Below are positions 1 to 64,000 of a DNA stretch of 64,000 nt, piece after piece. The position numbers and the translations under genes were made by a program. The first letter of the stretch is position 1, and each line of letters begins with the position of its first letter. The notes under the pieces are model-generated. The model had not been told where the DNA came from, ran no database searches, and saw only the letters and a program-made list of their open reading frames with translations. The DNA lies in assembly GCF_030814415.1 (NCBI RefSeq), contig NZ_JAUSVB010000001.1:124001-188000 (forward strand), read 5' to 3'. The stretch comes from Cellulomonas humilata (GTDB lineage Bacteria; Actinomycetota; Actinomycetes; Actinomycetales; Cellulomonadaceae).

Positions 1-360
1 GACGGCCAGCGGATGCGCGCCGCCCGCGTGGTGTTCGACCTGGGCATCCACCTCGGGCTCGAGGCGCCCGAGGAGTGGGGCGGCGGGACCTGGGACGCCG
101 ACAAGGGCTGGGAGTTCCTCCTGGCCAACGTGAACATGCCCGAGGCGTTCATCCGGTTCGAGTGGAACCGGTACCTGGGCTGGCCTGGCCAGGCGCCCTC
201 GTACAAGATCGGCCAGCGCCTCTGGGAGCAGACGCGTGACGCCGCGGCCGCCGAGGCGGAGGCGAAGGGCGAGGAGTTCGACCGGCGCGCCTTCCACGCC
301 CGCGCGCTGAGCATGGGCGCCCTGCCGCTGGACGTGCTGAAGACGGCGTTCGCGGGCTGA
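1..360 (+). CDS. DUF885 family protein, C-terminal part
   Basis: The reading frame is open from the left edge, so only the last 119 or so residues are present. They carry the stretch RYLGWPGQAPSYKIG followed by LWEQ, FDRRAFH and LPLDVL, which is typical of the C-terminus of DUF885 proteins. That family has a predicted metallopeptidase-like fold; the metal-binding segment expected in the middle of the protein lies outside the window and cannot be checked. The gene ends just before a strong bidirectional hairpin. No substrate can be proposed. Confidence 0.85.
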   Translation, partial: DGQRMRAARVVFDLGIHLGLEAPEEWGGGTWDADKGWEFLLANVNMPEAFIRFEWNRYLGWPGQAPSYKIGQRLWEQTRDAAAAEAEAKGEEFDRRAFHARALSMGALPLDVLKTAFAG

Positions 361-365
361 ACGAG

Positions 366-400
366 CGAAGGGCCGGTGGCAGCGCGCCACCGGCCCTTCG
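366..400. terminator. Bidirectional terminator hairpin
   Basis: Two perfectly complementary 15-base arms (366-380 and 386-400, CGAAGGGCCGGTGGC) flank a 5-base loop. The hairpin sits between the convergent ends of the DUF885 gene and the VKOR gene and can serve both strands. Confidence 0.85.
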
Positions 401-411
401 TGCGTCCGCGG

Positions 412-1107
412 TCAGGCGAGGATGATCGAGCCGTACTTCACCAGGATCGCGACCGCCAGCAGCACGATGAGCGCGATGGTGACGAACCAGTCGTTGCCGT
501 GGTCGACGAAGCGCCGGGCGGCCGGACCCCAGCGACCGGGGAACGTGATCGCGCCCTCACGGACGTTCAGCCGGGTCAGCCCGGCCCACACGAGCGTCGT
601 CGTGACGGTGATGAGCAGGCACCAGGGGCACAGTGCCCCGATGACGACGTACGCCTCGTAGAACAGCCACCAGGCGAACAGGAAGCCGAGCGTGTAGATC
701 ACCTGCGCGCCCAGCATGAACCAGCGCGGGAACACCACGCGTCCGAGGATGGCCACAGCCACCGTGATGACCACGGCCTCGGCGGCGATGCCGAGGTAGG
801 CGTTGGGGAACCCGAACAGCGACGCCTGCCAGCTCTGCGCGACGATGCTGCAGCTGATCACCGAGTTGAGGTCGCAGCCCAGCGACGCCGTCGGGTCCAG
901 CGCGAGCGTGAGGGCCTCGATCGAGAGCACGAACGACGCGAGCAGGCCGATCGCGCCGGAGACGACCATCTCGAGCGCCGTCCGCGTCCGCCACGCGTTC
1001 GACGGTGGCTCCAGCAGGTCCGGGTCGGGGTCGATCTCGTCGTACTCGTCGACGTCGTCGATGTCGTCATCCGTCGCTCGTGCCGACGACCTCGTCGCGT
1101 CACCCAC
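412..1107 (-). CDS. Vitamin K epoxide reductase (VKOR) family membrane oxidoreductase
   Basis: 231-residue integral membrane protein. VKOR homologues reoxidise periplasmic or extracytoplasmic disulfide-forming proteins and pass electrons to quinone. The redox cysteines expected for the family are visible: C78 and C86 in the first loop and the CPWC pair (C160, C163) in a later membrane segment, with about five hydrophobic segments. The N-terminal 40 residues are acidic and probably disordered and cytosolic. I chose the GTG at 1107 because GAGGAGA lies 5-7 bases upstream; an open frame continues to 1275 but lacks a comparable ribosome site. No DsbA-like partner is adjacent. Confidence 0.88.
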   Translation of the reverse strand: MGDATRSSARATDDDIDDVDEYDEIDPDPDLLEPPSNAWRTRTALEMVVSGAIGLLASFVLSIEALTLALDPTASLGCDLNSVISCSIVAQSWQASLFGFPNAYLGIAAEAVVITVAVAILGRVVFPRWFMLGAQVIYTLGFLFAWWLFYEAYVVIGALCPWCLLITVTTTLVWAGLTRLNVREGAITFPGRWGPAARRFVDHGNDWFVTIALIVLLAVAILVKYGSIILA

Positions 1108-1263
1108 GGTGTCTCCTCGCGTCCCTCGTGACCTCGGACCGGCGGTACCGCCCGCCGCACCCGACCACAGCGCGCCCATTGTGCCCTGATGCCCTGTTCG
1201 AGGTGCACGGTCGGAGGTCCCGAGATCGCAAGGTCCGGGGTCTCGTACGGCGGCCGGTCGAAC

Positions 1264-1269
1264 TAGGCT
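1264..1269 (+). promoter_or_regulatory. -10 element (TAGGCT) of maf
   Basis: TAGGCT ends 8 bases before the GTG start and no Shine-Dalgarno sequence is present, so a leaderless or near-leaderless transcript is expected. Confidence 0.5.
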
Positions 1270-1277
1270 CGCCACCC

Positions 1278-1919
1278 GTGACCCGTCTGCTGCTCGCCTC
1301 CGCCTCGCCCGCCCGCCGCGCCACCCTGCTCGCCGCCGGGATCGAGCCGCTCGTCGCCGTGTCGAGGGTCGACGAGGATGCGGTCCTCGCTGCCGCCCAC
1401 GAGCGGTTCGGTGGGCTGGACCCCGCGGACGCGGTGCTGCTGCTGGCGCAGGCGAAGGTGGAGGACGTCTCGCGGAACCTCCCCGACGAGCTCGAGGACG
1501 CGGACGACCTGCTCCTGCTGGGCTGCGACTCGATGCTGGAGCTGGACGGCGAGATCTACGGCAAGCCCGTGGACGCTGCCGAGGCGACGACCCGGTGGCG
1601 CGCGATGCGCGGACGGTCGGGCGTGCTGCACACCGGGCACTGGCTCATGGACGAGCGCAGCGTGCCGGCGATGCTCGGAGCCACGTCGTCGACGACGGTG
1701 CGGTTCGCGGACCTCTCCGACGAGGAGGTCGACGCGTACGTCGCCACGGGCGAGCCGCTCGCGGTGGCCGGCGCGTTCACGATCGACGGCCTCGGCGGCC
1801 CGTTCGTCGAGCGGATCGAGGGCGACCACCACGGGGTCGTCGGCCTGAGCCTCCCGCTGCTGCGGGAGCTCCTCGGCGAGGTGGGCGTGAGCATCCCGGA
1901 CCTGTGGCGAAAGGCGTGA
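1278..1919 (+). CDS. maf: Maf family nucleoside triphosphate pyrophosphatase
   Basis: 213 residues. Begins VTRLLLASASPARRATLL, the phosphate-binding N-terminal signature of Maf proteins, with later family blocks LGCDSMLELDGEIYGKP and GEPLAVAGAFTIDGLGG. Maf proteins hydrolyse modified or canonical nucleotides (dTTP, UTP, m7GTP type) and are linked to septum control. The frame is open upstream, but the GTG at 1278 starts exactly at the conserved N-terminus and is preceded by a -10 element. Divergent from the VKOR gene. Confidence 0.92.
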   Translation: MTRLLLASASPARRATLLAAGIEPLVAVSRVDEDAVLAAAHERFGGLDPADAVLLLAQAKVEDVSRNLPDELEDADDLLLLGCDSMLELDGEIYGKPVDAAEATTRWRAMRGRSGVLHTGHWLMDERSVPAMLGATSSTTVRFADLSDEEVDAYVATGEPLAVAGAFTIDGLGGPFVERIEGDHHGVVGLSLPLLRELLGEVGVSIPDLWRKA

Positions 1920-2034
1920 CCTAGGTCCCTAACGGGGCACGCCACCGGCACGCGACGATCGTCCCGTGGGCCAGCCCGAGAGGCCCATCGGAGCCCGGGT
2001 AGGCCGGGTCCGCGATGGGCGCCCAAGGACTCTC

Positions 2035-2514
2035 ATGTCGACCCAGCCAGTAGCACCGAGCAATCGCTTCGTCCGCATCTCCGGCCTCCTGGCGATCATC
2101 GCCGGCGCCGTGTTCATCATCGCCGGAGGCGTGACGTGGGGCGCGGTCTCGACGCACCTCGCCGCCGAGAACATCACGGTCGCCGACGACGCCGCGGCCT
2201 TCGCCGGGCAGACCGTCGACACGCCGTGGGAGGCGTACGCACAGGCGGAGATCATCAACCACCACGCCCTCGAGGCGACGGGCGGCAAGACGTACGCCGA
2301 GCTCGACAAGGAGGACCCGCTGCGCGCCGTCGCGATGAACGGCTCCTTCCTGCGGGCGTCGCTGTTCACCTCGGTGGTCGCGTTCGGCGTCGCCGCCCTG
2401 GTCGTGGGCGTCGGCGTGGTCTTCGGGATGATCGGCTTCGCCCTGCGGCGCCTCGCCCCGGCGGTCACGATCGCTCCCGCGCAGACCGACGAGAACCGTC
2501 TCGCCAGCGTCTGA
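2035..2514 (+). CDS. Small actinobacterial membrane protein (often mislabelled LigA)
   Basis: 159 residues with two hydrophobic segments, roughly residues 13-36 and 105-130, separated by a hydrophilic loop of about 65 residues predicted outside the cell (for example LAAENITVADDAAAFAGQ). Proteins of this type are widespread in actinobacteria and are frequently annotated as aromatic ring-opening dioxygenase LigA, for which I see no support: there are no metal ligands or dioxygenase motifs. The ATG at 2035 has AAGGA about 6 bases upstream. Function unknown. A strong terminator follows, so the gene is probably monocistronic. Confidence 0.75.
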   Translation: MSTQPVAPSNRFVRISGLLAIIAGAVFIIAGGVTWGAVSTHLAAENITVADDAAAFAGQTVDTPWEAYAQAEIINHHALEATGGKTYAELDKEDPLRAVAMNGSFLRASLFTSVVAFGVAALVVGVGVVFGMIGFALRRLAPAVTIAPAQTDENRLASV

Positions 2515-2524
2515 CGCACGCTCT

Positions 2525-2556
2525 GCGAGCCCGGCCCCACACGGGGCCGGGCTCGC
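2525..2556 (+). terminator. Rho-independent-type hairpin terminator
   Basis: A perfect 14-bp stem (2525-2538 with 2543-2556, GCGAGCCCGGCCCC) around a 4-base loop, followed by CTCTTCTTG. It lies 10 bases after the stop codon of the small membrane protein. Confidence 0.85.
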
Positions 2557-2712
2557 TCTTCTTGTGGTGACCTGACAACCGGCCCACCGCACAGGCGTCG
2601 TCACGAGCCCGGCGTCTGAGGATCCCTACAAGGAGCCCACGACGACCTTGGCCGGATCGACAGTCTTGCCCGGGCACGCCGCGCGCGCGTCGGTGCGGAT
2701 CGTCGAGGGCGT

Positions 2713-2718
2713 TACGGT
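2713..2718 (+). promoter_or_regulatory. -10 element (TACGGT) of accA
   Basis: TACGGT lies 5 bases before the GTG start of the carboxylase gene, with no ribosome-binding site in between, which suggests a leaderless mRNA. The remaining 2557-2712 region shows no other clear element. Confidence 0.5.
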
Positions 2719-2723
2719 GAGCC

Positions 2724-4523
<1,800 letters not shown>

Positions 4524-4530
4524 CCCGGGC

Positions 4531-5037
4531 GTGAGCGACGCGCCTCCGTTCCACCGCCAGCGCCAGCCGGGTGACGGCTGGGTCGAGTGTGCGTGCGGCC
4601 GCCGGCACTGGGGCCTGCACGGCGCCGCGGGGCTGCTGCTGGTGCGCCGCGACGCCGACGGCTCCCCGGTCGCCGTCGTGCTGCAGCACCGGGCGCTGTG
4701 GAGCGACCAGGGCGGCACGTGGGGTGTGCCGGGCGGCGCGCGGATGCCGGGTGAGTCCCCGGAGCACGCGGCGCTGCGGGAGGCCGAGGAAGAGGCCGGG
4801 ATCGACCGTGTGAGCGTCCGGCTGCGCGAGTCGCGGGTGCTGCAGCACGACGACTGGTCCTACACGACGGTGATCGCCGACGAGGTCAGCCCTGTCTCCC
4901 CCACCGTCACCGACGCCGAGAGCGTCGAGCTGCGCTGGGTGCCGGTCGGCGAGGTCGCCGACCTCCCGCTGCTCCCCGCGTTCGCCGCGGCGTGGCCGCA
5001 CCTCCTCGACCGGCTGGTGGCCCTCGGCGGCCGGTGA
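4531..5037 (+). CDS. NUDIX hydrolase
   Basis: 168 residues with a complete Nudix box, GGARMPGESPEHAALREAEEEAGI split over residues about 72-95, containing the REAEEEAGI metal-binding helix. Such enzymes hydrolyse nucleoside diphosphate derivatives. The early CACGRRHWG stretch (Cys, Cys, His) is conserved in actinobacterial relatives and looks like a small metal-binding hook, but that is inference. GTG start, 7 bases after the carboxylase stop, so probably in the same operon. The substrate cannot be predicted. Confidence 0.85.
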   Translation: MSDAPPFHRQRQPGDGWVECACGRRHWGLHGAAGLLLVRRDADGSPVAVVLQHRALWSDQGGTWGVPGGARMPGESPEHAALREAEEEAGIDRVSVRLRESRVLQHDDWSYTTVIADEVSPVSPTVTDAESVELRWVPVGEVADLPLLPAFAAAWPHLLDRLVALGGR

Positions 5038-5106
5038 CCCGCATCACAGGTCCGATCCTGGGATCGCGTCGCGCCCGACTTGTTCCGGGGAGTAGTCTCC
5101 GCCAGG

Positions 5107-5125
5107 TGAGGTAAGGCTCGCCTCA
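5107..5125 (+). promoter_or_regulatory. DtxR/IdeR-type iron box upstream of efeUOB
   Basis: TGAGGTAAGGCTCGCCTCA matches the DtxR/IdeR consensus TTAGGTTAGGCTAACCTAA at 14 of 19 positions and keeps the AGGT..GGCT core and dyad symmetry. It lies 25 bases upstream of efeU, whose operon transports iron, so repression by an iron-loaded DtxR-family protein is expected. The regulator gene is not in this window. Confidence 0.75.
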
Positions 5126-5150
5126 TCACTCCCCAGCCGAAAGCCGCTCC

Positions 5151-6032
5151 ATGCTCGCCAACTACCTGATCGGCCTGCGCGAAGGCCTCGAGGCCGCGCT
5201 GGTCGTCAGCATCCTCGTCGCCTACCTGGTCAAGACCGACCGTCGCGACCACCTGCCCGCGCTGTGGGCCGGCGTCGGCATCGCGATCGCGGTCTCGCTC
5301 GGGTTCGGCGCGCTGCTCACCTTCGGCCCCTCGGGGCTGTCGTTCGAGGCGCAGGAGGCCATCGGCGGGACGTTGTCGATCGTCGCGGTCGGCCTGGTCA
5401 CCTGGATGATCTTCTGGATGGCGCGGACGGCGCGGCACATGAAGTCCGACCTGCACCACAAGCTGGACGACGCGCTCAGCGCCGGCAAGAAGGCCGTCGT
5501 CGTCGTCGCGATGCTCGCCGTGGGGCGTGAGGGTCTGGAGACCGCGCTGTTCCTGTGGGCGAGCGCGCAGGCCACCAGCGGCACGGCCGTGAACGCGAGC
5601 CCGAACCTCGCCCCGCTGGTCGGTGCGGCCCTCGGCCTCGGCACGGCGGTGCTGTTCGGCTGGCTCATCTACCGGGGCGCGCTGCGCCTCAACATGCGCG
5701 TGTTCTTCGCCTGGACCGGCCTGTTCCTCGTGGTCATCGCCGCGGGCGTGCTCGCGTACGGGGTGCACGACCTGCAGGAGGCCGGGATCCTGCCCGGCCT
5801 GAACAACCTCGCGTTCGACGTCTCCGCGACGATCCCCCCGAGCAGCTGGTACGGCACCGTGCTCAAGGGCGTCTTCAACTTCTCGCCGGCCACGACGTGG
5901 CTCCAGCTGTTCGCCTGGACGGCCTACCTCGTGCCGACGATGTACTTCTTCATCCGCACCACGTGGGGCTCCGCGCCCGCGCGGCCGACGGCCCCCGCCG
6001 TCCAGCCTGCCGTCCGCGCCTCCGCCGCCTGA
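5151..6032 (+). CDS. efeU: EfeU / FTR1-family iron permease
   Basis: 293-residue membrane protein with about seven hydrophobic segments. It carries the two iron-binding motifs of the oxidase-dependent iron transporter family: REGLEA at about residues 10-15 and REGLET at about 126-131. It is the membrane permease of the tripartite EfeUOB system, which takes up ferrous or ferric iron. First gene of the efeUOB operon, directly behind an iron box. The C-terminus ends in an Ala/Pro-rich tail. Confidence 0.93.
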   Translation: MLANYLIGLREGLEAALVVSILVAYLVKTDRRDHLPALWAGVGIAIAVSLGFGALLTFGPSGLSFEAQEAIGGTLSIVAVGLVTWMIFWMARTARHMKSDLHHKLDDALSAGKKAVVVVAMLAVGREGLETALFLWASAQATSGTAVNASPNLAPLVGAALGLGTAVLFGWLIYRGALRLNMRVFFAWTGLFLVVIAAGVLAYGVHDLQEAGILPGLNNLAFDVSATIPPSSWYGTVLKGVFNFSPATTWLQLFAWTAYLVPTMYFFIRTTWGSAPARPTAPAVQPAVRASAA

Positions 6033-6063
6033 CCCCCGTCGCCGCTCTTCTCCGAGGAGACCC

Positions 6064-7275
6064 ATGTCCCGCCGCTCCACCGTCGTCGCCGCTGCCCTGG
6101 CCGCGCTCGTCCTGCCGCTCGCTGCGGCCTGTGTCCCCAACGCCCCCGATGACTCCTCAGGGGCCGGCGCGTCCGGCGGTGCGGGCGTGCTGACGGTGAC
6201 CTCCACGGCGGACGCGTGCGAGGTGTCCGCGGCCGAGGTCGACTCCGGCACGGTGCGGTTCGCGGTGACCAACGACGGCGACGACGTCACCGAGTTCTAC
6301 CTGCTGGGCGACGACGGTCTGCGCGTGATCTCCGAGGTCGAGAACGTCGGCCCCGGCCTCACCCGGGACCTCGTCGTCCAGGTCAAGCCCGGCACGTACT
6401 ACACGGCCTGCAAGCCCGGCATGGTCGGCGACGGCATCCGCGCGGAGTTCACCGTGAACGACAGCGGCGTCGAGGTGGGACCCAGCGGTGACACCGCGGA
6501 CCAGCTCGCGGCCGCGGAGGCGTCCTACGTCGCGTACGTGAAGGACCAGGTGGGCTCGCTCATCGCCGGCACGGAGGAGTTCGCCGCCGCGTACACCGCG
6601 CGCGACGACGAGACCGCCAAGTCCCTGTACGCCGACACGCGCGCGCACTGGGAGCGGGTCGAGCCCGTCGCGGAGTCGTTCGGTGACCTGGACCCGCTGC
6701 TCGACCTGCGCGAGGCGGACGTCGAGGAGGGCGCCACCTGGAGCGGCTGGCACCTCATCGAGAAGGACCTCTGGCAGCCGTCGCCCGAGGCCAACGGCGG
6801 AGTCGCCTACGTGCCGCTGACCCAGGAGCAGCGCGAGTCCGCCGCGGCCGACCTGGTGACGTACACCCAGCAGCTGGTCGACGAGGTCAACTCCCCCGAC
6901 TTCACGTTCGAGGCCTTCCAGATCGCCAACGGCGCCAAGGAGCTGCTCGACGAGGTCGCCACCGGCAAGGTCACCGGCGAGGAGGAGATCTGGTCGCACA
7001 CCGACCTGTGGGACTTCCAGGCGAACGTCGACGGCGCGCGCGTGGGCTACGAGGTGCTCGCCGACGTCGTCGAGGCCGAGAACCCCGAGCTCGCCGACAC
7101 GCTGGCCACCCGGTTCGAGGAGATCGACGCGCTGCTCGCCGAGCAGGGCTCGCTCGAGACCGGCTTCACCTACTACGACGAGCTGACGGAGGCGCAGGTC
7201 AAGGCCCTCGCCGCCGCGGTCGACGCCCTGTCCGAGCCGCTGTCCCAGCTCACCGCCACGGTGACCGGAGCCTGA
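6064..7275 (+). CDS. efeO: EfeO/EfeM iron-binding lipoprotein (cupredoxin + imelysin-like M75 domain)
   Basis: 403 residues. An N-terminal lipoprotein signal ends in LAAAC (C23 lipidated). Residues about 40-145 form the cupredoxin-like domain (TACKPGMVGDG). Residues about 155-400 are an M75 imelysin-like helical domain with the HxxE motif GWHLIEKD (H230). EfeO binds extracytoplasmic iron and delivers it to EfeU. GAGGAG precedes the ATG. Located 31 bases after efeU and 14 bases before efeB. Confidence 0.92.
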   Translation: MSRRSTVVAAALAALVLPLAAACVPNAPDDSSGAGASGGAGVLTVTSTADACEVSAAEVDSGTVRFAVTNDGDDVTEFYLLGDDGLRVISEVENVGPGLTRDLVVQVKPGTYYTACKPGMVGDGIRAEFTVNDSGVEVGPSGDTADQLAAAEASYVAYVKDQVGSLIAGTEEFAAAYTARDDETAKSLYADTRAHWERVEPVAESFGDLDPLLDLREADVEEGATWSGWHLIEKDLWQPSPEANGGVAYVPLTQEQRESAAADLVTYTQQLVDEVNSPDFTFEAFQIANGAKELLDEVATGKVTGEEEIWSHTDLWDFQANVDGARVGYEVLADVVEAENPELADTLATRFEEIDALLAEQGSLETGFTYYDELTEAQVKALAAAVDALSEPLSQLTATVTGA

Positions 7276-7289
7276 CCGAAGGAGTGCCT

Positions 7290-8666
7290 GTGTCCGCCCC
7301 CACGGACCCGCAGGACGAACCCACCGCGACGAGCAGCGGCATGTCCCGGCGCGCCGTGCTCGGCCTCGGCGGCGGCCTCGCCGCCGCCGGGGTCGTCGCC
7401 GGCTTCGGGCTCGGTCGCGCGACGGCGCCTGCACCGGCTGTGGCGAGCACGGCCGCCGGCACCTACCCGTTCACGGGCGCGCACCAGGCGGGCATCGTCA
7501 CGCCCGCGCAGGACCGGCTCTACCTGGCCGCGTTCGACCTCACGACGACGTCCCGCGACGAGCTGGTCGAGCTGCTCCGCCGGTGGACCACGATCGCCGC
7601 GCGGCTCACCCAGGGGCTGTCGGCCGGGCCGTTCGGGCCGGCGTCGGGACCGTACGACGCACCCCCGGACGACACCGGCGAGGCCGCGGACCTGCCGCCG
7701 GCGGGGCTGACGATCACGTTCGGCTTCGGCCGGTCGATGTTCGTCGGCACCCCCGGACCCGACGGGACCCCCGGCGAGGACCGGTTCGGCCTCGCGGACC
7801 GCCTGCCCGACGGGCTCGTCGAGCTCCCGCACTTCGCGGCCGACGACCTCGATCCCGCGCGCAGCGACGGCGACCTGGTGGTCCAGGCGTGCGCGGACGA
7901 CCCGCAGGTCGCGGTGCACGCCATCCGCAACCTGTCCCGGGCCGCCTTCGGCACCGCGACGATCCGGTGGACGCAGCTCGGGTACGGCCGCACGTCGTCC
8001 ACGAGCACCGCGCAGAAGACGCCGCGCAACCTGTTCGGGTTCAAGGACGGCACAGCGAACGTCAAGGCGGAGGAGAGCGACGCGCTCGAGGAGCACGTGT
8101 GGGTGCCCGCCACTGACACCGAGGCCTCATCGGCCTGGCTCGCCGGCGGCTCCTACCTCGTCGCCCGCCGGATCCGGATGCGCATCGAGACCTGGGACCG
8201 CACCTCGCTGCGCGAGCAGGAGAACCTCGTCGGCCGCACCAAGGGCGAGGGTGCGCCGCTGTCGGGCGGCACCGAGTTCACCGAGCCGGACTTCGCGAAG
8301 GAGGGCCGCGACGGCGCGCCGCTCATCGCGGTCGACTCGCACGTCCGCCTGGCGCACCCGTCGACCCACGACGGCGCCCGCATGCTGCGCCGCGGCTACA
8401 ACTTCACCGACGGCAACGACTCGCTCGGCCGGCTCGACGCGGGGCTGTTCTTCCTCGCGTTCGTGCGCGACCCGCGCACCCACTACATCCCCGTGCAGTC
8501 GATGCTGTCGCGCGACGACGTCCTCATGGAGTACCTCACGCACACCGGCTCCGGGCTGTTCGCGGTGCCACCGGGCGTGCCGGACGGCGCACTGGTCACG
8601 GGCGAGGACGGCACGCCGGTGACCACGGAGAAGAGCCCGTTCGTGGGGCAGCAGCTGTTCGCCTGA
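7290..8666 (+). CDS. efeB: EfeB deferrochelatase / Dyp-type haem peroxidase, Tat-exported
   Basis: 458 residues. The N-terminus has a twin-arginine signal (SRRAVLGLGGG) followed by a hydrophobic, Ala/Gly-rich segment. The mature part has the Dyp peroxidase signature GFKDGTANV (about residue 250), which holds the distal Asp, and conserved downstream blocks such as RRGYNFTDG. EfeB oxidises iron or extracts it from haem for the EfeUO pathway. I chose GTG 7290 because GAAGGAG ends 5 bases upstream; an in-frame GTG at 7284 overlaps that ribosome site. Last gene of the iron operon. Confidence 0.92.
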   Translation: MSAPTDPQDEPTATSSGMSRRAVLGLGGGLAAAGVVAGFGLGRATAPAPAVASTAAGTYPFTGAHQAGIVTPAQDRLYLAAFDLTTTSRDELVELLRRWTTIAARLTQGLSAGPFGPASGPYDAPPDDTGEAADLPPAGLTITFGFGRSMFVGTPGPDGTPGEDRFGLADRLPDGLVELPHFAADDLDPARSDGDLVVQACADDPQVAVHAIRNLSRAAFGTATIRWTQLGYGRTSSTSTAQKTPRNLFGFKDGTANVKAEESDALEEHVWVPATDTEASSAWLAGGSYLVARRIRMRIETWDRTSLREQENLVGRTKGEGAPLSGGTEFTEPDFAKEGRDGAPLIAVDSHVRLAHPSTHDGARMLRRGYNFTDGNDSLGRLDAGLFFLAFVRDPRTHYIPVQSMLSRDDVLMEYLTHTGSGLFAVPPGVPDGALVTGEDGTPVTTEKSPFVGQQLFA

Positions 8667-8676
8667 CCCCGCGGGG

Positions 8677-8682
8677 TAATCT
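8677..8682 (+). promoter_or_regulatory. -10 element (TAATCT) of the EEP membrane protein gene
   Basis: TAATCT lies 7 bases before the GTG start at 8690, with no Shine-Dalgarno sequence between them. A leaderless start independent of the efe operon is likely. Confidence 0.5.
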
Positions 8683-8689
8683 CGCGCGC

Positions 8690-10648
8690 GTGACGTCCAC
8701 GCCGCCTGCCGACTCCCCCGTCCGGACGCCGCCCGACGCCGGCACCCCGACGCGGGTCTGGCTCGTCGCCTTGCTGACCGTCCTGTGCGTCGAGATGATC
8801 CGCGCGAGCGGTCCGCTGCTGGACCGGGCGTTCGCGGCCGGCGTCGTGAACGCCGCAGCGACCGCGCTGGGCACGTACGCGGCCGCCGGGCTCGTCGCGG
8901 CCCTCCTGCTGCTCGCAGTCCGCCGCACGTCGGGGACGCCCGACGCCCGCACCCTGCTGGTCGGCTCCGCCGTGCTGGGGACACTGCGCCTCGTCATCCA
9001 GGCCCTCGACGGCGGAGCGCTGTTCGTCGTCGGCCTGGTCACCGTCGCCGTGGCGGTCGGCGTGCTGACGCTCGCGGTCGCGTTCGTCGCGGGCCGCCCC
9101 GCGGGAGGCCGTCAGGCGGCCATCGGGCTGATGATCGGCTGCGGCCTGTCCGTCGGGCTCCAGCTGGTGCTCGGGACGTGGGACGCGGTGTGGCGCGACG
9201 GGTGGACCGGCTGGGTGGTCGCCGTGGTCCTCTCGGTCGGGGTCGTCGTGACCGCCCGCGGGCTCGTCGCGTTCACCGCCGCGTCGTCGTCGGAGGCCAC
9301 GGGTCGCCCGCGCCGCCTGTGGGTGCTCGGGCTGTTCCTGGCGATCGCCGCGATGATCGTCGCGAACCCTGCGTTCGTGGCCTCGCAGTCCGGGGTCGCG
9401 CTCGGGTGGGCGGGGCTCGTGGTCGTCGTCGCGAACGCGCTCGGCGCCTGGACCCTGCTGCGGCCCGACCCGTGGCCGGGCGGGGTGCGCGTGGGTGCCG
9501 CCGTGCTGCTGGTCGCGGGCGTCGGGTGCGCGCTGTGGCTCACCGGGATCGCGGCGCTGGTGGCCGTCGTGGTGCTCCAGCTGACGCTCGGCATCGTGCT
9601 GTCCGCGGCGCTCAGCGCCCACCGGCCCGCCCCGCGCGGGATCCCGCGCGCGGGCGCCGCGGCGCTGGTGGTCGGGCTCGGCGCCATCGGCCCGCTGCTG
9701 CTCTACATGCTCGACTACGACGTCCCGCTGCCGGTCGACAACGTCTGGGTGATCGTCCTCGCCGCGCTCGGCCTGGCGCTGTCCGGCCTGCGCCGGCGCA
9801 CCCCGGGGGCGGTCCCCGCGCTCACCAGCCCCGACCGGCTGCCCGCCCGGACCAGCTCCGTGCGGCTGCTGATCCTGCCCGCGGTGGTCCTTGCCGCGAT
9901 CGGGCTGGTGCCGTCGACCACGAGCACGACGGGTGCCGACGTGCCCGCGCGGGCGGCCGACGAGCCGCTGACGCTGGTCGACTGGAACCTGCACTACGGC
10001 GTCTCGCCGCTGACGGCGGTGGACCTGGAGGGCATCGCGGTGACCATCGAGGCGGAGGACCCCGACGTCGTCACGCTGCAGGAGGTCCAGCGCGGCTGGG
10101 TGTTCGGGGGCGGGTCCGACATGGCCACCTGGCTGGCGCACCGGCTGGACATGACCATCCACTTCGCGCCCGCGGCGGACCACCAGTTCGGCAACGCGGT
10201 CCTGGCGCGGTCGGAGCTGACCGACGTCGTCGTCCATCCCCTCCCGTACGGCGCCGGCCCGCAGAGCCGCTCGGCCCTGTCGACCACGCTGACCACGGCC
10301 GACGGCACGCCGCTGCGCGTGACGTCGATCCACACGCAGCACCGCGAGTCGAACACGCCGACCCGGCTGGACCAGCTGGAGGCGCTCGCCGAGGCGGAGC
10401 CGGTCACGCCGCCGGCGATCCTGGCCGGCGACTTCAACGCGGAGCCGGGCTGGCCGGAGATCGAGCTGCTGGAGGCAGCGGGCTGGGTCCCGGCCGACGA
10501 CGAGATGCTCACGTCACCGGCCATCGATCCCGCGTACAAGATCGACTGGGTGTTCGGGCAGGGCGTGACGTTCCTCCAGACCAGCGCCGCGGTCACCCCC
10601 CTGTCCGACCACCGCCCCCTGGTCGCCGAGTTCTCCGTCGACGACTGA
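8690..10648 (+). CDS. Membrane protein with C-terminal endonuclease/exonuclease/phosphatase domain
   Basis: 652 residues. Residues 1 to about 405 are hydrophobic, with ten or more membrane segments. The last 225 or so residues form an EEP-superfamily domain: DWNLHYG at the start, the metal-binding glutamate in TLQEVQRG, GDFNAEPGWPE and a terminal SDHRPLV. The family cleaves phosphodiesters (nucleic acids, inositol lipids or sphingomyelin); with a multi-pass anchor, a lipid-linked or extracellular substrate is possible, but that is inference. The orientation of the EEP domain cannot be settled by reading alone. Confidence 0.82.
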   Translation: MTSTPPADSPVRTPPDAGTPTRVWLVALLTVLCVEMIRASGPLLDRAFAAGVVNAAATALGTYAAAGLVAALLLLAVRRTSGTPDARTLLVGSAVLGTLRLVIQALDGGALFVVGLVTVAVAVGVLTLAVAFVAGRPAGGRQAAIGLMIGCGLSVGLQLVLGTWDAVWRDGWTGWVVAVVLSVGVVVTARGLVAFTAASSSEATGRPRRLWVLGLFLAIAAMIVANPAFVASQSGVALGWAGLVVVVANALGAWTLLRPDPWPGGVRVGAAVLLVAGVGCALWLTGIAALVAVVVLQLTLGIVLSAALSAHRPAPRGIPRAGAAALVVGLGAIGPLLLYMLDYDVPLPVDNVWVIVLAALGLALSGLRRRTPGAVPALTSPDRLPARTSSVRLLILPAVVLAAIGLVPSTTSTTGADVPARAADEPLTLVDWNLHYGVSPLTAVDLEGIAVTIEAEDPDVVTLQEVQRGWVFGGGSDMATWLAHRLDMTIHFAPAADHQFGNAVLARSELTDVVVHPLPYGAGPQSRSALSTTLTTADGTPLRVTSIHTQHRESNTPTRLDQLEALAEAEPVTPPAILAGDFNAEPGWPEIELLEAAGWVPADDEMLTSPAIDPAYKIDWVFGQGVTFLQTSAAVTPLSDHRPLVAEFSVDD

Positions 10649-10688
10649 CCCGGACGACGCGAGCCCCACCCCGGGGCACACTCGACTC

Positions 10689-13025
10689 ATGACGTCGCGT
10701 CCGCCCCTGCCCTCGCGCCCGGTCGCCGACCCCCGCGCGGTCGTCGTCGGACCGACGTACCGCATCTCGGTGCTCACCGACGGGCTCGTGCGGCTCGAGC
10801 ACTCGGCCGACGGCGTGTTCGAGGACCGCGCGTCGACGTTCGCGCTGAACCGCGACCTGCCGGTGCCCGACTTCCGGGTCATCGAGACCGAGACGCACGT
10901 CGAGGTGGTCACCGCCAGGTTCCACCTCGTCTACGACCGCCGCCCGTTCAGCACGAGCGGCCTCAGCCTGGCGGTGCTCGGCGGCATCAGCTCGTACCAC
11001 TCCGTCTGGCGGTACGGCGAGGATCCGTCCGGGTTGGGTGGTACCGCGCGCACCCTCGACCTGGCCGACGGCGCGATCCCGCTGGAACCCGGCGTCGTGT
11101 CCCGGCAGGGCTTCGCGGTCCTCGAGGACTCCCGCTCGATGGTCTTCGACGACGAGGGCTGGGTCTCACCGCGCGACGGGTCCCGGACCGACCTGTACGT
11201 GTTCGCGTACGGCCACGACTACCCCGCCGCCATCCAGGCGTTCTACGCGGTCTCCGGCCCGACTCCCCTGCTCCCCCGGTTCGCCCTCGGCAACTGGTGG
11301 AGCCGCTTCCACCGGTACACCGCCGAGAGCTACTCGACGCTCCTCGACCGGTTCGACGCCGAGGGCATCCCGTTCTCCGTCGCCGTGATCGACATGGACT
11401 GGCACGTCACCGACGTGGACCCCGCCCTCGGCAGCGGCTGGACCGGCTACACGTGGAACCGGTCGCTGTTCCCCGACCCGGCGGCGTTCCTGGCCTCCGT
11501 GCACGAGCGCGGACTGCGCGTGACGCTGAACGTGCACCCCGCCGACGGGGTCCGGCCCCACGAGGACGCGTTCCCGGCGATGGCCGCGGCGCTCGGCCGC
11601 ACGACGGACGACGCGATCCCGTTCGACGTCACCGACCGCGCGTTCCTCGACGCCTACTTCGACGTGCTGCATCGCGGCCTCGAGGACGACGGCGTCGACT
11701 TCTGGTGGCTCGACTGGCAGTCCGGTCCGCACTCGCGCGTCGCCGGCATCGACCCGCTGTGGATGCTCAACCACTTCCACTTCCTCGACAGCGCGCGGGA
11801 CGGTCGTCGGCCCCTGACGTTCTCCCGCTACGCCGGCCCCGGCAGCCACCGCTACCCCGTCGGGTTCAGCGGCGACACCGTCATCTCGTGGGCGTCCCTG
11901 GCGTTCCAGCCGTACTTCACGGCCACGGCGTCCAACATCGGCTACGGCTGGTGGAGCCATGACATCGGCGGCCACATGTTCGGCGGCAAGGACGACGAGC
12001 TGGCCACGCGCTGGGTGCAGCTCGGGGTGTTCTCGCCGATCCTGCGCCTGCACTCGGGCGCCAACCCCTTCACCGCGAAGGAGCCGTGGACGTTCGAGCC
12101 CGCCGCACGCGCGGTGATGACCGAGCACCTGCGCCTGCGCCACCGTCTGCTGCCGTACCTGCACACCATGAACCACCGCGCCGCGTCCGGGGGACGCCCT
12201 CTGGTGGAGCCGCTGTACCACCGGTGGCCGTCGGCGGACGAGGCGTACGACCAGCCGAACCAGTTCCTGTTCGGCAGCGAGCTGGTGGTTGCGCCGCTGA
12301 CGACGCCCGCCGACCTGCGCACCCGGCTCGCCTCTGTCCGGGCCTGGCTGCCCGCGGGCACCTGGGTCGACCTGTTCACGGGAGTCGTCTACGACGGCGG
12401 CCGCGAGCTGCTGCTGCACCGCGACCTGACCAGCATCCCTGTGCTCGCGGCGGCCGGCGCGATCGTCCCGCTCGACGGCGCACCGGTCCCCGGGAACGAC
12501 CCGGCGAACCCGGCGTCGCTCGAGGTCCTGGTCGTCGTCGGCGCGGACGGGTCGTTCACGCTGGTCGAGGACGACGGTGGCGACGGGGTCGCCCGCACGA
12601 CGCTGACCTACTCCCAGGGCACTTTCACCGTGCACCCGGCCGACGGTGTCCTCGCGGCGTTGCCCGCGACGCGCACGTGGACCGTGACGTTCCTGGCGTT
12701 CGACGGCACCCCGGAGGTCCCCGGGTTCGCCGGCCGGCTGGAGCGTCACGACGGTCGCGTCTCGGTGACCGTCGACGACGTCCCGGTCGACGCCACGCTC
12801 AGGGTCGAGCTCGGTCCGGACCCGCAGCTCGCCCCGAACGACGTGGCCGACCGCCTGTTCACCCTGCTGGACCGCGCCCAGATCAGCTACGACCTCAAGA
12901 CCCGCATCCACCAGATCGCGACGTCGGACGCCCCGCTGTCGGTCCGCGCGTCCCACCTGCAGTCCCTCGCGCTGGACCCCCCGCTCGCGACAGCAGTCGG
13001 CGAGCTCCTCCTGGCTCGCACCTGA
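10689..13025 (+). CDS. Glycoside hydrolase family 31 protein
   Basis: 778 residues. The N-terminal beta-sandwich is followed by a TIM barrel with GH31 blocks: FALGNWWSRFHRY, the nucleophile strand FWWLDWQSG, the acid/base loop GFSGDT, and the SHDIGGHMFG block. C-terminal beta domains follow, then an unusual helical tail of about 60 residues (LFTLLDRAQISYDLKTR onward). GH31 contains alpha-glucosidases, alpha-xylosidases and related retaining enzymes. The nucleophile motif reads WLDWQ rather than the more common WxDMNE, so the substrate is uncertain. There is no signal peptide, so it should act in the cytoplasm on imported oligosaccharides. Confidence 0.87.
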   Translation: MTSRPPLPSRPVADPRAVVVGPTYRISVLTDGLVRLEHSADGVFEDRASTFALNRDLPVPDFRVIETETHVEVVTARFHLVYDRRPFSTSGLSLAVLGGISSYHSVWRYGEDPSGLGGTARTLDLADGAIPLEPGVVSRQGFAVLEDSRSMVFDDEGWVSPRDGSRTDLYVFAYGHDYPAAIQAFYAVSGPTPLLPRFALGNWWSRFHRYTAESYSTLLDRFDAEGIPFSVAVIDMDWHVTDVDPALGSGWTGYTWNRSLFPDPAAFLASVHERGLRVTLNVHPADGVRPHEDAFPAMAAALGRTTDDAIPFDVTDRAFLDAYFDVLHRGLEDDGVDFWWLDWQSGPHSRVAGIDPLWMLNHFHFLDSARDGRRPLTFSRYAGPGSHRYPVGFSGDTVISWASLAFQPYFTATASNIGYGWWSHDIGGHMFGGKDDELATRWVQLGVFSPILRLHSGANPFTAKEPWTFEPAARAVMTEHLRLRHRLLPYLHTMNHRAASGGRPLVEPLYHRWPSADEAYDQPNQFLFGSELVVAPLTTPADLRTRLASVRAWLPAGTWVDLFTGVVYDGGRELLLHRDLTSIPVLAAAGAIVPLDGAPVPGNDPANPASLEVLVVVGADGSFTLVEDDGGDGVARTTLTYSQGTFTVHPADGVLAALPATRTWTVTFLAFDGTPEVPGFAGRLERHDGRVSVTVDDVPVDATLRVELGPDPQLAPNDVADRLFTLLDRAQISYDLKTRIHQIATSDAPLSVRASHLQSLALDPPLATAVGELLLART

Positions 13026-13064
13026 CCGATCCACAGATCCCGTTCACAGCAGTCGGGGCCGGTC

Positions 13065-13120
13065 CGAACCCGACCTGGGTGCCGTGAACCGACCGCGTGC
13101 CGATACCCGTGTCGGGTTCG
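13065..13120. repeat. Inverted repeat between convergent genes
   Basis: Perfect 10-base arms CGAACCCGAC (13065-13074) and GTCGGGTTCG (13111-13120), with a 36-base GC-rich loop that can pair internally. It lies between the GH31 gene and mazF, which converge, and may act as a terminator. There is no U-run. Confidence 0.4.
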
Positions 13121-13129
13121 TCGCCCGGC

Positions 13130-13462
13130 TCAGAGTCCGAGCAGTCTCCGGACGGCCTGCTCCACGCCCAGGACCACGAGCGGGTCGGCCGACCCGAACC
13201 GCGACACGAGGCGCAGCGGCGAGATCGCGGCGGTGTCCTCGCACCGTGCGTAGCTCGTCGCCTTCAGCCCTGAGCCGCCCGGTTCGATCTCGATCCGGGT
13301 CGGGGAGACCCAGGGCGTCCTGGTGATCGGAACGACCGTGACGACGGGCGGGTTCGAGTCCAGCCACGGCTGCGCGCTGAGCACGAGGACGGGCCGGGTG
13401 CCGCCCTGCTCGTGCCCGACAGGCCGCCCGAGGTCGGCGAGGTAGATGTCGCCGCGCCTCAC
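13130..13462 (-). CDS. mazF: MazF/PemK-type endoribonuclease toxin
   Basis: 110 residues, the usual MazF size. The N-terminus MRRGDIYLADLGRPVGHEQG and the following TRPVLVLS are diagnostic of the MazF/PemK fold, with the conserved PITRT strand near residue 47. MazF toxins cut single-stranded RNA at short specific sequences. The GTG start overlaps the TGA of the upstream antitoxin (GTGA), as is typical for a translationally coupled toxin-antitoxin pair. Cleavage specificity cannot be read from the sequence. Confidence 0.9.
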   Translation of the reverse strand: MRRGDIYLADLGRPVGHEQGGTRPVLVLSAQPWLDSNPPVVTVVPITRTPWVSPTRIEIEPGGSGLKATSYARCEDTAAISPLRLVSRFGSADPLVVLGVEQAVRRLLGL

Positions 13463-13728
13463 CAGTCGCCCGCAGCGCTGATCTGCTCGTCGGCGTCGTC
13501 GGCGAGGTTCTCGCGCAGCGTGGCGATCCCGGCGTCCCGCTGCACCGAGCGCTGCTCGTCGGTCACGTGGGCGTTCGCCTCGTGCACCTGCTGCCAGAAC
13601 GTCTGCTCGTCAGCCCGGTCGAGCGCGTGCACCAGGGCCCCAGCCAGCGAGGTGCCCTCCAGGGCCGCGAGCGCAGCCAGCCGATCACGAACGTCCTTGG
13701 GCACCTTGATGGTAGTCATCGTGGACAT
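13459..13728 (-). CDS. mazE: Ribbon-helix-helix antitoxin partner of MazF
   Basis: 89 residues. The N-terminal part (TIKVPKDVRDRLAALAALEG) is a ribbon-helix-helix DNA-binding segment; the acidic C-terminus (ENLADDADEQ) is the expected toxin-neutralising tail. Start choice: ATG 13728 lies within the upstream dyad; an in-frame ATG at 13719 (MTTIKVPK) is an alternative that would lose three residues. The gene order antitoxin then toxin with a 4-base overlap supports the assignment. It probably represses its own operon through the dyads just upstream. Confidence 0.85.
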   Translation of the reverse strand: MSTMTTIKVPKDVRDRLAALAALEGTSLAGALVHALDRADEQTFWQQVHEANAHVTDEQRSVQRDAGIATLRENLADDADEQISAAGDW

Positions 13729-13754
13729 ACCCTGAGGGTACCCAGAGGTATACC
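13728..13754 (-). promoter_or_regulatory. Candidate autoregulatory operator of the mazEF pair
   Basis: Three overlapping dyads precede the antitoxin: TACCCTGAGGGTA (13728-13740), GGGTACCC (13736-13743) and GGTATACC (13747-13754). On the minus strand TATACC could be the -10 element. Such clustered palindromes are typical operators for ribbon-helix-helix antitoxins; binding is inferred. Confidence 0.5.
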
Positions 13755-13756
13755 GA

Positions 13757-14770
13757 CTACACCAGGTGCTGGACCAGCGTCCCCGCGCCCGAGGGGTCGA
13801 TCGCGACCTCCGCCAGGGCGCCGTTGACCAGGGCGAGCTGTGGCGGGACGTGGCCGAGGTCCACGTCGTACAGCACGGGGATGTCGAGCCCGCCGAGCGC
13901 GTCTCGTACCGCGTCGGCCTGCGTGTAGTCCGACGAGTCCGGCGCGCTGCTCCGGCCGACCAGGATGCCCGTCGCGCGGTCGAACCAGCCGGCGAGCCGC
14001 AGGTGGTGCAGCATCCGCGCGGCGGTGTACGCACCGACCTCCGCGACCTCGACGTAGACGAGCAGGTCGTCCCCGGGAGCGAACGCGTCGAGGTTCCCGT
14101 ACGGGGTGCCCGGCAGCATCGAGATCGTCTCCAGACAGCCGCCGAGCAGGCGTCCGCGCAGCGTGCCGACGTCGCCGTCCCCGAGGGTGCGCCAGCGCGT
14201 CGGCCGCGTGAGCACGAGCTCGGTCACCGCCGGATCCGACTCGAAGTCCGGCCACTGCTCCTGACTGTGGCTCGCCGAGCCCTGCGTGAGGGTCGCACCG
14301 GCAGGGGCTGTCGCGACATCCAGCCAGTGCAGCAGGGGCGAGGCCACCCGGAAGGGCGTGTCCATCAGCCCGGGCCCGTGCAGGGTCGCTACGCCGGTGA
14401 GCAGCGTCAGCGGGAGCAGCAGCGTGCTGGTGTCGGAGTAGCCGACGAGCCACGTCGGCTCGGCGTCCCCGATCGCCGCGAAGTCGAGGAGCGGCAGCAG
14501 GTCGATCGCCAGCTCGCCGCCCCACGGCGGCACGACCGCCCGGATGCGTGGGTCGAGCAGCATCGCGGTCAGCTCGGCGGCGCGGTCGGCAGCCGGTGCG
14601 CTCGTCGGGCCCGTCCCGTCCATGCACTGCCCGACCTCGACCTCGAACCCGCAGCGCCGCAGGTGCTCGACGCAGACGTCGAGCCGCGGCCGCAGGTTGT
14701 CCGGCACGCCCGAGGACGGCGACGTGACGCCGATGACGTCACCGGGGCTCAGGGGCGCGGGGTAGCGCAT
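13757..14770 (-). CDS. S66 family peptidase (LD-carboxypeptidase / MccF-like)
   Basis: 337 residues. Begins with LSPGDVIGVTSPSSG and has PPWGGE and the nucleophile block WLVGYSDTSTLLLPL, in which the serine lies, plus a later GCLE loop (LLGGCLETI). S66 peptidases either trim L,D-bonds of peptidoglycan peptides or, in the MccF branch, detoxify acylated peptide-nucleotide antibiotics. The GYSDTST form resembles the MccF branch, but assignment between the two is uncertain. It lies 28 bases upstream of the mazEF pair and 9 bases after lpdA. Confidence 0.85.
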   Translation of the reverse strand: MRYPAPLSPGDVIGVTSPSSGVPDNLRPRLDVCVEHLRRCGFEVEVGQCMDGTGPTSAPAADRAAELTAMLLDPRIRAVVPPWGGELAIDLLPLLDFAAIGDAEPTWLVGYSDTSTLLLPLTLLTGVATLHGPGLMDTPFRVASPLLHWLDVATAPAGATLTQGSASHSQEQWPDFESDPAVTELVLTRPTRWRTLGDGDVGTLRGRLLGGCLETISMLPGTPYGNLDAFAPGDDLLVYVEVAEVGAYTAARMLHHLRLAGWFDRATGILVGRSSAPDSSDYTQADAVRDALGGLDIPVLYDVDLGHVPPQLALVNGALAEVAIDPSGAGTLVQHLV

Positions 14771-14779
14771 GTCAGCGGA

Positions 14780-16231
14780 TCAGTCGTCGATGCGGTGGTG
14801 GAGGATGCGGGCGACCTCGGCGATCGTGCCGGACATGGACGGGTACACCGTCGCGGTCTCGGCCAGCTGGTCGGTCGTCAGGCGGTGCGTCACGGCGAGC
14901 GTCAGCGGGTAGATCGACTCGCTGGCGCGCGGGCCGACCACCACGGCGCCGAGCACGGTCCCCGTGCCCGCGTGGGCGAAGATCTTGATGAACCCGTCGC
15001 GGACGCCGAGCATCTTGGCGCGGGGGTTGCGGGCCAGCGGCAGCATGCTGACGGAGTACTTCACACCCTGCTCCTGCAGGCGCGCCTCGGACGAGCCGAC
15101 GGTCGCGATCTCGGGCGAGGTGAAGATGTTCGCGGACACCCCTCGCAGCGACAGCGGCTTCACGGCGTCGCCGAGCGCGTGCGCCATCGCGAGCCGGCCC
15201 TGCATGGCCGCGACGGACGCCAGGGGCAGCACCCCGGTGACGTCACCGGCGGCGTAGATCCCGCGGACGTTGGTGCGCGAGACCTTGTCCACCTCGATGT
15301 GCCCGGACGGCGTGAGCCGGACGCCGGCCTCCTCGAGGCCCAGGCCCGCCGTGGTGGGGATCGAGCCGACCGCGAACAGGACGTGGGACCCCTCGATGAC
15401 GCGGCCGTCGGCGAGGGTGACCTCGACGCCGTCGGCGGTCCGCTGGGCGCCCGCGGCACGCGACCGGGACATGACCGTCATGCCGCGGTGCTTGAACACG
15501 TCCTCCAGCAGCTGGGCGGCGTCCGCGTCCTCCCCCGGCAGCACGCGGTCGCGGCTGGAGACGAGGACGACGTCGGCGCCGAGCGAGGTGTACGCACCGG
15601 CGAACTCGGCCCCGGTCACGCCCGAGCCGACGACGATCAGCCGCTTCGGCAGGGTGTCGAGGTCGTAGAGCTGGGTCCAGGTCAGGATCCGCTCGCCGTC
15701 CGGCCGTGCGGTGTCGAGGGTGCGGGGGGTCGCACCGGTGGAGACCAGGACGGCGTCCGCCTCGAGCGTGAGGTCCTCGACCCCGTCCTGCCGGGTCACG
15801 ACGACGCGCGAGGGGCCGTCGAGCCGCCCGTGCCCGAGCACGATCTTCACGCCCTCGCGCTCCAGGCGCGCGCGGATGTCGGCGGACTGCGCGGCCGCGA
15901 GCGCCTTGACGCGCGTGTTCACGGCGGCCAGGTCGATGCGGTGCCGCAGCTGCTCGAGCGTCCCTCCGACCGCACTGGACAGCGGCGTGCCGTCGAGCCG
16001 GATGCCCAGCTCGGGCGCGCGGTCCGCGATCGTCATCCACTCGGCGGTGGCGATGAGCGTCTTGGAGGGAACCACGTCGGTCAGCACCGCGGCGCCGCCC
16101 AGCCCGGCGGCCTCGACGACGGTGACGTCCGCCCCGAGCCGACGGCCGACGAGGGCCGCCTCGTAGCCTCCGGGTCCGCCGCCGACGATGACGACGCGGG
16201 CGGCGGGCGATTCGGGCGCAGGGGTGCTCAC
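14780..16231 (-). CDS. lpdA: NAD(P)H-quinone dehydrogenase of the LpdA type
   Basis: 483-residue flavoprotein. FAD-binding VVIVGGGPGGYEAAL at the N-terminus, NAD(P)-binding IVVGSGVTGAEFAGA, and the second FAD motif IYAAGDVTG. Where dihydrolipoamide dehydrogenases have the CxxxxC redox pair, this protein reads GLGGAAVLTDVVPSKTLI, so it lacks the active disulfide, as does M. tuberculosis LpdA (Rv3303c), a quinone reductase. The GTG at 16231 fits the family N-terminus. A possible -10 (CAGAAT) lies 8 bases upstream. Confidence 0.88.
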   Translation of the reverse strand: MSTPAPESPAARVVIVGGGPGGYEAALVGRRLGADVTVVEAAGLGGAAVLTDVVPSKTLIATAEWMTIADRAPELGIRLDGTPLSSAVGGTLEQLRHRIDLAAVNTRVKALAAAQSADIRARLEREGVKIVLGHGRLDGPSRVVVTRQDGVEDLTLEADAVLVSTGATPRTLDTARPDGERILTWTQLYDLDTLPKRLIVVGSGVTGAEFAGAYTSLGADVVLVSSRDRVLPGEDADAAQLLEDVFKHRGMTVMSRSRAAGAQRTADGVEVTLADGRVIEGSHVLFAVGSIPTTAGLGLEEAGVRLTPSGHIEVDKVSRTNVRGIYAAGDVTGVLPLASVAAMQGRLAMAHALGDAVKPLSLRGVSANIFTSPEIATVGSSEARLQEQGVKYSVSMLPLARNPRAKMLGVRDGFIKIFAHAGTGTVLGAVVVGPRASESIYPLTLAVTHRLTTDQLAETATVYPSMSGTIAEVARILHHRIDD

Positions 16232-16273
16232 GACAACCCATTCTGCCCGTCCGGCGGCCGGCGGCCAGCGCGT

Positions 16274-16279
16274 TAGCCT
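16274..16279 (+). promoter_or_regulatory. -10 element (TAGCCT) of punA
   Basis: TAGCCT lies 6 bases before the ATG of the phosphorylase gene with no ribosome site between; leaderless start expected. Confidence 0.5.
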
Positions 16280-16285
16280 CGGTCC

Positions 16286-17125
16286 ATGAGCGACGTCACA
16301 CCGGCCCCTGACCTCGACGACCCCGCGACCGACCCGTTCGACGTCGCCCGAGCCGCCGCCGCGTACATCGCGCAGGCCACGGGTGTGGAGCGCCACCACG
16401 TGGCCCTCGTCCTCGGCTCCGGCTGGGGCGGTGCCGCGGAGCTGCTGGGCGAGACCGTCGCGGAGCTGCCCAGCCACGACGTCCCCGGGTTCGCCGCACC
16501 GGCCGTGGTCGGGCACGTCGGCACCATCCGGTCCATCCGGATCGAGGGCACCGACCGCCACGCGCTGGTCCTCGGCTCGCGCACCCACCTGTACGAGGGC
16601 CGTGGGGTGCGCCGCGTGGTGCACGGGGTCCGGACAGCGGCCGCGACGGGGGCGTCGACCATCGTCCTGACCAACGGCTGCGGCGGGCTCAACCCCCTGT
16701 GGGGCCCTGGCACGCCGGTGCTGATCAACGACCACCTCAACCTCACAGCGACGTCCCCGCTCGAGGGTGCGACGTTCATCGACCTGACCGACCTGTACTC
16801 CAGCCGTCTGCGGGCCGTCGCGCGCGAGGTCGACCCGACGCTCGACGAGGGCGTCTACGTGCAGTTCCGCGGACCGCACTACGAGACGCCGGCCGAGGTC
16901 AGGATGGCGGGGACGCTCGGTGGCGACCTCGTCGGCATGTCGACCACCCTGGAGGCGATCGCGGCCCGGCAGGCGAAGCTCGAGGTGCTCGGCATCTCGC
17001 TCGTCACCAACCTCGCCGCCGGCATCAGCCCCGAGCCGCTGTCGCACGAGGAGGTCCTCGAGGCCGGTCGCGCCGCGGGCCCGCGGATCAGCGCGCTGCT
17101 CGCGCAGATCGTGCGGCGGCTCTAG
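16286..17125 (+). CDS. punA: Purine nucleoside phosphorylase
   Basis: 279 residues. Phosphate loop VLGSGWGG near residue 39, TNGCGGLNPLWGPGTPVLIND, YVQFRGPHYETPAEVRM and VGMSTTLEAI match trimeric-type purine nucleoside phosphorylase. It cleaves (deoxy)inosine and (deoxy)guanosine with phosphate to base and (deoxy)ribose-1-phosphate. It diverges from lpdA, as in the M. tuberculosis Rv3303c-Rv3307 neighbourhood. It works with the deo genes further along the window. Confidence 0.93.
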   Translation: MSDVTPAPDLDDPATDPFDVARAAAAYIAQATGVERHHVALVLGSGWGGAAELLGETVAELPSHDVPGFAAPAVVGHVGTIRSIRIEGTDRHALVLGSRTHLYEGRGVRRVVHGVRTAAATGASTIVLTNGCGGLNPLWGPGTPVLINDHLNLTATSPLEGATFIDLTDLYSSRLRAVAREVDPTLDEGVYVQFRGPHYETPAEVRMAGTLGGDLVGMSTTLEAIAARQAKLEVLGISLVTNLAAGISPEPLSHEEVLEAGRAAGPRISALLAQIVRRL

Positions 17126-17201
17126 CACAGCGAGGAGCAGGGAAACGCTGCGGTAACCGGGCGGCAGGCCGCGCGTAACGGGCGCACCGCACGATCGAGC
17201 G

Positions 17202-19796
17202 ATGAGGCAGGATCTCGGGTCGCCGACGGTCGGACGGGTGGCTGACGCTGCCCGGACCGTCGCGACCCACTGCCCGTACTGCGCGCTGCAGTGCGGCATG
17301 GAGCTCTCCGTGACGCCGCGCCCAGGGCTCGAACGCCCCGACGTGCGCCTGAGCCCGACGGACTTCCCGACGAACCGCGGCGGGCTGTGCGCGAAGGGCT
17401 GGTCGGCCGCCGACCTGCTCACCCACCCCGACCGGCTCACCGCTCCTCTGGTGCGGACGATCCCCGGTGACCGCTCGTCGCCGCTGCGGCCCGCGACGTG
17501 GGACGAGGCGCTCGACGCGGTGGCCGAGGCCGTCCGCGCCACGCAGCGCCGGTACGGGCGGGACGCGGTGGGCTGCTTCGGCGGGGGCGGGCTGACCAAC
17601 GAGAAGGCCTACCTGCTGGGCAAGTTCGCCCGGACGGTGCTCCGGACGCGGTCGATCGACTACAACGGCCGCTGGTGCATGTCGTCCGCGGCCGCCGCGT
17701 CGACGCGCACGTTCGGGATCGACCGCGGGCTGCCGTTCCCCGTCGCGGACCTGGCGCTCGCGGACGTCCTGCTGCTGGTCGGCGCCAACCCGGCCGAGAC
17801 CATGCCGCCCCTCATGCAGCACCTGGAGGCGGGCCGCGAGCGCGGCGCGCAGCACGTCGTCGTCGACCCACGCCTCACGGCGACGGCCCGCACGGCGCGA
17901 GTGCACCTGCAGCCGAGACCCGGGACCGACGCAGCGCTCGCGAACGGTCTGCTGCACCTGGTGGTGCGCCGCGGGTGGGTGGACGAGGAGTACGTCGCGG
18001 CCCGGACGGTGGAGTTCGAGGCGGTCCGGGAGTCGGTGACGGGCTACTGGCCGGACCGCGTCGAGCGGATCACCGGGGTGCCCGCCGCGGACCTGGAGGC
18101 CGTGGCGGAGCTGCTGGGCACGGCGTCGACGGCGATGGTGATCACGGCCCGGGGGGCCGAGCAGCACGCGTCGGGCACGGCCACGGCGCAGGCGTTCATC
18201 AACCTCGCGCTCGCGCTCGGGCTGCCGGGCAGGCCGGGGTCGGGCTACGGGACGCTCACGGGCCAGGGCAACGGCCAGGGCGGCCGGGAGCACGGGCAGA
18301 AGGCCGACCAGCTGCCCGGCTACCGCAAGATCACCGACCTGGCGGACCGCGCGCACGTCGCGGGAGTGTGGGGTGTCGACCCGACGCGGCTGCCGGGCCC
18401 TGGCGTGTCCGCCACGGAGATGCTGCGCGCCCTGGGCACTCCCGGCGGAGTGCGGACGCTCCTGCTGCTCGCGTCGAACGTCACCGTCTCCGCACCGGAC
18501 GCGGGCTCCGTGACCGACCGGGTCGACGCCCTCGACTTCCTGATGGTCGCCGACCTGTTCCTGTCCGAGTCGGCCGCGCGCGCGGACGTCGTGCTCCCCG
18601 TGTCGATGTGGGCCGAGGAGGAGGGCACGATGACGAACCTGGAGGGCCGGGTGCTGCGCCGTCGCCGCGCGCTCGACCCACCGCCGGGCGTGCGGACCGA
18701 CCTCGACGTGCTGGCGGGCGTCGCCGACCGGCTGGGGCACGGGCACCTCATGACGACCGACGCGGCTACCGCGTTCGACGAGCTCGGCCGGGCGAGCGCG
18801 GGCGGCGTCGCCGACTACGGCGGCATCACCTACGACCGCATCGAGGACGAGCAGGGCGTGTTCTGGCCGTGCACCGATGCGGACGACCCGGGCACACCGC
18901 GGCTGTTCGGACGCCGGTTCGCGCACCCCGACGGGCTCGCCCGGTTCACCAGGGCCGAGTTCCGCGAGCCGGCGGAGCGCACCGACCCCGAGTTCCCGTA
19001 CGTCCTGACCACCGGACGGCTCATGCGGCAGTACCAGAGCGGCACGCAGACCCGGCGGGTCGCGGCGCTCGCCGGCGACGAGGTGGGGCCCGACGGGACC
19101 GTCCTGCCGCACGCCGAGCTGCACCCCGACCTGGCCCGCCGCTGCGGCGTCGTCGACGGCGAGCCCGTGCAGCTGCGCACCCGCCGGGGCGTCGCGGTGT
19201 TCCGGGCACGGCTCACCACAGGGATCCGGACCGACACGGTGTTCGTCCCGTTCCACTGGTCGGGCGAGTCCCGCGCGAACACCCTCACGCACGACGCCCT
19301 CGACCCGGTCTCGCGCATGCCTGCTTTCAAGGCGTGCGCCGTGGCTGTCGGTCCGATCCCGGTACCCGCACGCAGCACACCACAGGCCGGAACGACCGCG
19401 GAGCGCACCCGCGCGCCGTGGCCGCCGGCCCGACCGAAGGGACTCGCCTTGGACAGTCACCCGACCTTCCTGCAGGGCGTCTACGCGCTGACCGGCAAGG
19501 GCCTGGCCGCCCCGGAGCTGCTCGACCCGAGCCTGAGCTACACCGTGCCCGACGGCTCGGTCGCGCAGACGGTGTACTTCCGCGGCGGCAACAGCACCGA
19601 CGAGCTCGTCGTCGTCGTGCTGGTGCGCGACGGGGTGCCCATGCGGTACTTCCCCATCGGCGCCAAGGGCGACGTGCACGTCCCGCTGCGCGTCGTCGAG
19701 GACCTGGAACCCGGTACCACCCTCGAGGTGCACGCGGCCGGCGCGGCAGGTGTCTCGGGCGTCCTGATCATCGACCTCGGCCTCGTGGAGGTGTGA
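17202..19796 (+). CDS. nasA: Assimilatory nitrate reductase, molybdopterin subunit, with extra C-terminal domain
   Basis: 864 residues. The N-terminal [4Fe-4S] motif is CPYCALQCGM (first Cys about residue 25) with the fourth Cys in CAKGW. A molybdopterin oxidoreductase core follows (NGRWCMSSAAAA, GTLTGQGNGQGGREHGQK, CAVAVGPIP at the end). It reduces nitrate to nitrite in the cytoplasm, using bis-MGD. After a Pro/Ala/Arg linker (about residues 725-748) comes an extra domain of about 115 residues beginning DSHPTFLQGVYALTGKGL, which I do not recognise. nirB follows one base after the stop, so the operon nasA-nirB-nirD converts nitrate to ammonium. No transporter or electron-transfer subunit is adjacent. 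Confidence 0.9.
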   Translation: MRQDLGSPTVGRVADAARTVATHCPYCALQCGMELSVTPRPGLERPDVRLSPTDFPTNRGGLCAKGWSAADLLTHPDRLTAPLVRTIPGDRSSPLRPATWDEALDAVAEAVRATQRRYGRDAVGCFGGGGLTNEKAYLLGKFARTVLRTRSIDYNGRWCMSSAAAASTRTFGIDRGLPFPVADLALADVLLLVGANPAETMPPLMQHLEAGRERGAQHVVVDPRLTATARTARVHLQPRPGTDAALANGLLHLVVRRGWVDEEYVAARTVEFEAVRESVTGYWPDRVERITGVPAADLEAVAELLGTASTAMVITARGAEQHASGTATAQAFINLALALGLPGRPGSGYGTLTGQGNGQGGREHGQKADQLPGYRKITDLADRAHVAGVWGVDPTRLPGPGVSATEMLRALGTPGGVRTLLLLASNVTVSAPDAGSVTDRVDALDFLMVADLFLSESAARADVVLPVSMWAEEEGTMTNLEGRVLRRRRALDPPPGVRTDLDVLAGVADRLGHGHLMTTDAATAFDELGRASAGGVADYGGITYDRIEDEQGVFWPCTDADDPGTPRLFGRRFAHPDGLARFTRAEFREPAERTDPEFPYVLTTGRLMRQYQSGTQTRRVAALAGDEVGPDGTVLPHAELHPDLARRCGVVDGEPVQLRTRRGVAVFRARLTTGIRTDTVFVPFHWSGESRANTLTHDALDPVSRMPAFKACAVAVGPIPVPARSTPQAGTTAERTRAPWPPARPKGLALDSHPTFLQGVYALTGKGLAAPELLDPSLSYTVPDGSVAQTVYFRGGNSTDELVVVVLVRDGVPMRYFPIGAKGDVHVPLRVVEDLEPGTTLEVHAAGAAGVSGVLIIDLGLVEV
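19437..19451 (+). promoter_or_regulatory. Possible internal ribosome site and TTG start inside nasA
   Basis: AAGGGA (19437-19442) is followed six bases later by an in-frame TTG (19449-19451), exactly at the border between the linker and the unrecognised C-terminal domain. Translation from here would give a separate 115-residue protein in addition to the fusion. Confidence 0.35.
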
Positions 19797-19797
19797 C

Positions 19798-22302
19798 GTG
19801 GCCCGGCGCGCGCGCGACGACGACGGGCGGCGCGACCTCGTCGTCGTCGGCAACGGCATGGCGGGCGCACGCACGGTCGAGGAGATCCTCGAGCGTGGGG
19901 GCGCGGAGCGCTTCCGGATCACGATGTTCGGAGAAGAGCCTTACGGCAACTACAACCGGATCATGCTGTCCAACGTCCTGGCCGGGCTGGAGAGCGAGGA
20001 GGCGATCTTCCTCAACTCGATGGCCTGGTACCGGGAGAACGCGATCACGCTGCACGCGGGGGTGCGGGTGGGCCGCATCGACCGGCACGCGCGCACGGTG
20101 CGCGCCACCGACGGCAGCCGCACGCCGTACGACGCGCTCGTGATCGCGACCGGCAGCAGCGCGTTCGTCCCGGACATCCCGGGGATGCGCACGGTCGGGC
20201 GCGGCTTCCACCAGGGCGTGTTCCGGTTCCGCACCCTCGACGACACCCGCGCGATGATCCGGTACGCCCGCACCCACAAGCGTGCCGTGGTCATCGGCGG
20301 GGGCCTGCTCGGGCTGGAGGCGGCGCGCGGTCTGCAGACCCATGGAGTCGACGTCACCGTGGTGCACGGTCCGGGGCACCTCATGAACCAGCAGCTCGAC
20401 GCCGCGGGCGGGTACGTGCTGCGGCGCGGCGTCGAGACGCTCGGGATCGCGGTCGTGACGTCCGCCCGCACGGTCGGGGTGCTCGGCGACACGGAGATCA
20501 CGGGCGTCCAGCTCGCCGACGGGCGCGTGCTGCCGTGCGACATGGTCGTCGTGGCGGCGGGCATCCGGGCCAACTCCTCGGTGGCCGCCACGAGCGGGTT
20601 CCTGGTCGAGCGCGGCATCGTCGTCGACGACCAGATGCGCGCGCTCGACGACCAGGGCACGCCCGACCCCGCGGTCTTCGCCGTCGGCGAGTGCGTGCAG
20701 CACCGCGACCAGGTCTACGGGCTCGTCGCTCCGCTGTGGGAGCAGGCCCGCGTGCTCGCCGACGTGCTCACCGGCGCCGACCCGTCGGCGCAGTACCACG
20801 GCTCCCGCACCGCGACGAAGCTCAAGGTCGCGGGCATCGACGTCGCGTCGATGGGCGTCACGGCTCCCGAACGTCCCGACGACGACCACATCATCGTCTC
20901 CGAGCCGCGCCGCGGGCTGTACAAGAGCGTGGTGGTGCGCGACGACCGGCTCATCGGCGCGACGCTCGTGGGCGACCTCGAGAAGGTCGCTCCTCTCATC
21001 CAGGCGTTCGACCTCGGCTCGCCGCTGCCCGAGGACCGCATCGCGCTGCTCTTTGACCTGGGCACCGCGCCCGCCGCGGTGGGTGTCGCGGAGCTGCCCG
21101 ACGAGACGACCGTCTGCAACTGCAACGGCGTCAGCAAGGGCACGATCGCGGCATGCGTGCGCGGCGGCGTCGCCTCCGTGTCGGGCGTCATGGACGCGAC
21201 CCGCGCCGGCAAGGGCTGCGGGTCGTGCAAGTCGCTCGTCGCGCAGGTCGTCGAGTGGGCCGCCGACGGTGACCTGGAGGTCGACGAGTCCGCCTCCTGG
21301 TACGTGCCCGGTGTCCCCTACGCCAAGGCCGAGCTCGTGGCGCTCGTCCGCGAGCGCGACCTGCGCTCGGTGTCGGCGGTGTTCGCCGAGCTCGCGCCGG
21401 AGGGCGTCGAGGACGCCCGGTCGAAGATGGGGCTGACCTCCCTGCTCCGCACGATCTGGGGCGCCGACGTCGTCGACGAGCGCGACGGACGGTTCATCAA
21501 CGACCGCGTGCACGCCAACATCCAGCGCGACGGCACGTTCTCCGTGGTTCCGCAGATGAAGGGTGGAGTCACCTCCGCGGACCAGCTGCGCCGCATCGCC
21601 GACGTCGCGGACAAGCACCGCATCCCGATGATCAAGCTCACCGGCGGTCAGCGCATCGACCTGCTCGGCATCCGCAAGGAGGACCTGCCGACCGTGTGGG
21701 CGGACCTCGACATGCCGTCCGGGTACGCGTACGGCAAGTCCTTCCGGACGGTCAAGACGTGCGTCGGCAGCGACTTCTGCCGGTTCGGACTGGGCGACTC
21801 CACCGCGCTCGGCATCGCCCTCGAGACTCGGTACCAGGGCCTGGAGAGCCCGGCGAAGCTCAAGCTCGCCGTGACGGGCTGCCCCCGCAACTGCGCCGAG
21901 GCCTACGTCAAGGACCTCGGGGTCGTGGCCGTCGACGGCGGGCGCTGGGAGATCTACGTCGGCGGCGCCGCCGGGGCCCACATCCGCAAGGGCGACCTGC
22001 TCACCACGGTCGACACCCCCGAAGAGGTCGTCACGCTGACGGGCCGGTTCATCCAGTACTACCGCGAGACGGCGAACTGGCTCGAGCGGACGTACGCGTG
22101 GGTGCCCCGGCTCGGGATCGAGCACGTCCGGGCCGTCGTCGTCGACGATGCCGAGGGCATCGCCGCGACCCTCGACGCCGCCGTGGAGGCCTCCGTCGAC
22201 GCCTACCGGGATCCCTGGAAGGAGCGCGACGACCCGGCCGAGCCCGGCCAGTTCCGGACCGCGCTGCCCCTGACCGTGCTGCCGCAGGTCCCGGTCCGAT
22301 GA
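19798..22302 (+). CDS. nirB: Assimilatory nitrite reductase [NAD(P)H] large subunit
   Basis: 834 residues. N-terminal FAD/NAD module (VVVGNGMAGARTVEEI, then VIGGGLLGLEAARGL), a BFD-like [2Fe-2S] domain (VCNCNGVSKG about residue 438, KGCGSCKSL), then the sirohaem and [4Fe-4S] region with Cys in CVGSDFC (about residue 653) and TGCPRNCAEAY (about 694). It reduces nitrite to ammonium with six electrons from NAD(P)H. GTG start one base after the nasA stop; its own stop overlaps the nirD start. Confidence 0.95.
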   Translation: MARRARDDDGRRDLVVVGNGMAGARTVEEILERGGAERFRITMFGEEPYGNYNRIMLSNVLAGLESEEAIFLNSMAWYRENAITLHAGVRVGRIDRHARTVRATDGSRTPYDALVIATGSSAFVPDIPGMRTVGRGFHQGVFRFRTLDDTRAMIRYARTHKRAVVIGGGLLGLEAARGLQTHGVDVTVVHGPGHLMNQQLDAAGGYVLRRGVETLGIAVVTSARTVGVLGDTEITGVQLADGRVLPCDMVVVAAGIRANSSVAATSGFLVERGIVVDDQMRALDDQGTPDPAVFAVGECVQHRDQVYGLVAPLWEQARVLADVLTGADPSAQYHGSRTATKLKVAGIDVASMGVTAPERPDDDHIIVSEPRRGLYKSVVVRDDRLIGATLVGDLEKVAPLIQAFDLGSPLPEDRIALLFDLGTAPAAVGVAELPDETTVCNCNGVSKGTIAACVRGGVASVSGVMDATRAGKGCGSCKSLVAQVVEWAADGDLEVDESASWYVPGVPYAKAELVALVRERDLRSVSAVFAELAPEGVEDARSKMGLTSLLRTIWGADVVDERDGRFINDRVHANIQRDGTFSVVPQMKGGVTSADQLRRIADVADKHRIPMIKLTGGQRIDLLGIRKEDLPTVWADLDMPSGYAYGKSFRTVKTCVGSDFCRFGLGDSTALGIALETRYQGLESPAKLKLAVTGCPRNCAEAYVKDLGVVAVDGGRWEIYVGGAAGAHIRKGDLLTTVDTPEEVVTLTGRFIQYYRETANWLERTYAWVPRLGIEHVRAVVVDDAEGIAATLDAAVEASVDAYRDPWKERDDPAEPGQFRTALPLTVLPQVPVR

Positions 22303-22652
22303 GCGCGGTCGAGCTGGACGCGGCCCACGTGCTGGGGGCGCTGTCGGAGATCCCGGCCGGGGAGGGCCGCGCGTACGCGGTGGCGGGCCGCCAGGTGGCC
22401 GTCTTCCGGCTGCGCGACGGCTCCGTCCGAGCCCTCGACGCGGTGTGCCCGCACCGCGGCGGTCCCCTCGCCGACGGGCAGACCGACGCCGACGTCGTCA
22501 TCTGCCCGCTGCACGCCCACGTCTTCGACCTGAGCACCGGCGCGTGCCGCTCGGGCCAGAGCGACGTGGCGTCCTACGCGGTGCGCGTCGAGGACGGCCA
22601 GGTCGTGGTGGTCCTGCCGGGCACGTCGGGGAGCGCCGGCCGGACCGGCTGA
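22299..22652 (+). CDS. nirD: Nitrite reductase small subunit, Rieske type
   Basis: 117 residues with a Rieske [2Fe-2S] binding pair: CPHRGG (Cys, His) and CPLHAH (Cys, His), spaced as in NirD. It partners NirB in nitrite reduction. The ATG overlaps the nirB stop (ATGA), so the two are translationally coupled. It lies in an open frame that begins much earlier, but family alignment and the overlap fix the start. Confidence 0.92.
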   Translation: MSAVELDAAHVLGALSEIPAGEGRAYAVAGRQVAVFRLRDGSVRALDAVCPHRGGPLADGQTDADVVICPLHAHVFDLSTGACRSGQSDVASYAVRVEDGQVVVVLPGTSGSAGRTG

Positions 22653-22653
22653 G

Positions 22654-22659
22654 TACGTT
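22654..22659 (+). promoter_or_regulatory. -10 element (TACGTT) of pmmB
   Basis: TACGTT lies 6 bases before the ATG of the phosphomutase and just after the nirD stop. This suggests that pmmB has its own leaderless promoter and is not solely dependent on the nitrite reductase operon. Confidence 0.5.
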
Positions 22660-22665
22660 GGCCCC

Positions 22666-24507
22666 ATGACCGGCGACGACGCATGGGCAGGCCTCGAGGC
22701 GCAGGTGCAGTCGTGGATCGAGGACGACCCCGACCCCCAGACGGCGCAGGAGCTGCGCGACCTGCTCGACATGGCGCGTGCCGCACCGCCGACGATCGCG
22801 CCGGGTCGCGAGCCCGACCCGACGCAGCGCCAGGCGCTCGACGCCCGGACCGCCGCGCGCGATGAGCTGGCGGACCGCTTCTCGGGCCTCCTGCAGTTCG
22901 GCACCGCGGGGCTGCGCGGGCGCCTGGGTGGTGGCCCGCACCGGATGAACCGCGCGGTGGTCATCCGCGCCGCGTCGGGGCTGGCGGACTACCTGCTGGG
23001 CGAGCTGGACGGCGTGCAGCCCCGGCCGCGCGTGGTCATCGGCTACGACGCCCGGCACAAGTCGATCGACTTCGCGCGCGACTCGGCGGCGGTCCTGACG
23101 GCGGTCGGCATCGACGTGCTCGTCCTGCCGTCGGCGCTGCCCACGCCCGTCCTCGCGTTCGCGGTCCGCCACCTCGACGCCGACGCCGGGATCATGGTCA
23201 CCGCGTCGCACAACCCGCCGCAGGACAACGGCTACAAGGTCTACCTCGGCGGCCGGGTGGTCACCGACTCCGGCCAGGGCGCCCAGATCGTGCCGCCCGC
23301 GGACGCCGCGATCGCCGCCGAGATCGCGCACGTCCCGTCGGTCGCGTCCGTGCCGCGCGCCGCGAACGGCTGGACCGTGCTCGGGCCCGAGGTGCTCGAC
23401 GCGTACGTGGCGTCCGTCGTCGCCCTCGCCCCGACCGACGACGCCACCCGCGCCGCCGCCAAGCGCCTGCGCATCGTCCTGACCCCCCTGCACGGCGTGG
23501 GCGGCGACGTCGCCCAGCGGGTGCTCGCCGAGGCGGGGTTCACCGACGTGCTGGTGGTGCCGGAGCAGGCGGAGCCGGACGGCGACTTCCCGAGCGTCGC
23601 CTTCCCCAACCCGGAGGAGCCCGGTGCGATCGATCTGGCCATCGGGCTGGCCAGCGACGAGGGTGCGGACCTGGTGATCGCGCTCGACCCCGACGCGGAC
23701 CGCTGCGGGGTCGGGATCCAGGATCTGCGCCACCGCTCGTTCCGGGGGCCCGACACCGCCGAGGCCGAGGGCTGGCGCATCCTGCACGGCGACGAGACCG
23801 GGTCGCTCCTGGGGGCGCGCCTGGCGGGCACCGCACCGCAGAACGGGGCCGCGTTCGCCAGCTCGATCGTCTCCTCCCGGCTGCTCGGCAAGATCGCCGC
23901 CGCCGCGGGCTACCGACACGCGCAGACGCTCACGGGGTTCAAGTGGATCTCCCGCGTCGACGGCCTGGTGTTCGGGTACGAGGAGGCGCTCGGCTACTGC
24001 GTCGACCCGGCGCACGTGCGCGACAAGGACGGCATCTCGGCGGCGCTGCTCGTCGCGGGCCTGGCGGCGCGCCTCAAGGCCGAGGGGCGGACCGTCGTCG
24101 ACGCGCTCGACGACCTCGCCCGCGAGCACGGCCTGCACCTGACCGACCAGGTCTCGGCGCGGTTCGCCGACCTCTCGCAGATCGGCGAGACCGTCCACCG
24201 GATCCGGAGCCGGCCCCCGAAGTCGCTGGCCGGGTCCCGCGTGACCGAGGTCGTCGACCTGGCCACGGGGTCGGAGGACGACCGCGACGGGCTGCCGCCC
24301 ACCGAGGGCCTGCGGCTGCTGACCGCCGACGGGTCACGCGTCATCGTGCGGCCCAGCGGGACCGAGCCGAAGGTCAAGTGCTACCTCGAGGTCGTCGTGC
24401 CCCTCGACCCGGCCGCGGACCACAAGGCCGTCGGCCGGGCGCGGCACGACGCGCGCACCCGCCTGGACGCGGTCGCGGCCGACGTGCGGTCGGCCCTGGG
24501 GATCTAG
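22666..24507 (+). CDS. pmmB: Phosphomannomutase/phosphoglucomutase-type phosphohexomutase
   Basis: 613 residues. FGTAGLRG near the substrate entry, the phosphoserine loop TASHNPPQDNGYKVY, metal loop ALDPDADRCGV and the distal phosphate-binding VRPSGTEPKVK are all present. It interconverts 1- and 6-phosphates (or 1- and 5-phosphates) of sugars. Next to punA, a role as phosphopentomutase linking (deoxy)ribose-1-phosphate to DeoC is possible, as proteins of this branch are often the only candidate; this is inference. Its TAG stop shares CTAG with the stop of the convergent gene. Confidence 0.9.
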   Translation: MTGDDAWAGLEAQVQSWIEDDPDPQTAQELRDLLDMARAAPPTIAPGREPDPTQRQALDARTAARDELADRFSGLLQFGTAGLRGRLGGGPHRMNRAVVIRAASGLADYLLGELDGVQPRPRVVIGYDARHKSIDFARDSAAVLTAVGIDVLVLPSALPTPVLAFAVRHLDADAGIMVTASHNPPQDNGYKVYLGGRVVTDSGQGAQIVPPADAAIAAEIAHVPSVASVPRAANGWTVLGPEVLDAYVASVVALAPTDDATRAAAKRLRIVLTPLHGVGGDVAQRVLAEAGFTDVLVVPEQAEPDGDFPSVAFPNPEEPGAIDLAIGLASDEGADLVIALDPDADRCGVGIQDLRHRSFRGPDTAEAEGWRILHGDETGSLLGARLAGTAPQNGAAFASSIVSSRLLGKIAAAAGYRHAQTLTGFKWISRVDGLVFGYEEALGYCVDPAHVRDKDGISAALLVAGLAARLKAEGRTVVDALDDLAREHGLHLTDQVSARFADLSQIGETVHRIRSRPPKSLAGSRVTEVVDLATGSEDDRDGLPPTEGLRLLTADGSRVIVRPSGTEPKVKCYLEVVVPLDPAADHKAVGRARHDARTRLDAVAADVRSALGI

Positions 24508-26816
24508 CGCGTCCGGGAGCAGCTGACCTGCGGGACCTGCAGGCCGGCGTCTCCCGGTCCGGTCCCCTGGAAGCCGAACGTCGTGGTGGCGCCGTCGCGC
24601 AGGCTGCCGTTGTAGCTCATGTTCTCGGCGGTCGCCGTCGAGCCGCTGGTGCCCAGGCGCGCGTTCCAGACGGTCGAGATCTGGACCCCCTGCGGGAGCG
24701 CCCAGGACACGGCCCACCCGTCGACCCCGGAGCTGCCCGCCGTGACGACCACCTCGGCCTGGAACCAATTCTGCCCGTCCGAGGTCCAGTGGTTGACGAC
24801 CGTGTACGTCGCGGAGCACGCGCTCGCGGGGATCGGCTCCGGCGGCTCGACGCCGGCTCCGACGGGGGGCTCCACGGGGGTGGTCGGCGCCGGTCGGGGC
24901 GTCGCGCTCGGAGTCGGCGTCGGGGTGGGCGTCGGGGTCGGCGTCGGCGTCGGGGTCGGGTCGGGAGTCGGGGCCACGGTGGGCTCGGTGGCGAGCAGCA
25001 GGTCGGCCGCCGCGAACGGCACGGCAACCGGGGACACGTCCGGCTTCGCCGGGCGACCGTCGCACCAGCGCGCCGGGTCGAACGCCGTGTAGCTCCCGGA
25101 CCCGCACGTGAAGTCGACGACGGCGTCCCCCGCGACCAGGGCGGTACCGCTCAGGTGGGCCCCCGACCGCACGACGGCCACATCCCGCACGACCGCCTCG
25201 CCCTCGACGACCGCGCCCGCCTCGACCCACGCGCGGCCCTCGATGCGCGCACCGCCGAGGACCTGCGCATCCCCGCGGACCACGGCGTCGGGGCCGACGT
25301 AGGCGGTCGGGTCGACCGTCGCGGTGTCGTCGACGAAGCCACCGCCGTTGGCGTGCCGGTGCCCGCCCAGGTCGGCGGGGGCGGGGATGTCGTCGGCCAC
25401 GGTCGCGCCCGACACCCGGAACTCGTAGGCGTACCGGGCGACCTCGCCGTACGCCTCGGCGGAGCCGTGCCGGTGGTTCACCGTCGGGGTGCCGACGACC
25501 ACCAAATACGCCTCCTGCTCGCCCGACCGCAGCTTGAGCTGGACCTGCTCGTCGAGGCTCTCGGTCACGGGGCTGTACCGGGGGACGCCCCCGCGCATGG
25601 CGACGAACCCGAAGCTCAGGCCCGCGTCAGGGTCGTCGTCGTGGCCCCGCACGCGCACGCGGATGTCCTGCACCCCGGGGTCGGGCTCGAGCCGCACGAT
25701 CGTGAAGCCGTAGTCGGAGGGGGCGAAGGCGTCGAGCACCCGGTAGTGGCCGGGGTCGCCGTCCACGGCCTCGACGGGGGTGGTCCGGTCCGCGAGCAGG
25801 ACGGGGTCGAGCAGGTCCACCCCGGCGGCGATCGCGCTGCGGTCCATGAAGTCCCACGCCACGGTGCGCATGGCGTACTCCGCGACGCGCCGGTTCAGGT
25901 CCGACTGGCTGAGGCCCGTCAGCCGCTTGTACGTGGTGAGCGGGTCCTCGCCGGCCTCCGCCTCGCGCCACATGCTCCCGAGCAGCTGCTCGCCGTCCCG
26001 CTCCGCCAGGTACTGCAGCAGCAGCCAGCTGCCGTCGCCGAGCCGCGGGCTCGCCCAGTGCAGCTGCGGGCTGCGCACCAGGTCCGCGGGGTTCCCGATC
26101 CCCCCGGGTGCGGCCACGGTGGCCAGGTAGGCGGCGCTGGCGGCCCAGAAGGTCGCAGCGTCGTTCGAGGCGAAGCCGCCAGGGCTGTCGAGGACGGCGA
26201 AGCCCTGCACGACCTCGGCGAAGCCGCGGGCCAGCTCCCAGGACGGGTCGAACTCGGAGCCGCCGACGACGGTCGGGTCCCCCGTCACGGGCGCGGTCGC
26301 GGACTCGTGGCCGCGCGCGGTCAGGGACGCGACGTCCACGCGCAGCAGCCCGACACCGTCGATGACGGTGCCGGTGGCCCCGCGCTCGGCCTCGGCCAGC
26401 CCGCCGCTCTGCGGTACGACGACGACGCTGGCGGGGGCTCCGGGACCGCTCGACCAGGTCCCGTCGACGACGACGACGATCTTGTGCCGCGCGATCGCGC
26501 CGTCCTCGGCGACCACGTCGAGGTCGTGCACGTCGAGCGCGTACAGGGCGTCGAGCTGGTCGACGGCGCGCGCCGCGTCGAACCGCACCTCGGCGGGCGC
26601 TCTCGTGGGGTCGGCACCGGCCCGGTCGCCCCAGGCCAGGACCACGTCCTGCCCCTCGCGCACGTGGGCGTCCTGCCACGCCGGCTCCCACGCGGCGGGC
26701 ACCACGACGCTCTTGCCGGCCTGGAGGTTGCGCACAGCAGCACCGACGCCGAGCCCGGCGGCGAGGAACCCGAGGACGACGACTGCGGCGATCCCGCCGC
26801 GTCCCCACCGTCCCAT
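24504..26816 (-). CDS. Secreted DUF6055-like protein with beta-helix repeats and C-terminal CBM2
   Basis: 770 residues. A signal or anchor segment (GIAAVVVLGFLAAGLGVGA) is followed by a globular region of about 470 residues that resembles DUF6055 proteins. Where a related zinc peptidase would have HExxH, the text reads WELARGFAEVVQ. Then come hexapeptide-type left-handed beta-helix repeats (about residues 505-600: ATVDPTAYVGPDAVVRGDA and following), a Pro-Thr linker and a family 2 cellulose-binding module with a Cys pair (SACSATYTV ... VSCSR). It should bind crystalline cellulose outside the cell. Start 26816 follows AGGGGA; ATG 26846 with GGAG upstream is an alternative. Monocistronic. Confidence 0.78.
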   Translation of the reverse strand: MGRWGRGGIAAVVVLGFLAAGLGVGAAVRNLQAGKSVVVPAAWEPAWQDAHVREGQDVVLAWGDRAGADPTRAPAEVRFDAARAVDQLDALYALDVHDLDVVAEDGAIARHKIVVVVDGTWSSGPGAPASVVVVPQSGGLAEAERGATGTVIDGVGLLRVDVASLTARGHESATAPVTGDPTVVGGSEFDPSWELARGFAEVVQGFAVLDSPGGFASNDAATFWAASAAYLATVAAPGGIGNPADLVRSPQLHWASPRLGDGSWLLLQYLAERDGEQLLGSMWREAEAGEDPLTTYKRLTGLSQSDLNRRVAEYAMRTVAWDFMDRSAIAAGVDLLDPVLLADRTTPVEAVDGDPGHYRVLDAFAPSDYGFTIVRLEPDPGVQDIRVRVRGHDDDPDAGLSFGFVAMRGGVPRYSPVTESLDEQVQLKLRSGEQEAYLVVVGTPTVNHRHGSAEAYGEVARYAYEFRVSGATVADDIPAPADLGGHRHANGGGFVDDTATVDPTAYVGPDAVVRGDAQVLGGARIEGRAWVEAGAVVEGEAVVRDVAVVRSGAHLSGTALVAGDAVVDFTCGSGSYTAFDPARWCDGRPAKPDVSPVAVPFAAADLLLATEPTVAPTPDPTPTPTPTPTPTPTPTPSATPRPAPTTPVEPPVGAGVEPPEPIPASACSATYTVVNHWTSDGQNWFQAEVVVTAGSSGVDGWAVSWALPQGVQISTVWNARLGTSGSTATAENMSYNGSLRDGATTTFGFQGTGPGDAGLQVPQVSCSRTR
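24905..24970 (-). repeat. Low-complexity repeat encoding the Pro-Thr linker
   Basis: Tandem six-base units of the GGCGTC / GGGGTC type, read on the minus strand as alternating Pro and Thr codons, encode the linker before the CBM2. Prone to slippage. Not a CRISPR or operator array. Confidence 0.8.
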
Positions 26817-26958
26817 CCGTGCTGTCCCCTCGCCTGCCTCTCGCATGGTGCGCTCCGGCTCCCGCCGGATGGCTGCCCCACTGTCGCTGACCGGTCGGAG
26901 CGAGTCAATCGCGAGCACAACCACCGATCGGGTGATTCGGGCGTGCAGGAGTGCGGCG

Positions 26959-26972
26959 TGCTCATATGAGCA
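26959..26972 (+). promoter_or_regulatory. Palindromic operator candidate upstream of deoR
   Basis: TGCTCATATGAGCA is a perfect 14-base palindrome located about 17 bases upstream of the -35 element of deoR, in the divergent region between the CBM2 gene and deoR. It is a candidate site for the SorC/DeoR-type regulator. Confidence 0.55.
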
Positions 26973-26988
26973 GAGATCGCTACGAGTG

Positions 26989-27017
26989 TTGCGATGCGCG
27001 CGGACCGTGCCTACTGT
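26989..27017 (+). promoter_or_regulatory. Promoter of the deoR-deoC operon
   Basis: TTGCGA (26989-26994) and TACTGT (27012-27017) are separated by exactly 17 bases, a good match to a housekeeping promoter, giving a start point near 27024 and a short leader containing GAGAGGA before the ATG at 27040. Confidence 0.65.
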
Positions 27018-27039
27018 GGAACGACGTGAGAGGAACCGC

Positions 27040-28017
27040 ATGATCGAGTCGGACGAGCTGCTGTCCATCCGCGCCGCCGAGCTGTACTACGAGGAGGACA
27101 AGACCCAGGACGAGATCGGGTCGATCCTGGCGCTCACCCGTTGGAAGGTCGGGCGCCTGCTGGCACAGGCCAAGGCGAACGGCTTCATCCGGATCGAGAT
27201 CGTCCACCCCCGGGCACGCCGCCTGCCCGTCGAGCGCCGTCTGCGCGAGACCTGCGGCCTCGCCGACGCGATCGTCGTCTCGACGTCGGGCGTCGACGAC
27301 CAGGACGAGCTGCAGGCGCGCACCGCGCAGGCCGCCGCGGACTACCTCGCCACCCTGCGTCCCGTGCCGCGCACGCTCGGGATCAGCTGGGGGCGCACGC
27401 TCGACGACATCTCGCGGCACCTCGAGGACGGCTGGGCCGGCGGGGTCGACGTCGTGCAGATCAACGGCGGCGTCAGCCTGAACCGCCGGGCCGGCACCGC
27501 GGCCTCCACGGCCGTCGCCATCGCCCAGAAGGCAGGCGGGCACGCCACCCTGCTCCCGAGCCCGGCGATCCTCGAGCGGCTGGAGACCAAGCGCGCCATC
27601 GAGTCCGACCGCGCCGTGGCCGCCGTGCTCGACCTGGCGTCGACCGCCGACGCCTACCTGTTCAGCGCCGGAGCGGCCGACGCGGGCTCCGTGCTCGTCG
27701 ACAGCGGCTACCTGACCCCCGACGACGTCGCGGGGCTCGTGCGCCGCGGCGCGGTCGGCGACGTCGTGGGGCGGTACATCGACGCCTCGGGGGCGATCGT
27801 CGACGAACGGCTCGACGAGCGGACCATCGGCCTCCCGCTGGAGAGCCTGCGCGCGGCGCAGCTCAGCATCGCCGTCATCGCGGGGCCGACCAAGCACGCC
27901 GTCGCGCGGGCCGTCGTCTCCAGCGGACTGTGCACCGTGCTCGTCACCGACGAGGAGACCGCGCTCTATCTCATCGAGAACCATCCATCGGTACAGGACA
28001 GCGAGGACCACGCATGA
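27040..28017 (+). CDS. deoR: SorC/DeoR-family sugar-binding transcriptional regulator
   Basis: 325 residues. N-terminal helix-turn-helix (YYEEDKTQDEIGSILALTRWKVGRLL, about residues 15-42), then a sugar-phosphate-binding domain (LGISWGRTLDDI, QINGGVSLN, IVDERLDERTIGLPLE). The family includes Bacillus DeoR, which is released from DNA by deoxyribose-5-phosphate. Its stop overlaps the start of deoC (ATGA), which points to the same ligand here. The ATG at 27040 has GAGAGGA upstream; an in-frame GTG a few codons earlier is less likely. Confidence 0.88.
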   Translation: MIESDELLSIRAAELYYEEDKTQDEIGSILALTRWKVGRLLAQAKANGFIRIEIVHPRARRLPVERRLRETCGLADAIVVSTSGVDDQDELQARTAQAAADYLATLRPVPRTLGISWGRTLDDISRHLEDGWAGGVDVVQINGGVSLNRRAGTAASTAVAIAQKAGGHATLLPSPAILERLETKRAIESDRAVAAVLDLASTADAYLFSAGAADAGSVLVDSGYLTPDDVAGLVRRGAVGDVVGRYIDASGAIVDERLDERTIGLPLESLRAAQLSIAVIAGPTKHAVARAVVSSGLCTVLVTDEETALYLIENHPSVQDSEDHA

Positions 28018-29018
28018 CAGGCACCCAGATCGTCCCCGGAGAGCGCGCCATCGCGCTCCTGGGCGGCGAGGCGAACGACGCCAACCTGCGTCGCTACCTG
28101 CACGGCATCCCGGGCGTCGACGCCGTCGGGCTGGAGCAACGGGCGGCCGGCCTCGGGACCCGCTCGATCAAGACCACGTCGAAGGCCTGGGCGCTGGACC
28201 GCATCATCGGGCTCATCGACCTGACCACCCTCGAAGGCGCGGACACCCCGGGCAAGGTGCGCTCGCTCGTCGCCAAGGCGGTCACGCCCGACGCGGCCGA
28301 TCCCAGCTGCCCGCGGGTTGCCGCGGTCTGCGTGTACGGCGACATGGTGCCGCACGCCGTCCAGGCGCTCGGCACGGCCCACGGCGACCCGGACCAGGGC
28401 AAGATCGCCGTCGCCGCGGTCGCCACCGCGTTCCCGAGCGGCCGCTCGTCGCGGTCGATCAAGCTCGAGGACACGGCCGACGCCGTCGCCGCGGGTGCCG
28501 ACGAGATCGACATGGTCATCGACCGCGGGGCGTTCCTCGCCGGGCGCTACGGCCAGGTCTACGACGAGATCGTCGCGGTCAAGGAGGCGTGCCGCCGCGC
28601 CGACGGCACCTACGCGCACCTCAAGGTCATCCTCGAGACCGGGGAGCTGAACACCTACGACAACGTGCGCCGCGCCTCCTGGCTGGGGATCCTGGCCGGC
28701 GGAGACTTCATCAAGACGTCCACCGGGAAGGTCGCCCCCGCGGCGACGCTGCCGGTCACCCTCCTGATGCTGGAGGTCGTGCGCGACTGGCACCGGCTCA
28801 GCGGTGAGAAGGTCGGCGTGAAGCCCGCCGGCGGCATCCGCGCATCGAAGGACGCGATCAAGTACCTGGTGACGGTCGCCGAGACGGCCGGGGAGGAGTG
28901 GCTGACGCCGCACCTGTTCCGGTTCGGCGCCTCGAGCCTGCTCAACGACGTGCTGCTGCAGCGCCAGAAGATGACGACCGGGCACTACTCCGGCCCCGAC
29001 TACGTGACGATCGACTGA
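28014..29018 (+). CDS. deoC: Deoxyribose-phosphate aldolase
   Basis: 334 residues, longer at the N-terminus than E. coli DeoC. The Schiff-base lysine strand FIKTSTGK and the second lysine strand GVKPAGGIR are present, together with IDLTTLEG and EIDMVID. It cleaves 2-deoxyribose-5-phosphate to glyceraldehyde-3-phosphate and acetaldehyde. ATG overlaps the deoR stop; an aldehyde dehydrogenase follows 11 bases later, suited to removing acetaldehyde. Confidence 0.95.
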   Translation: MTGTQIVPGERAIALLGGEANDANLRRYLHGIPGVDAVGLEQRAAGLGTRSIKTTSKAWALDRIIGLIDLTTLEGADTPGKVRSLVAKAVTPDAADPSCPRVAAVCVYGDMVPHAVQALGTAHGDPDQGKIAVAAVATAFPSGRSSRSIKLEDTADAVAAGADEIDMVIDRGAFLAGRYGQVYDEIVAVKEACRRADGTYAHLKVILETGELNTYDNVRRASWLGILAGGDFIKTSTGKVAPAATLPVTLLMLEVVRDWHRLSGEKVGVKPAGGIRASKDAIKYLVTVAETAGEEWLTPHLFRFGASSLLNDVLLQRQKMTTGHYSGPDYVTID

Positions 29019-29029
29019 AGGGCCCACAG

Positions 29030-30529
29030 ATGTCATTCCTCGAGTACGCCCCGGCGCCCGAGTCGCAGGCGATCCTGAACCTGCGCGACTCCTACGGCCT
29101 CTTCATCGACGGCGAGTTCCGGGAGGGCCACGGCACGCCGTTCGCCTCCATCTCGCCGGCCACCGAGAAGCACATCGCGACCATCGCGCACGCCGACGCG
29201 TCCGACGTCGACGCCGCGGTGGCCGCCGCCCGCCGCGCCTACGACCGCACCTGGTCGCGCATGTCGGGCGCCGACCGCGGCAAGTGCCTGTTCCGCATCG
29301 CGCGCCTGGTCCAGGAGCGCAGCCGCGAGCTCGCGGTGGCGGAGAGCCTCGACAACGGCAAGCCCATCAAGGAGAGCCGCGACGTCGACGTCCCGCTCGT
29401 GGCCGCCTGGTTCTTCTACTACGCGGGCTGGGCCGACAAGCTGGACCACGTCGGCCTCGGCGCCGCCCCCGCACCGCTCGGCGTCGCCGCGCAGGTGATC
29501 CCGTGGAACTTCCCGCTGCTCATGCTGGCGTGGAAGATCGCCCCCGCCCTGGCCGCGGGCAACACGGTCGTGCTCAAGCCGGCGGAGACCACGTCGCTGA
29601 CCGCCCTGCTGTTCGCCGAGATCGTGCAGCAGGCCGACCTGCCGCCCGGCGTGGTCAACATCATCACGGGCGCGGGTGAGACGGGCGCCGCGCTCGTCGG
29701 CCACGGCGACGTGGACAAGGTGGCGTTCACCGGGTCGACGTCCGTCGGTCGCGCGATCGCCCGGTCGGTCGCCGGCACGAACAAGAAGCTGACCCTCGAG
29801 CTGGGCGGCAAGGCGGCGAACATCGTGTTCGACGACGCCCCCATCGACCAGGCCATCGAGGGCATCGTCAACGGGATCTTCTTCAACCAGGGTCACGTCT
29901 GCTGCGCGGGCAGCCGCCTGCTGGTCCAGGAGTCGATCCACGACGAGGTCATCGACCGCCTCAAGACGCGCCTGTCGACGCTGCGGCTGGGTGACCCGCT
30001 GGACAAGAACACCGACATCGGCGCCATCAACAGCGCCGAGCAGCTCCAGCGGATCCGCGAGCTGAGCGACGTGGGCGAGGCCGAGGGCGCCGAGCGGTGG
30101 ACCGCCGCGTGCACCATCCCCGAGAACGGGTTCTGGTACGCGCCGACGATCTTCACCAACGTGTCCACCAGCCACCGGATCGCCCGCGAGGAGATCTTCG
30201 GGCCGGTGCTGAGCGTGCTCACGTTCCGCACCCCCACCGAGGCCATCGCCAAGGCCAACAACACCCCGTACGGCCTGTCCGCGGGCATCTGGACCGACAA
30301 GGGCAGCCGCATCCTGGCCGTCGCCGACAAGCTCCGCGCCGGCGTCGTCTGGGCCAACACGTTCAACCGGTTCGACCCGTCCAGCCCGTTCGGTGGCTAC
30401 AAGGAGTCCGGCTACGGCCGCGAGGGTGGCCGCCACGGCATCGCCGCGTACCTGAAGACCGCGGCACCCACCGTCGCCCTGCCCTCCGCGACCGCGCGCA
30501 AGACCGTCAGCAAGGGAGCCACCAAGTGA
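29030..30529 (+). CDS. Aldehyde dehydrogenase, full-length and catalytically complete
   Basis: 499 residues. The catalytic asparagine block IPWNFPLL, the NAD loop FTGSTSVG, the general-base glutamate in LELGGK and the nucleophilic cysteine in GHVCCAGSR are all intact, with EEIFGPVLS near the end. In this operon the likely substrate is acetaldehyde released by DeoC, giving acetate; that is inferred from context. It is translationally coupled to the next gene by a GTGA overlap. Confidence 0.92.
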   Translation: MSFLEYAPAPESQAILNLRDSYGLFIDGEFREGHGTPFASISPATEKHIATIAHADASDVDAAVAAARRAYDRTWSRMSGADRGKCLFRIARLVQERSRELAVAESLDNGKPIKESRDVDVPLVAAWFFYYAGWADKLDHVGLGAAPAPLGVAAQVIPWNFPLLMLAWKIAPALAAGNTVVLKPAETTSLTALLFAEIVQQADLPPGVVNIITGAGETGAALVGHGDVDKVAFTGSTSVGRAIARSVAGTNKKLTLELGGKAANIVFDDAPIDQAIEGIVNGIFFNQGHVCCAGSRLLVQESIHDEVIDRLKTRLSTLRLGDPLDKNTDIGAINSAEQLQRIRELSDVGEAEGAERWTAACTIPENGFWYAPTIFTNVSTSHRIAREEIFGPVLSVLTFRTPTEAIAKANNTPYGLSAGIWTDKGSRILAVADKLRAGVVWANTFNRFDPSSPFGGYKESGYGREGGRHGIAAYLKTAAPTVALPSATARKTVSKGATK

Positions 30530-31386
30530 CCCGCCTCGCCGTCCCCAAGACCTACAAGCTGTACATCGGCGGGGCGTTCCCGCGCAGCGAGTCGGGCCGC
30601 ACCTACGAGATCGTCAGCGCGAAGGGGGCGTTCCTCGCCAACGCCGCCAAGGCGTCCCGCAAGGACGCCCGCGACGCGGTGGTCGCCGCCCGCAGCGCCG
30701 TCGGCGGCTGGTCGGGCGCGACCGCGTACAACCGCGGGCAGGTGCTCTACCGGATCGCCGAGCTCCTCGAGGGTCGTCGGGCGCAGTTCGTCGCCGAGAT
30801 CGTCGACGCCGAGGGCGTGTCCGCGGCGGTCGCGAACGCGCAGGTGGACACGGCCATCGACCGCTGGGTCTGGTACGCGGGCTGGACCGACAAGTACGCG
30901 CAGGTGGCCGGCAACGCCAACCCCGTCTCCGGGCCGTACTTCAACATCTCGGTGCCGGAGCCGACGGGCGTCGTCGCGATCATCGCGCCGCAGGACTCGT
31001 CCCTGCTCGGGCTGGTGTCCGCGGTCGCTCCCGCGCTCGTCGCCGGCAACACGGTCGTCGTGGTGGCCAGCGAGAAGCTGCCCCTGTCCGCGATCAGCCT
31101 GTCCGAGGTCCTCGCCACGAGCGACGTGCCCAAGGGTGTGGTCAACGTGCTCACGGGCTCCCCCGCGGAGATCGCCCCGTGGCTGGCCAGCCACCAGGAC
31201 GTCAACGCCCTCGACCTCGTCGGCGCGGGCGACCTCGACTGGATCGACCTGCAGATCGCCGCGGCCGACACCCTCAAGCGCGTCCTCCCGCCGGAGAACG
31301 GCCCCGACGCCGCCGCCCCGTCGCTGGACCGCATCACCGCGTTCGTGGAGACGAAGACCGTCTGGCACACGAAGGGCCTGATCTGA
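30526..31386 (+). CDS. Truncated aldehyde dehydrogenase-like protein lacking the catalytic domain
   Basis: 286 residues, compared with about 480-500 for the family. It aligns to the N-terminal coenzyme-binding part (YKLYIGGAFPRSESGRTYEI; PEPTGVVAIIAPQDSSLLG; GNTVVVVASEKLPLSAISL). The catalytic Asn block has become APQDSS. The frame then goes from LDLVGAGDLDWIDLQ to a short helical end, so the ELGGK glutamate and the catalytic cysteine domain are absent. The frame is clean, codon use matches its neighbours and the start overlaps the upstream stop, so it does not look like a decaying pseudogene. A regulatory or structural partner of the full-length enzyme is possible. Confidence 0.82.
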   Translation: MTRLAVPKTYKLYIGGAFPRSESGRTYEIVSAKGAFLANAAKASRKDARDAVVAARSAVGGWSGATAYNRGQVLYRIAELLEGRRAQFVAEIVDAEGVSAAVANAQVDTAIDRWVWYAGWTDKYAQVAGNANPVSGPYFNISVPEPTGVVAIIAPQDSSLLGLVSAVAPALVAGNTVVVVASEKLPLSAISLSEVLATSDVPKGVVNVLTGSPAEIAPWLASHQDVNALDLVGAGDLDWIDLQIAAADTLKRVLPPENGPDAAAPSLDRITAFVETKTVWHTKGLI

Positions 31387-31391
31387 CCTGT

Positions 31392-31419
31392 CGCGTCCGC
31401 GTCGACCGATGCGGACGCG
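31392..31419 (+). terminator. Hairpin after the deo operon
   Basis: Arms CGCGTCCGC (31392-31400) and GCGGACGCG (31411-31419) are perfectly complementary around a 10-base loop, starting six bases after the stop of the truncated dehydrogenase gene. There is no U-run. Confidence 0.6.
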
Positions 31420-31422
31420 CGC

Positions 31423-31480
31423 GCGAGAACGCCATAGGGCGCGTCATCCGGTGCGGTGGCGCGTCCCATGGCGTTCTCGC
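31423..31480. repeat. Large inverted repeat between convergent genes
   Basis: Arms at 31423-31443 and 31460-31480 (21 bases each, 19 complementary; the outer 13, GCGAGAACGCCAT, are perfect) enclose a 16-base loop. It lies between the end of the deo operon and the end of add. It could be a bidirectional terminator or an interspersed palindromic element. Confidence 0.75.
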
Positions 31481-31520
31481 CGCGCAACGTCCGCGGTCGC
31501 CCGACAGTGGTCGCCTCGGG

Positions 31521-32696
31521 TCAGGCGCGGTGGCGCCCACCCCGCGCGGACGCGTAGGCCGGGCGGATGACCTGGTCGATCAGGGCGGAGCGCTCGTCGT
31601 GGTGCAGGAACGAGTGCGCCGCGGCCGTGACCGCCACGTCGCGCAGGTCGACGAGGTCCCAGCCGGCCTCCTCGACCAGCAGCGTGAGCTCGCGGGTCAT
31701 GGACGTCCCGGACTGCAGCCGGTTGTCGGTGTTGACCGTGACGGCGAAGCCGAGGTTCCGCAGACGCGTGACGGGGTGGGTGGCCACCGACTCGGCGGCG
31801 CCCGTCTGCACGTTGGACGACGGGCACAGCTCGAGCGGGATGCGACGGTCGCGGATCCAGTGCGCGAGCGTGCCCAGCCGGTCGCCGAGCTCGTCGGTGG
31901 TGACGTCCTCGATGAGCCGCACGCCGTGCCCGATCCTGCACGCGTGCGCCACGTGCACGGCCTCCGCGATCGACTCGACGCCGGCCGCCTCCCCGGCATG
32001 CACGGTGGTGGGGAAGTCGGCCTCCGCGAGCGTGGTGAACGCGGTGGCGTGACGCGACGGCGGGAACCCGTCCTCGGCACCGGCGATGTCGAAGCCGACG
32101 ACACCGTTGTCCCGGTTCTCCAGGGCGAGCGCGGCGATCTCGTCGGCACGGTCGGCGTGCCGCATCGCGGTGATGAGGGTGCCGATCCGGATCGAGCGTC
32201 CTGCGGCGGCGGCCTCGGCGATGCCCTCGGCGAACCCGGCCTGCACAGCGTCGACCACCTGCTGGAGGGTCAGCCCCTTCGCGAGGTGCTGCTCGGGCGC
32301 GTACCGCTGCTCGGCGTACACGACGCCGTCGGCGGCCAGGTCGATCGCGGACTCGCGGGCGACCCGGCGCAGGCCGTCCTCGGTCTGCATCACGGCGACC
32401 GTGTGGTCGAACGTCTCGAGGTAGCGCTCGAGCGTCCCGGAGCTCGCGGCCTCCACGAACCAGCGGCCCAGCTCGTCGGGGTCCGTCGCGGGCAGCTCGT
32501 GATCGATCTCCGCGGCGAGCTCGATGATCGTCGCGGGGCGCAGACCGCCGTCGAGATGGTCGTGCAGGACGACCTTGGGCAGGCTGGGGATGAGGGCGAC
32601 GAGGGCAGCTGTGGCGTCGGTGGCGCCGGTGGGGTCGGTGGCCTCGGACGGGTCGCTGGGGGCGTCAGCCACCGAGGGCTCGGAGGGGGAGGTCAT
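31521..32696 (-). CDS. add: Adenosine deaminase
   Basis: 391 residues. Metal ligands and catalytic blocks of adenosine deaminase are present: [11 protein letters not shown], the TVHAGEA glutamate block, [16 protein letters not shown] and NTDNRLQSG. It converts (deoxy)adenosine to (deoxy)inosine, the substrate of PunA. The first 30 residues are a Ser/Asp/Thr-rich extension. ATG 32696 is chosen because a TACGGT -10 lies 6 bases upstream; a longer frame would overlap the small acidic gene next to it. Confidence 0.92.
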
Positions 32697-32702
32697 GGGC
32701 TC

Positions 32703-32708
32703 ACCGTA
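32703..32708 (-). promoter_or_regulatory. -10 element (TACGGT) of add
   Basis: TACGGT on the minus strand ends 6 bases before the ATG; leaderless start expected. Confidence 0.5.
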
Positions 32709-32733
32709 CCGGGACGGAACCCCTCGAACGGGA

Positions 32734-32955
32734 TCAGGTGTCAGCATCCTCATCGTCGGCGGGCACCTCGGTGTCCTGCTCGACCACGTCCGCCTCGTCG
32801 GCCCGGCCCTCGCGGTCGGCGCGCGCGAACCCCGGCTCGTACTCCTCAGGGTCCTCGGAGCCGTCCACGTCGTCCGTGAGGCTGCGAGGTCCGTCCGGGT
32901 CCACCGGCACCAGGCCGGCGTCCTTCCAGGCGTCACTTCCGGGCACGGTGCTCAT
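32734..32955 (-). CDS. Small acidic hypothetical protein
   Basis: 73 residues, strongly acidic, without membrane segments. The text [17 protein letters not shown] and SLTDDVDGS resembles short actinobacterial proteins of the DUF5709 type, which have no known function; that link is tentative. It fits neatly between deoA and add on the same strand, with normal codon-position GC bias, so I regard it as a real gene. The encoded protein is probably disordered. Confidence 0.6.
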
Positions 32956-32995
32956 CTGTCCATCGTGCCCCCGTCCGCGCGACGCCGCGAGGGGA

Positions 32996-34291
32996 TCAGG
33001 CGTCGATGCGGTCGATCACGAGGGGCCGCAACGGCACGACGGTGCCCTCGGGGGCCACGACGACCGCGCCGGCGAGGGCGTCGAGCGCCCGCCCGAACCG
33101 CTCCGGCGTGTCGGTGTGCAGCGTCATGAGGGGCTGCCCCGCCCGCACGGTGTCCCCGGGCTTGGCGTGCAGTTCGACGCCCGCGCCGGCCTGCACCGGG
33201 TCCTCCTTGCGCGCGCGGCCCGCACCGAGCCGCCACGCCGCGATGCCGACGGCGTAGGCGTCCAGCTCGGCGAGCACGCCGTCGGTGTCCGCGAGCAGCT
33301 GCGACGTCTCCTTCGCGACCGGCAGCGTCGCGTCCGGGTCGCCACCCTGGGCGGCGATCATCCGCTTCCACGCGTCCATGGCCCGGCCGTCCTGCAGGGC
33401 GGCTGCCACGTCGTCGTCGGGCCGGCCCGCGGCAGCGAGCATCTCCCGGGCCAGCGCGACCGTGAGCTCGACGACGTCCGCCGGTCCCCCGCCGGCCAGC
33501 ACCTCGACCGACTCGCGGACCTCCAGAGCGTTGCCCGCGGTCAGACCGAGCGGCGTCGACATGTCCGTGAGCAGCGCGACGGTCCGCACCCCGGCATCGG
33601 TGCCGAGCGCGACCATCGTCCGGGCCAGCTCGCGGGCGCGGTCGACGTCCTTCATGAACGCCCCGGAGCCCACCTTGACGTCGAGGACCAGCGCGCCGGT
33701 GCCCTCGGCGATCTTCTTGCTCATGATCGAGCTCGCGATCAGCGGGATGGCCTCGACCGTGCCCGTGACGTCGCGCAGCGCGTAGAGCTTGCGGTCGGCG
33801 GGAGCGAGCCCGGAGCCCGCCTGGCAGATGACGGCGCCGACGTCGTCGAGCTGCGCCATCATCTCGTCGTTGCTCAGCGCGGCCCGCCAGCCGGCGATCG
33901 ACTCGAGCTTGTCCAGCGTGCCGCCGGTGTGGCCGAGGCCGCGACCGGACAGCTGCGGGACGGCGACCCCGAACACCGCCACGAGCGGCGCCAGCGGCAG
34001 CGTGATCTTGTCGCCCACCCCGCCGGTCGAGTGCTTGTCCGCCGTCGGACGGGACAGCCCCGAGAAGTCCATCCGCTCGCCGCTCGCGATCATCGCCGCG
34101 GTCCAGCGGGCGATCTCGGCGCGGTCCATCCCGTTGAGCAGGATCGCCATGTTGAGCGCCGACATCTGCTCCTCGGCCACGACCCCGCGCGTGTACGCGT
34201 CGATGACCCAGTCGATCTGCGCGTCGGACAGGCGGTGCCCGTCGCGCTTGGTGACGATGACGTCGACGGCGTCGAACGACTCGGTGCTCAT
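32996..34291 (-). CDS. deoA: Thymidine phosphorylase (pyrimidine nucleoside phosphorylase)
   Basis: 431 residues. The family signature SGRGLGHTGGTLDKLESI, the phosphate site KHSTGGVGDK and the C-terminal domain GDTVRAGQPLMTLHTDT are all present. It splits thymidine or deoxyuridine to base and deoxyribose-1-phosphate. The ATG overlaps the cdd stop (ATGA), so it is the last gene of the bmp-ABC-cdd-deoA nucleoside operon. Confidence 0.95.
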   Translation of the reverse strand: MSTESFDAVDVIVTKRDGHRLSDAQIDWVIDAYTRGVVAEEQMSALNMAILLNGMDRAEIARWTAAMIASGERMDFSGLSRPTADKHSTGGVGDKITLPLAPLVAVFGVAVPQLSGRGLGHTGGTLDKLESIAGWRAALSNDEMMAQLDDVGAVICQAGSGLAPADRKLYALRDVTGTVEAIPLIASSIMSKKIAEGTGALVLDVKVGSGAFMKDVDRARELARTMVALGTDAGVRTVALLTDMSTPLGLTAGNALEVRESVEVLAGGGPADVVELTVALAREMLAAAGRPDDDVAAALQDGRAMDAWKRMIAAQGGDPDATLPVAKETSQLLADTDGVLAELDAYAVGIAAWRLGAGRARKEDPVQAGAGVELHAKPGDTVRAGQPLMTLHTDTPERFGRALDALAGAVVVAPEGTVVPLRPLVIDRIDA

Positions 34292-34695
34292 GCTCGCTCC
34301 TCCAGGTCGGCCGGCCCGAAGGCGTCGGGGAGCACCTCGGTCATCGGCTTGATGCCGTGCACGGTCTCCACCAGCAGCCGCGCTCCCCCGTGCTCCCACA
34401 GCAGCTGCCGGCACCGGCCGCACGGCATGAGCACGTTGCCGTGCTTGTCCACGCAGGTGAACGCGACCAGCCGCCCGCCGCCGGAGACGTGCAGCCCCGA
34501 GACGAGCGAGCACTCGGCGCACAGCGTGACGCCGTACGAGGCGTTCTCCACGTTGCAGCCGACGACCACCCTGCCGTCGTCGACCAACGCGGCGGCGCCC
34601 ACCGGGAAGTGGGAGTACGGCGCATACGCCTTGTGCATGACCTCGGTGGCTGCGGAACGCAGGGCGTCCCAATCGATGTCCACAGGAACGCTCAC
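34288..34695 (-). CDS. cdd: Cytidine deaminase
   Basis: 135 residues, normal size for the homotetrameric type. Zinc ligands and the catalytic glutamate are in NVENASYGVTLCAE and PCGRCRQ. It deaminates cytidine and deoxycytidine to uridine and deoxyuridine, feeding DeoA. GTG start overlaps the stop of the upstream permease gene (GTGA), and its stop overlaps deoA. Confidence 0.95.
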   Translation of the reverse strand: MSVPVDIDWDALRSAATEVMHKAYAPYSHFPVGAAALVDDGRVVVGCNVENASYGVTLCAECSLVSGLHVSGGGRLVAFTCVDKHGNVLMPCGRCRQLLWEHGGARLLVETVHGIKPMTEVLPDAFGPADLEERA

Positions 34696-35993
34696 TTCGT
34701 GTAGGGGATGCCCTCGGCGGCCGGCGGGCGCACCCGTCCGACGAGCCCCGCGACGGCGAAGATCGTCACGATGTAGGGCGTCATCAGCATGATCTGGCTG
34801 GGGATCGGCGTCTGGATGATGCTCAGCTGGAGCTGCAGGTTGTTGGCGAACCCGAACAGCAGCGCGGCCGCCAGCGCACCCTTGGGGCTCCAGCGCCCCA
34901 GGATCATCGCGGCGAGCGCGATGTAGCCCTTGCCGTTCGTCATCTCCTTGCCGAACGCCAGCCCCGCCGCGACGGTGAAGAACGCACCGCCGAGACCGGC
35001 CACCGCGCCGCCCAGCACCGTGGCGCGCAAGCGGGTCCGGTTGACCTTGATGCCGACGGTGTCCGCCGCCTTGGGGTGCTCCCCGACGGACCGCAGCCGC
35101 AGGCCCCACCGGGACCGGAAGACCATGATCTGCAGCACGATCACGACGACGTACATGATGTAGACGAGCGCGGTCTGCCGGAACAGCACCGGCCCGATGA
35201 TCGGGATCTGGGAGAGCACCGGGATGCTGATGACCGGGAGCCCCGGAGGGTTGTTCCAGGTGTCCGGGTTCTCCTTGAGCACCGTCGAGAACAGGTAGCT
35301 GGTCACGCCGATGACCAGCACGTTCAGCACGACGCCGACGATGATCTGGTTGACCACGTACTTGATCGAGAACAGCACCAGCAGCAGGCCCACCAGGGCA
35401 CCCGCGACGGGGGCGGCGATCAGGCCCGCGTACGCGCTGCCCGTCAGGGTGGCGACGACGGCCGCGAGGAACGCGCCGCCCAGCAGCTGGCCCTCGATCG
35501 CGATGTTGATGATGCCGGACCGCTCGCAGAGCAGACCGGCCAGGGCGCCGAACACCAGCGGGATCGCGAGGAACAGCGAACCCTGCAGCAGGCCGGTCAG
35601 CGGCAGCCCGCTGTCCTTGCCCGCGACGGCCCACACCAGGAACGCGAACACCATGAGGAACCCGTAGGTGATCGGCAGCCAGGCACCGGCCTTCTCCCGG
35701 CGGCGCGTCTCGTAGAACGACACCCCGGCGAGCGCGAGCGCCGCGAGGCACAGGATGATCGCGGTCAGCTTCGACGGCACGGAGAACGGCGTGAACTGGA
35801 TGAAGTCGCGCGGGGTCGAGATGGCGAACGTGCTGTGCTCGCCGGTCGGTGCGAGCAGCCCGAAGACCACGAGACCGAGAGCTGCGACCGTCGCGTAGGC
35901 GATCGGCGCGTGCCACTTGATCGGGGGCAGGACCAGCTCGGAGGCAGGACGGGCGGACGCCGACGCCGTCGCATCGATCGTGGGGGCGCTCAT
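34692..35993 (-). CDS. Nucleoside ABC transporter permease (second)
   Basis: 433 residues, about ten membrane segments. The block LCERSGIINIAIEGQLLGGAF is the conserved cytoplasmic loop of BPD_transp_2-type permeases that serve BMP-family binding proteins. ATG overlaps the stop of the first permease gene; its own stop overlaps cdd. Together with the preceding two genes it forms the import channel for nucleosides. Confidence 0.9.
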   Translation of the reverse strand: MSAPTIDATASASARPASELVLPPIKWHAPIAYATVAALGLVVFGLLAPTGEHSTFAISTPRDFIQFTPFSVPSKLTAIILCLAALALAGVSFYETRRREKAGAWLPITYGFLMVFAFLVWAVAGKDSGLPLTGLLQGSLFLAIPLVFGALAGLLCERSGIINIAIEGQLLGGAFLAAVVATLTGSAYAGLIAAPVAGALVGLLLVLFSIKYVVNQIIVGVVLNVLVIGVTSYLFSTVLKENPDTWNNPPGLPVISIPVLSQIPIIGPVLFRQTALVYIMYVVVIVLQIMVFRSRWGLRLRSVGEHPKAADTVGIKVNRTRLRATVLGGAVAGLGGAFFTVAAGLAFGKEMTNGKGYIALAAMILGRWSPKGALAAALLFGFANNLQLQLSIIQTPIPSQIMLMTPYIVTIFAVAGLVGRVRPPAAEGIPYTK

Positions 35994-37279
35994 GCGCTGA
36001 CCTCCTTCGCGGTGACGGGCGCGACCGGTTTCGGGGCGCGTGGCGTGTCCGGTGACGGCAGCCGGAACACCGCCCGGACCAGCGGCGGGGCCGCGATGAA
36101 CAGGACGATGAGGGACTGCACGACGAGCACGATGTCGATGGGCGTCCCGGTGCGGGCCTGCATGACCACGCCGCCGGCGCGCAGGGCGCCGAACAGGATG
36201 CCCGCGAAGACCGTGCCCAGCGGCTTGGAGCGACCGAGCAGCGCGACCGTGATGGCGTCGAACCCGTAGCTCGCCGCGACCCCGGCGGTGAGCACCCGTT
36301 CCGTGCCGAGCACCTGGGCCGAGCCCGCGAGCCCGGCGAACGCACCGGCCGTGAGCATGACCCACACGTAGGTCGCGTTCACCGAGATGCCCGCGGTGCG
36401 CGCCGCGTGCGGGTTGGACCCGACCGCGCGGAACCGGAAGCCGATCGTCGAGCGCTCCATCAGCCACCAGGTGAACACCGCGGCGGCGATGGCGACCAGG
36501 AAGCCGGTGTGCAGCCGGTACCCGCTGCCCAGCAGCAGCGGGTAGGCCGCGCTGTCGGGGATGGGTGGGCTGACCGGGTTGTTGCTGCCCGGACGCTGGA
36601 ACGCGTCGATGCTCAGCAGGTACGCGACCAGGTAGATCGCGATGTTGTTGAGCATGATCGTGACGATGACCTCGTGCGCGCCGGTGCGCGCCTTGAGCAC
36701 ACCGGCGATGCCCGCCCACAGCGCACCACCGAGCGCGGCGCCGATGACGCAGAGCAGCAGGTGCAGCGGGAACGGGAGGTCGAACGTGAACCCGATGAAC
36801 CCGGCGAAGATGCCACCGAGGATGATCTGGCCCTGGGCACCGATGTTGAACAGCCCGGCCCGGAAGCCGATGCCGAGGCCGAGACCGGCGAGGATCAGGG
36901 GCGTCGCGACGGTGAGCGTCTCGGTCAGCGGGCGGATCGCCCGCTGGAACGTCTCGGCCCGGGGATCGTAGATGGCACCTGCGAAGAGCGCTGCGTAGGC
37001 CTCGGAGACGGCCGTCCACGCCGCGGAGATGAGGTCCCCGGGACGCGAGAAGAAGTAGCTGGCCGCGGCCTGCACCTCGGCGTCGGCCGCCGCGATGAGC
37101 AGGCCTCCGAGGATCAGGGCCAGCACGACCGCGAGCACCGACACGAGCCAGCTGCTCGACAGCATCTCGTGCAGGATGCGGCGACCGCCGTCGGACTCCT
37201 CGGCCGGCTCGACGACGCCGGTCTGCCCGGGCGGCGGGACCTGGGCGTCCGGCAGCGGGGCCGGCGTCTGGCTGCTCAC
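35990..37279 (-). CDS. Nucleoside ABC transporter permease (first)
   Basis: 429 residues. The N-terminal 40 residues are Pro/Glu-rich and cytosolic; about nine membrane segments follow, with the loop FRAGLFNIGAQGQIILGG typical of this permease family. Start overlaps the ATPase gene stop by four bases. It pairs with the adjacent permease as a heterodimer. Confidence 0.9.
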   Translation of the reverse strand: MSSQTPAPLPDAQVPPPGQTGVVEPAEESDGGRRILHEMLSSSWLVSVLAVVLALILGGLLIAAADAEVQAAASYFFSRPGDLISAAWTAVSEAYAALFAGAIYDPRAETFQRAIRPLTETLTVATPLILAGLGLGIGFRAGLFNIGAQGQIILGGIFAGFIGFTFDLPFPLHLLLCVIGAALGGALWAGIAGVLKARTGAHEVIVTIMLNNIAIYLVAYLLSIDAFQRPGSNNPVSPPIPDSAAYPLLLGSGYRLHTGFLVAIAAAVFTWWLMERSTIGFRFRAVGSNPHAARTAGISVNATYVWVMLTAGAFAGLAGSAQVLGTERVLTAGVAASYGFDAITVALLGRSKPLGTVFAGILFGALRAGGVVMQARTGTPIDIVLVVQSLIVLFIAAPPLVRAVFRLPSPDTPRAPKPVAPVTAKEVSA

Positions 37280-38916
37280 AGCTCCTCCTGGGGGAACGCC
37301 GTGTCGGCGGTGGTCGTCGTCGTGGGCGGGGGCTCGGCGGCGGTCGGTTCGTCGACCGCCTCGAGGTCGGCCTCACCGAGCGTCGTGTGGTGCTCGGCGG
37401 CCTGCCGCACGGCGTCCTCGAGCGGGACGCCGGCCATCATCAGGCCCAGCACGTCGCGGTCGGTCCCGCCCGGCACGTCGCCGACGATCCGTCCGCGGTA
37501 CATGACGAGGATGCGGTCCGCGAGCGCGAGCACCTCGTCCAGCTCCGTCGACACGATGATCACGGGGGTGCCGTTGTCGCGCTCCTCCACGATCCGGGAG
37601 TGCACGAACTCGATCGAGCCGACGTCGAGGCCACGGGTCGGCTGCGACGCGATGAGCAGCCGCAGCGGCCGCGACATCTCGCGCGCCAGCACGACCTTCT
37701 GCTGGTTGCCGCCGGACAGGGTGCTCGCGTGCGCGTCGATCGAGCCGGTACGGACGTCGAACTCCGCGATCCGCTTCTCCGCGTTGGCCCGCACGGCGGC
37801 GGGCTTGAGCGCGACGCCCCGGGCGAACGGCTCCTGCCGGTGCAGGTCGAGGATGAGGTTCTCCGCGATGGAGAAGTCCGCGATGACGCCGTCGGTCGAG
37901 CGGTCCTCCGGGACGAACCCGAGACCGGAGGCGAGCACGTCCTTGACGGACTTGCCCACGAGCTCGATGCCGTCCAGCTTCACCGACCCGGCGACGGGCG
38001 CCTGCAGCCCGAGCATCACCTCGGTGAGCTCGGTCTGGCCGTTGCCCTGGACGCCGGCGATCGAGACGATCTCGCCGCGGGCCACGTCGAACGAGATGTC
38101 GTCGAGCTGCCGCACGCCGGCCTCGTCGATGACGGTCAGGTGGCGGACCTGGACCGTCGCCTCGCCGGGCACCGCGGTGGTGCGGGCGACCCCCAGGGAC
38201 ACGGACCGGCCGACCATGAGCGAGGCGAGCTCGGTCTCGGTGGACGTCGGCTCGGCGCTGCCGACCACCTTGCCGCGCCGGATGACGGTGATCCGGTCAG
38301 CGACGGCACGGACCTCGCGCAGCTTGTGCGTGATGAAGACGATGGACGTCCCGGACTCCTTGAGCTGCCGCATGATCACGATCAGCTCGTCGGTCTCCTG
38401 CGGCGTGAGCACGGCCGTGGGCTCGTCGAGGATGAGGACCTTGGCCTGCCGGGACAGGGCCTTGATGATCTCGACGCGCTGCTGGACGCCGACGGGCAGG
38501 TCCTCGATGTACGCGTCGGGGTCGACGTGGAAGCCGAACCGGTCGGAGATCTCCTTGACCCGGCGACGCGCCTCGGGAAGGTCGATCAGCCCGCCGCCGC
38601 GCACGGGTTCGTGGCCCAGGACCACGTTCTCCGCGACGGTGAACACCGGGACGAGCATGAAGTGCTGGTGGACCATGCCGATGCCGGCGGCCATCGCGTC
38701 GCCGGGGCCGGCGAACGTCACAGGCGCGTCGTCGACGAGGATCTGGCCACCGTCGGGGTCGTACAGCCCGTAGAGCACGTTCATCAGCGTGCTCTTGCCG
38801 GCACCGTTCTCCCCGAGCAGCGCGTGGATCTCCCCCGGCTCGACGACGAGGTCGATGTGGTCGTTGGCGACCAACGACCCGAAGGTCTTGGTGATGCCCT
38901 GCAGCTCCAGCTTCAC
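37276..38916 (-). CDS. Nucleoside ABC transporter ATP-binding protein (two ATPase domains)
   Basis: 546 residues with two tandem ABC domains. The first has Walker A GENGAGKST and Walker B LILDEPTAVL; the second has the signature LSGGNQQK and a degenerate Walker A (VQGNGQTE), as usual in sugar and nucleoside importers of this type. A Thr/Pro-rich C-terminal tail (PPPTTTTTADT) is added. It energises uptake of nucleosides with the two permeases and the BMP lipoprotein. Confidence 0.92.
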   Translation of the reverse strand: MKLELQGITKTFGSLVANDHIDLVVEPGEIHALLGENGAGKSTLMNVLYGLYDPDGGQILVDDAPVTFAGPGDAMAAGIGMVHQHFMLVPVFTVAENVVLGHEPVRGGGLIDLPEARRRVKEISDRFGFHVDPDAYIEDLPVGVQQRVEIIKALSRQAKVLILDEPTAVLTPQETDELIVIMRQLKESGTSIVFITHKLREVRAVADRITVIRRGKVVGSAEPTSTETELASLMVGRSVSLGVARTTAVPGEATVQVRHLTVIDEAGVRQLDDISFDVARGEIVSIAGVQGNGQTELTEVMLGLQAPVAGSVKLDGIELVGKSVKDVLASGLGFVPEDRSTDGVIADFSIAENLILDLHRQEPFARGVALKPAAVRANAEKRIAEFDVRTGSIDAHASTLSGGNQQKVVLAREMSRPLRLLIASQPTRGLDVGSIEFVHSRIVEERDNGTPVIIVSTELDEVLALADRILVMYRGRIVGDVPGGTDRDVLGLMMAGVPLEDAVRQAAEHHTTLGEADLEAVDEPTAAEPPPTTTTTADTAFPQEEL

Positions 38917-38990
38917 CGGTCGTCTCCTTCGACGTCACGACTGTCCTCAGACACTATCCATCCCCTCGCGAGGTCGGTGCTGGACAGGCC

Positions 38991-39019
38991 GACGGCCCGG
39001 GCGCTGGGCCCGGGCCGTC
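38991..39019 (-). terminator. Attenuating terminator between bmp and the ABC genes
   Basis: Perfect 12-bp stem GACGGCCCGGGC around a 5-base loop, 22 bases after the bmp stop codon. It probably stops part of transcription so that more binding protein than transporter is made. Confidence 0.7.
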
Positions 39020-39040
39020 GTCCTGCGGTCCTGCGTCAGA

Positions 39041-40138
39041 TCACTTCGGGGACGCGTCGGACTCCACGACGATGTCACCGGAGATGATCGACGCCTTGAG
39101 CTCGTCGAGCTTCGTGACGACGTCCGCGGGGACCTTCGACTCGAAGTCGTGGAACGGCGCCAGGCCGAGGCCCTCGTTCTCCAGCGTGCCGACGTACGGG
39201 TCGGAGCTGAAGCTGCCGTCCACGGCCTCGCTGATCGTGTCGAAGACGGCCGGGCCGATCTCCTTCATGACCGAGGTGAGGACGATCGGGCCGTACTCGG
39301 TGGTCTCGAACCAGTCGGCGTCGACACCGATGATCGAGACGTTGCCGGCCGTCTGCGCGACGGACGCGGTGCCCAGACCGACCGGACCGGCGACGGGCAT
39401 GATGATGTCCGCGCCCTGGTCGATGAAGGACTGGCCGATGTTCTTGCCGTCGTCCTGGCTGTCGAAGTTGCCGGCGAAGACGCCCTGCTGCGTCGCCTTG
39501 TCCCAGCCGAGCAGCTGCACGGAGCCGCCGTTGTCCTCGTTGAACTTGGCGATGCCGTCGGCGAAGCCGTCCATGAAGATCGTGACGGACGGGATCTGGA
39601 TGCCACCGAAGGTCGCGACCTTGCCGGTGGTGGAGGTCGCCGCGGCGACGTAGCCGGCGAGGTAAGCCGCCTGCGCCGTGTCGAAGAGGATCGGCTTGCC
39701 GTTGTCCAGGGTGACGGGCGCGAAGTCGGCGTCGGAGAAGGAGCTGTCGACCAGGGCGAAGTTGACGTCCGGGTTCGCCTCAGCGGCGGTCTGGATCGGG
39801 TCCTCGAGGAGGAAGCCGACGCCGATGATCAGGTCGCAGTTCTCGGCGACCAGGCTGTCGATGTTCGGCGTGTAGTCGGTGTCGGCAGCGGACTCGACGC
39901 TGGCGATCTCGACACCGAGCTCGTCCTGGGCCTGCGTCAGCCCCTCGAAGCCGGCCTGGTTGAACGACTTGTCGTCGAAACCGCCCGCGTCCGAGACCAT
40001 GCAGGCCTTGAAGTCGACGGTCGCGGCGGACGTCTCGCCGCCGGCCGACTCGTTCGTCTCCTCGGGTGCACTGCCACACGCCGCAAGCGCAAGGGCGACC
40101 GCCCCGCCGAGCGCGGCCACTCGAATGATCTTCTTCAC
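39041..40138 (-). CDS. bmp: BMP-family nucleoside-binding lipoprotein
   Basis: 365 residues. Lipoprotein signal VKKIIRVAALGGAVALALAAC (lipobox LAAC, Cys about residue 21), then a Ser/Thr/Glu linker and a BMP (basic membrane protein) domain with DDKSFNQAGFEG. Proteins of this family bind nucleosides outside the membrane for the adjacent ABC importer. AGGAGA precedes the GTG by six bases. First gene of the nucleoside uptake and salvage operon. Confidence 0.92.
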   Translation of the reverse strand: MKKIIRVAALGGAVALALAACGSAPEETNESAGGETSAATVDFKACMVSDAGGFDDKSFNQAGFEGLTQAQDELGVEIASVESAADTDYTPNIDSLVAENCDLIIGVGFLLEDPIQTAAEANPDVNFALVDSSFSDADFAPVTLDNGKPILFDTAQAAYLAGYVAAATSTTGKVATFGGIQIPSVTIFMDGFADGIAKFNEDNGGSVQLLGWDKATQQGVFAGNFDSQDDGKNIGQSFIDQGADIIMPVAGPVGLGTASVAQTAGNVSIIGVDADWFETTEYGPIVLTSVMKEIGPAVFDTISEAVDGSFSSDPYVGTLENEGLGLAPFHDFESKVPADVVTKLDELKASIISGDIVVESDASPK

Positions 40139-40248
40139 GCGACTCTCCTGAATCTCGTCAGCAGCCGGTCCGGCTGGGCCGACCGTGCGGGTGGCACGAC
40201 GGTGTGCCACCACAAGGTCTGGGGCTGCCCGGCATTGATTCTCGGACC

Positions 40249-40254
40249 ATAACG
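40249..40254 (-). promoter_or_regulatory. Possible -10 element (TATGGT) of the bmp operon
   Basis: TATGGT on the minus strand lies about 110 bases upstream of bmp. No convincing -35 accompanies it; two repeated boxes lie just upstream. Confidence 0.3.
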
Positions 40255-40273
40255 ATGCCGAGGTGTCGCGCAG

Positions 40274-40317
40274 GTTACCGACTGGTATCCGCCCAGGTTC
40301 CGTTACCGACTTGGTAT
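40274..40317 (-). promoter_or_regulatory. Two repeated dyad boxes upstream of the bmp operon
   Basis: GTTACCGACTGGTAT (40274-40288) and GTTACCGACTTGGTAT (40302-40317) are near-identical, 28 bases apart, each with a TACC..GGTA dyad. They lie in the 208-base region between bmp and the amidohydrolase gene and look like a pair of regulator sites. Confidence 0.5.
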
Positions 40318-40346
40318 GTGTTCGCCCAGGTGACGGACTTTCCGTC

Positions 40347-41576
40347 TCAGCCCGCGAGAACTGCTGTCCGCGCGAGAAGCAGCGCGCCGACCTCGATGGC
40401 GCGCTCGTCGACCCGCAGGTCGCCCTGGTGGATGTCGAACGTGTGGCCGCCGGGCGTCCGCGTGCCGAGGCGGGCCATCGCCCCGGGCACCTTGGTCAGG
40501 TACCACGCGAAGTCCTCGCCACCCAGCGACTGCTCGGTCAGCAGCACCGACCCGGCACCCAGGACGTCGCGCGCGGCGGCCTCGAGGATCCCCGTCGCGT
40601 GCTCGCCGTTCTCGACCGGCGGCACACCGCGATGGTGCCGGACGTCCACCGTCACGTCGAACGGCGCGACGACCTGCTCGACGGCGGCGTGGAACACCTC
40701 CGACGCCTTCTCCCACGCCCGCACGTCGAGGCACCGCAGCGTTCCCTTCACGGTGCCCGTCGAGGGGATCGCGTTGTGCGCCGATCCCGCCTTCACGGCG
40801 CCCCAGGTCAGGTTGACCCCCGAGCGCGGGTCCAGCCGCCGGCCCAGGATCGCCGGCACCTGCGTGATGACCTGGCCGAGCGCGAAGACCACGTCGCCAG
40901 TCAGGTGCGGTCGCGACGTGTGCCCGCCCGGCCCGGAGATGGTCACGGTCACCTCGTCGCTGGCGGACGTGATGGGCCCGATGCGGGTCCCGACCTGTCC
41001 GACGTCCACCTTCGGGTCGCAGTGGAACGCGTAGATCTCCGCGACGCCGTCCAGCCCGCCCGCCGCGACCACGTCGAGCGCCCCTCCGGGCTGCACCTCC
41101 TCGGCGGGCTGGAACACCAGCCGCACGCCGGTGCGGAGCTCGTCGGCGACCTGCGCGAGCGCCAGCCCGGCGCCGAGGACCGCCGTGGTGTGCACGTCGT
41201 GCCCGCAGGCGTGGGTGACCCCGCGCACGGTCGACGCCCACGGCACGCCGCTGGTGTCCTGCACGGGCAGGGCGTCGAGGTCCGCGCGCAGGGCGATCCG
41301 CTTGCGCCCGCTCGCGGCCGGCCCGGGACCGATGTCGCAGAGCAGGCCGCTGCCCGGCAGCAGGTGGGGGGTGAGCCCGGCGGCGCGCAGCCGCTCGGCC
41401 AGGAGCGCGGTGGTCCGTACCTCGGTGCGGCCCAGCTCGGGGTGCGCGTGGATGTCGCGACGGATGGCGATGAGCTCGTCGCGCAGTCCCGCGAGGATGG
41501 CCGCGAGCCGGGCCGACATCGGTTCCGTCGGGTCGGGTCGGAGGCTGGTCAGCGGAGCGACGAGGGCATCAGGCAC
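40347..41576 (-). CDS. M20 family amidohydrolase
   Basis: 409 residues. Metal ligands and conserved blocks: IHAHPELG, the CGHDVHTT pair, FQPAEE, and SGPGGHTSRPH in the dimerisation domain, with GGEDFAWYL near the end. The family removes N-acyl groups from amino acids or hydrolyses indole-acetyl and hippurate conjugates. The position near the lpdA-punA-add-deoA-cdd-sdh order suggests orthology to M. tuberculosis AmiA1/AmiB1. Start is GTG with a TAGGGT -10 seven bases upstream. Confidence 0.88.
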   Translation of the reverse strand: MPDALVAPLTSLRPDPTEPMSARLAAILAGLRDELIAIRRDIHAHPELGRTEVRTTALLAERLRAAGLTPHLLPGSGLLCDIGPGPAASGRKRIALRADLDALPVQDTSGVPWASTVRGVTHACGHDVHTTAVLGAGLALAQVADELRTGVRLVFQPAEEVQPGGALDVVAAGGLDGVAEIYAFHCDPKVDVGQVGTRIGPITSASDEVTVTISGPGGHTSRPHLTGDVVFALGQVITQVPAILGRRLDPRSGVNLTWGAVKAGSAHNAIPSTGTVKGTLRCLDVRAWEKASEVFHAAVEQVVAPFDVTVDVRHHRGVPPVENGEHATGILEAAARDVLGAGSVLLTEQSLGGEDFAWYLTKVPGAMARLGTRTPGGHTFDIHQGDLRVDERAIEVGALLLARTAVLAG

Positions 41577-41583
41577 GGCTTCG

Positions 41584-41589
41584 ACCCTA
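41584..41589 (-). promoter_or_regulatory. -10 element (TAGGGT) of the amidohydrolase gene
   Basis: TAGGGT on the minus strand ends 7 bases before the GTG start; leaderless start expected. Confidence 0.5.
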
Positions 41590-41624
41590 GCCGCGCCGCT
41601 CGGGACAGGTGGAGGGTGTCCGCG

Positions 41625-42734
41625 TCAGAGCAGGTCCTCGCGCTCGCGCGCCCGCCAGGCGTCCACGGCCCCCTTGACGGACTGCGCGTGCGCCCGCGTG
41701 GTCACGAGCAGGGCGTCAGGGGTGTCGACGACCACCGCGTCGGCCAGCCCGACCACGGACACGGTCCGCCCGGTGCCCGGCACGACGAACGCACCGTCGG
41801 CGTCGATCCGCAGGACGAGACCCTCGTCGCCGAGGGTGTCGACCGGCAGGAGCTGCGCGAGCGAGTCGAAGTCGCCGATGTCGTCCCACGTGAAGTCGCC
41901 CGGCACGACGGCCACGCCGCCGGCGGCGGCCACCGGCTCGGCGATCGCGTGGTCGATCGCGATCTTGGTCAGCCCCGGCCAGACCCGGTCGAGGACCTCC
42001 CCGCGGTCCGGCCCGTCCCACGCGGCGGCGATCTCCTGCAGACCCGCCGCGAGGGCCGGCAGCTGGGTGGCCAGGTGGTCCAGGAGCACACGCGCCTTCA
42101 CGATGAACATGCCGGCGTTCCAGCGGTACTCGCCGGTCGCCAGGTACGCGGTCGCGGTGACGGCGTCGGGCTTCTCCGTGAAGCCCGCAGCACGGGTGAC
42201 GGTCGGGGCGCCGGCCAGTCCGAGGGGCGCCCCCGAGCGGACGTAGCCGAACGCGGTCGACGGGCCGGTCGCGGCGATGCCGATCGTCACGACGTTCCCG
42301 GCCCGGGCCGCCACGACGCCCTCGCGCACCGTCTGCTCGAACGCCTCGGTGCCGTCGATGACGTGGTCGGCGGCGAACGACCCGAGGACCACGTCCTCAC
42401 CGTGCCGCTCGAGCAGGACCGCCGCGGCCAGGCCGATCGCGGCCATCGAGTCGCGGGGCGACGGCTCCGCGAGCACGTCGTCGGCACCGAGCTCGGGGAG
42501 CTGCGCAGCGACCGCGTCGGCGTGCCGGGTGCCCGTCACGACGAGCACGCCCCCGGTGCCCGTGAGCGGCAGCAGCCGGTCGACCGTGGCCTGCAGCAGC
42601 GTGCGGCCTGATCCCGTGAGATCGAGCAGGAACTTGGGGTGGCCGGCGCGCGACAGCGGCCACAGGCGGGTTCCCGCACCCCCGGCCGGGACGACGGCGT
42701 GGAATCCGGGGACCACTGAGGGCGGAGTCGACAT
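41625..42734 (-). CDS. manC: Mannose-1-phosphate guanylyltransferase
   Basis: 369 residues. Nucleotide-binding VPAGGAGTRLWPLSR at the N-terminus, KFLLDLTG, SFAADHVI and the FTEKP motif (GFTEKPDA) mark a GDP-mannose pyrophosphorylase. It makes GDP-mannose for cell-wall glycans; substrate mannose-1-phosphate could come from PmmB. ATG 42734 is preceded by TACCCT seven bases upstream; the open frame runs 18 codons further but lacks support. Confidence 0.9.
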   Translation of the reverse strand: MSTPPSVVPGFHAVVPAGGAGTRLWPLSRAGHPKFLLDLTGSGRTLLQATVDRLLPLTGTGGVLVVTGTRHADAVAAQLPELGADDVLAEPSPRDSMAAIGLAAAVLLERHGEDVVLGSFAADHVIDGTEAFEQTVREGVVAARAGNVVTIGIAATGPSTAFGYVRSGAPLGLAGAPTVTRAAGFTEKPDAVTATAYLATGEYRWNAGMFIVKARVLLDHLATQLPALAAGLQEIAAAWDGPDRGEVLDRVWPGLTKIAIDHAIAEPVAAAGGVAVVPGDFTWDDIGDFDSLAQLLPVDTLGDEGLVLRIDADGAFVVPGTGRTVSVVGLADAVVVDTPDALLVTTRAHAQSVKGAVDAWRAREREDLL

Positions 42735-42741
42735 GGGCGCC

Positions 42742-42747
42742 AGGGTA
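42742..42747 (-). promoter_or_regulatory. -10 element (TACCCT) of manC
   Basis: TACCCT on the minus strand ends 7 bases before the ATG; leaderless start expected. The rest of 42748-42889, which must also hold the sdh promoter, shows TTGCGT (42809) and TACAGT (42829), but their spacing of 14 bases is too short to be convincing. Confidence 0.45.
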
Positions 42748-42889
42748 GCGAGCCCCGAGATGCCGTCCTGCGCTGTGCAATACCTCACAGCGGGCCTCTG
42801 CCGACGGGTTGCGTACTGATCGGTTCACTACAGTTGACGAGACAAGGACGCCGTCGTCCGAACCTCTGACTCGCCAGGGAGGCCCCCCA

Positions 42890-43297
42890 GTGCCTGCAGC
42901 GCCCCCAGCGCCGGCTGCCCGGAAGGTGCCGGCCGGAACGCTCTACCGCGGGCGGGAAGGCATGTGGTCGTGGGTCGCCCACCGTGTGACCGGCGTCGCC
43001 ATCTTCTTCTTCCTGCTCGTGCACGTGCTCGACACGTCGCTCGTGCGCATCTCGCCCGAGGCGTACAACGACGTCATCGCCACGTACAAGAACCCGATCA
43101 TGGGACTCGGTGAGGCCGGCCTCGTCGCCGCCATCGTGTTCCACGCGTACAACGGGATCCGGATCATCCTCGTGGACTTCTGGGCCAAGGGCCCCAAGTA
43201 CCAGCGCGTGATGCTCTGGGTCGTGATCGGCCTGTTCGTCGTCACCATGGCCGGCTTCCTGCCCCGGCACCTCATGCACGTGTTCGGAGGCGAGTGA
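42890..43297 (+). CDS. sdhC: Succinate dehydrogenase cytochrome b556 subunit
   Basis: 135 residues with three hydrophobic segments. The block LYRGREGMWSWVAHRVTG is the quinone-site N-terminus of SdhC, and HVLDTSL carries a candidate haem ligand His. GTG 42890 has AGGGAGG eight bases upstream. A longer frame to 42809 starts with TTG and has no support. First gene of sdhCDAB; its stop overlaps the sdhD start region. Confidence 0.9.
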   Translation: MPAAPPAPAARKVPAGTLYRGREGMWSWVAHRVTGVAIFFFLLVHVLDTSLVRISPEAYNDVIATYKNPIMGLGEAGLVAAIVFHAYNGIRIILVDFWAKGPKYQRVMLWVVIGLFVVTMAGFLPRHLMHVFGGE

Positions 43298-43755
43298 TGA
43301 CCACGATCGCCGACCCGAAGGCGCCGCGCCCTCCCAAGCCCCGCCCCGCACGCCTGACCACGCGCGGGAACACCGAGCTCTACGGCTGGGTGTTCATGCG
43401 CGCGTCCGGCGTGATCCTCATCGTGCTGATCTTCGGGCACCTGTTCGTCAACCTGGTCGCCGGTGAGGGCGTCTCCGCGATCGACTTCGGCTTCGTCGCC
43501 GGCAAGTGGGCGTCGCCGTTCTGGCAGGTCTGGGACCTGCTGATGCTCTGGCTCGCGATGATCCACGGCACCAACGGCGTGCGGACGATCATCAACGACT
43601 ACGCCGAGCGCGACGGTGTCCGCCTGGCCCTCAAGGCGTCGCTGTACCTCGCGTTCGTCATCGTCGTCGTGCTCGGCACGCTCGTCATCTTCACGTTCGA
43701 CCCGTGCCCGTCGGGCGCGCCGGCGGATCTCCTTCCGTCGTTCTGCACGGCCTGA
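43297..43755 (+). CDS. sdhD: Succinate dehydrogenase hydrophobic membrane anchor subunit
   Basis: 152 residues, three membrane segments. RGNTELYGWVFMRASGVIL and MIHGTNGVRTIINDY are the conserved SdhD blocks (Arg at the quinone site, Tyr near the end of helix two). ATG 43297 is preceded by GGAGG at 5 bases; a GTG three bases earlier is possible. Anchors SdhAB in the membrane with SdhC. Confidence 0.9.
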   Translation: MTTIADPKAPRPPKPRPARLTTRGNTELYGWVFMRASGVILIVLIFGHLFVNLVAGEGVSAIDFGFVAGKWASPFWQVWDLLMLWLAMIHGTNGVRTIINDYAERDGVRLALKASLYLAFVIVVVLGTLVIFTFDPCPSGAPADLLPSFCTA

Positions 43756-43791
43756 CGACCCCCCGCAAGCAACAGGAAGGCATCGACCCCG

Positions 43792-45642
43792 ATGCAGACC
43801 CACCAGTACGACGTCGTGATCGTCGGCGCGGGCGGCGCCGGCATGCGCGCGGCCCTGGAGTCCTCGACGCGCGTGCGCACGGCCGTCATCTCCAAGCTCT
43901 ACCCGACGCGGTCCCACACGGGCGCGGCGCAGGGCGGCATGTGCGCCGCGCTGGCCAACGTCGAGGAGGACAACTGGGAGTGGCACACGTTCGACACCGT
44001 CAAGGGCGGTGACTACCTGGTGGACCAGGACGCCGCCGAGGTCATGGCCAAGGAGGCCATCGACGCGGTGCTGGACCTGGAGAAGATGGGCCTGCCGTTC
44101 AACCGGACGCCCGAGGGCCGGATCGACCAGCGCCGGTTCGGCGGGCACACCCGCAACCACGGTGAGGCGGCCGTGCGCCGGTCCTGCTATGCCGCGGACC
44201 GCACGGGTCACATGATCCTGCAGACGCTCTACCAGCAGTGCGTGAAGAACGACGTCGAGTTCTTCAACGAGTTCTACGTCCTCGACCTGCTGGTCGACCA
44301 CGACCTCGCGGCCGGCCACGTGCCGGACGGCGAGGAGGTCAACGTCTCGGGCGTCGTCGCCTACGAGCTGGCCACCGGCGAGATCCACGTGTTCCAGGCC
44401 AAGTCCGTGGTCCTGGCCACCGGCGGCGCGGGCAAGATCTACAAGACGACGTCCAACGCGCACACCCTCACAGGCGACGGCATGGCGCTGGCGTACCGCC
44501 GCGGCATCCCGCTGGAGGACATGGAGTTCTTCCAGTTCCACCCGACCGGTCTGGCGGGCCTCGGCATCCTCCTGTCGGAGGCGGCGCGCGGCGAGGGCGG
44601 CATCCTGCGCAACTCCGAGGGCGAGCGCTTCATGGAGCGCTACGCCCCGACCATCAAGGACCTGGCACCGCGTGACATCGTCGCCCGGTCCATGGCCAAC
44701 GAGGTGCGCGAGGGCCGCGGCGCGGGCCCCAACAAGGACTACGTCCTGCTCGACCTGACGCACCTGGAGCCGGCGCACATCGACGCCAAGCTCCCGGACA
44801 TCACCGAGTTCGCGCGCACCTACCTCGGCATCGAGCCGTACACCGAGCCGGTTCCCGTGTACCCCACGGCCCACTACGCGATGGGTGGCATCCCCACCAA
44901 CATCGAGGCCGAGGTCCTGCGGAACTCCACCGACGTCATCCGGGGCCTGTACGCGGCCGGCGAGGTGGCCTGCGTGAGCGTGCACGGCTCCAACCGCCTC
45001 GGCACCAACTCGCTGCTCGACATCAACGTGTTCGGCAAGCGCGCCGGCATCTCGGCCGCGAAGTACGCGCTCACCGCACGGTTCGTCGAGCTCCCCGAGA
45101 ACCCCGCGGCCACCGTCGTCGCCGGTCTCGAGGAGATCCGCACGCGTCCCGACGGCGACCGCGTCGCGGACATCCGCAAGGCGCTGCAGGAGACCATGGA
45201 CCTGAACGCCCAGGTCTTCCGCACGTCGGAGTCGCTGACCCAGGCGCTCGCCGACATCAAGGCCCTGCACAAGCGCTTCCGCCGGGTGTCGGTGCAGGAC
45301 AAGAGCAAGATGTTCAACACCGACCTCCTCGAGGCCGTCGAGCTGGGCTTCCTGCTCGACATCGCCGAGACGGTCGTCGTCGGCGCCCTGAACCGCGACG
45401 AGTCGCGCGGCGGGCACTTCCGCGAGGACTTCCCGGACCGCGACGACAAGAACTACATGCGCCACACGATGGCCTATCGCCGGCCGCTGCCCGTCAAGGG
45501 GCACCGCCTGTGGGGCACCGAGGGCGACGGCGACCACAAGGGCTCCTTCGCGCACACGACGCTGTTCGACGACTACCAGCTCGTGCTGGGCTCCAAGCCC
45601 GTCACGATGACCCGCTACCAGCCGATGGAGCGTAAGTACTGA
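43792..45642 (+). CDS. sdhA: Succinate dehydrogenase flavoprotein subunit
   Basis: 616 residues. FAD-binding [14 protein letters not shown], covalent-flavin histidine in [23 protein letters not shown], and the substrate arginine region [13 protein letters not shown]. It oxidises succinate to fumarate on the cytoplasmic face and passes electrons to SdhB. The stop overlaps the sdhB ATG (TGATG). Confidence 0.96.
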
Positions 45643-46406
45643 TGACCGCGACTCTTGACGCTCCTGTCTCCGAGGTCGGCGCGATCCCGTCGTTCGACGT
45701 GACGCTGAAGATCCGGCGCTACCTGCCGGACGACGGCGCCGGCGCCCCCGAGCCGTACTGGGACGAGTTCACGGTCCGCGCGCACGGCACCGACCGCGTC
45801 CTCGACGCCCTGCACAAGGTCAAGTGGGAGGAGGACGGCTCGCTGACGTTCCGTCGCTCCTGCGCGCACGGCGTGTGCGGCTCGGACGCGATGCGGATCA
45901 ACGGTCGCAACCGGCTCGCCTGCAAGACGCTGCTCAAGGACCTCGACCCCAGCAAGCCGATCATCGTCGAGCCCATCAAGGGCCTCCCGGTGATCAAGGA
46001 CCTGGTCGTCGACATGGAGCCGTTCTTCGCCTCCTACCGCGAGATCATGCCGTTCCTCATCACCACCGGGAACGAGCCGACCAAGGAGCGCCTGCAGAGC
46101 GCCGAGCAGCGCGAGCGGTTCGACGACACCACCAAGTGCATCCTCTGCGCCGCGTGCACCTCGTCCTGCCCCGTGTTCTGGACCGACGGGCAGTACTTCG
46201 GCCCCGCCGCCATCGTCAACGCGCACCGGTTCATCTTCGACAGCCGCGACGAGGGTGGCGCCCAGCGCCTCGAGATCCTCAACGACAAGGAGGGCGTGTG
46301 GCGCTGCCGCACCACCTTCAACTGCACCGAGGCGTGCCCGCGTGGCATCGAGGTGACCAAGGCGATCCAAGAGGTCAAGCGCGCGATGATCACCCGCGCG
46401 TTCTGA
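45642..46406 (+). CDS. sdhB: Succinate dehydrogenase iron-sulfur subunit
   Basis: 254 residues. [2Fe-2S] ligands in CAHGVCGSD...LAC (Asp at the third position, as in E. coli SdhB), [4Fe-4S] in CILCAACTSSC, and the remaining cysteines in FNCTEACPRG. The C-terminus VKRAMITRAF is repeated 62 bases downstream as a fragment. Transfers electrons from SdhA to quinone. Confidence 0.96.
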   Translation: MTATLDAPVSEVGAIPSFDVTLKIRRYLPDDGAGAPEPYWDEFTVRAHGTDRVLDALHKVKWEEDGSLTFRRSCAHGVCGSDAMRINGRNRLACKTLLKDLDPSKPIIVEPIKGLPVIKDLVVDMEPFFASYREIMPFLITTGNEPTKERLQSAEQRERFDDTTKCILCAACTSSCPVFWTDGQYFGPAAIVNAHRFIFDSRDEGGAQRLEILNDKEGVWRCRTTFNCTEACPRGIEVTKAIQEVKRAMITRAF

Positions 46407-46438
46407 CTCGACCGGAACTCGGTCGCGTGGAACCAGCG

Positions 46439-46468
46439 AAGCGCGCGATGATCACGCGTGCCTTCTGA
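46439..46468 (+). pseudogene. Duplicated last nine codons plus stop of sdhB
   Basis: These bases read KRAMITRAF and stop, identical in protein to the end of sdhB (46377-46406), but with three synonymous changes (ACC/ACG, CGC/CGT, GCG/GCC). The match also extends three bases past the stop. There is no start or upstream coding sequence, so it is a leftover of a duplication or recombination at the operon end. The 46407-46438 stretch between the two copies holds only a 6-bp hairpin. Confidence 0.7.
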
Positions 46469-47246
46469 CTCCATCGTGACGCCCGACGGCCCCGCCGACG
46501 AGATCCCGCTGCCCGGCGGAAACGTCGGCGGGGCCGTCCGCGTCGGGGACACCGTCCGCCGCCCGACCGGCCCGTGGACGCCCGCGGTGCACGAGCTGCT
46601 CCACTTCCTGGCCGACGCCGGGCTCCCCCGCATCCCGCGCGTGCTGGGCATCGACGCCCGCGACCGCGAGATCCTCACGTTCCTGCCCGGACGGGTGCTC
46701 GACATCGGCCGGGAGACGCTCAGCGACGCCCAGGTCCGGTCGGCCATGCACTGGCTGCGCGAGTACCACGCGGTCGTCGCCGGCTTCCCGCGCGAGAGCC
46801 GGCGATGGCGGTTCGTGGAGCGTGCGCTGCGGCCCGGCGAGATCGTCTGCCACCACGACAGCGCGATGTACAACATGGCGTTCGACGGCGACGACCTGGC
46901 GGGTGTCTTCGACTGGGACGTGGCCGGACCGGGGATCCCGCTGGACGACGTCGCGATCTTCGCGTGGAACACCGCCGTCCTGTTCCCCGACGCGGACCCC
47001 GCCGAGGCCGCCCACGTCCTGCGCACGATCGCCGACAGCTACGGCGACCTCGACCCGCACGCGGTGCTCGAGCATGTGGTGGTCCGCATGACCGACGCTG
47101 CCGACCGCATCGCGGCGGCGCAGGCGGCCGGGGACCCGGGGATGCTGCGCCTCGGCACGGTCGGTGAGCCGGCGGCCACGCGCGCACGGCTCGCGGTCCT
47201 GGGTGCGCGGCTCCCGGAACTGCACGCGGCGCTCGACGCCGGCTGA
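46458..47246 (+). CDS. Aminoglycoside phosphotransferase (APH) family kinase-like protein
   Basis: 262 residues. The catalytic loop HHDSAMYNM fits the HxDxxxxN pattern and FDWDVAGPG the metal-binding segment of the APH fold. Members phosphorylate small metabolites or antibiotics; nothing here identifies the substrate. The start is unclear: GTG 46458 lies inside the duplicated sdhB tail, and GTG 46476 is an alternative; neither has a good ribosome site. If 46458 is right, the duplication may have supplied the start. Confidence 0.8.
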   Translation: MPSDSIVTPDGPADEIPLPGGNVGGAVRVGDTVRRPTGPWTPAVHELLHFLADAGLPRIPRVLGIDARDREILTFLPGRVLDIGRETLSDAQVRSAMHWLREYHAVVAGFPRESRRWRFVERALRPGEIVCHHDSAMYNMAFDGDDLAGVFDWDVAGPGIPLDDVAIFAWNTAVLFPDADPAEAAHVLRTIADSYGDLDPHAVLEHVVVRMTDAADRIAAAQAAGDPGMLRLGTVGEPAATRARLAVLGARLPELHAALDAG

Positions 47247-47318
47247 GCACACCCCGGGTCGTGACCGGCATGTCCGGTTGATAGCGTGCGGTGAGCGTCG
47301 CCGATCCCGGAGCAGCCC

Positions 47319-48716
47319 ATGCACTCTCGCCGAGCCGGCAGCGTGGCCGTCACCGCCACGTTGCTCGCCGTCGTCGCGACCCCGTTGGCCGCGACCAGCG
47401 CCGGTGCCGCCGCCGACCCACTGATCGACGTCGGCGCGCGCCCGCTCGGCGTCGCGTTCTCCGCGGACGGCAGCCAGGCGTTCGTCGCCAACAATGACGA
47501 CTCGACGCTCAGCGTCATCGACCCGGCCACCGGGGCGGTCGTCGCGACGATCCCGACGTCGCCTCTCCCGTTCGGTGTCACCACGTCCCCGGGTTCCCCG
47601 ACCACGGTCTACACGTCGACCACGGGCGACGGCCCGACCATCCCGTCCGTCGACCTCGTCGATCCCGCGTCCGCGACGGTGACGCGTCTGACCGGTCCGC
47701 TGGGCAACCCGAGCGGGGTGGCCGCGGATGCGTCGTTCGTCTACGCCACGAACGCGACCGGGCAGTTCACGCGTTGGCCGGCGGCCGGGGGCGCGGCCCA
47801 GGGCTGCGAGCTGCAGACGCCGACCCGCGGCGTCGTGCTCGTCGGCACGACCGCCTACGTGACCCAGAACGCGCTGAACTCGGTCGCGGTCGTCGACACG
47901 ACCACGTTCGCCTGCCCACCCGCCGCCGCAGCGATCCCGGTCGGCGTCGGCCCGTGGGGCATCGCGTACAACCCGGTGCGCGGCGAGATGTACGTCGTGA
48001 ACGCGACGTCCGCGACGCTGTCGGTGATCTCCACGTCCAGCAACACCGTGATCGAGACGCTCCCCATCGGGCCGGGCGGCCGCACGGCAGCGGTGTCCCC
48101 GGACGGCGACCGCGTCTACGTCTCGGAGACGGACGGCCTCCTGCGCGTGCTCAACCGCGCGGACCCGGCCCTCGGCGGCACCGCCGTGGTGGGCACGGGC
48201 TCGGAGGGGGTCGCCGCGTCGAGCGACGGCCTGCACGTCTACGTGACGAACGCCGGCGACGGCACCGTCTCGCCCTTCACCGCGCCGAGCGTCACGACCC
48301 CGGCCGACGTGTCGGTCGGCCCGGGCGCGGCCGTGACGTTCTCCGTGACCACGCAGGGCGACGTGACCGGGCTGCAGTGGGAGCGGAGCAACGACGGCGG
48401 GACGACGTGGTCCCCGATCCCGGACGCCACGGAACCCACGTACTCGTTCACGTCGACCCTGGCCGACAACGGTGCTCGCTTCCGCGTCCTCGCGTCGAGC
48501 ATCGTGTTCCCGGGGACCCAGTCGGAGTCGGCGACGCTCACGGTCACCGCGCCGCCGCCGCCGAGCCCGTCACCCACGCCCGCCCCGACGACAGGCCCGA
48601 TCCTGGCGGTCACCGGGTCGTCGTCCTCCGGAGGGCTCGCCGCGCTGGCGGCCGCGTTGATCCTGGCCGGTGGCGCAGGAGTCGCGGTGGCCGGACGACG
48701 TCGCCAGGCAGGCTGA
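47319..48716 (+). CDS. Secreted beta-propeller protein with sortase anchor
   Basis: 465 residues. Signal peptide (SVAVTATLLAVVATPLAATSAGAAA), then YVTN/YncE-like propeller repeats (DSTLSVIDPATGAVVATI; LSVISTSSNTVIETL; VYVTNAGDGTVSPF), an Ig-like domain (about residues 325-410), a Pro-rich stretch and a C-terminal sorting signal: LAVTG (429-433), hydrophobic helix and RRR tail. LAxTG is the motif used by class E sortases of high-GC actinobacteria. Probably displayed on the cell wall; ligand unknown. GGAG precedes the ATG. Confidence 0.85.
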   Translation: MHSRRAGSVAVTATLLAVVATPLAATSAGAAADPLIDVGARPLGVAFSADGSQAFVANNDDSTLSVIDPATGAVVATIPTSPLPFGVTTSPGSPTTVYTSTTGDGPTIPSVDLVDPASATVTRLTGPLGNPSGVAADASFVYATNATGQFTRWPAAGGAAQGCELQTPTRGVVLVGTTAYVTQNALNSVAVVDTTTFACPPAAAAIPVGVGPWGIAYNPVRGEMYVVNATSATLSVISTSSNTVIETLPIGPGGRTAAVSPDGDRVYVSETDGLLRVLNRADPALGGTAVVGTGSEGVAASSDGLHVYVTNAGDGTVSPFTAPSVTTPADVSVGPGAAVTFSVTTQGDVTGLQWERSNDGGTTWSPIPDATEPTYSFTSTLADNGARFRVLASSIVFPGTQSESATLTVTAPPPPSPSPTPAPTTGPILAVTGSSSSGGLAALAAALILAGGAGVAVAGRRRQAG

Positions 48717-48720
48717 CCGC

Positions 48721-49710
48721 TCACACCGCCTGAGGCTCGCCCGAGGGCTCGACGTACGGCGGGTCGGCGGTCCATGCCGCCGCGAGCAGGACGATCCGTG
48801 CGATCAGGTTGACCCACACCAGCAGCGTGACGAGCACGGCGACGGAGGTGAACAGCGGGTTCTTGCTCACGCTCCCCGCGACGACGGTCGTGCCGAGCAG
48901 CCGCACGACCGCGAGGCCCGACGCCGCGATCACGGCTCCCCCGATCAGGTCCCGCCGCGGCGGGTGCTCGTCGGCCAGCACCTTGACCACCAGCAGGAAG
49001 ATCGCGGCGTCGACCACGAAGGCCACGAGGATGCCGAGCGCCCGCAGCACGACCGTCGTCAGACCGTCCAGCCCCAGGGTGTCGAGGAGCCACGACGCCA
49101 CCGTGCCGACGCCCGTGGTCAGGACGGCCGAGAGCAGCACCGCGAACACCAGCCCGACGAACCCGCCGAGGTCGCGCGCCTTGCCGAGCATCGGGTTGCC
49201 GCCGAGCTCGGCCGCGAACATCGCACGCACCGCCCTGCGCAGGGCGGTCATGGCGGCGATCGCGCTCAGCAGCAGCACCACGACGGCGACGATGCCGGCG
49301 ATCGTCAGGCTGCTGGACAGCTCGAGCGACTCCGGGTCGAGCGCGCCCTCGCCGTCCCCGGTGTCCAGGAGGTGGGGATACGTCGTGTCGACCGCCACCA
49401 TGACCCGCTCGCGCAGCTCCTCGTTGTCGCCCAGGATCGCGATGAACGTCGTGTAGCTGATGGTCAGCGCGGCGAAGACCGAGAACAGCGCCGCGTAGGC
49501 GATCCCGCCCGAGAGGACTCCCCCGCTGCGGGCGCGGAACCGCGCGCTCGCCCGGCCCGGTCGGGTGTGCTTCCACCACAGGAACAGGGCCTTGCCCCGG
49601 GCGACCAGGGACGGCCTGTCCGCGGACCCTGCGTGCGACGCCGGGACCGCGTCGGCGCGCACCTGCGCCGTCCCGGCCGCAGCTGCGGGACCTGTCTGAT
49701 CGGCTGACAT
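48721..49710 (-). CDS. YihY/BrkB family membrane protein (copy 1)
   Basis: 329 residues with six membrane segments. Typical BrkB text: GGVLSGGIAYAALFSVFAALTI, GRARDLGG-type loop and SVSKNPLFTSVAVLVTLLVWVNLIARIVLL (quoted in parts). Family members are inner-membrane proteins of unsettled function. It is clearly paralogous to the gene 176 bases upstream (same strand), including the C-terminal AAAWTADPPYVEP. The ATG has TAGGGT six bases upstream. Confidence 0.85.
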   Translation of the reverse strand: MSADQTGPAAAAGTAQVRADAVPASHAGSADRPSLVARGKALFLWWKHTRPGRASARFRARSGGVLSGGIAYAALFSVFAALTISYTTFIAILGDNEELRERVMVAVDTTYPHLLDTGDGEGALDPESLELSSSLTIAGIVAVVVLLLSAIAAMTALRRAVRAMFAAELGGNPMLGKARDLGGFVGLVFAVLLSAVLTTGVGTVASWLLDTLGLDGLTTVVLRALGILVAFVVDAAIFLLVVKVLADEHPPRRDLIGGAVIAASGLAVVRLLGTTVVAGSVSKNPLFTSVAVLVTLLVWVNLIARIVLLAAAWTADPPYVEPSGEPQAV

Positions 49711-49716
49711 GCGCTG

Positions 49717-49722
49717 ACCCTA
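49717..49722 (-). promoter_or_regulatory. -10 element (TAGGGT) of YihY copy 1
   Basis: TAGGGT on the minus strand ends 6 bases before the ATG; leaderless start expected. Confidence 0.5.
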
Positions 49723-49764
49723 GGGCGGCCCGCACCCCCGGTACAGGCGCCACCAGGGACGCGC

Positions 49765-49868
49765 CGTCCGCAGGATCGCGCGCTCTGACGACCGAACCTG
49801 CGGACGTTGCGGGCCCAGGGCGCGGACGTCCGCACGATCGAGCGTCCTGGCGGCCGAAGGTGCGGACG
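49765..49868. repeat. Two tandem hairpin repeats between the YihY paralogues
   Basis: Two units, 62 bases apart, each with complementary arms: unit 1 CGTCCGCAGG (49765-49774) with CCTGCGGACG (49797-49806); unit 2 CGTCCGCAC (49827-49835) with GTGCGGACG (49860-49868). The ninth pair changes from G:C to C:G. The units also share GATCG-GCG and CCGAA motifs in the loops. Non-coding. Confidence 0.75.
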
Positions 49869-49886
49869 TTCGCGGTGCCCGGCGGG

Positions 49887-50909
49887 TCAGGTGGCGGGTT
49901 CCTCCGTGGCCGGCTCGACGAACGGCGGGTTCGCCGTCCACGCCGCCGCGAGCAGGACGATGCGCGCGATGAGGTTGACCCAGACCAGCAGGGTGACGAT
50001 CACGGCGACCGACGTGAACAGCGGGTTCTTGCTGACGCTGCCGGCCACCACCTCCGTGCCGAGGATGCGGACGACCCCGATGCCGACACCTGCGATGACC
50101 GCCCCCCAGCGCAGGTCCCGCCACGGCGCGTGCTCGCCGGCCAGCACGGTCACGACGAGCAGGAAGATCCCCGCGTCGACGACGAACGCGACGAGGATGC
50201 CGACCACCCGCAGGACGACCGTGGTCGAGCCGCCCCAGCCGAGCGCGTCGAGGATCCACGACGCCGCGCTGGCGACACCGGTGGTGAGCAGCGCGGAGAG
50301 CAGCACCGCGAACGCCATGCCGGCGAACCCGCCCAGCTCCCGGGCCTTGCCGAGCACCGCGTTCCCCCCGGCTCCCGCTCCGGTCTCCGGGGCGAACATC
50401 GCCCGGACCGCGAGCCGCAGGGCCGCCATGGCAGCGATCGCGCTCAGCAGGAGCACGACGACGGCGATGATCCCGGTCATCGTGAGGCTGCCGCTGAGCA
50501 CCAGCGAGTCGGGATCGATCATCCCGGTGCTGCCCTCGCCGGTGTCGATGAGCCCGGGCAGCGACTCGTCGAGCGCGTCCAGCACCTGCTGGCGCAGCTC
50601 GTCGTTGCTGCCCAGGACGGCCATGAAGATCGTGTAGCCGATGGTCAGCGCGGCGAACACGGAGAACAGCGCCGCGTAGGCGATGCCACCGGTGAGCACC
50701 CCGCCGCCGCGGGCACCGAACCGTGCGTTGGCCCGCGCGGGACGGGTGTGCTGCCACCAGGCGAACAGCGCCTTCGCCCGGCCGACGAGCGACCCGCGGG
50801 GTGCCGGCTCCGCCGGGTCCGGGGCCGTCGCGACGGCTCGCGCGTGCGCTGCTCCCGCTCCGGCGGCAGGCCCTGTCGCGTCCTTCTCGGAGGTGCGGTC
50901 GGCCGTCAT
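49887..50909 (-). CDS. YihY/BrkB family membrane protein (copy 2)
   Basis: 340 residues, six membrane segments, very similar to the downstream copy in all conserved segments (GGIAYAALFSVFAALTIGYT; SVSKNPLFTSVAVIVTLLVW; AAAWTANPPFVEP). The N-terminal 40 residues and the short loop QVLDALDESLPGLIDTGEG differ. The pair arose by tandem duplication. The ATG has TAGGGT six bases upstream, the same promoter layout as the other copy. Confidence 0.85.
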   Translation of the reverse strand: MTADRTSEKDATGPAAGAGAAHARAVATAPDPAEPAPRGSLVGRAKALFAWWQHTRPARANARFGARGGGVLTGGIAYAALFSVFAALTIGYTIFMAVLGSNDELRQQVLDALDESLPGLIDTGEGSTGMIDPDSLVLSGSLTMTGIIAVVVLLLSAIAAMAALRLAVRAMFAPETGAGAGGNAVLGKARELGGFAGMAFAVLLSALLTTGVASAASWILDALGWGGSTTVVLRVVGILVAFVVDAGIFLLVVTVLAGEHAPWRDLRWGAVIAGVGIGVVRILGTEVVAGSVSKNPLFTSVAVIVTLLVWVNLIARIVLLAAAWTANPPFVEPATEEPAT

Positions 50910-50918
50910 TCCCCGACC

Positions 50919-52540
<1,622 letters not shown>

Positions 52541-52547
52541 TCAGGGC

Positions 52548-52573
52548 GGGAGGACCGGCGGGCCGGTGCTCCC
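52548..52573 (-). terminator. Hairpin after tatB
   Basis: Arms GGGAGGACCGGC (52548-52559) and GCCGGTGCTCCC (52562-52573) pair with one mismatch around a two-base loop, 30 bases downstream of the tatB stop and just before the trpS promoter. Confidence 0.55.
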
Positions 52574-52602
52574 GAGGAGGGAGGGGGACGGGGCAGGTCC
52601 GG

Positions 52603-52998
52603 TCAGGTCGCCTCGTCGTCGTAGGGGGTCGGGGCGGGCGTGCCGGCGGCTGCTGCGGCGGCGGCACCCCCGGTGGCTGCGCGGGCGGCGGCAGCGCCGG
52701 TGCGCGGCCGCGTGGCGGGCGTGCTCACCGGTCGCGGCGGGTCGTCGTCCTCCAGCAGCGCGTCCCGCACGATCCGTCGGGGGTCGTACTTGCGGGGGTC
52801 GAGCGCGGCCCAGTCGACGTCGCCGACCTCCTCGCCCAGCTCCTCGTCGACGCGCGCCTTGGCGTCCTTGATGAACCGGCGTCCGCGGCGCACCCACTGA
52901 CCGAGCTGCTCGGCGTAGCCGGGGAGCCGCTCGGGGCCGATGACCAGCGCGGCGACGACGAGCAGCACCAGCAGCTCACCGCCGTTGATCCCGAACAC
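52603..52998 (-). CDS. tatB: Twin-arginine translocase subunit TatB
   Basis: 131 residues. A single N-terminal membrane helix (GELLVLLVVAALVIGPERLP) followed by an amphipathic helix (LGQWVRRGRRFIKDAKARVDEEL, in parts) and a disordered Ala/Pro-rich tail is the TatA/B architecture; the GPERLP hinge and length point to TatB. It receives Tat substrates such as EfeB. GTG start with TACTCT six bases upstream. Position next to sigE-rseA-htrA matches M. tuberculosis. Confidence 0.88.
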   Translation of the reverse strand: MFGINGGELLVLLVVAALVIGPERLPGYAEQLGQWVRRGRRFIKDAKARVDEELGEEVGDVDWAALDPRKYDPRRIVRDALLEDDDPPRPVSTPATRPRTGAAAARAATGGAAAAAAAGTPAPTPYDDEAT

Positions 52999-53004
52999 CG
53001 GGTC

Positions 53005-53010
53005 AGAGTA
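53005..53010 (-). promoter_or_regulatory. -10 element (TACTCT) of tatB
   Basis: TACTCT on the minus strand ends 6 bases before the GTG; leaderless start separate from htrA expected. Confidence 0.5.
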
Positions 53011-53070
53011 CCCCCCGACACTGAGCCTCGCGGGCGCCGCTGTGGACGACGGGCGGGTGGCCCGACGACG

Positions 53071-54663
53071 TCAGTCCGTCGGCGACTCGTCGAGCTTCAC
53101 GCGCACGTCGCGCTCGCTGGAGCCGCTGCGCACGTGCAGCACGATGGTGTCCCCCGGGGTCCGCGCGCGGATCGCGACGATCAGCTCGTCGGGGTCCGTC
53201 ACCGGCCGTCCGTCGATGGCCAGGATGACGTCACCCGGGTGGATCCCGGCACGCTCGGCCGGTCCGTCGGCCGTGACGGGCTGCCGTCCGTCCTGCACGT
53301 CCGTCGAGACCTGCACGCCCTCACCGGTGTACCGCTGGTCCAGCAGCACGCCGATGATCGGGTACGTCGCGCTGCCGGTCTCGATGAGCTGGCCCGCCGT
53401 GCGGCGCACCTGGTTCGAGGGGATGGCGAACCCCAGGCCGATGCTCCCCCCGACCGTCGACAACGAGCCCGGCGGCTGCGCGATCGCCGAGTTGATACCG
53501 ATGACCTCACCGGCCCCGTTGACCAGCGGGCCGCCGGAGTTGCCGGGGTTGATCGCGGCGTCCGTCTGGATCGCGTTGATGAAGGCCTGATCGTCCGAGT
53601 CGGTGGCCTCGCCCGCGGACACGGGCCGGTTGAGGGCGCTGACGATGCCCGTCGTGACCGTCCCGGCCAGGCCGAGCGGCGCGCCGACGGCCACCACGGG
53701 GTCGCCGACGACGACCGCGTCGGAGTCGCCGAGCAGGAGCGGTGTCAGGCCCTCGACGTCGACCTTGAGCACGGCGAGGTCGTAGTCGGCCGTCCGCCCG
53801 ACGATCGTCGCGTCCTGCTCGCTGCCGTCGACGAAGGTCACCGTGATCGTCGTGGTCGCCGATCCGTCAGCCTGCGCGATCACGTGGTTGTTGGTGACGA
53901 GGTACCCGTCACCGCGCAGCACGAAGCCCGACCCGGTCGCGCTGCCGTCGGGGCCGTCGACCTGGATCGACACCACGCTCGGCAGCACCCCGGCCGCGAT
54001 GCCCGCCACCGAGTCCGGCGCCCGGTCCACGGTGCTGGCACCGGCGGGAGCGACGGGCAGGCCGGCGTCCGCGAGACGGTCGTCCTCGGTGAGCCGGGAC
54101 CCCACGACGCCGCCCACGGCACCCGCGGCCAGCGCGATGATCACGAGCGGGACCACCCAGGCAGCCGAGAGAGTGCGTCGTCGCTTGCGGTGCAGGACGA
54201 CCGTGTGCGGCACGCCCGAGGGACCGGTCGGCGGCACGGGGTCGACGCCGGCCGTCGTGCCGGTCGTCGTGTACGGGACACCGGCCCACGGCGCCGGGAC
54301 CGGCTGCTGGACGGCCGGTCCGTACGGGTTCGCGGGCACGGACGGCGACGGTTGGGCGAACGTCGGCACGGAGCCGTGCGGCACCGACCAGTGGGTCCCG
54401 GGCGGGTGCGGCGCGGGCGGCTGCGGCGCGACGGGAGCGGTCTCGGCGACGGGCGCCGACGGCGGCGCGACGGCCTCGTCGACCGGGGGCGCGTCGAGCG
54501 ACGGCGCCTCAGGCGCGGACGGGGTGGGCTCTGGTGCGGGCGTCGGCGGCGTGGGGGGCAGCTCGCGGCGACCGGACGGCGACGCGAACGGGCTGGTAGG
54601 AGCCCGGTCGGGGCCCTCGCCGCCAGGCACAGCGACGGGCTGCGCGTCGTCGGGGATCGTCAT
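53071..54663 (-). CDS. htrA: HtrA/DegP-like membrane-anchored serine protease with PDZ domain
   Basis: 530 residues. Residues 1 to about 165 are a cytosolic Pro-rich region, then a membrane helix (AAWVVPLVIIALAAGAVGGV), a trypsin-like domain with His in NNHVIA, Asp in DYDLAVLKV and Ser in GNSGGPL, and a C-terminal PDZ domain (HPGDVILAIDGRPV). Degrades misfolded proteins outside the membrane. ATG overlaps the rseA stop, so it belongs to the sigE-rseA-htrA operon, as in M. tuberculosis Rv1221-Rv1223. Confidence 0.93.
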   Translation of the reverse strand: MTIPDDAQPVAVPGGEGPDRAPTSPFASPSGRRELPPTPPTPAPEPTPSAPEAPSLDAPPVDEAVAPPSAPVAETAPVAPQPPAPHPPGTHWSVPHGSVPTFAQPSPSVPANPYGPAVQQPVPAPWAGVPYTTTGTTAGVDPVPPTGPSGVPHTVVLHRKRRRTLSAAWVVPLVIIALAAGAVGGVVGSRLTEDDRLADAGLPVAPAGASTVDRAPDSVAGIAAGVLPSVVSIQVDGPDGSATGSGFVLRGDGYLVTNNHVIAQADGSATTTITVTFVDGSEQDATIVGRTADYDLAVLKVDVEGLTPLLLGDSDAVVVGDPVVAVGAPLGLAGTVTTGIVSALNRPVSAGEATDSDDQAFINAIQTDAAINPGNSGGPLVNGAGEVIGINSAIAQPPGSLSTVGGSIGLGFAIPSNQVRRTAGQLIETGSATYPIIGVLLDQRYTGEGVQVSTDVQDGRQPVTADGPAERAGIHPGDVILAIDGRPVTDPDELIVAIRARTPGDTIVLHVRSGSSERDVRVKLDESPTD

Positions 54664-55655
54664 GGCCGTTCGAGCGCTCCTGTCACGGTGTCCCAGCCGC
54701 GCGTGATCCGCGCGGGTACGCCGTCGTCGAAGGCGCCGCCAGGAAAGGCTCCCACAAGTGTCTCGGCCGAGCCGGACGACTGCGAGCCGACCACCTGGAC
54801 GACCGTGCCGTCGGCCTGCCACACGACGTGCCACGGTTCGTACGAGAGCACGTACACCTGCCGCCCGCCGACCGTGCTGGTGGGGGCGGCGGCGAGCGCG
54901 CTCGTCTCGAGCCGCCCCTGCTGCTCCGTGACGACCAGCGACGTCCCGTCCGCGCCGGTCACGTCGACCTCGAGCACCCGGGAGTCGTCGCCGGACCAGC
55001 GCACCGCGGTCACGGTCCAGCCGGCGGGGAGCTCGGCCGGGAACGTCCAGGCGTGCGAGCGCAGCCACGCCACGGTCTGGTGGGAGGCGTCCGCCGACCC
55101 GTCGTCGCCGGGCCAGGGGCTGCTGTCGACCAGCCGGTCGGCGGCGGGGTCCGCGGTCGTCGCCTGTCCGAGCAGCCCGAGGTCCACGCCGGGGTGCACG
55201 GTGGGCACCACGTCGGGCCGCTCGCCCAGCACGAACAGCATCGCCGCCACCGCACCGAGACCCGCCATCGAGCCGGCGGCGATCCGGACGGACGAACGCC
55301 GGTGGCCGACGTCCCCGCGCAGCGAACCGTTCCCGCGCCAGCCGCGCGAGCCCAGGCCACCGCTGGCCACGCCGTACGAGGCCAGCTCGTCGCGGGACTG
55401 CCGGGCCGGGGGCGCGAAGGGGTCGCCGCCGAACGAGTCCGGAGTGCTCCCCGCGAGCGACAGCAGCCGCGCGGTCAGGTCAGGGTTCGGCGTGACCTCG
55501 TCGGCGGAGGCCAGCGCACGGCGGGCGGCGCGGGACGCGGCCAGCTCGGCCGAGCACTCGGGGCAGACCGCGACGTGCGCGAGGGCCTTCTCGGTGTCCG
55601 CCACCGAGAGCTGCCCGTCGACCAGCGCGCTGATCCGCGACCCGAGGTGGCTCAT
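54660..55655 (-). CDS. rseA: Anti-sigma factor RseA-like (zinc-binding, membrane)
   Basis: 331 residues. N-terminal zinc anti-sigma domain with H27, C31 and C34 (HVAVCPEC), a membrane helix near residues 120-140 ([20 protein letters not shown]) and a large outer domain. It should hold the neighbouring ECF sigma factor inactive until envelope or thiol stress. Start overlaps the sigE stop (ATGA). The outer domain is longer than that of M. tuberculosis RseA and may be a separate sensor. Confidence 0.87.
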
Positions 55656-56263
55656 CCGAGGACCGTCAGCGGAGAGACGTCGGAGTCGGAGGCCGCCGTC
55701 GGCGCACGGTGCTCGAGCGACACGCGCAGCCGCGCGCGGGCGCGGTGGATGCGGGACCGGACGGTGCCCAGCTTGATGCCGAGCGTCACCGCGATCTCCT
55801 CGTAGGACAGGCCCTCGATGTCGCACAGCACGACGGCCGCGCGGTACTCCGGGGGCAGCTGGTCGAGCGCGCGCTGGATGTCGAGGTCCAGGTTGCCGTG
55901 CTCGAAGGCACGCTCCGGTGCACCCAGCTGGTCACCGGACGCATAGCGCTCGGCGTCCTCCCCCATGGCGTCCATGCGGATGCGCTGACGCCGGCGGGCC
56001 TGGTCCAGGAACAGGTTGGTGGTGATGCGGTGAAGCCAGCCCTCGAACGTGCCGGGCGTGTAGGAGTGCAGCGAGCGGAACACGCGGACGAACGTCTCCT
56101 GCGTGAGGTCCTCGGCGTCGTGCTTGTTCCCCGTGAGGCGGTAGGCCAGCCGGTACACCCGCGCGGAGTGGTCGCGGACGATCTCTTCCCACGACGGAGC
56201 CTGCCAGGCGGCGGGCTGGGTGGGCTGGCTGGCCACAGGGCTGGTCTCCTCGGTGCGTGACAT
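55652..56263 (-). CDS. sigE: ECF sigma factor of the SigE type
   Basis: 203 residues. Region 2 ([26 protein letters not shown], in parts) and region 4 with helix-turn-helix [24 protein letters not shown] are complete. It directs transcription of an envelope-stress regulon. The ATG at 56263 follows an ECF-type promoter; a longer frame to 56377 runs through that promoter and is rejected. Operon with rseA and htrA; the divergent O-methyltransferase gene matches the mycobacterial arrangement. Confidence 0.92.
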
Positions 56264-56308
56264 CGTGCCCCAGTGTCCCAGGTCGACCTGTGAGCCTCGA
56301 ACGCTAGG

Positions 56309-56334
56309 AACGCCTGCAGCGGGCGAGAAGTTCC
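56309..56334 (-). promoter_or_regulatory. ECF-type promoter of sigE (GGAAC-N17-CGTT)
   Basis: On the minus strand GGAAC (56334-56330) and CGTT (56312-56309) are separated by 17 bases, the SigE-class promoter pattern, 46 bases upstream of the sigE ATG. This suggests autoregulation. Confidence 0.6.
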
Positions 56335-56400
56335 GCCTGTAGCGGACCGCGCGCGCCCCCGCACCCTCCGGGGGCACCCGACTACGCTGGCGGACGACCG

Positions 56401-57069
56401 TTGCACCACCACGTCGTCGCGCCCCGGGAGGCCACCATCTCCACCGACAAGGCCCAGAGCTGGGTCTACTGCGAGGAGTTCCTGCCGGAGGACGACATCC
56501 TGCTGCGCGCCCGTGAGCGCGCCGCGCAGCTGGGGTGCACCCCGGTGCTGCCGGGCGCGGGCGCCGCGCTGAGCGTGCTCGCGGCGGCCGTCGCGGCCCG
56601 CGCGGTGGTCGAGATCGGGACCGGGACCGGCGTGGGCTCGCTGTACCTGCTGCGCGGGATGCCGGCCGATGGCGTCCTGACCACGATCGACTTCGAGGTC
56701 GAGCACCAGCGTGCCGCCAAGGAGGCGTTCGTCGAGGAGGGCGTCAAGCCCACCCGTACCCGCACGATCTCCGGCCGCGCCCTGGACGTGGTGCCCCGGC
56801 TCACCGACGGCGGCTACGACCTAGTGTTCATCGACGCCGACAAGGAGAACTACCGCGGCTACGTCGAGCAGGCCGTGCGCCTGCTGCGCCCCGGCGGGGT
56901 GCTCGTGGTGGACAACGCCCTGTGGCACGACCGGGTCGCGGACCCCGCACGCCGCGACGAGACGACGACCACCATCCGGGAGGTCGGCCGCATCGTGCGC
57001 GCCGACGACCGGCTGCTCCCGTCCCTCCTTCCCGTGGGCGACGGACTCCTGGTGGCCGTCAAGCGGTAG
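56401..57069 (+). CDS. SAM-dependent O-methyltransferase (caffeoyl-CoA OMT-like)
   Basis: 222 residues. SAM-binding [28 protein letters not shown] and [13 protein letters not shown] are the diagnostic blocks of bacterial class I O-methyltransferases of the Rv1220c type. No ATG or GTG is available near the expected N-terminus; the TTG at 56401 with GGCGGA upstream is the only reasonable start, giving an odd N-terminal MHHHVV. Substrate unknown. Diverges from sigE. Confidence 0.85.
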
Positions 57070-57209
57070 CCGGTCGGGGCGCGGAGCACGCTGACCCGCT
57101 TGCAGTGCCGGAGCTCCACCCCGCGTCGCCCGTGTGACGCGCCCGTCCGCGTCCGCGCAGGTCACCGGCGCTGGTTGACGCGCCTCGTGACTACGTCACA
57201 GGAATTCGA

Positions 57210-57238
57210 TGACAACGCTATGTTCGTGGTGCTAAGTT
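57210..57238 (+). promoter_or_regulatory. Promoter candidate of the polyester hydrolase gene
   Basis: TGACAA (57210-57215) and TAAGTT (57233-57238) are 17 bases apart, placing the transcription start near 57244, inside the palindrome. The rest of 57070-57209 shows nothing recognisable. Confidence 0.45.
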
Positions 57239-57241
57239 GCG

Positions 57242-57259
57242 AAACCGACCGGTCGGTTT
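57242..57259 (+). promoter_or_regulatory. 18-bp perfect palindrome, TetR-type operator candidate
   Basis: AAACCGACCGGTCGGTTT is perfectly palindromic over 18 bases and overlaps the predicted transcription start of the polyester hydrolase gene. Such sites are typical of TetR-family repressors. No TetR gene is in the window. An orphan AAGGAGG (57266-57272) follows without a start codon at usable distance. Confidence 0.6.
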
Positions 57260-57338
57260 GTGTCGTAAGGAGGTCATCGCCCACCCATCGCCCCGAGAGT
57301 CACCGGTCGGCGGGGCACCACCGAGAGGACACAACGAC

Positions 57339-58223
57339 GTGACATCTCTGACCCAGTGGCGCCGCACGGTCGCCACGACCGCCGTGCTCAGCGCCACCCT
57401 CGTCGTCGGCGGCATCGCCGGCGTCGCCTCCCCAGCTGCAGGAGCAGACAACCCGTACCAGCGCGGCCCCGACCCGACGCGGTCCAGCATCCAGGCCGCC
57501 CGCGGGTCGTTCGCCGTCTCGCAGACCTCTGTCTCCCGCTACGGCGTCAGCGGCTTCGGCGGCGGCACCGTCTACTACCCGACCGACCAGTCCCAGGGCA
57601 CGTTCGGCGCGGTCGTCGTCGCCCCCGGCTACACCGCGCGGCAGTCCAGCATGGCGTGGCTCGGGCCGCGGATCGCGTCGCAGGGCTTCGTCGTGTTCAC
57701 CATCGACACGAACTCGGTCTACGACCAGCCGGCGTCCCGCGGGGACCAGCTGCTCGCGGCCGCCGACTACCTCACCCAGCGCAGCGCGGTGGCCGGCCGG
57801 ATCGACGCCACCCGCATCGCCGTCGTCGGCCACTCGATGGGCGGTGGCGGGACGCTCGAGGCCGCCAAGGACCGCCCGTCCCTCAAGGCGGCGATCCCGC
57901 TGACCCCGTGGAACGTGGACAAGACGTGGCCCGAGGTCACCACCCCGACCTTGGTCATCGGAGCCCAGAACGACTCCGTCGCGCCGGTCGCGTCGCACGC
58001 GAAGCCGTTCTACCAGACGCTCCCGTCGTCGACGCCGCGCACCTACCTCGAGCTGCGCGGAGCGAGCCACTTCGCGCCGAACAGCTCGAACACGACGATC
58101 GCCGAGAACTCGATCGCCTGGCTCAAGCGGTTCGTCGACAACGACACCCGCTACACGCAGTTCCTGTGCCCGACCCCGTCCGGCACCGCGTTGTCCGAGG
58201 CGGCCTCGAGCTGCCCGTTCTGA
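57339..58223 (+). CDS. Secreted polyester hydrolase, actinobacterial cutinase / PET hydrolase group
   Basis: 294 residues; signal peptide to about A36, mature protein [11 protein letters not shown] onward (about 258 residues). The sequence follows the Thermobifida cutinase/LCC pattern throughout: [55 protein letters not shown]. Catalytic triad S166, D212, H244; oxyanion and substrate residues Y98, M167, W191; the H220/F224 pair of ordinary cutinases rather than the Ser/Ile of Ideonella PETase; C277 and C292 form the C-terminal disulfide. It should hydrolyse cutin-like or synthetic polyesters outside the cell. GTG 57339 is preceded by GAGAGGAC. Activity on PET is inferred only. Confidence 0.9.
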
Positions 58224-58233
58224 CCGCCTGACC

Positions 58234-58272
58234 GGGCACCCCGCGTCGTCACCAGAGCGGTGCGGGGTGCCC
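58234..58272. terminator. Bidirectional terminator between hydrolase and pepA
   Basis: Arms GGGCACCCCGC (58234-58244) and GCGGGGTGCCC (58262-58272) are perfectly complementary around a 17-base loop and fill the gap between two convergent stop codons. Confidence 0.75.
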
Positions 58273-59865
58273 TCAGCGCAGGTCGTCGAGGTACCGCAGC
58301 AGGAGGCGGGCGCCGAAGCCCGTCGCACCCTCGGTGACCTCGTGCTTGTCCGACGTCGCACGGGCCGGGCCCGCGATGTCGAGATGGGCCCAGGTGCGCT
58401 TCCCGACGAAGTGCCGCAGGAACAGAGCAGCCGTGATCGAGCCGCCGCCGATGTGCTTGTCGACGGGCACGTGCCGCAGGTCCGCGACCTGCGAGGACAC
58501 GGCCTCCTCGTACTCCTCGACCAGCGGCATGTGCCACGCCAGCTCGCCCGACGCGTCGCCGGCGGCCAGGAGCGCGTCGGCCAGGTCGGCGTCACCGGAG
58601 TACAGGGCGGCGTACTGCTTGCCGAGCCCGAGCGAGGCCGCGCCGGTGAGCGTGGCGACGTCGATGAGCACGTCGGGGTGGAGGGTGGCGTCTGCCCAGG
58701 CCAGCGCGTCGGCCAGGACCAGGCGTCCTTCGGCGTCGGTGTTGGCGACCTCGACCGTGGTGCCGTCCCACATCGTCAGCACGTCACTCGGGCGGTACGA
58801 CGCTCCCCCGAAGTGGTTCTCCGCGAGCGGCAGCACGGCCGTGACCCGGTGCGCGACCCCGGCGGCGGCAGCACCGAGGACCGTGGCCAGCGCGACGGCG
58901 GCGCCGGTCATGTCGGTCTTCATGGGGACCATGGCCTCGCGAGGCTTGATCGAGATCCCGCCCGTGTCGAAGGTGATGCCCTTGCCGACGACGACGACGT
59001 GTCGGCCACCGGCGGTCGGCGGCGTCCAGGAGACGGTCACGAGGCGCGGCGACGAGGCGGAGCCGGCACCGACCGCGAGGATGCCCCCGAACCCCTCGGC
59101 CGTGAGTTCCCGGGTGCTCCGGACGACGACCTCGAGCCCGGCCTTGGTGGCCAGGCGCTTGGCCTGGTCCGCCAGCCAGGCGGGGGTCTTGGTGCTGGAC
59201 GGGGTGGTGGCCAGGTCCCGGACCAGCCACGTCGCGGTGGCGGCCGTGCGACCTTCGGAGACGGCCGCGGCGGATCGCATGCCGTCGCGCCCGAGCAGGA
59301 CGAGCTCGGCGGCCTCACGCGAGGGGCCGTCCGACGTCGAGGCGGTCGGCGGCACGTAGGCGGCGAGCAGGTAGCCCTCGGCGACGGCTCGCGCAGCTGT
59401 GGCAGCCGCCGAGTCGTCCTGGTGGGCCTCGGCGCCGAGCGTCGTGACCACCCGGCGCAGGCCGCGTGAGGAACGCGCGAGCGCCGCGCCGGCACGCCGC
59501 AGGTCCGCGGGCCGGCCCGCACCGACGCCGACGAGCACCAGCCGAGGCGGCAGTCCCGACCACGGCAGGGTGACCGACGAGCCGACCGGCCGGGGCAGCT
59601 GCAGGACGTAGATCTCGCCCGCCGCACCGGTCAGTCGCGCGCGATCGCCGATCTCGGCCAGGTCGACGCCGTACCGTGCCGCGGCCTCGGCCGTGCCCTG
59701 GAGCGGGCGCAGTGCATCGTCACCCGCGCGCGCCGGGGCCACGGGGACGGCGACCGCGTCGGTCGACCCGTCGGTGAGCAGCGTCGTCGTCGCGATGCTG
59801 CCACCGTCGACGGTCACGTCCGGGGGGACGCGACCGATCGACGATCTCGTGCTCGTGCGAGCCAT
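58273..59865 (-). CDS. pepA: Leucyl aminopeptidase (M17)
   Basis: 530 residues. Metal-binding and catalytic blocks VGKGITFDTGGISIK, MKTDMTGAA and NTDAEGRLVLADAL are intact, with the terminal GATGFGARLLL. It removes N-terminal amino acids from peptides in the cytoplasm. The N-terminal domain is divergent, as usual. Located two bases downstream of the DUF3117 gene on the same strand. Confidence 0.95.
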   Translation of the reverse strand: MARTSTRSSIGRVPPDVTVDGGSIATTTLLTDGSTDAVAVPVAPARAGDDALRPLQGTAEAAARYGVDLAEIGDRARLTGAAGEIYVLQLPRPVGSSVTLPWSGLPPRLVLVGVGAGRPADLRRAGAALARSSRGLRRVVTTLGAEAHQDDSAAATAARAVAEGYLLAAYVPPTASTSDGPSREAAELVLLGRDGMRSAAAVSEGRTAATATWLVRDLATTPSSTKTPAWLADQAKRLATKAGLEVVVRSTRELTAEGFGGILAVGAGSASSPRLVTVSWTPPTAGGRHVVVVGKGITFDTGGISIKPREAMVPMKTDMTGAAVALATVLGAAAAGVAHRVTAVLPLAENHFGGASYRPSDVLTMWDGTTVEVANTDAEGRLVLADALAWADATLHPDVLIDVATLTGAASLGLGKQYAALYSGDADLADALLAAGDASGELAWHMPLVEEYEEAVSSQVADLRHVPVDKHIGGGSITAALFLRHFVGKRTWAHLDIAGPARATSDKHEVTEGATGFGARLLLRYLDDLR

Positions 59866-59867
59866 CG

Positions 59868-60035
59868 TCAGCTGACGACGGACGTCAGAGCCTCACCCAG
59901 CTCCGCGGCCTCGGTCGCGTTGAGCTCGACCACCAGCCGTCCACCGCCCTCGAGCGGAACGCGCATCACGATGCCGCGCCCCTCCTTCGTGACCTCGAGC
60001 GGGCCGTCACCGGTCCTCGGCTTCATCGCGGCCAT
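59868..60035 (-). CDS. DUF3117 protein
   Basis: 55 residues, MAAMKPRTGDGPLEVTKEGR and RGIVMRVPLEGGGRLVVELN, a near-invariant small actinobacterial protein family with no known function (M. tuberculosis Rv1211 belongs to it). ATG 60035 has AAGGAGAGG upstream; the longer frame is rejected. It probably forms an operon with pepA. Confidence 0.92.
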   Translation of the reverse strand: MAAMKPRTGDGPLEVTKEGRGIVMRVPLEGGGRLVVELNATEAAELGEALTSVVS

Positions 60036-60212
60036 GCGGGGCCTCTCCTTCGCTCGTGCGTCCGGCGCGCGGCTCGTCGGGGCGTTTTCGCGCACCCGAC
60101 GTCGGCCTCGTCTACCGGTTGTCCGAGGTCCATCCTAGTTCACCCGAGGCCCCCCACCTGTCCGGATGCCGGTCAGCCCACTGATCGGACGAACGTCCAA
60201 CTGCGACGCCGA

Positions 60213-61475
60213 TCACGGCGGCCAGTCCGCCACCGGGTTCGCGTGCCACATCTGGCGGACCCACAGCACCTGCAGCCCGAGCATGAGCACCACGACGGCA
60301 CCGAACCACCAGCGCCGCGCCGCCGGAGGACGCGTGACCACCCCCGCCGTCACGGCCGCGAGCGGGAACGCGAGCAGCAGGAACCGCGCCAGGCTGCTGC
60401 CCGGCTCCACCACGGCGGCGATGTAGACGATGTAGGCGGCGGCCCACGCGTGCAGCTCCCGGCCCAGGCGCCAGGCGGCCGGCACGACGAGCACCGCGAT
60501 GACGAGCGCGAAGGACAGGCCCACCACCAGGAGCGCCCGCTCCTTGAACCAGAACTGCGGCACGTAGGACCAGCCGCCGAACGGCGCGACCTCCCGGACG
60601 CCGCGCCACGACTCCTGCGTCTGCAGGTACGCGTCCGGCACCCCCGTGACCCAGCCGCAGATGGCGGGCCACAGGAAGCCGGACGCCGCGGCGAGCACCG
60701 CCAGGCCCGCCAGGCCGGTCCCTGTGCGCCAGGTGAACGTGTCAGTCCCGCGGCGCGACGACCACCAGCGGACCGCGGCGTGCACGACGACGACGACGGC
60801 CATCGGCAGCGCGACCGCCCGCGTGAACCCCAGCGCGACGACGACCAGCGCCATCCACCCGTAGTCGCGGCGCAGGAGCAGCAGCAGGGCGCTCGCGACG
60901 AGCAGCAGCGCCAGCGCCTCGGTGTACGCCACCTGCAGCACCGCCGCCGTCGGGAAGACGCTGACCAGGGCGACCGTCGCCAGCGGGAGGCCGGGCCGCG
61001 CGGCGACCGCGCGTGGAGCGCCACGGACGATCGTCCGGTGGATGGCGAGCACCGCACCGGCGCCCAGGACGACGGCGAGCAGCGGGGCGACGACCTCCCA
61101 CGGTGCGCGCGTGACGAGCATGAGCCCGCGCGCGAGCATCGGGAAGAGCGGGAAGAACGCCCAGGCGTTCTGCTGGACCAGACCGTCCGCGCCCACCGGC
61201 AGCTGCGCCGGGTAGCCGTTCTCGGCGACGTTCTTGTACCAGGAGCCGTCGAACATGAGGCCGACGTACGGGAAGTAGCCCGGGTGCTCGGCGGTCCACG
61301 GGTTCTGCTCCTGGACGCTGGCTACCCAGAGGAAGACGGCCGTCGTGAACAGCCGCGCGGCCCCGTACACGAGGAGCACCTGAACCCACCACGGCCGGCT
61401 CACGGCCCAGGCCCAGAGACCGGGAGTCGGCCTGGCCTCCGCCGAGGACTCCTCGACCTCCTGCACCTCGCTCAC
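60213..61475 (-). CDS. PIG-V-like multi-pass membrane glycosyltransferase
   Basis: 420 residues, ten or so membrane segments. The first outer loop, with FDGSWYKNVAENGYP, and the segment FFPLFPMLARG resemble PIG-V/GPI mannosyltransferase 2-type GT-C enzymes, which use polyprenyl-phosphate-linked sugars. The Asp-Gly-x-Trp-Tyr block is the probable catalytic loop. GTG overlaps the folP2 stop. Acceptor unknown. The 177 bases between this gene and DUF3117 show no gene or clear signal. Confidence 0.75.
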   Translation of the reverse strand: MSEVQEVEESSAEARPTPGLWAWAVSRPWWVQVLLVYGAARLFTTAVFLWVASVQEQNPWTAEHPGYFPYVGLMFDGSWYKNVAENGYPAQLPVGADGLVQQNAWAFFPLFPMLARGLMLVTRAPWEVVAPLLAVVLGAGAVLAIHRTIVRGAPRAVAARPGLPLATVALVSVFPTAAVLQVAYTEALALLLVASALLLLLRRDYGWMALVVVALGFTRAVALPMAVVVVVHAAVRWWSSRRGTDTFTWRTGTGLAGLAVLAAASGFLWPAICGWVTGVPDAYLQTQESWRGVREVAPFGGWSYVPQFWFKERALLVVGLSFALVIAVLVVPAAWRLGRELHAWAAAYIVYIAAVVEPGSSLARFLLLAFPLAAVTAGVVTRPPAARRWWFGAVVVLMLGLQVLWVRQMWHANPVADWPP

Positions 61476-62377
61476 GCCAGCCCCCTGACCGTCCGAGCCG
61501 GGGGACGGTCCCCGCGGATGGTGGCGACCATATCGAGGGTGCGCCGGGTCGCGCGCACGTCGTGGGCCCGGAACACCCGCGCACCCAGCCACGCGGCGAC
61601 CGCGGTCGCGGCGAGCGTGCCCTCGAGCCGCTCCTCCGCGGGCAGGTCGAGGGTCTCCCCCACGAAGTCCTTGCGGGACAGCGCCATGAGCACCGGGAAG
61701 CCGAGCGCCACCAGCGCCTCGGTGCGCCGGACCAGGTGCAGCGAGTGCCACGTGTTCTTGCCGAAGTCGTGCGTCGGGTCCACCAGGACGCTCGCCGGGT
61801 CGATGCCGAGCGACACGGCACGTGCCGCGGCCGTCGACACCGTGCGCAGGACGTCGTCGACGACGCCGTCGAGGGGGTCGCCGTCGCCCGGCGGGTACTC
61901 CACGCGGAACGGGTCGGTCCGGGGCCGCGCACCGCCCGTGTGGGAGCACACGATCCCGAGACCGCGCTCGGCGGCGACCTCCATGAGGGCGGGGTCGTGG
62001 CCGGCCCACGTGTCGTTGACCAGGTCGGCGCCCTCGTCGGCGGCCGCCCGCGCCACCTCCGCGCGCCAGGTGTCGACGCTGATCACCAGGTCCGGGTGGC
62101 GGGCCCGAACCCGTGTGACCAGCGGGATCACCCGCGCGATCTCGTCGGCGACCTCGACGCGCGGACCCCGGCCGGCCCGTACCCCGCCGAGGTCGACGAT
62201 GTCGGCGCCCTCGTCGACCGCGCGTGCCACCGCGTCGGCGGCGGACGCGTCGTCGAACCGGGCCGCGGCGTAGAACGAGTCCGGCGTCCGGTTGACGACG
62301 GCCATGACGGCCGGGCGACCGGGCGCGATCCAGCGCCCCCGCAGGCGCAGCTGCGCGCCGGCCGGCGGCGTGGTCAC
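61472..62377 (-). CDS. folP2: Dihydropteroate synthase paralogue, FolP2 type
   Basis: 301 residues. DHPS fold with VMAVVNRTPDSF at the pterin side, SVDTW, NDTWAGHDP, LVDPTHDFGKN and ALSRKDFVG. The loop that in true synthases reads GGESTRPG is DLGGVRAGRG here, as in mycobacterial FolP2, which does not act as dihydropteroate synthase. So it may have another pterin-related role. GTG overlaps the LOG gene stop (GTGA). Confidence 0.82.
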   Translation of the reverse strand: MTTPPAGAQLRLRGRWIAPGRPAVMAVVNRTPDSFYAAARFDDASAADAVARAVDEGADIVDLGGVRAGRGPRVEVADEIARVIPLVTRVRARHPDLVISVDTWRAEVARAAADEGADLVNDTWAGHDPALMEVAAERGLGIVCSHTGGARPRTDPFRVEYPPGDGDPLDGVVDDVLRTVSTAAARAVSLGIDPASVLVDPTHDFGKNTWHSLHLVRRTEALVALGFPVLMALSRKDFVGETLDLPAEERLEGTLAATAVAAWLGARVFRAHDVRATRRTLDMVATIRGDRPPARTVRGLA

Positions 62378-63195
62378 CGCGTCGAGCCCTCGGCAGCCTG
62401 CTGCGCGCTCGCGGTCGCAGCGGCGGCCGCCGCCTCCTCGGCCCGCAGCTGGGCACCCCGCACGAGTACCAGGTCGACGGCCTCCTGGGCGGTGTCGACG
62501 ACCTTGAGGAGCTCGAGCTCGGCCGTCGAGATCATGCCGCGGCCCATCACGGCGCTGCCCACCCAGTCGATGAGGCCCTGCCAGTAGTCGCGGCCGACGA
62601 GCACGATGGGGAAGCTGATGACCTTGTGCGTCTGCACCAGCGTCAGGGCCTCGAACAGCTCGTCGAAGGTGCCGAAGCCGCCCGGCAGCACCACGAACCC
62701 CTCGGAGTACTTCACGAACATCGTCTTGCGCGCGAAGAAGTACCGGAAGCTGATGCCGAGGTCCACGTAGTCGTTCATGCCCTGCTCGAACGGCAGCTCG
62801 ATGCCGAGCCCGACGGACAGCCCGCCGGCCTCCAGCGCCCCGCGGTTGGCCGCCTCCATGATCCCGGGGCCGCCACCGGTGATCACCGCGTAGCCCGCCT
62901 CGACCAGCAGGCGTGCGACCTCGCGGCCGAGGGCGTAGTCGGGGTGGTCCACCGGCACCCGCGCCGAGCCGAACACGCTGACCGCCGGGCCGACCTCCGC
63001 GAGCGCCCCGAAACCCTCGACGAACTCGCTCTGGATCCGCATGACGCGCCACGGGTCGCCCCGCAGCCACTCCGCGTCCCCCGGCCCGGACAGGAGGCGC
63101 TGGTCGGAGGTGGTGGTGGGGATCTGCTGTCCGCGCAGCAGGACCGGGCCCTTGCGGTACCCGTGGCCCGGGGCGGACACGCCGTCGTCGCTCAT
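62374..63195 (-). CDS. LOG family protein (TIGR00730), cytokinin riboside monophosphate phosphoribohydrolase-like
   Basis: 273 residues. GGGPGIMEAANRGA and the catalytic PGGFGTFDELFE identify the LOG/lysine decarboxylase-like family, which releases a base from nucleoside 5'-monophosphates. The N-terminal 50 residues and the Ala-rich C-terminal tail are extensions. ATG 63195 has TAGAGT seven bases upstream, giving a leaderless start. The next genes, folP2 and the PIG-V protein, are coupled to it. Confidence 0.9.
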   Translation of the reverse strand: MSDDGVSAPGHGYRKGPVLLRGQQIPTTTSDQRLLSGPGDAEWLRGDPWRVMRIQSEFVEGFGALAEVGPAVSVFGSARVPVDHPDYALGREVARLLVEAGYAVITGGGPGIMEAANRGALEAGGLSVGLGIELPFEQGMNDYVDLGISFRYFFARKTMFVKYSEGFVVLPGGFGTFDELFEALTLVQTHKVISFPIVLVGRDYWQGLIDWVGSAVMGRGMISTAELELLKVVDTAQEAVDLVLVRGAQLRAEEAAAAAATASAQQAAEGSTR

Positions 63196-63202
63196 GGCCC
63201 CG

Positions 63203-63208
63203 ACTCTA
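63203..63208 (-). promoter_or_regulatory. -10 element (TAGAGT) of the LOG gene
   Basis: TAGAGT on the minus strand ends 7 bases before the ATG; leaderless start of the LOG-folP2-PIG-V operon expected. Confidence 0.5.
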
Positions 63209-63263
63209 GGTCGACCGGGCGGACCGTGACGGACGGTTCCCGCGGTCGACACCCGCCGTTCAC

Positions 63264-64000
63264 TCAGGCGGACAACCAGTCCCGGAGCGCCGCGTGCACC
63301 AGGGTGATCTGGCCGACGACGCACCGCTCGTCCTGCTTGTGCGCCAGGAGCGGGTCCCCGGGCCCGAAGTTCACCGCGGGCACGCCGAGCTCGGAGAACC
63401 GGGCGACGTCGGTCCAGCCGTACTTGGCCGCGGGCGCTCCGCCCGTGATGGCCAGCACGGCACGCGTGAACTCCTGCGCGGCCGGGTCGTCCAGCCCCGG
63501 GCGCGCACCGGGCGCGGCGTCGACGATCTCGACGTCGTACCCGTCGAACAGCTCGCGCACGTGGGCCGACGCCTGCTCGACGCTCGCCGACGGCGCGAAC
63601 CGGTAGTTCACGGTGACGACGCAGGAGTCGGGGATGACGTTCGCCGCCATGCCGCCCGAGACGAGCACCGCGTTGAGGCTCTCCCGGTAGACCAGGCCGT
63701 CGACCTCGACCTCCCGGGGCGTGTACGCCTCGAGCCGGCGCAGCACCTCGCCGGCAGCGTGGATCGCGTTGCTGCCCAACCAGGCCCGCGCCGAGTGGGC
63801 CGCGACCCCCGTGAGCCGCACCTCGGCCCGCAGCGTGCCGTTGCAGCCGCCCTCGATGCCCCCGTTCGTCGGCTCGCCCAGGATCGCGAAGTCGCCCGCC
63901 ACCCAGTCCGGGTGCTCCCGCACGATCCGGCCCAGCCCGTTGAGCTCGGCGGCGACCTCCTCGTGGTCGTAGAACACCCACGTGACGTCGCGCGTCGGCT
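63264..64000 (-). CDS. dapE: Succinyl-diaminopimelate desuccinylase, N-terminus outside window
   Basis: About 245 C-terminal residues; the frame stays open to the right edge (TWVFYDHEEV), so the start is missing. Catalytic and metal blocks present: the EE pair in YDHEEV, GEPTNGGIEGGCNGTL, GVAAHSAR, MAANVIPDSC and NFGPGDPLLAHKQDE. It removes succinate from N-succinyl-diaminopimelate in lysine and peptidoglycan synthesis. The order dapE-LOG-folP2 matches M. tuberculosis Rv1202-Rv1207. Confidence 0.93.
   Translation of the reverse strand, partial: PTRDVTWVFYDHEEVAAELNGLGRIVREHPDWVAGDFAILGEPTNGGIEGGCNGTLRAEVRLTGVAAHSARAWLGSNAIHAAGEVLRRLEAYTPREVEVDGLVYRESLNAVLVSGGMAANVIPDSCVVTVNYRFAPSASVEQASAHVRELFDGYDVEIVDAAPGARPGLDDPAAQEFTRAVLAITGGAPAAKYGWTDVARFSELGVPAVNFGPGDPLLAHKQDERCVVGQITLVHAALRDWLSA

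Follow-up and report, generated by a model that had tools for sequence, protein, structure and literature searches.

The natural role of PETase-family enzymes, and the way in which they are switched on, are poorly defined. For Streptomyces LipA, which belongs to a related family, overexpression of all three variants enhanced BHET degradation, and PET film was roughened at 25°C by only one of the three, according to the available part of that study (PMC11169514). In LCC, residue D238 belongs to a calcium site, as given in the accessible portion of PMC10577388. PfmR of T. thermophilus is a TetR repressor that binds TACCGACCGNTNGGTN, and its operon, as far as the available text describes it, comprises genes for TetR, acyl-CoA dehydrogenases, a 3-oxoacyl reductase, MaoC, an acyl-CoA ligase, a gluconate 5-dehydrogenase, and a phosphotransferase (PMC7022988). 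In Burkholderia cenocepacia, the negative control of paaA depends on a repeat, and PaaR, of the TetR type, is a repressor (PMC2770484, available sections). A review, in its accessible text, describes EMSA evidence of binding, with compound II of its scheme as the releasing agent, and it cites a title that names phenylacetyl-CoA as the effector of T. thermophilus PaaR (PMC9493321). A literature search by title and abstract start, with most subscription journals outside its coverage, returned no description of a TetR operator at the gene of a PETase or a bacterial cutinase; among the matches listed for Cellulomonas with PET hydrolase or cutinase, likewise by title or abstract start, there was no native Cellulomonas PETase.

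The window, that is, the whole stretch of DNA analyzed here, comprises 64,000 nucleotides of the Cellulomonas humilata genome (contig NZ_JAUSVB010000001.1, positions 124,001 to 188,000). An ORF of 294 codons on its forward strand (57339..58223) runs from a GTG at 57339 to a TGA at 58221-58223, and its product matches the Pfam family PF12740 (PETase) with 405.5 bits (cut-off, 28). The original prediction had called it a secreted PET hydrolase-like cutinase, and a secreted, cutinase-like type I enzyme of the PETase family is supported. The GTG start and the ribosome-binding-site-like GAGAGGAC (57323..57330, forward strand) are kept in all eight aligned orthologs. A signal peptide is predicted at residues 1 to 36 (57339..57446, forward strand), and by eye it has a WRR n-region, a hydrophobic core, and a cleavage point near AAGA/DNPY, so placed that the mature enzyme begins at about residue 37 (DNPYQRGP). 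The AlphaFold model has a mean pLDDT of 88.3, with low confidence at residues 1 to 35. In the alignment, the nucleophile is Ser166 of GHSMG (57834..57836), opposite TfCut2 S130, LCC S165, and IsPETase S160, the catalytic acid is Asp212 (57972..57974), and the catalytic base is His244 (58068..58070), all encoded on the forward strand and accompanied by the oxyanion Tyr and Met. By sequence and model, the mature protein is an alpha/beta hydrolase with an intact Ser-Asp-His triad and Tyr/Met oxyanion hole, and its chemistry would be that of its family. All of the residues named beforehand were found when the protein was aligned to TfCut2, LCC, and IsPETase (NPYQRGP at 38 to 44, Y98, S166, M167, W191, D212, H220, F224, H244, C277, and C292), and an alignment of 36 sequences, counting the one from the window, shows no variation at nine of the 10 single residues, Y98 being the exception.

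Type I enzymes are defined by His, Phe, and the lack of a second disulfide at IsPETase positions 159, 238, and 203/239. The window enzyme has H165, F245, and A209 at positions 159, 238, and 203. Judged by sequence and structure model, the product of 57339-58223 is a secreted type I PETase-family polyester hydrolase. The best Foldseek match of the model is 1JFR (rmsd, 0.8; TMt, 0.97), followed by an ancestral PETase reconstruction and then PET40, and the best 10 solved PETases match it over their full length with rmsd values of about 0.8 to 1.2. The score against the NCBIfam BHET hydrolase equivalog NF051441 is 494.5 bits, below the cut-off of 520. A comparison with the well-known PET hydrolases had been proposed as a check, and in it the residues align and the enzyme shows 60% identity to TfCut2 (153/256 aligned columns), 59% to LCC (150/253), and 51% to IsPETase (129/252). 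TfCut2 and LCC share with it H165-S166-M167, W191, H220, F224, F245, and the C277-C292 cysteine pair, but the His that follows the conserved Trp in both is N192 here, and the acidic residue of the calcium-stabilized cutinases of this type (TfCut2 D204, LCC D238) is absent, with R240 in its place. IsPETase, a type II enzyme, shares the triad, the oxyanion hole, and R101/Q102/S103 (IsPETase R90/Q91/S92) but differs at H165 (W159), H220 (S214), F224 (I218), F245 (S238), and A209 (C203), the last indicating that the second disulfide is missing; it also has three extra residues in the loop after N251 (IsPETase N244) that the window enzyme lacks. The enzyme itself is an unremarkable, well-formed representative of a known family, and the variant part is its wiring.

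The gene lies between an O-methyltransferase-like gene (OMT; 56401..57069, forward strand) and a convergent leucyl aminopeptidase-like gene (pepA; 58273..59865, reverse strand), each present in 78 of 81 Cellulomonas genomes, in a conserved block that also holds a sigE-like ECF sigma factor gene (55652..56377, reverse strand); all three were named by reading. OMT and pepA are found together on one contig in 76 of the 81 genomes, in every case convergent. The gap between them does not exceed 214 bp in 61 and contains the PETase gene in eight, in keeping with the earlier suggestion of a lone accessory insertion in a conserved block. In five further genomes it measures 360 to 1,017 bp (ORFs are listed in G047 and G039), and in two it is about 1.6 kb, with an MFS transporter gene by profile in G037 and a long ORF in G038. 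Elsewhere, the gap (57070-58272 in the window) holds an epoxide hydrolase gene beside the PETase gene in G024 and G043 and a methyltransferase gene beside it in G014 (loci of the inserts, L152, L149, L150, and L154). The gap looks like a tolerated insertion site. In G014, the methyltransferase gene has on either side a copy of about 130 bp from the 3' end of pepA (89% identity; L154:4247-4379 and 5303-5431), a duplication that suggests how that insert arrived.

Strong PETase homologs (E ≤ 4.6e-99) occur in 19 of the 81 genomes, that of the window included. Eight of them lie between OMT and pepA; the loci of the other 11, some of them short, contain neither neighbor. In L147 and L148, where the PETase copy is at another locus, MFS transporter and TetR genes lie no more than some kilobases away, and in L147 an MMPL-like gene (by reading) adjoins the TetR gene. 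Segments found by tblastn show 96% identity in Cellulomonas sp. Leaf334 and 79% in Root930, labels that suggest isolation from leaf and root. In a collection of plasmids, six records matched, none above 66.3% identity. A protein tree (99 rows, quick method, in which the long-branch placement of LCC and IsPETase is unreliable and was not used) grouped the eight at-site PETases with 99% SH-aLRT. In a tree of 30 of the 78 OMT genes, the eight at-site genomes and G040 form one clade (92/87), and G040 belongs to a subgroup of six, the other five being PETase carriers (98/98); the genome search gave no PETase hit in G040. One gain and one loss is the simplest reading: the PETase gene probably entered the gap between OMT and pepA a single time, in a Cellulomonas clade of nine species, and disappeared again from G040.

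Upstream of the gene, a −35 element (ATGACA, 57209..57214) and an extended −10 element (TGC TAAGTT, 57230..57238) are predicted on the forward strand by consensus match only. An 18-bp perfect palindrome, AAACCGACCGGTCGGTTT (57242..57259, no strand), begins 3 nt past the predicted −10 and overlaps the predicted transcription start; it is a predicted TetR-family operator and an exact match to the ACCGACCGGTCGGT-type pattern of PfmR and PaaR operators. TGACA, TGCTA, and the palindrome are common to all eight at-site promoters, the palindrome being perfect in seven and one base off in its 16-bp core in G014. The exact 16-mer has seven sites in the 81 Cellulomonas genomes, all at the PETase promoter, and the exact 18-mer has the same seven in 221 genomes of the family; a control search with the reversed sequence gave no matches. 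In the clade that carries the PETase gene at another locus, G004 has the exact 14-bp core and G015 has it with one mismatch. G002, G017, and G034 have a degenerate site (3 mismatches of 14) at the aligned place, recognized by its position after the fact, and in G034 the promoter scan itself named another 3-mismatch site. The promoter scan gave no clear operator for the other six Cellulomonas homologs, including G032, whose best site (5 mismatches of 16) was not counted. The same was true of the 77 non-Cellulomonas loci scanned, two of them with less than 120 nt upstream, where the best sites (3 of 14 mismatches) are near chance. In two species, G024 and G043, the PETase gene and the divergent epoxide hydrolase gene have the operator between them, and the epoxide hydrolase gene probably starts about 97 nt away. 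An epoxide hydrolase would be in keeping with cutin, whose components include epoxy fatty acids.

A 2-mismatch form of the site, AACCGACCGGACGGTA, occurs in all eight at-site PETase genomes and was not found in G040. The C. humilata (G000) copy is found upstream of LivG, within a distant gene cluster; two further 2-mismatch sites of this genome (C1:1195426 and C4:84543) were dropped as lying inside unrelated ORFs, and the recurrence of similar copies in some relatives is assumed to reflect coding sequence. One strand of the cluster reads SDR2-TetR-quinone oxidoreductase-SDR1-site-LivG-LivF-LivH-(LivM)-LivK (LivF, LivH, and LivM named by reading), and the other carries a phosphotransferase (APH), an acyl-CoA dehydrogenase, and an AMP-ligase. 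The candidate repressor is its TetR protein (191 aa; G000:C2:98624-99196), which reaches the cut-offs for TetR_N (67.2 bits) and TetR_C_24 (77.4 bits) and falls below those of the named equivalogs FadR (NF053878; 58.8 of 200 bits) and KstR (NF033703; 28 of 280 bits). Its model (pLDDT, 92.9) has KstR2, DarR, and PfmR as top structural matches. By sequence, its closest solved relative is PDB 3dcf, a TetR/AcrR regulator of T. fusca, the source of TfCut2. TetR, the ligase, LivG, the binding protein, and the acyl-CoA dehydrogenase score below every curated NCBIfam cut-off shown, and both SDRs pass just a generic "glucose 1-dehydrogenase" subfamily. No profile names the acid substrate of the cluster, the ligase and the binding protein matching generic relatives.

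The cluster region was examined in 11 of the 20 genomes with this TetR, and 10 remained after the decayed copy of G040 was left out. At a threshold of at most 4 mismatches of 16, chosen after the sites had been inspected, a site lies within 180 nt upstream of SDR2, which heads the SDR-TetR operon, in 10/10 clusters and upstream of LivG in 10/10. Of 300 shuffled versions of each stretch, no more than 4 equaled these sites, and a score this high is reached by 34 of 1,001 windows in these loci, a count that includes the SDR2 and LivG sites. A third site in the C. humilata cluster (3 mismatches) falls 42 nt inside the longest APH ORF and is assumed to be upstream of APH, with a later true start. 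G040 keeps TetR and an SDR2 stub, and the quinone oxidoreductase, SDR1, Liv genes, and ligase are absent within the 19 kb examined. This decayed copy (L209; G040 C3:372000-391000), with its intact TetR gene and truncated SDR2, is adjoined by a FabG-like gene (by profile) and thiolase-like remnants (by reading).

By comparison of the genomes, the perfect palindrome, an operator-like site at the predicted start of PETase transcription, has weaker forms at fixed places in the distant cluster. The genes there encode a TetR similar to PfmR and KstR2, an ABC importer of the Liv type together with its binding protein, enzymes for acyl-CoA ligation and acyl-CoA dehydrogenation, and further dehydrogenases. 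The cluster TetR would repress the enzyme gene, the cluster, and its own gene. Outside the cell, polyester hydrolysis would yield aromatic acids or fatty acids of the hydroxy or epoxy type; taken up by the importer and activated by the ligase, these would become acyl-CoA, and the acyl-CoA would free the repressor. The natural substrate would most likely be cutin or suberin, with PET and BHET hydrolysis as a side activity. We consider it fairly probable that the enzyme is a polyester hydrolase for acyl-CoA-induced scavenging, with the cluster TetR as its repressor and cutin or suberin as its likely substrate; repressor, inducer, and substrate are inferred from sequence. The fuller proposal, a self-inducing plant-polyester regulon in which one acyl-CoA-sensing TetR governs PETase, the epoxide hydrolase of two species, acid import, CoA activation, oxidation, and itself, is offered tentatively, at somewhat less than even chances.

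By the site alone, other TetR proteins of the genome could also be its binder. The enzyme could be a broad-scope PETase-family esterase or lipase whose palindrome is bound by another TetR protein or other regulator unrelated to the cluster, the match reflecting a common ACCGAC-type half-site. This motif class is common to several TetR regulators, PaaR and PfmR among them, and relatives without the operator exist: five PETase-bearing Cellulomonas have neither operator nor TetR, and G032 has TetR and no clear operator, which indicates that the enzyme exists elsewhere free of this control. TetR occurs in 20 of the 81 genomes. It is present in 13/13 genomes with a site at PETase (10/10 when the three degenerate sites are excluded) against one of six PETase genomes without it (G032) and six of 62 genomes without a strong PETase hit (Fisher P = 0.0005 and 1.6e-7, ancestry ignored). 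The last six indicate that the cluster has a role of its own. When ancestry is considered on the 30-genome OMT tree, four independent pairs remain, in which TetR agrees in two or three and opposes in none; with four pairs, significance is out of reach, as this alternative would allow. However, the site positions are conserved in all 10 clusters examined, TetR accompanies the site in 13/13, and in G040 the enzyme is missing, as is most of the cluster from its usual locus. Chance is hard to uphold against these three, and regulation from outside the cluster appears unlikely to us, at about one chance in a handful.

We regard as improbable the reading of an efficient PET depolymerase kept owing to exposure to plastics. 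The identities to TfCut2 and LCC and the presence of all named PET-binding residues speak for it, and PET activity is plausible from the sequence. However, the gene was probably acquired at the root of a clade of nine species, and protein identity falls as low as 79%, which suggests an age beyond that of plastics. The profile search of the C. humilata genome gave no match to the ring-hydroxylating oxygenase alpha-subunit family (the control matched in 4 of 14), so a terephthalate-using lifestyle is not supported; for the tannase/MHETase family, neither this genome nor the control gave a match. By analogy with LipA, of which just one of three variants acted on PET film at 25°C (PMC11169514, available part), such activity may well prove measurable, though weak. 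A dienelactone hydrolase or other non-polyester hydrolase, the outcome against which the original prediction was staked, was rejected as scarcely credible: a weak DLH match (26.3 bits) stands against 405.5 bits for PF12740, the full-length fit to the best 10 solved PETases, and the C-terminal disulfide cysteines.

As an enzyme alone, the protein is one more homolog of a known family, and its regulation is the new part. The operator and the cluster sharing it, both absent from the original prediction, are the best clue to the natural function. With the operator, a candidate repressor, and the genes for uptake and activation that would share its control all identified by name, the inducer and the natural substrate become directly testable; if the fuller proposal of a self-inducing plant-polyester regulon is true, the natural substrate of the PETase lineage could be read from the ligands of the importer and repressor.

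Among polyester hydrolases, the Streptomyces exfoliatus lipase 1JFR is about 69% identical to the enzyme (rmsd, 0.8), and it and the Streptomyces LipA BHETases share fold, triad, actinobacterial source, and secretion with it (PMC11169514, available part); they fall in another clade of the protein tree, and, unlike the Cellulomonas gene, the Streptomyces loci in the promoter scan have no clear operator. Among regulators, a text search of the literature for the 14-bp core identified the operator of B. cenocepacia PaaR as the identical sequence, as given in the accessible parts of both sources (PMC2770484 and PMC9493321); PaaR governs phenylacetate genes, whereas the Cellulomonas cluster contains importer and acyl-CoA genes. 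The same core fits the PfmR consensus TACCGACCGNTNGGTN (PMC7022988, available text). The gene table rows available for the PfmR operon contain no importer and no polyester hydrolase, but its parts list resembles the Cellulomonas cluster, and PfmR (PDB 3VPR) shares the fold of the Cellulomonas TetR (TM, 0.87) at about 24% identity.
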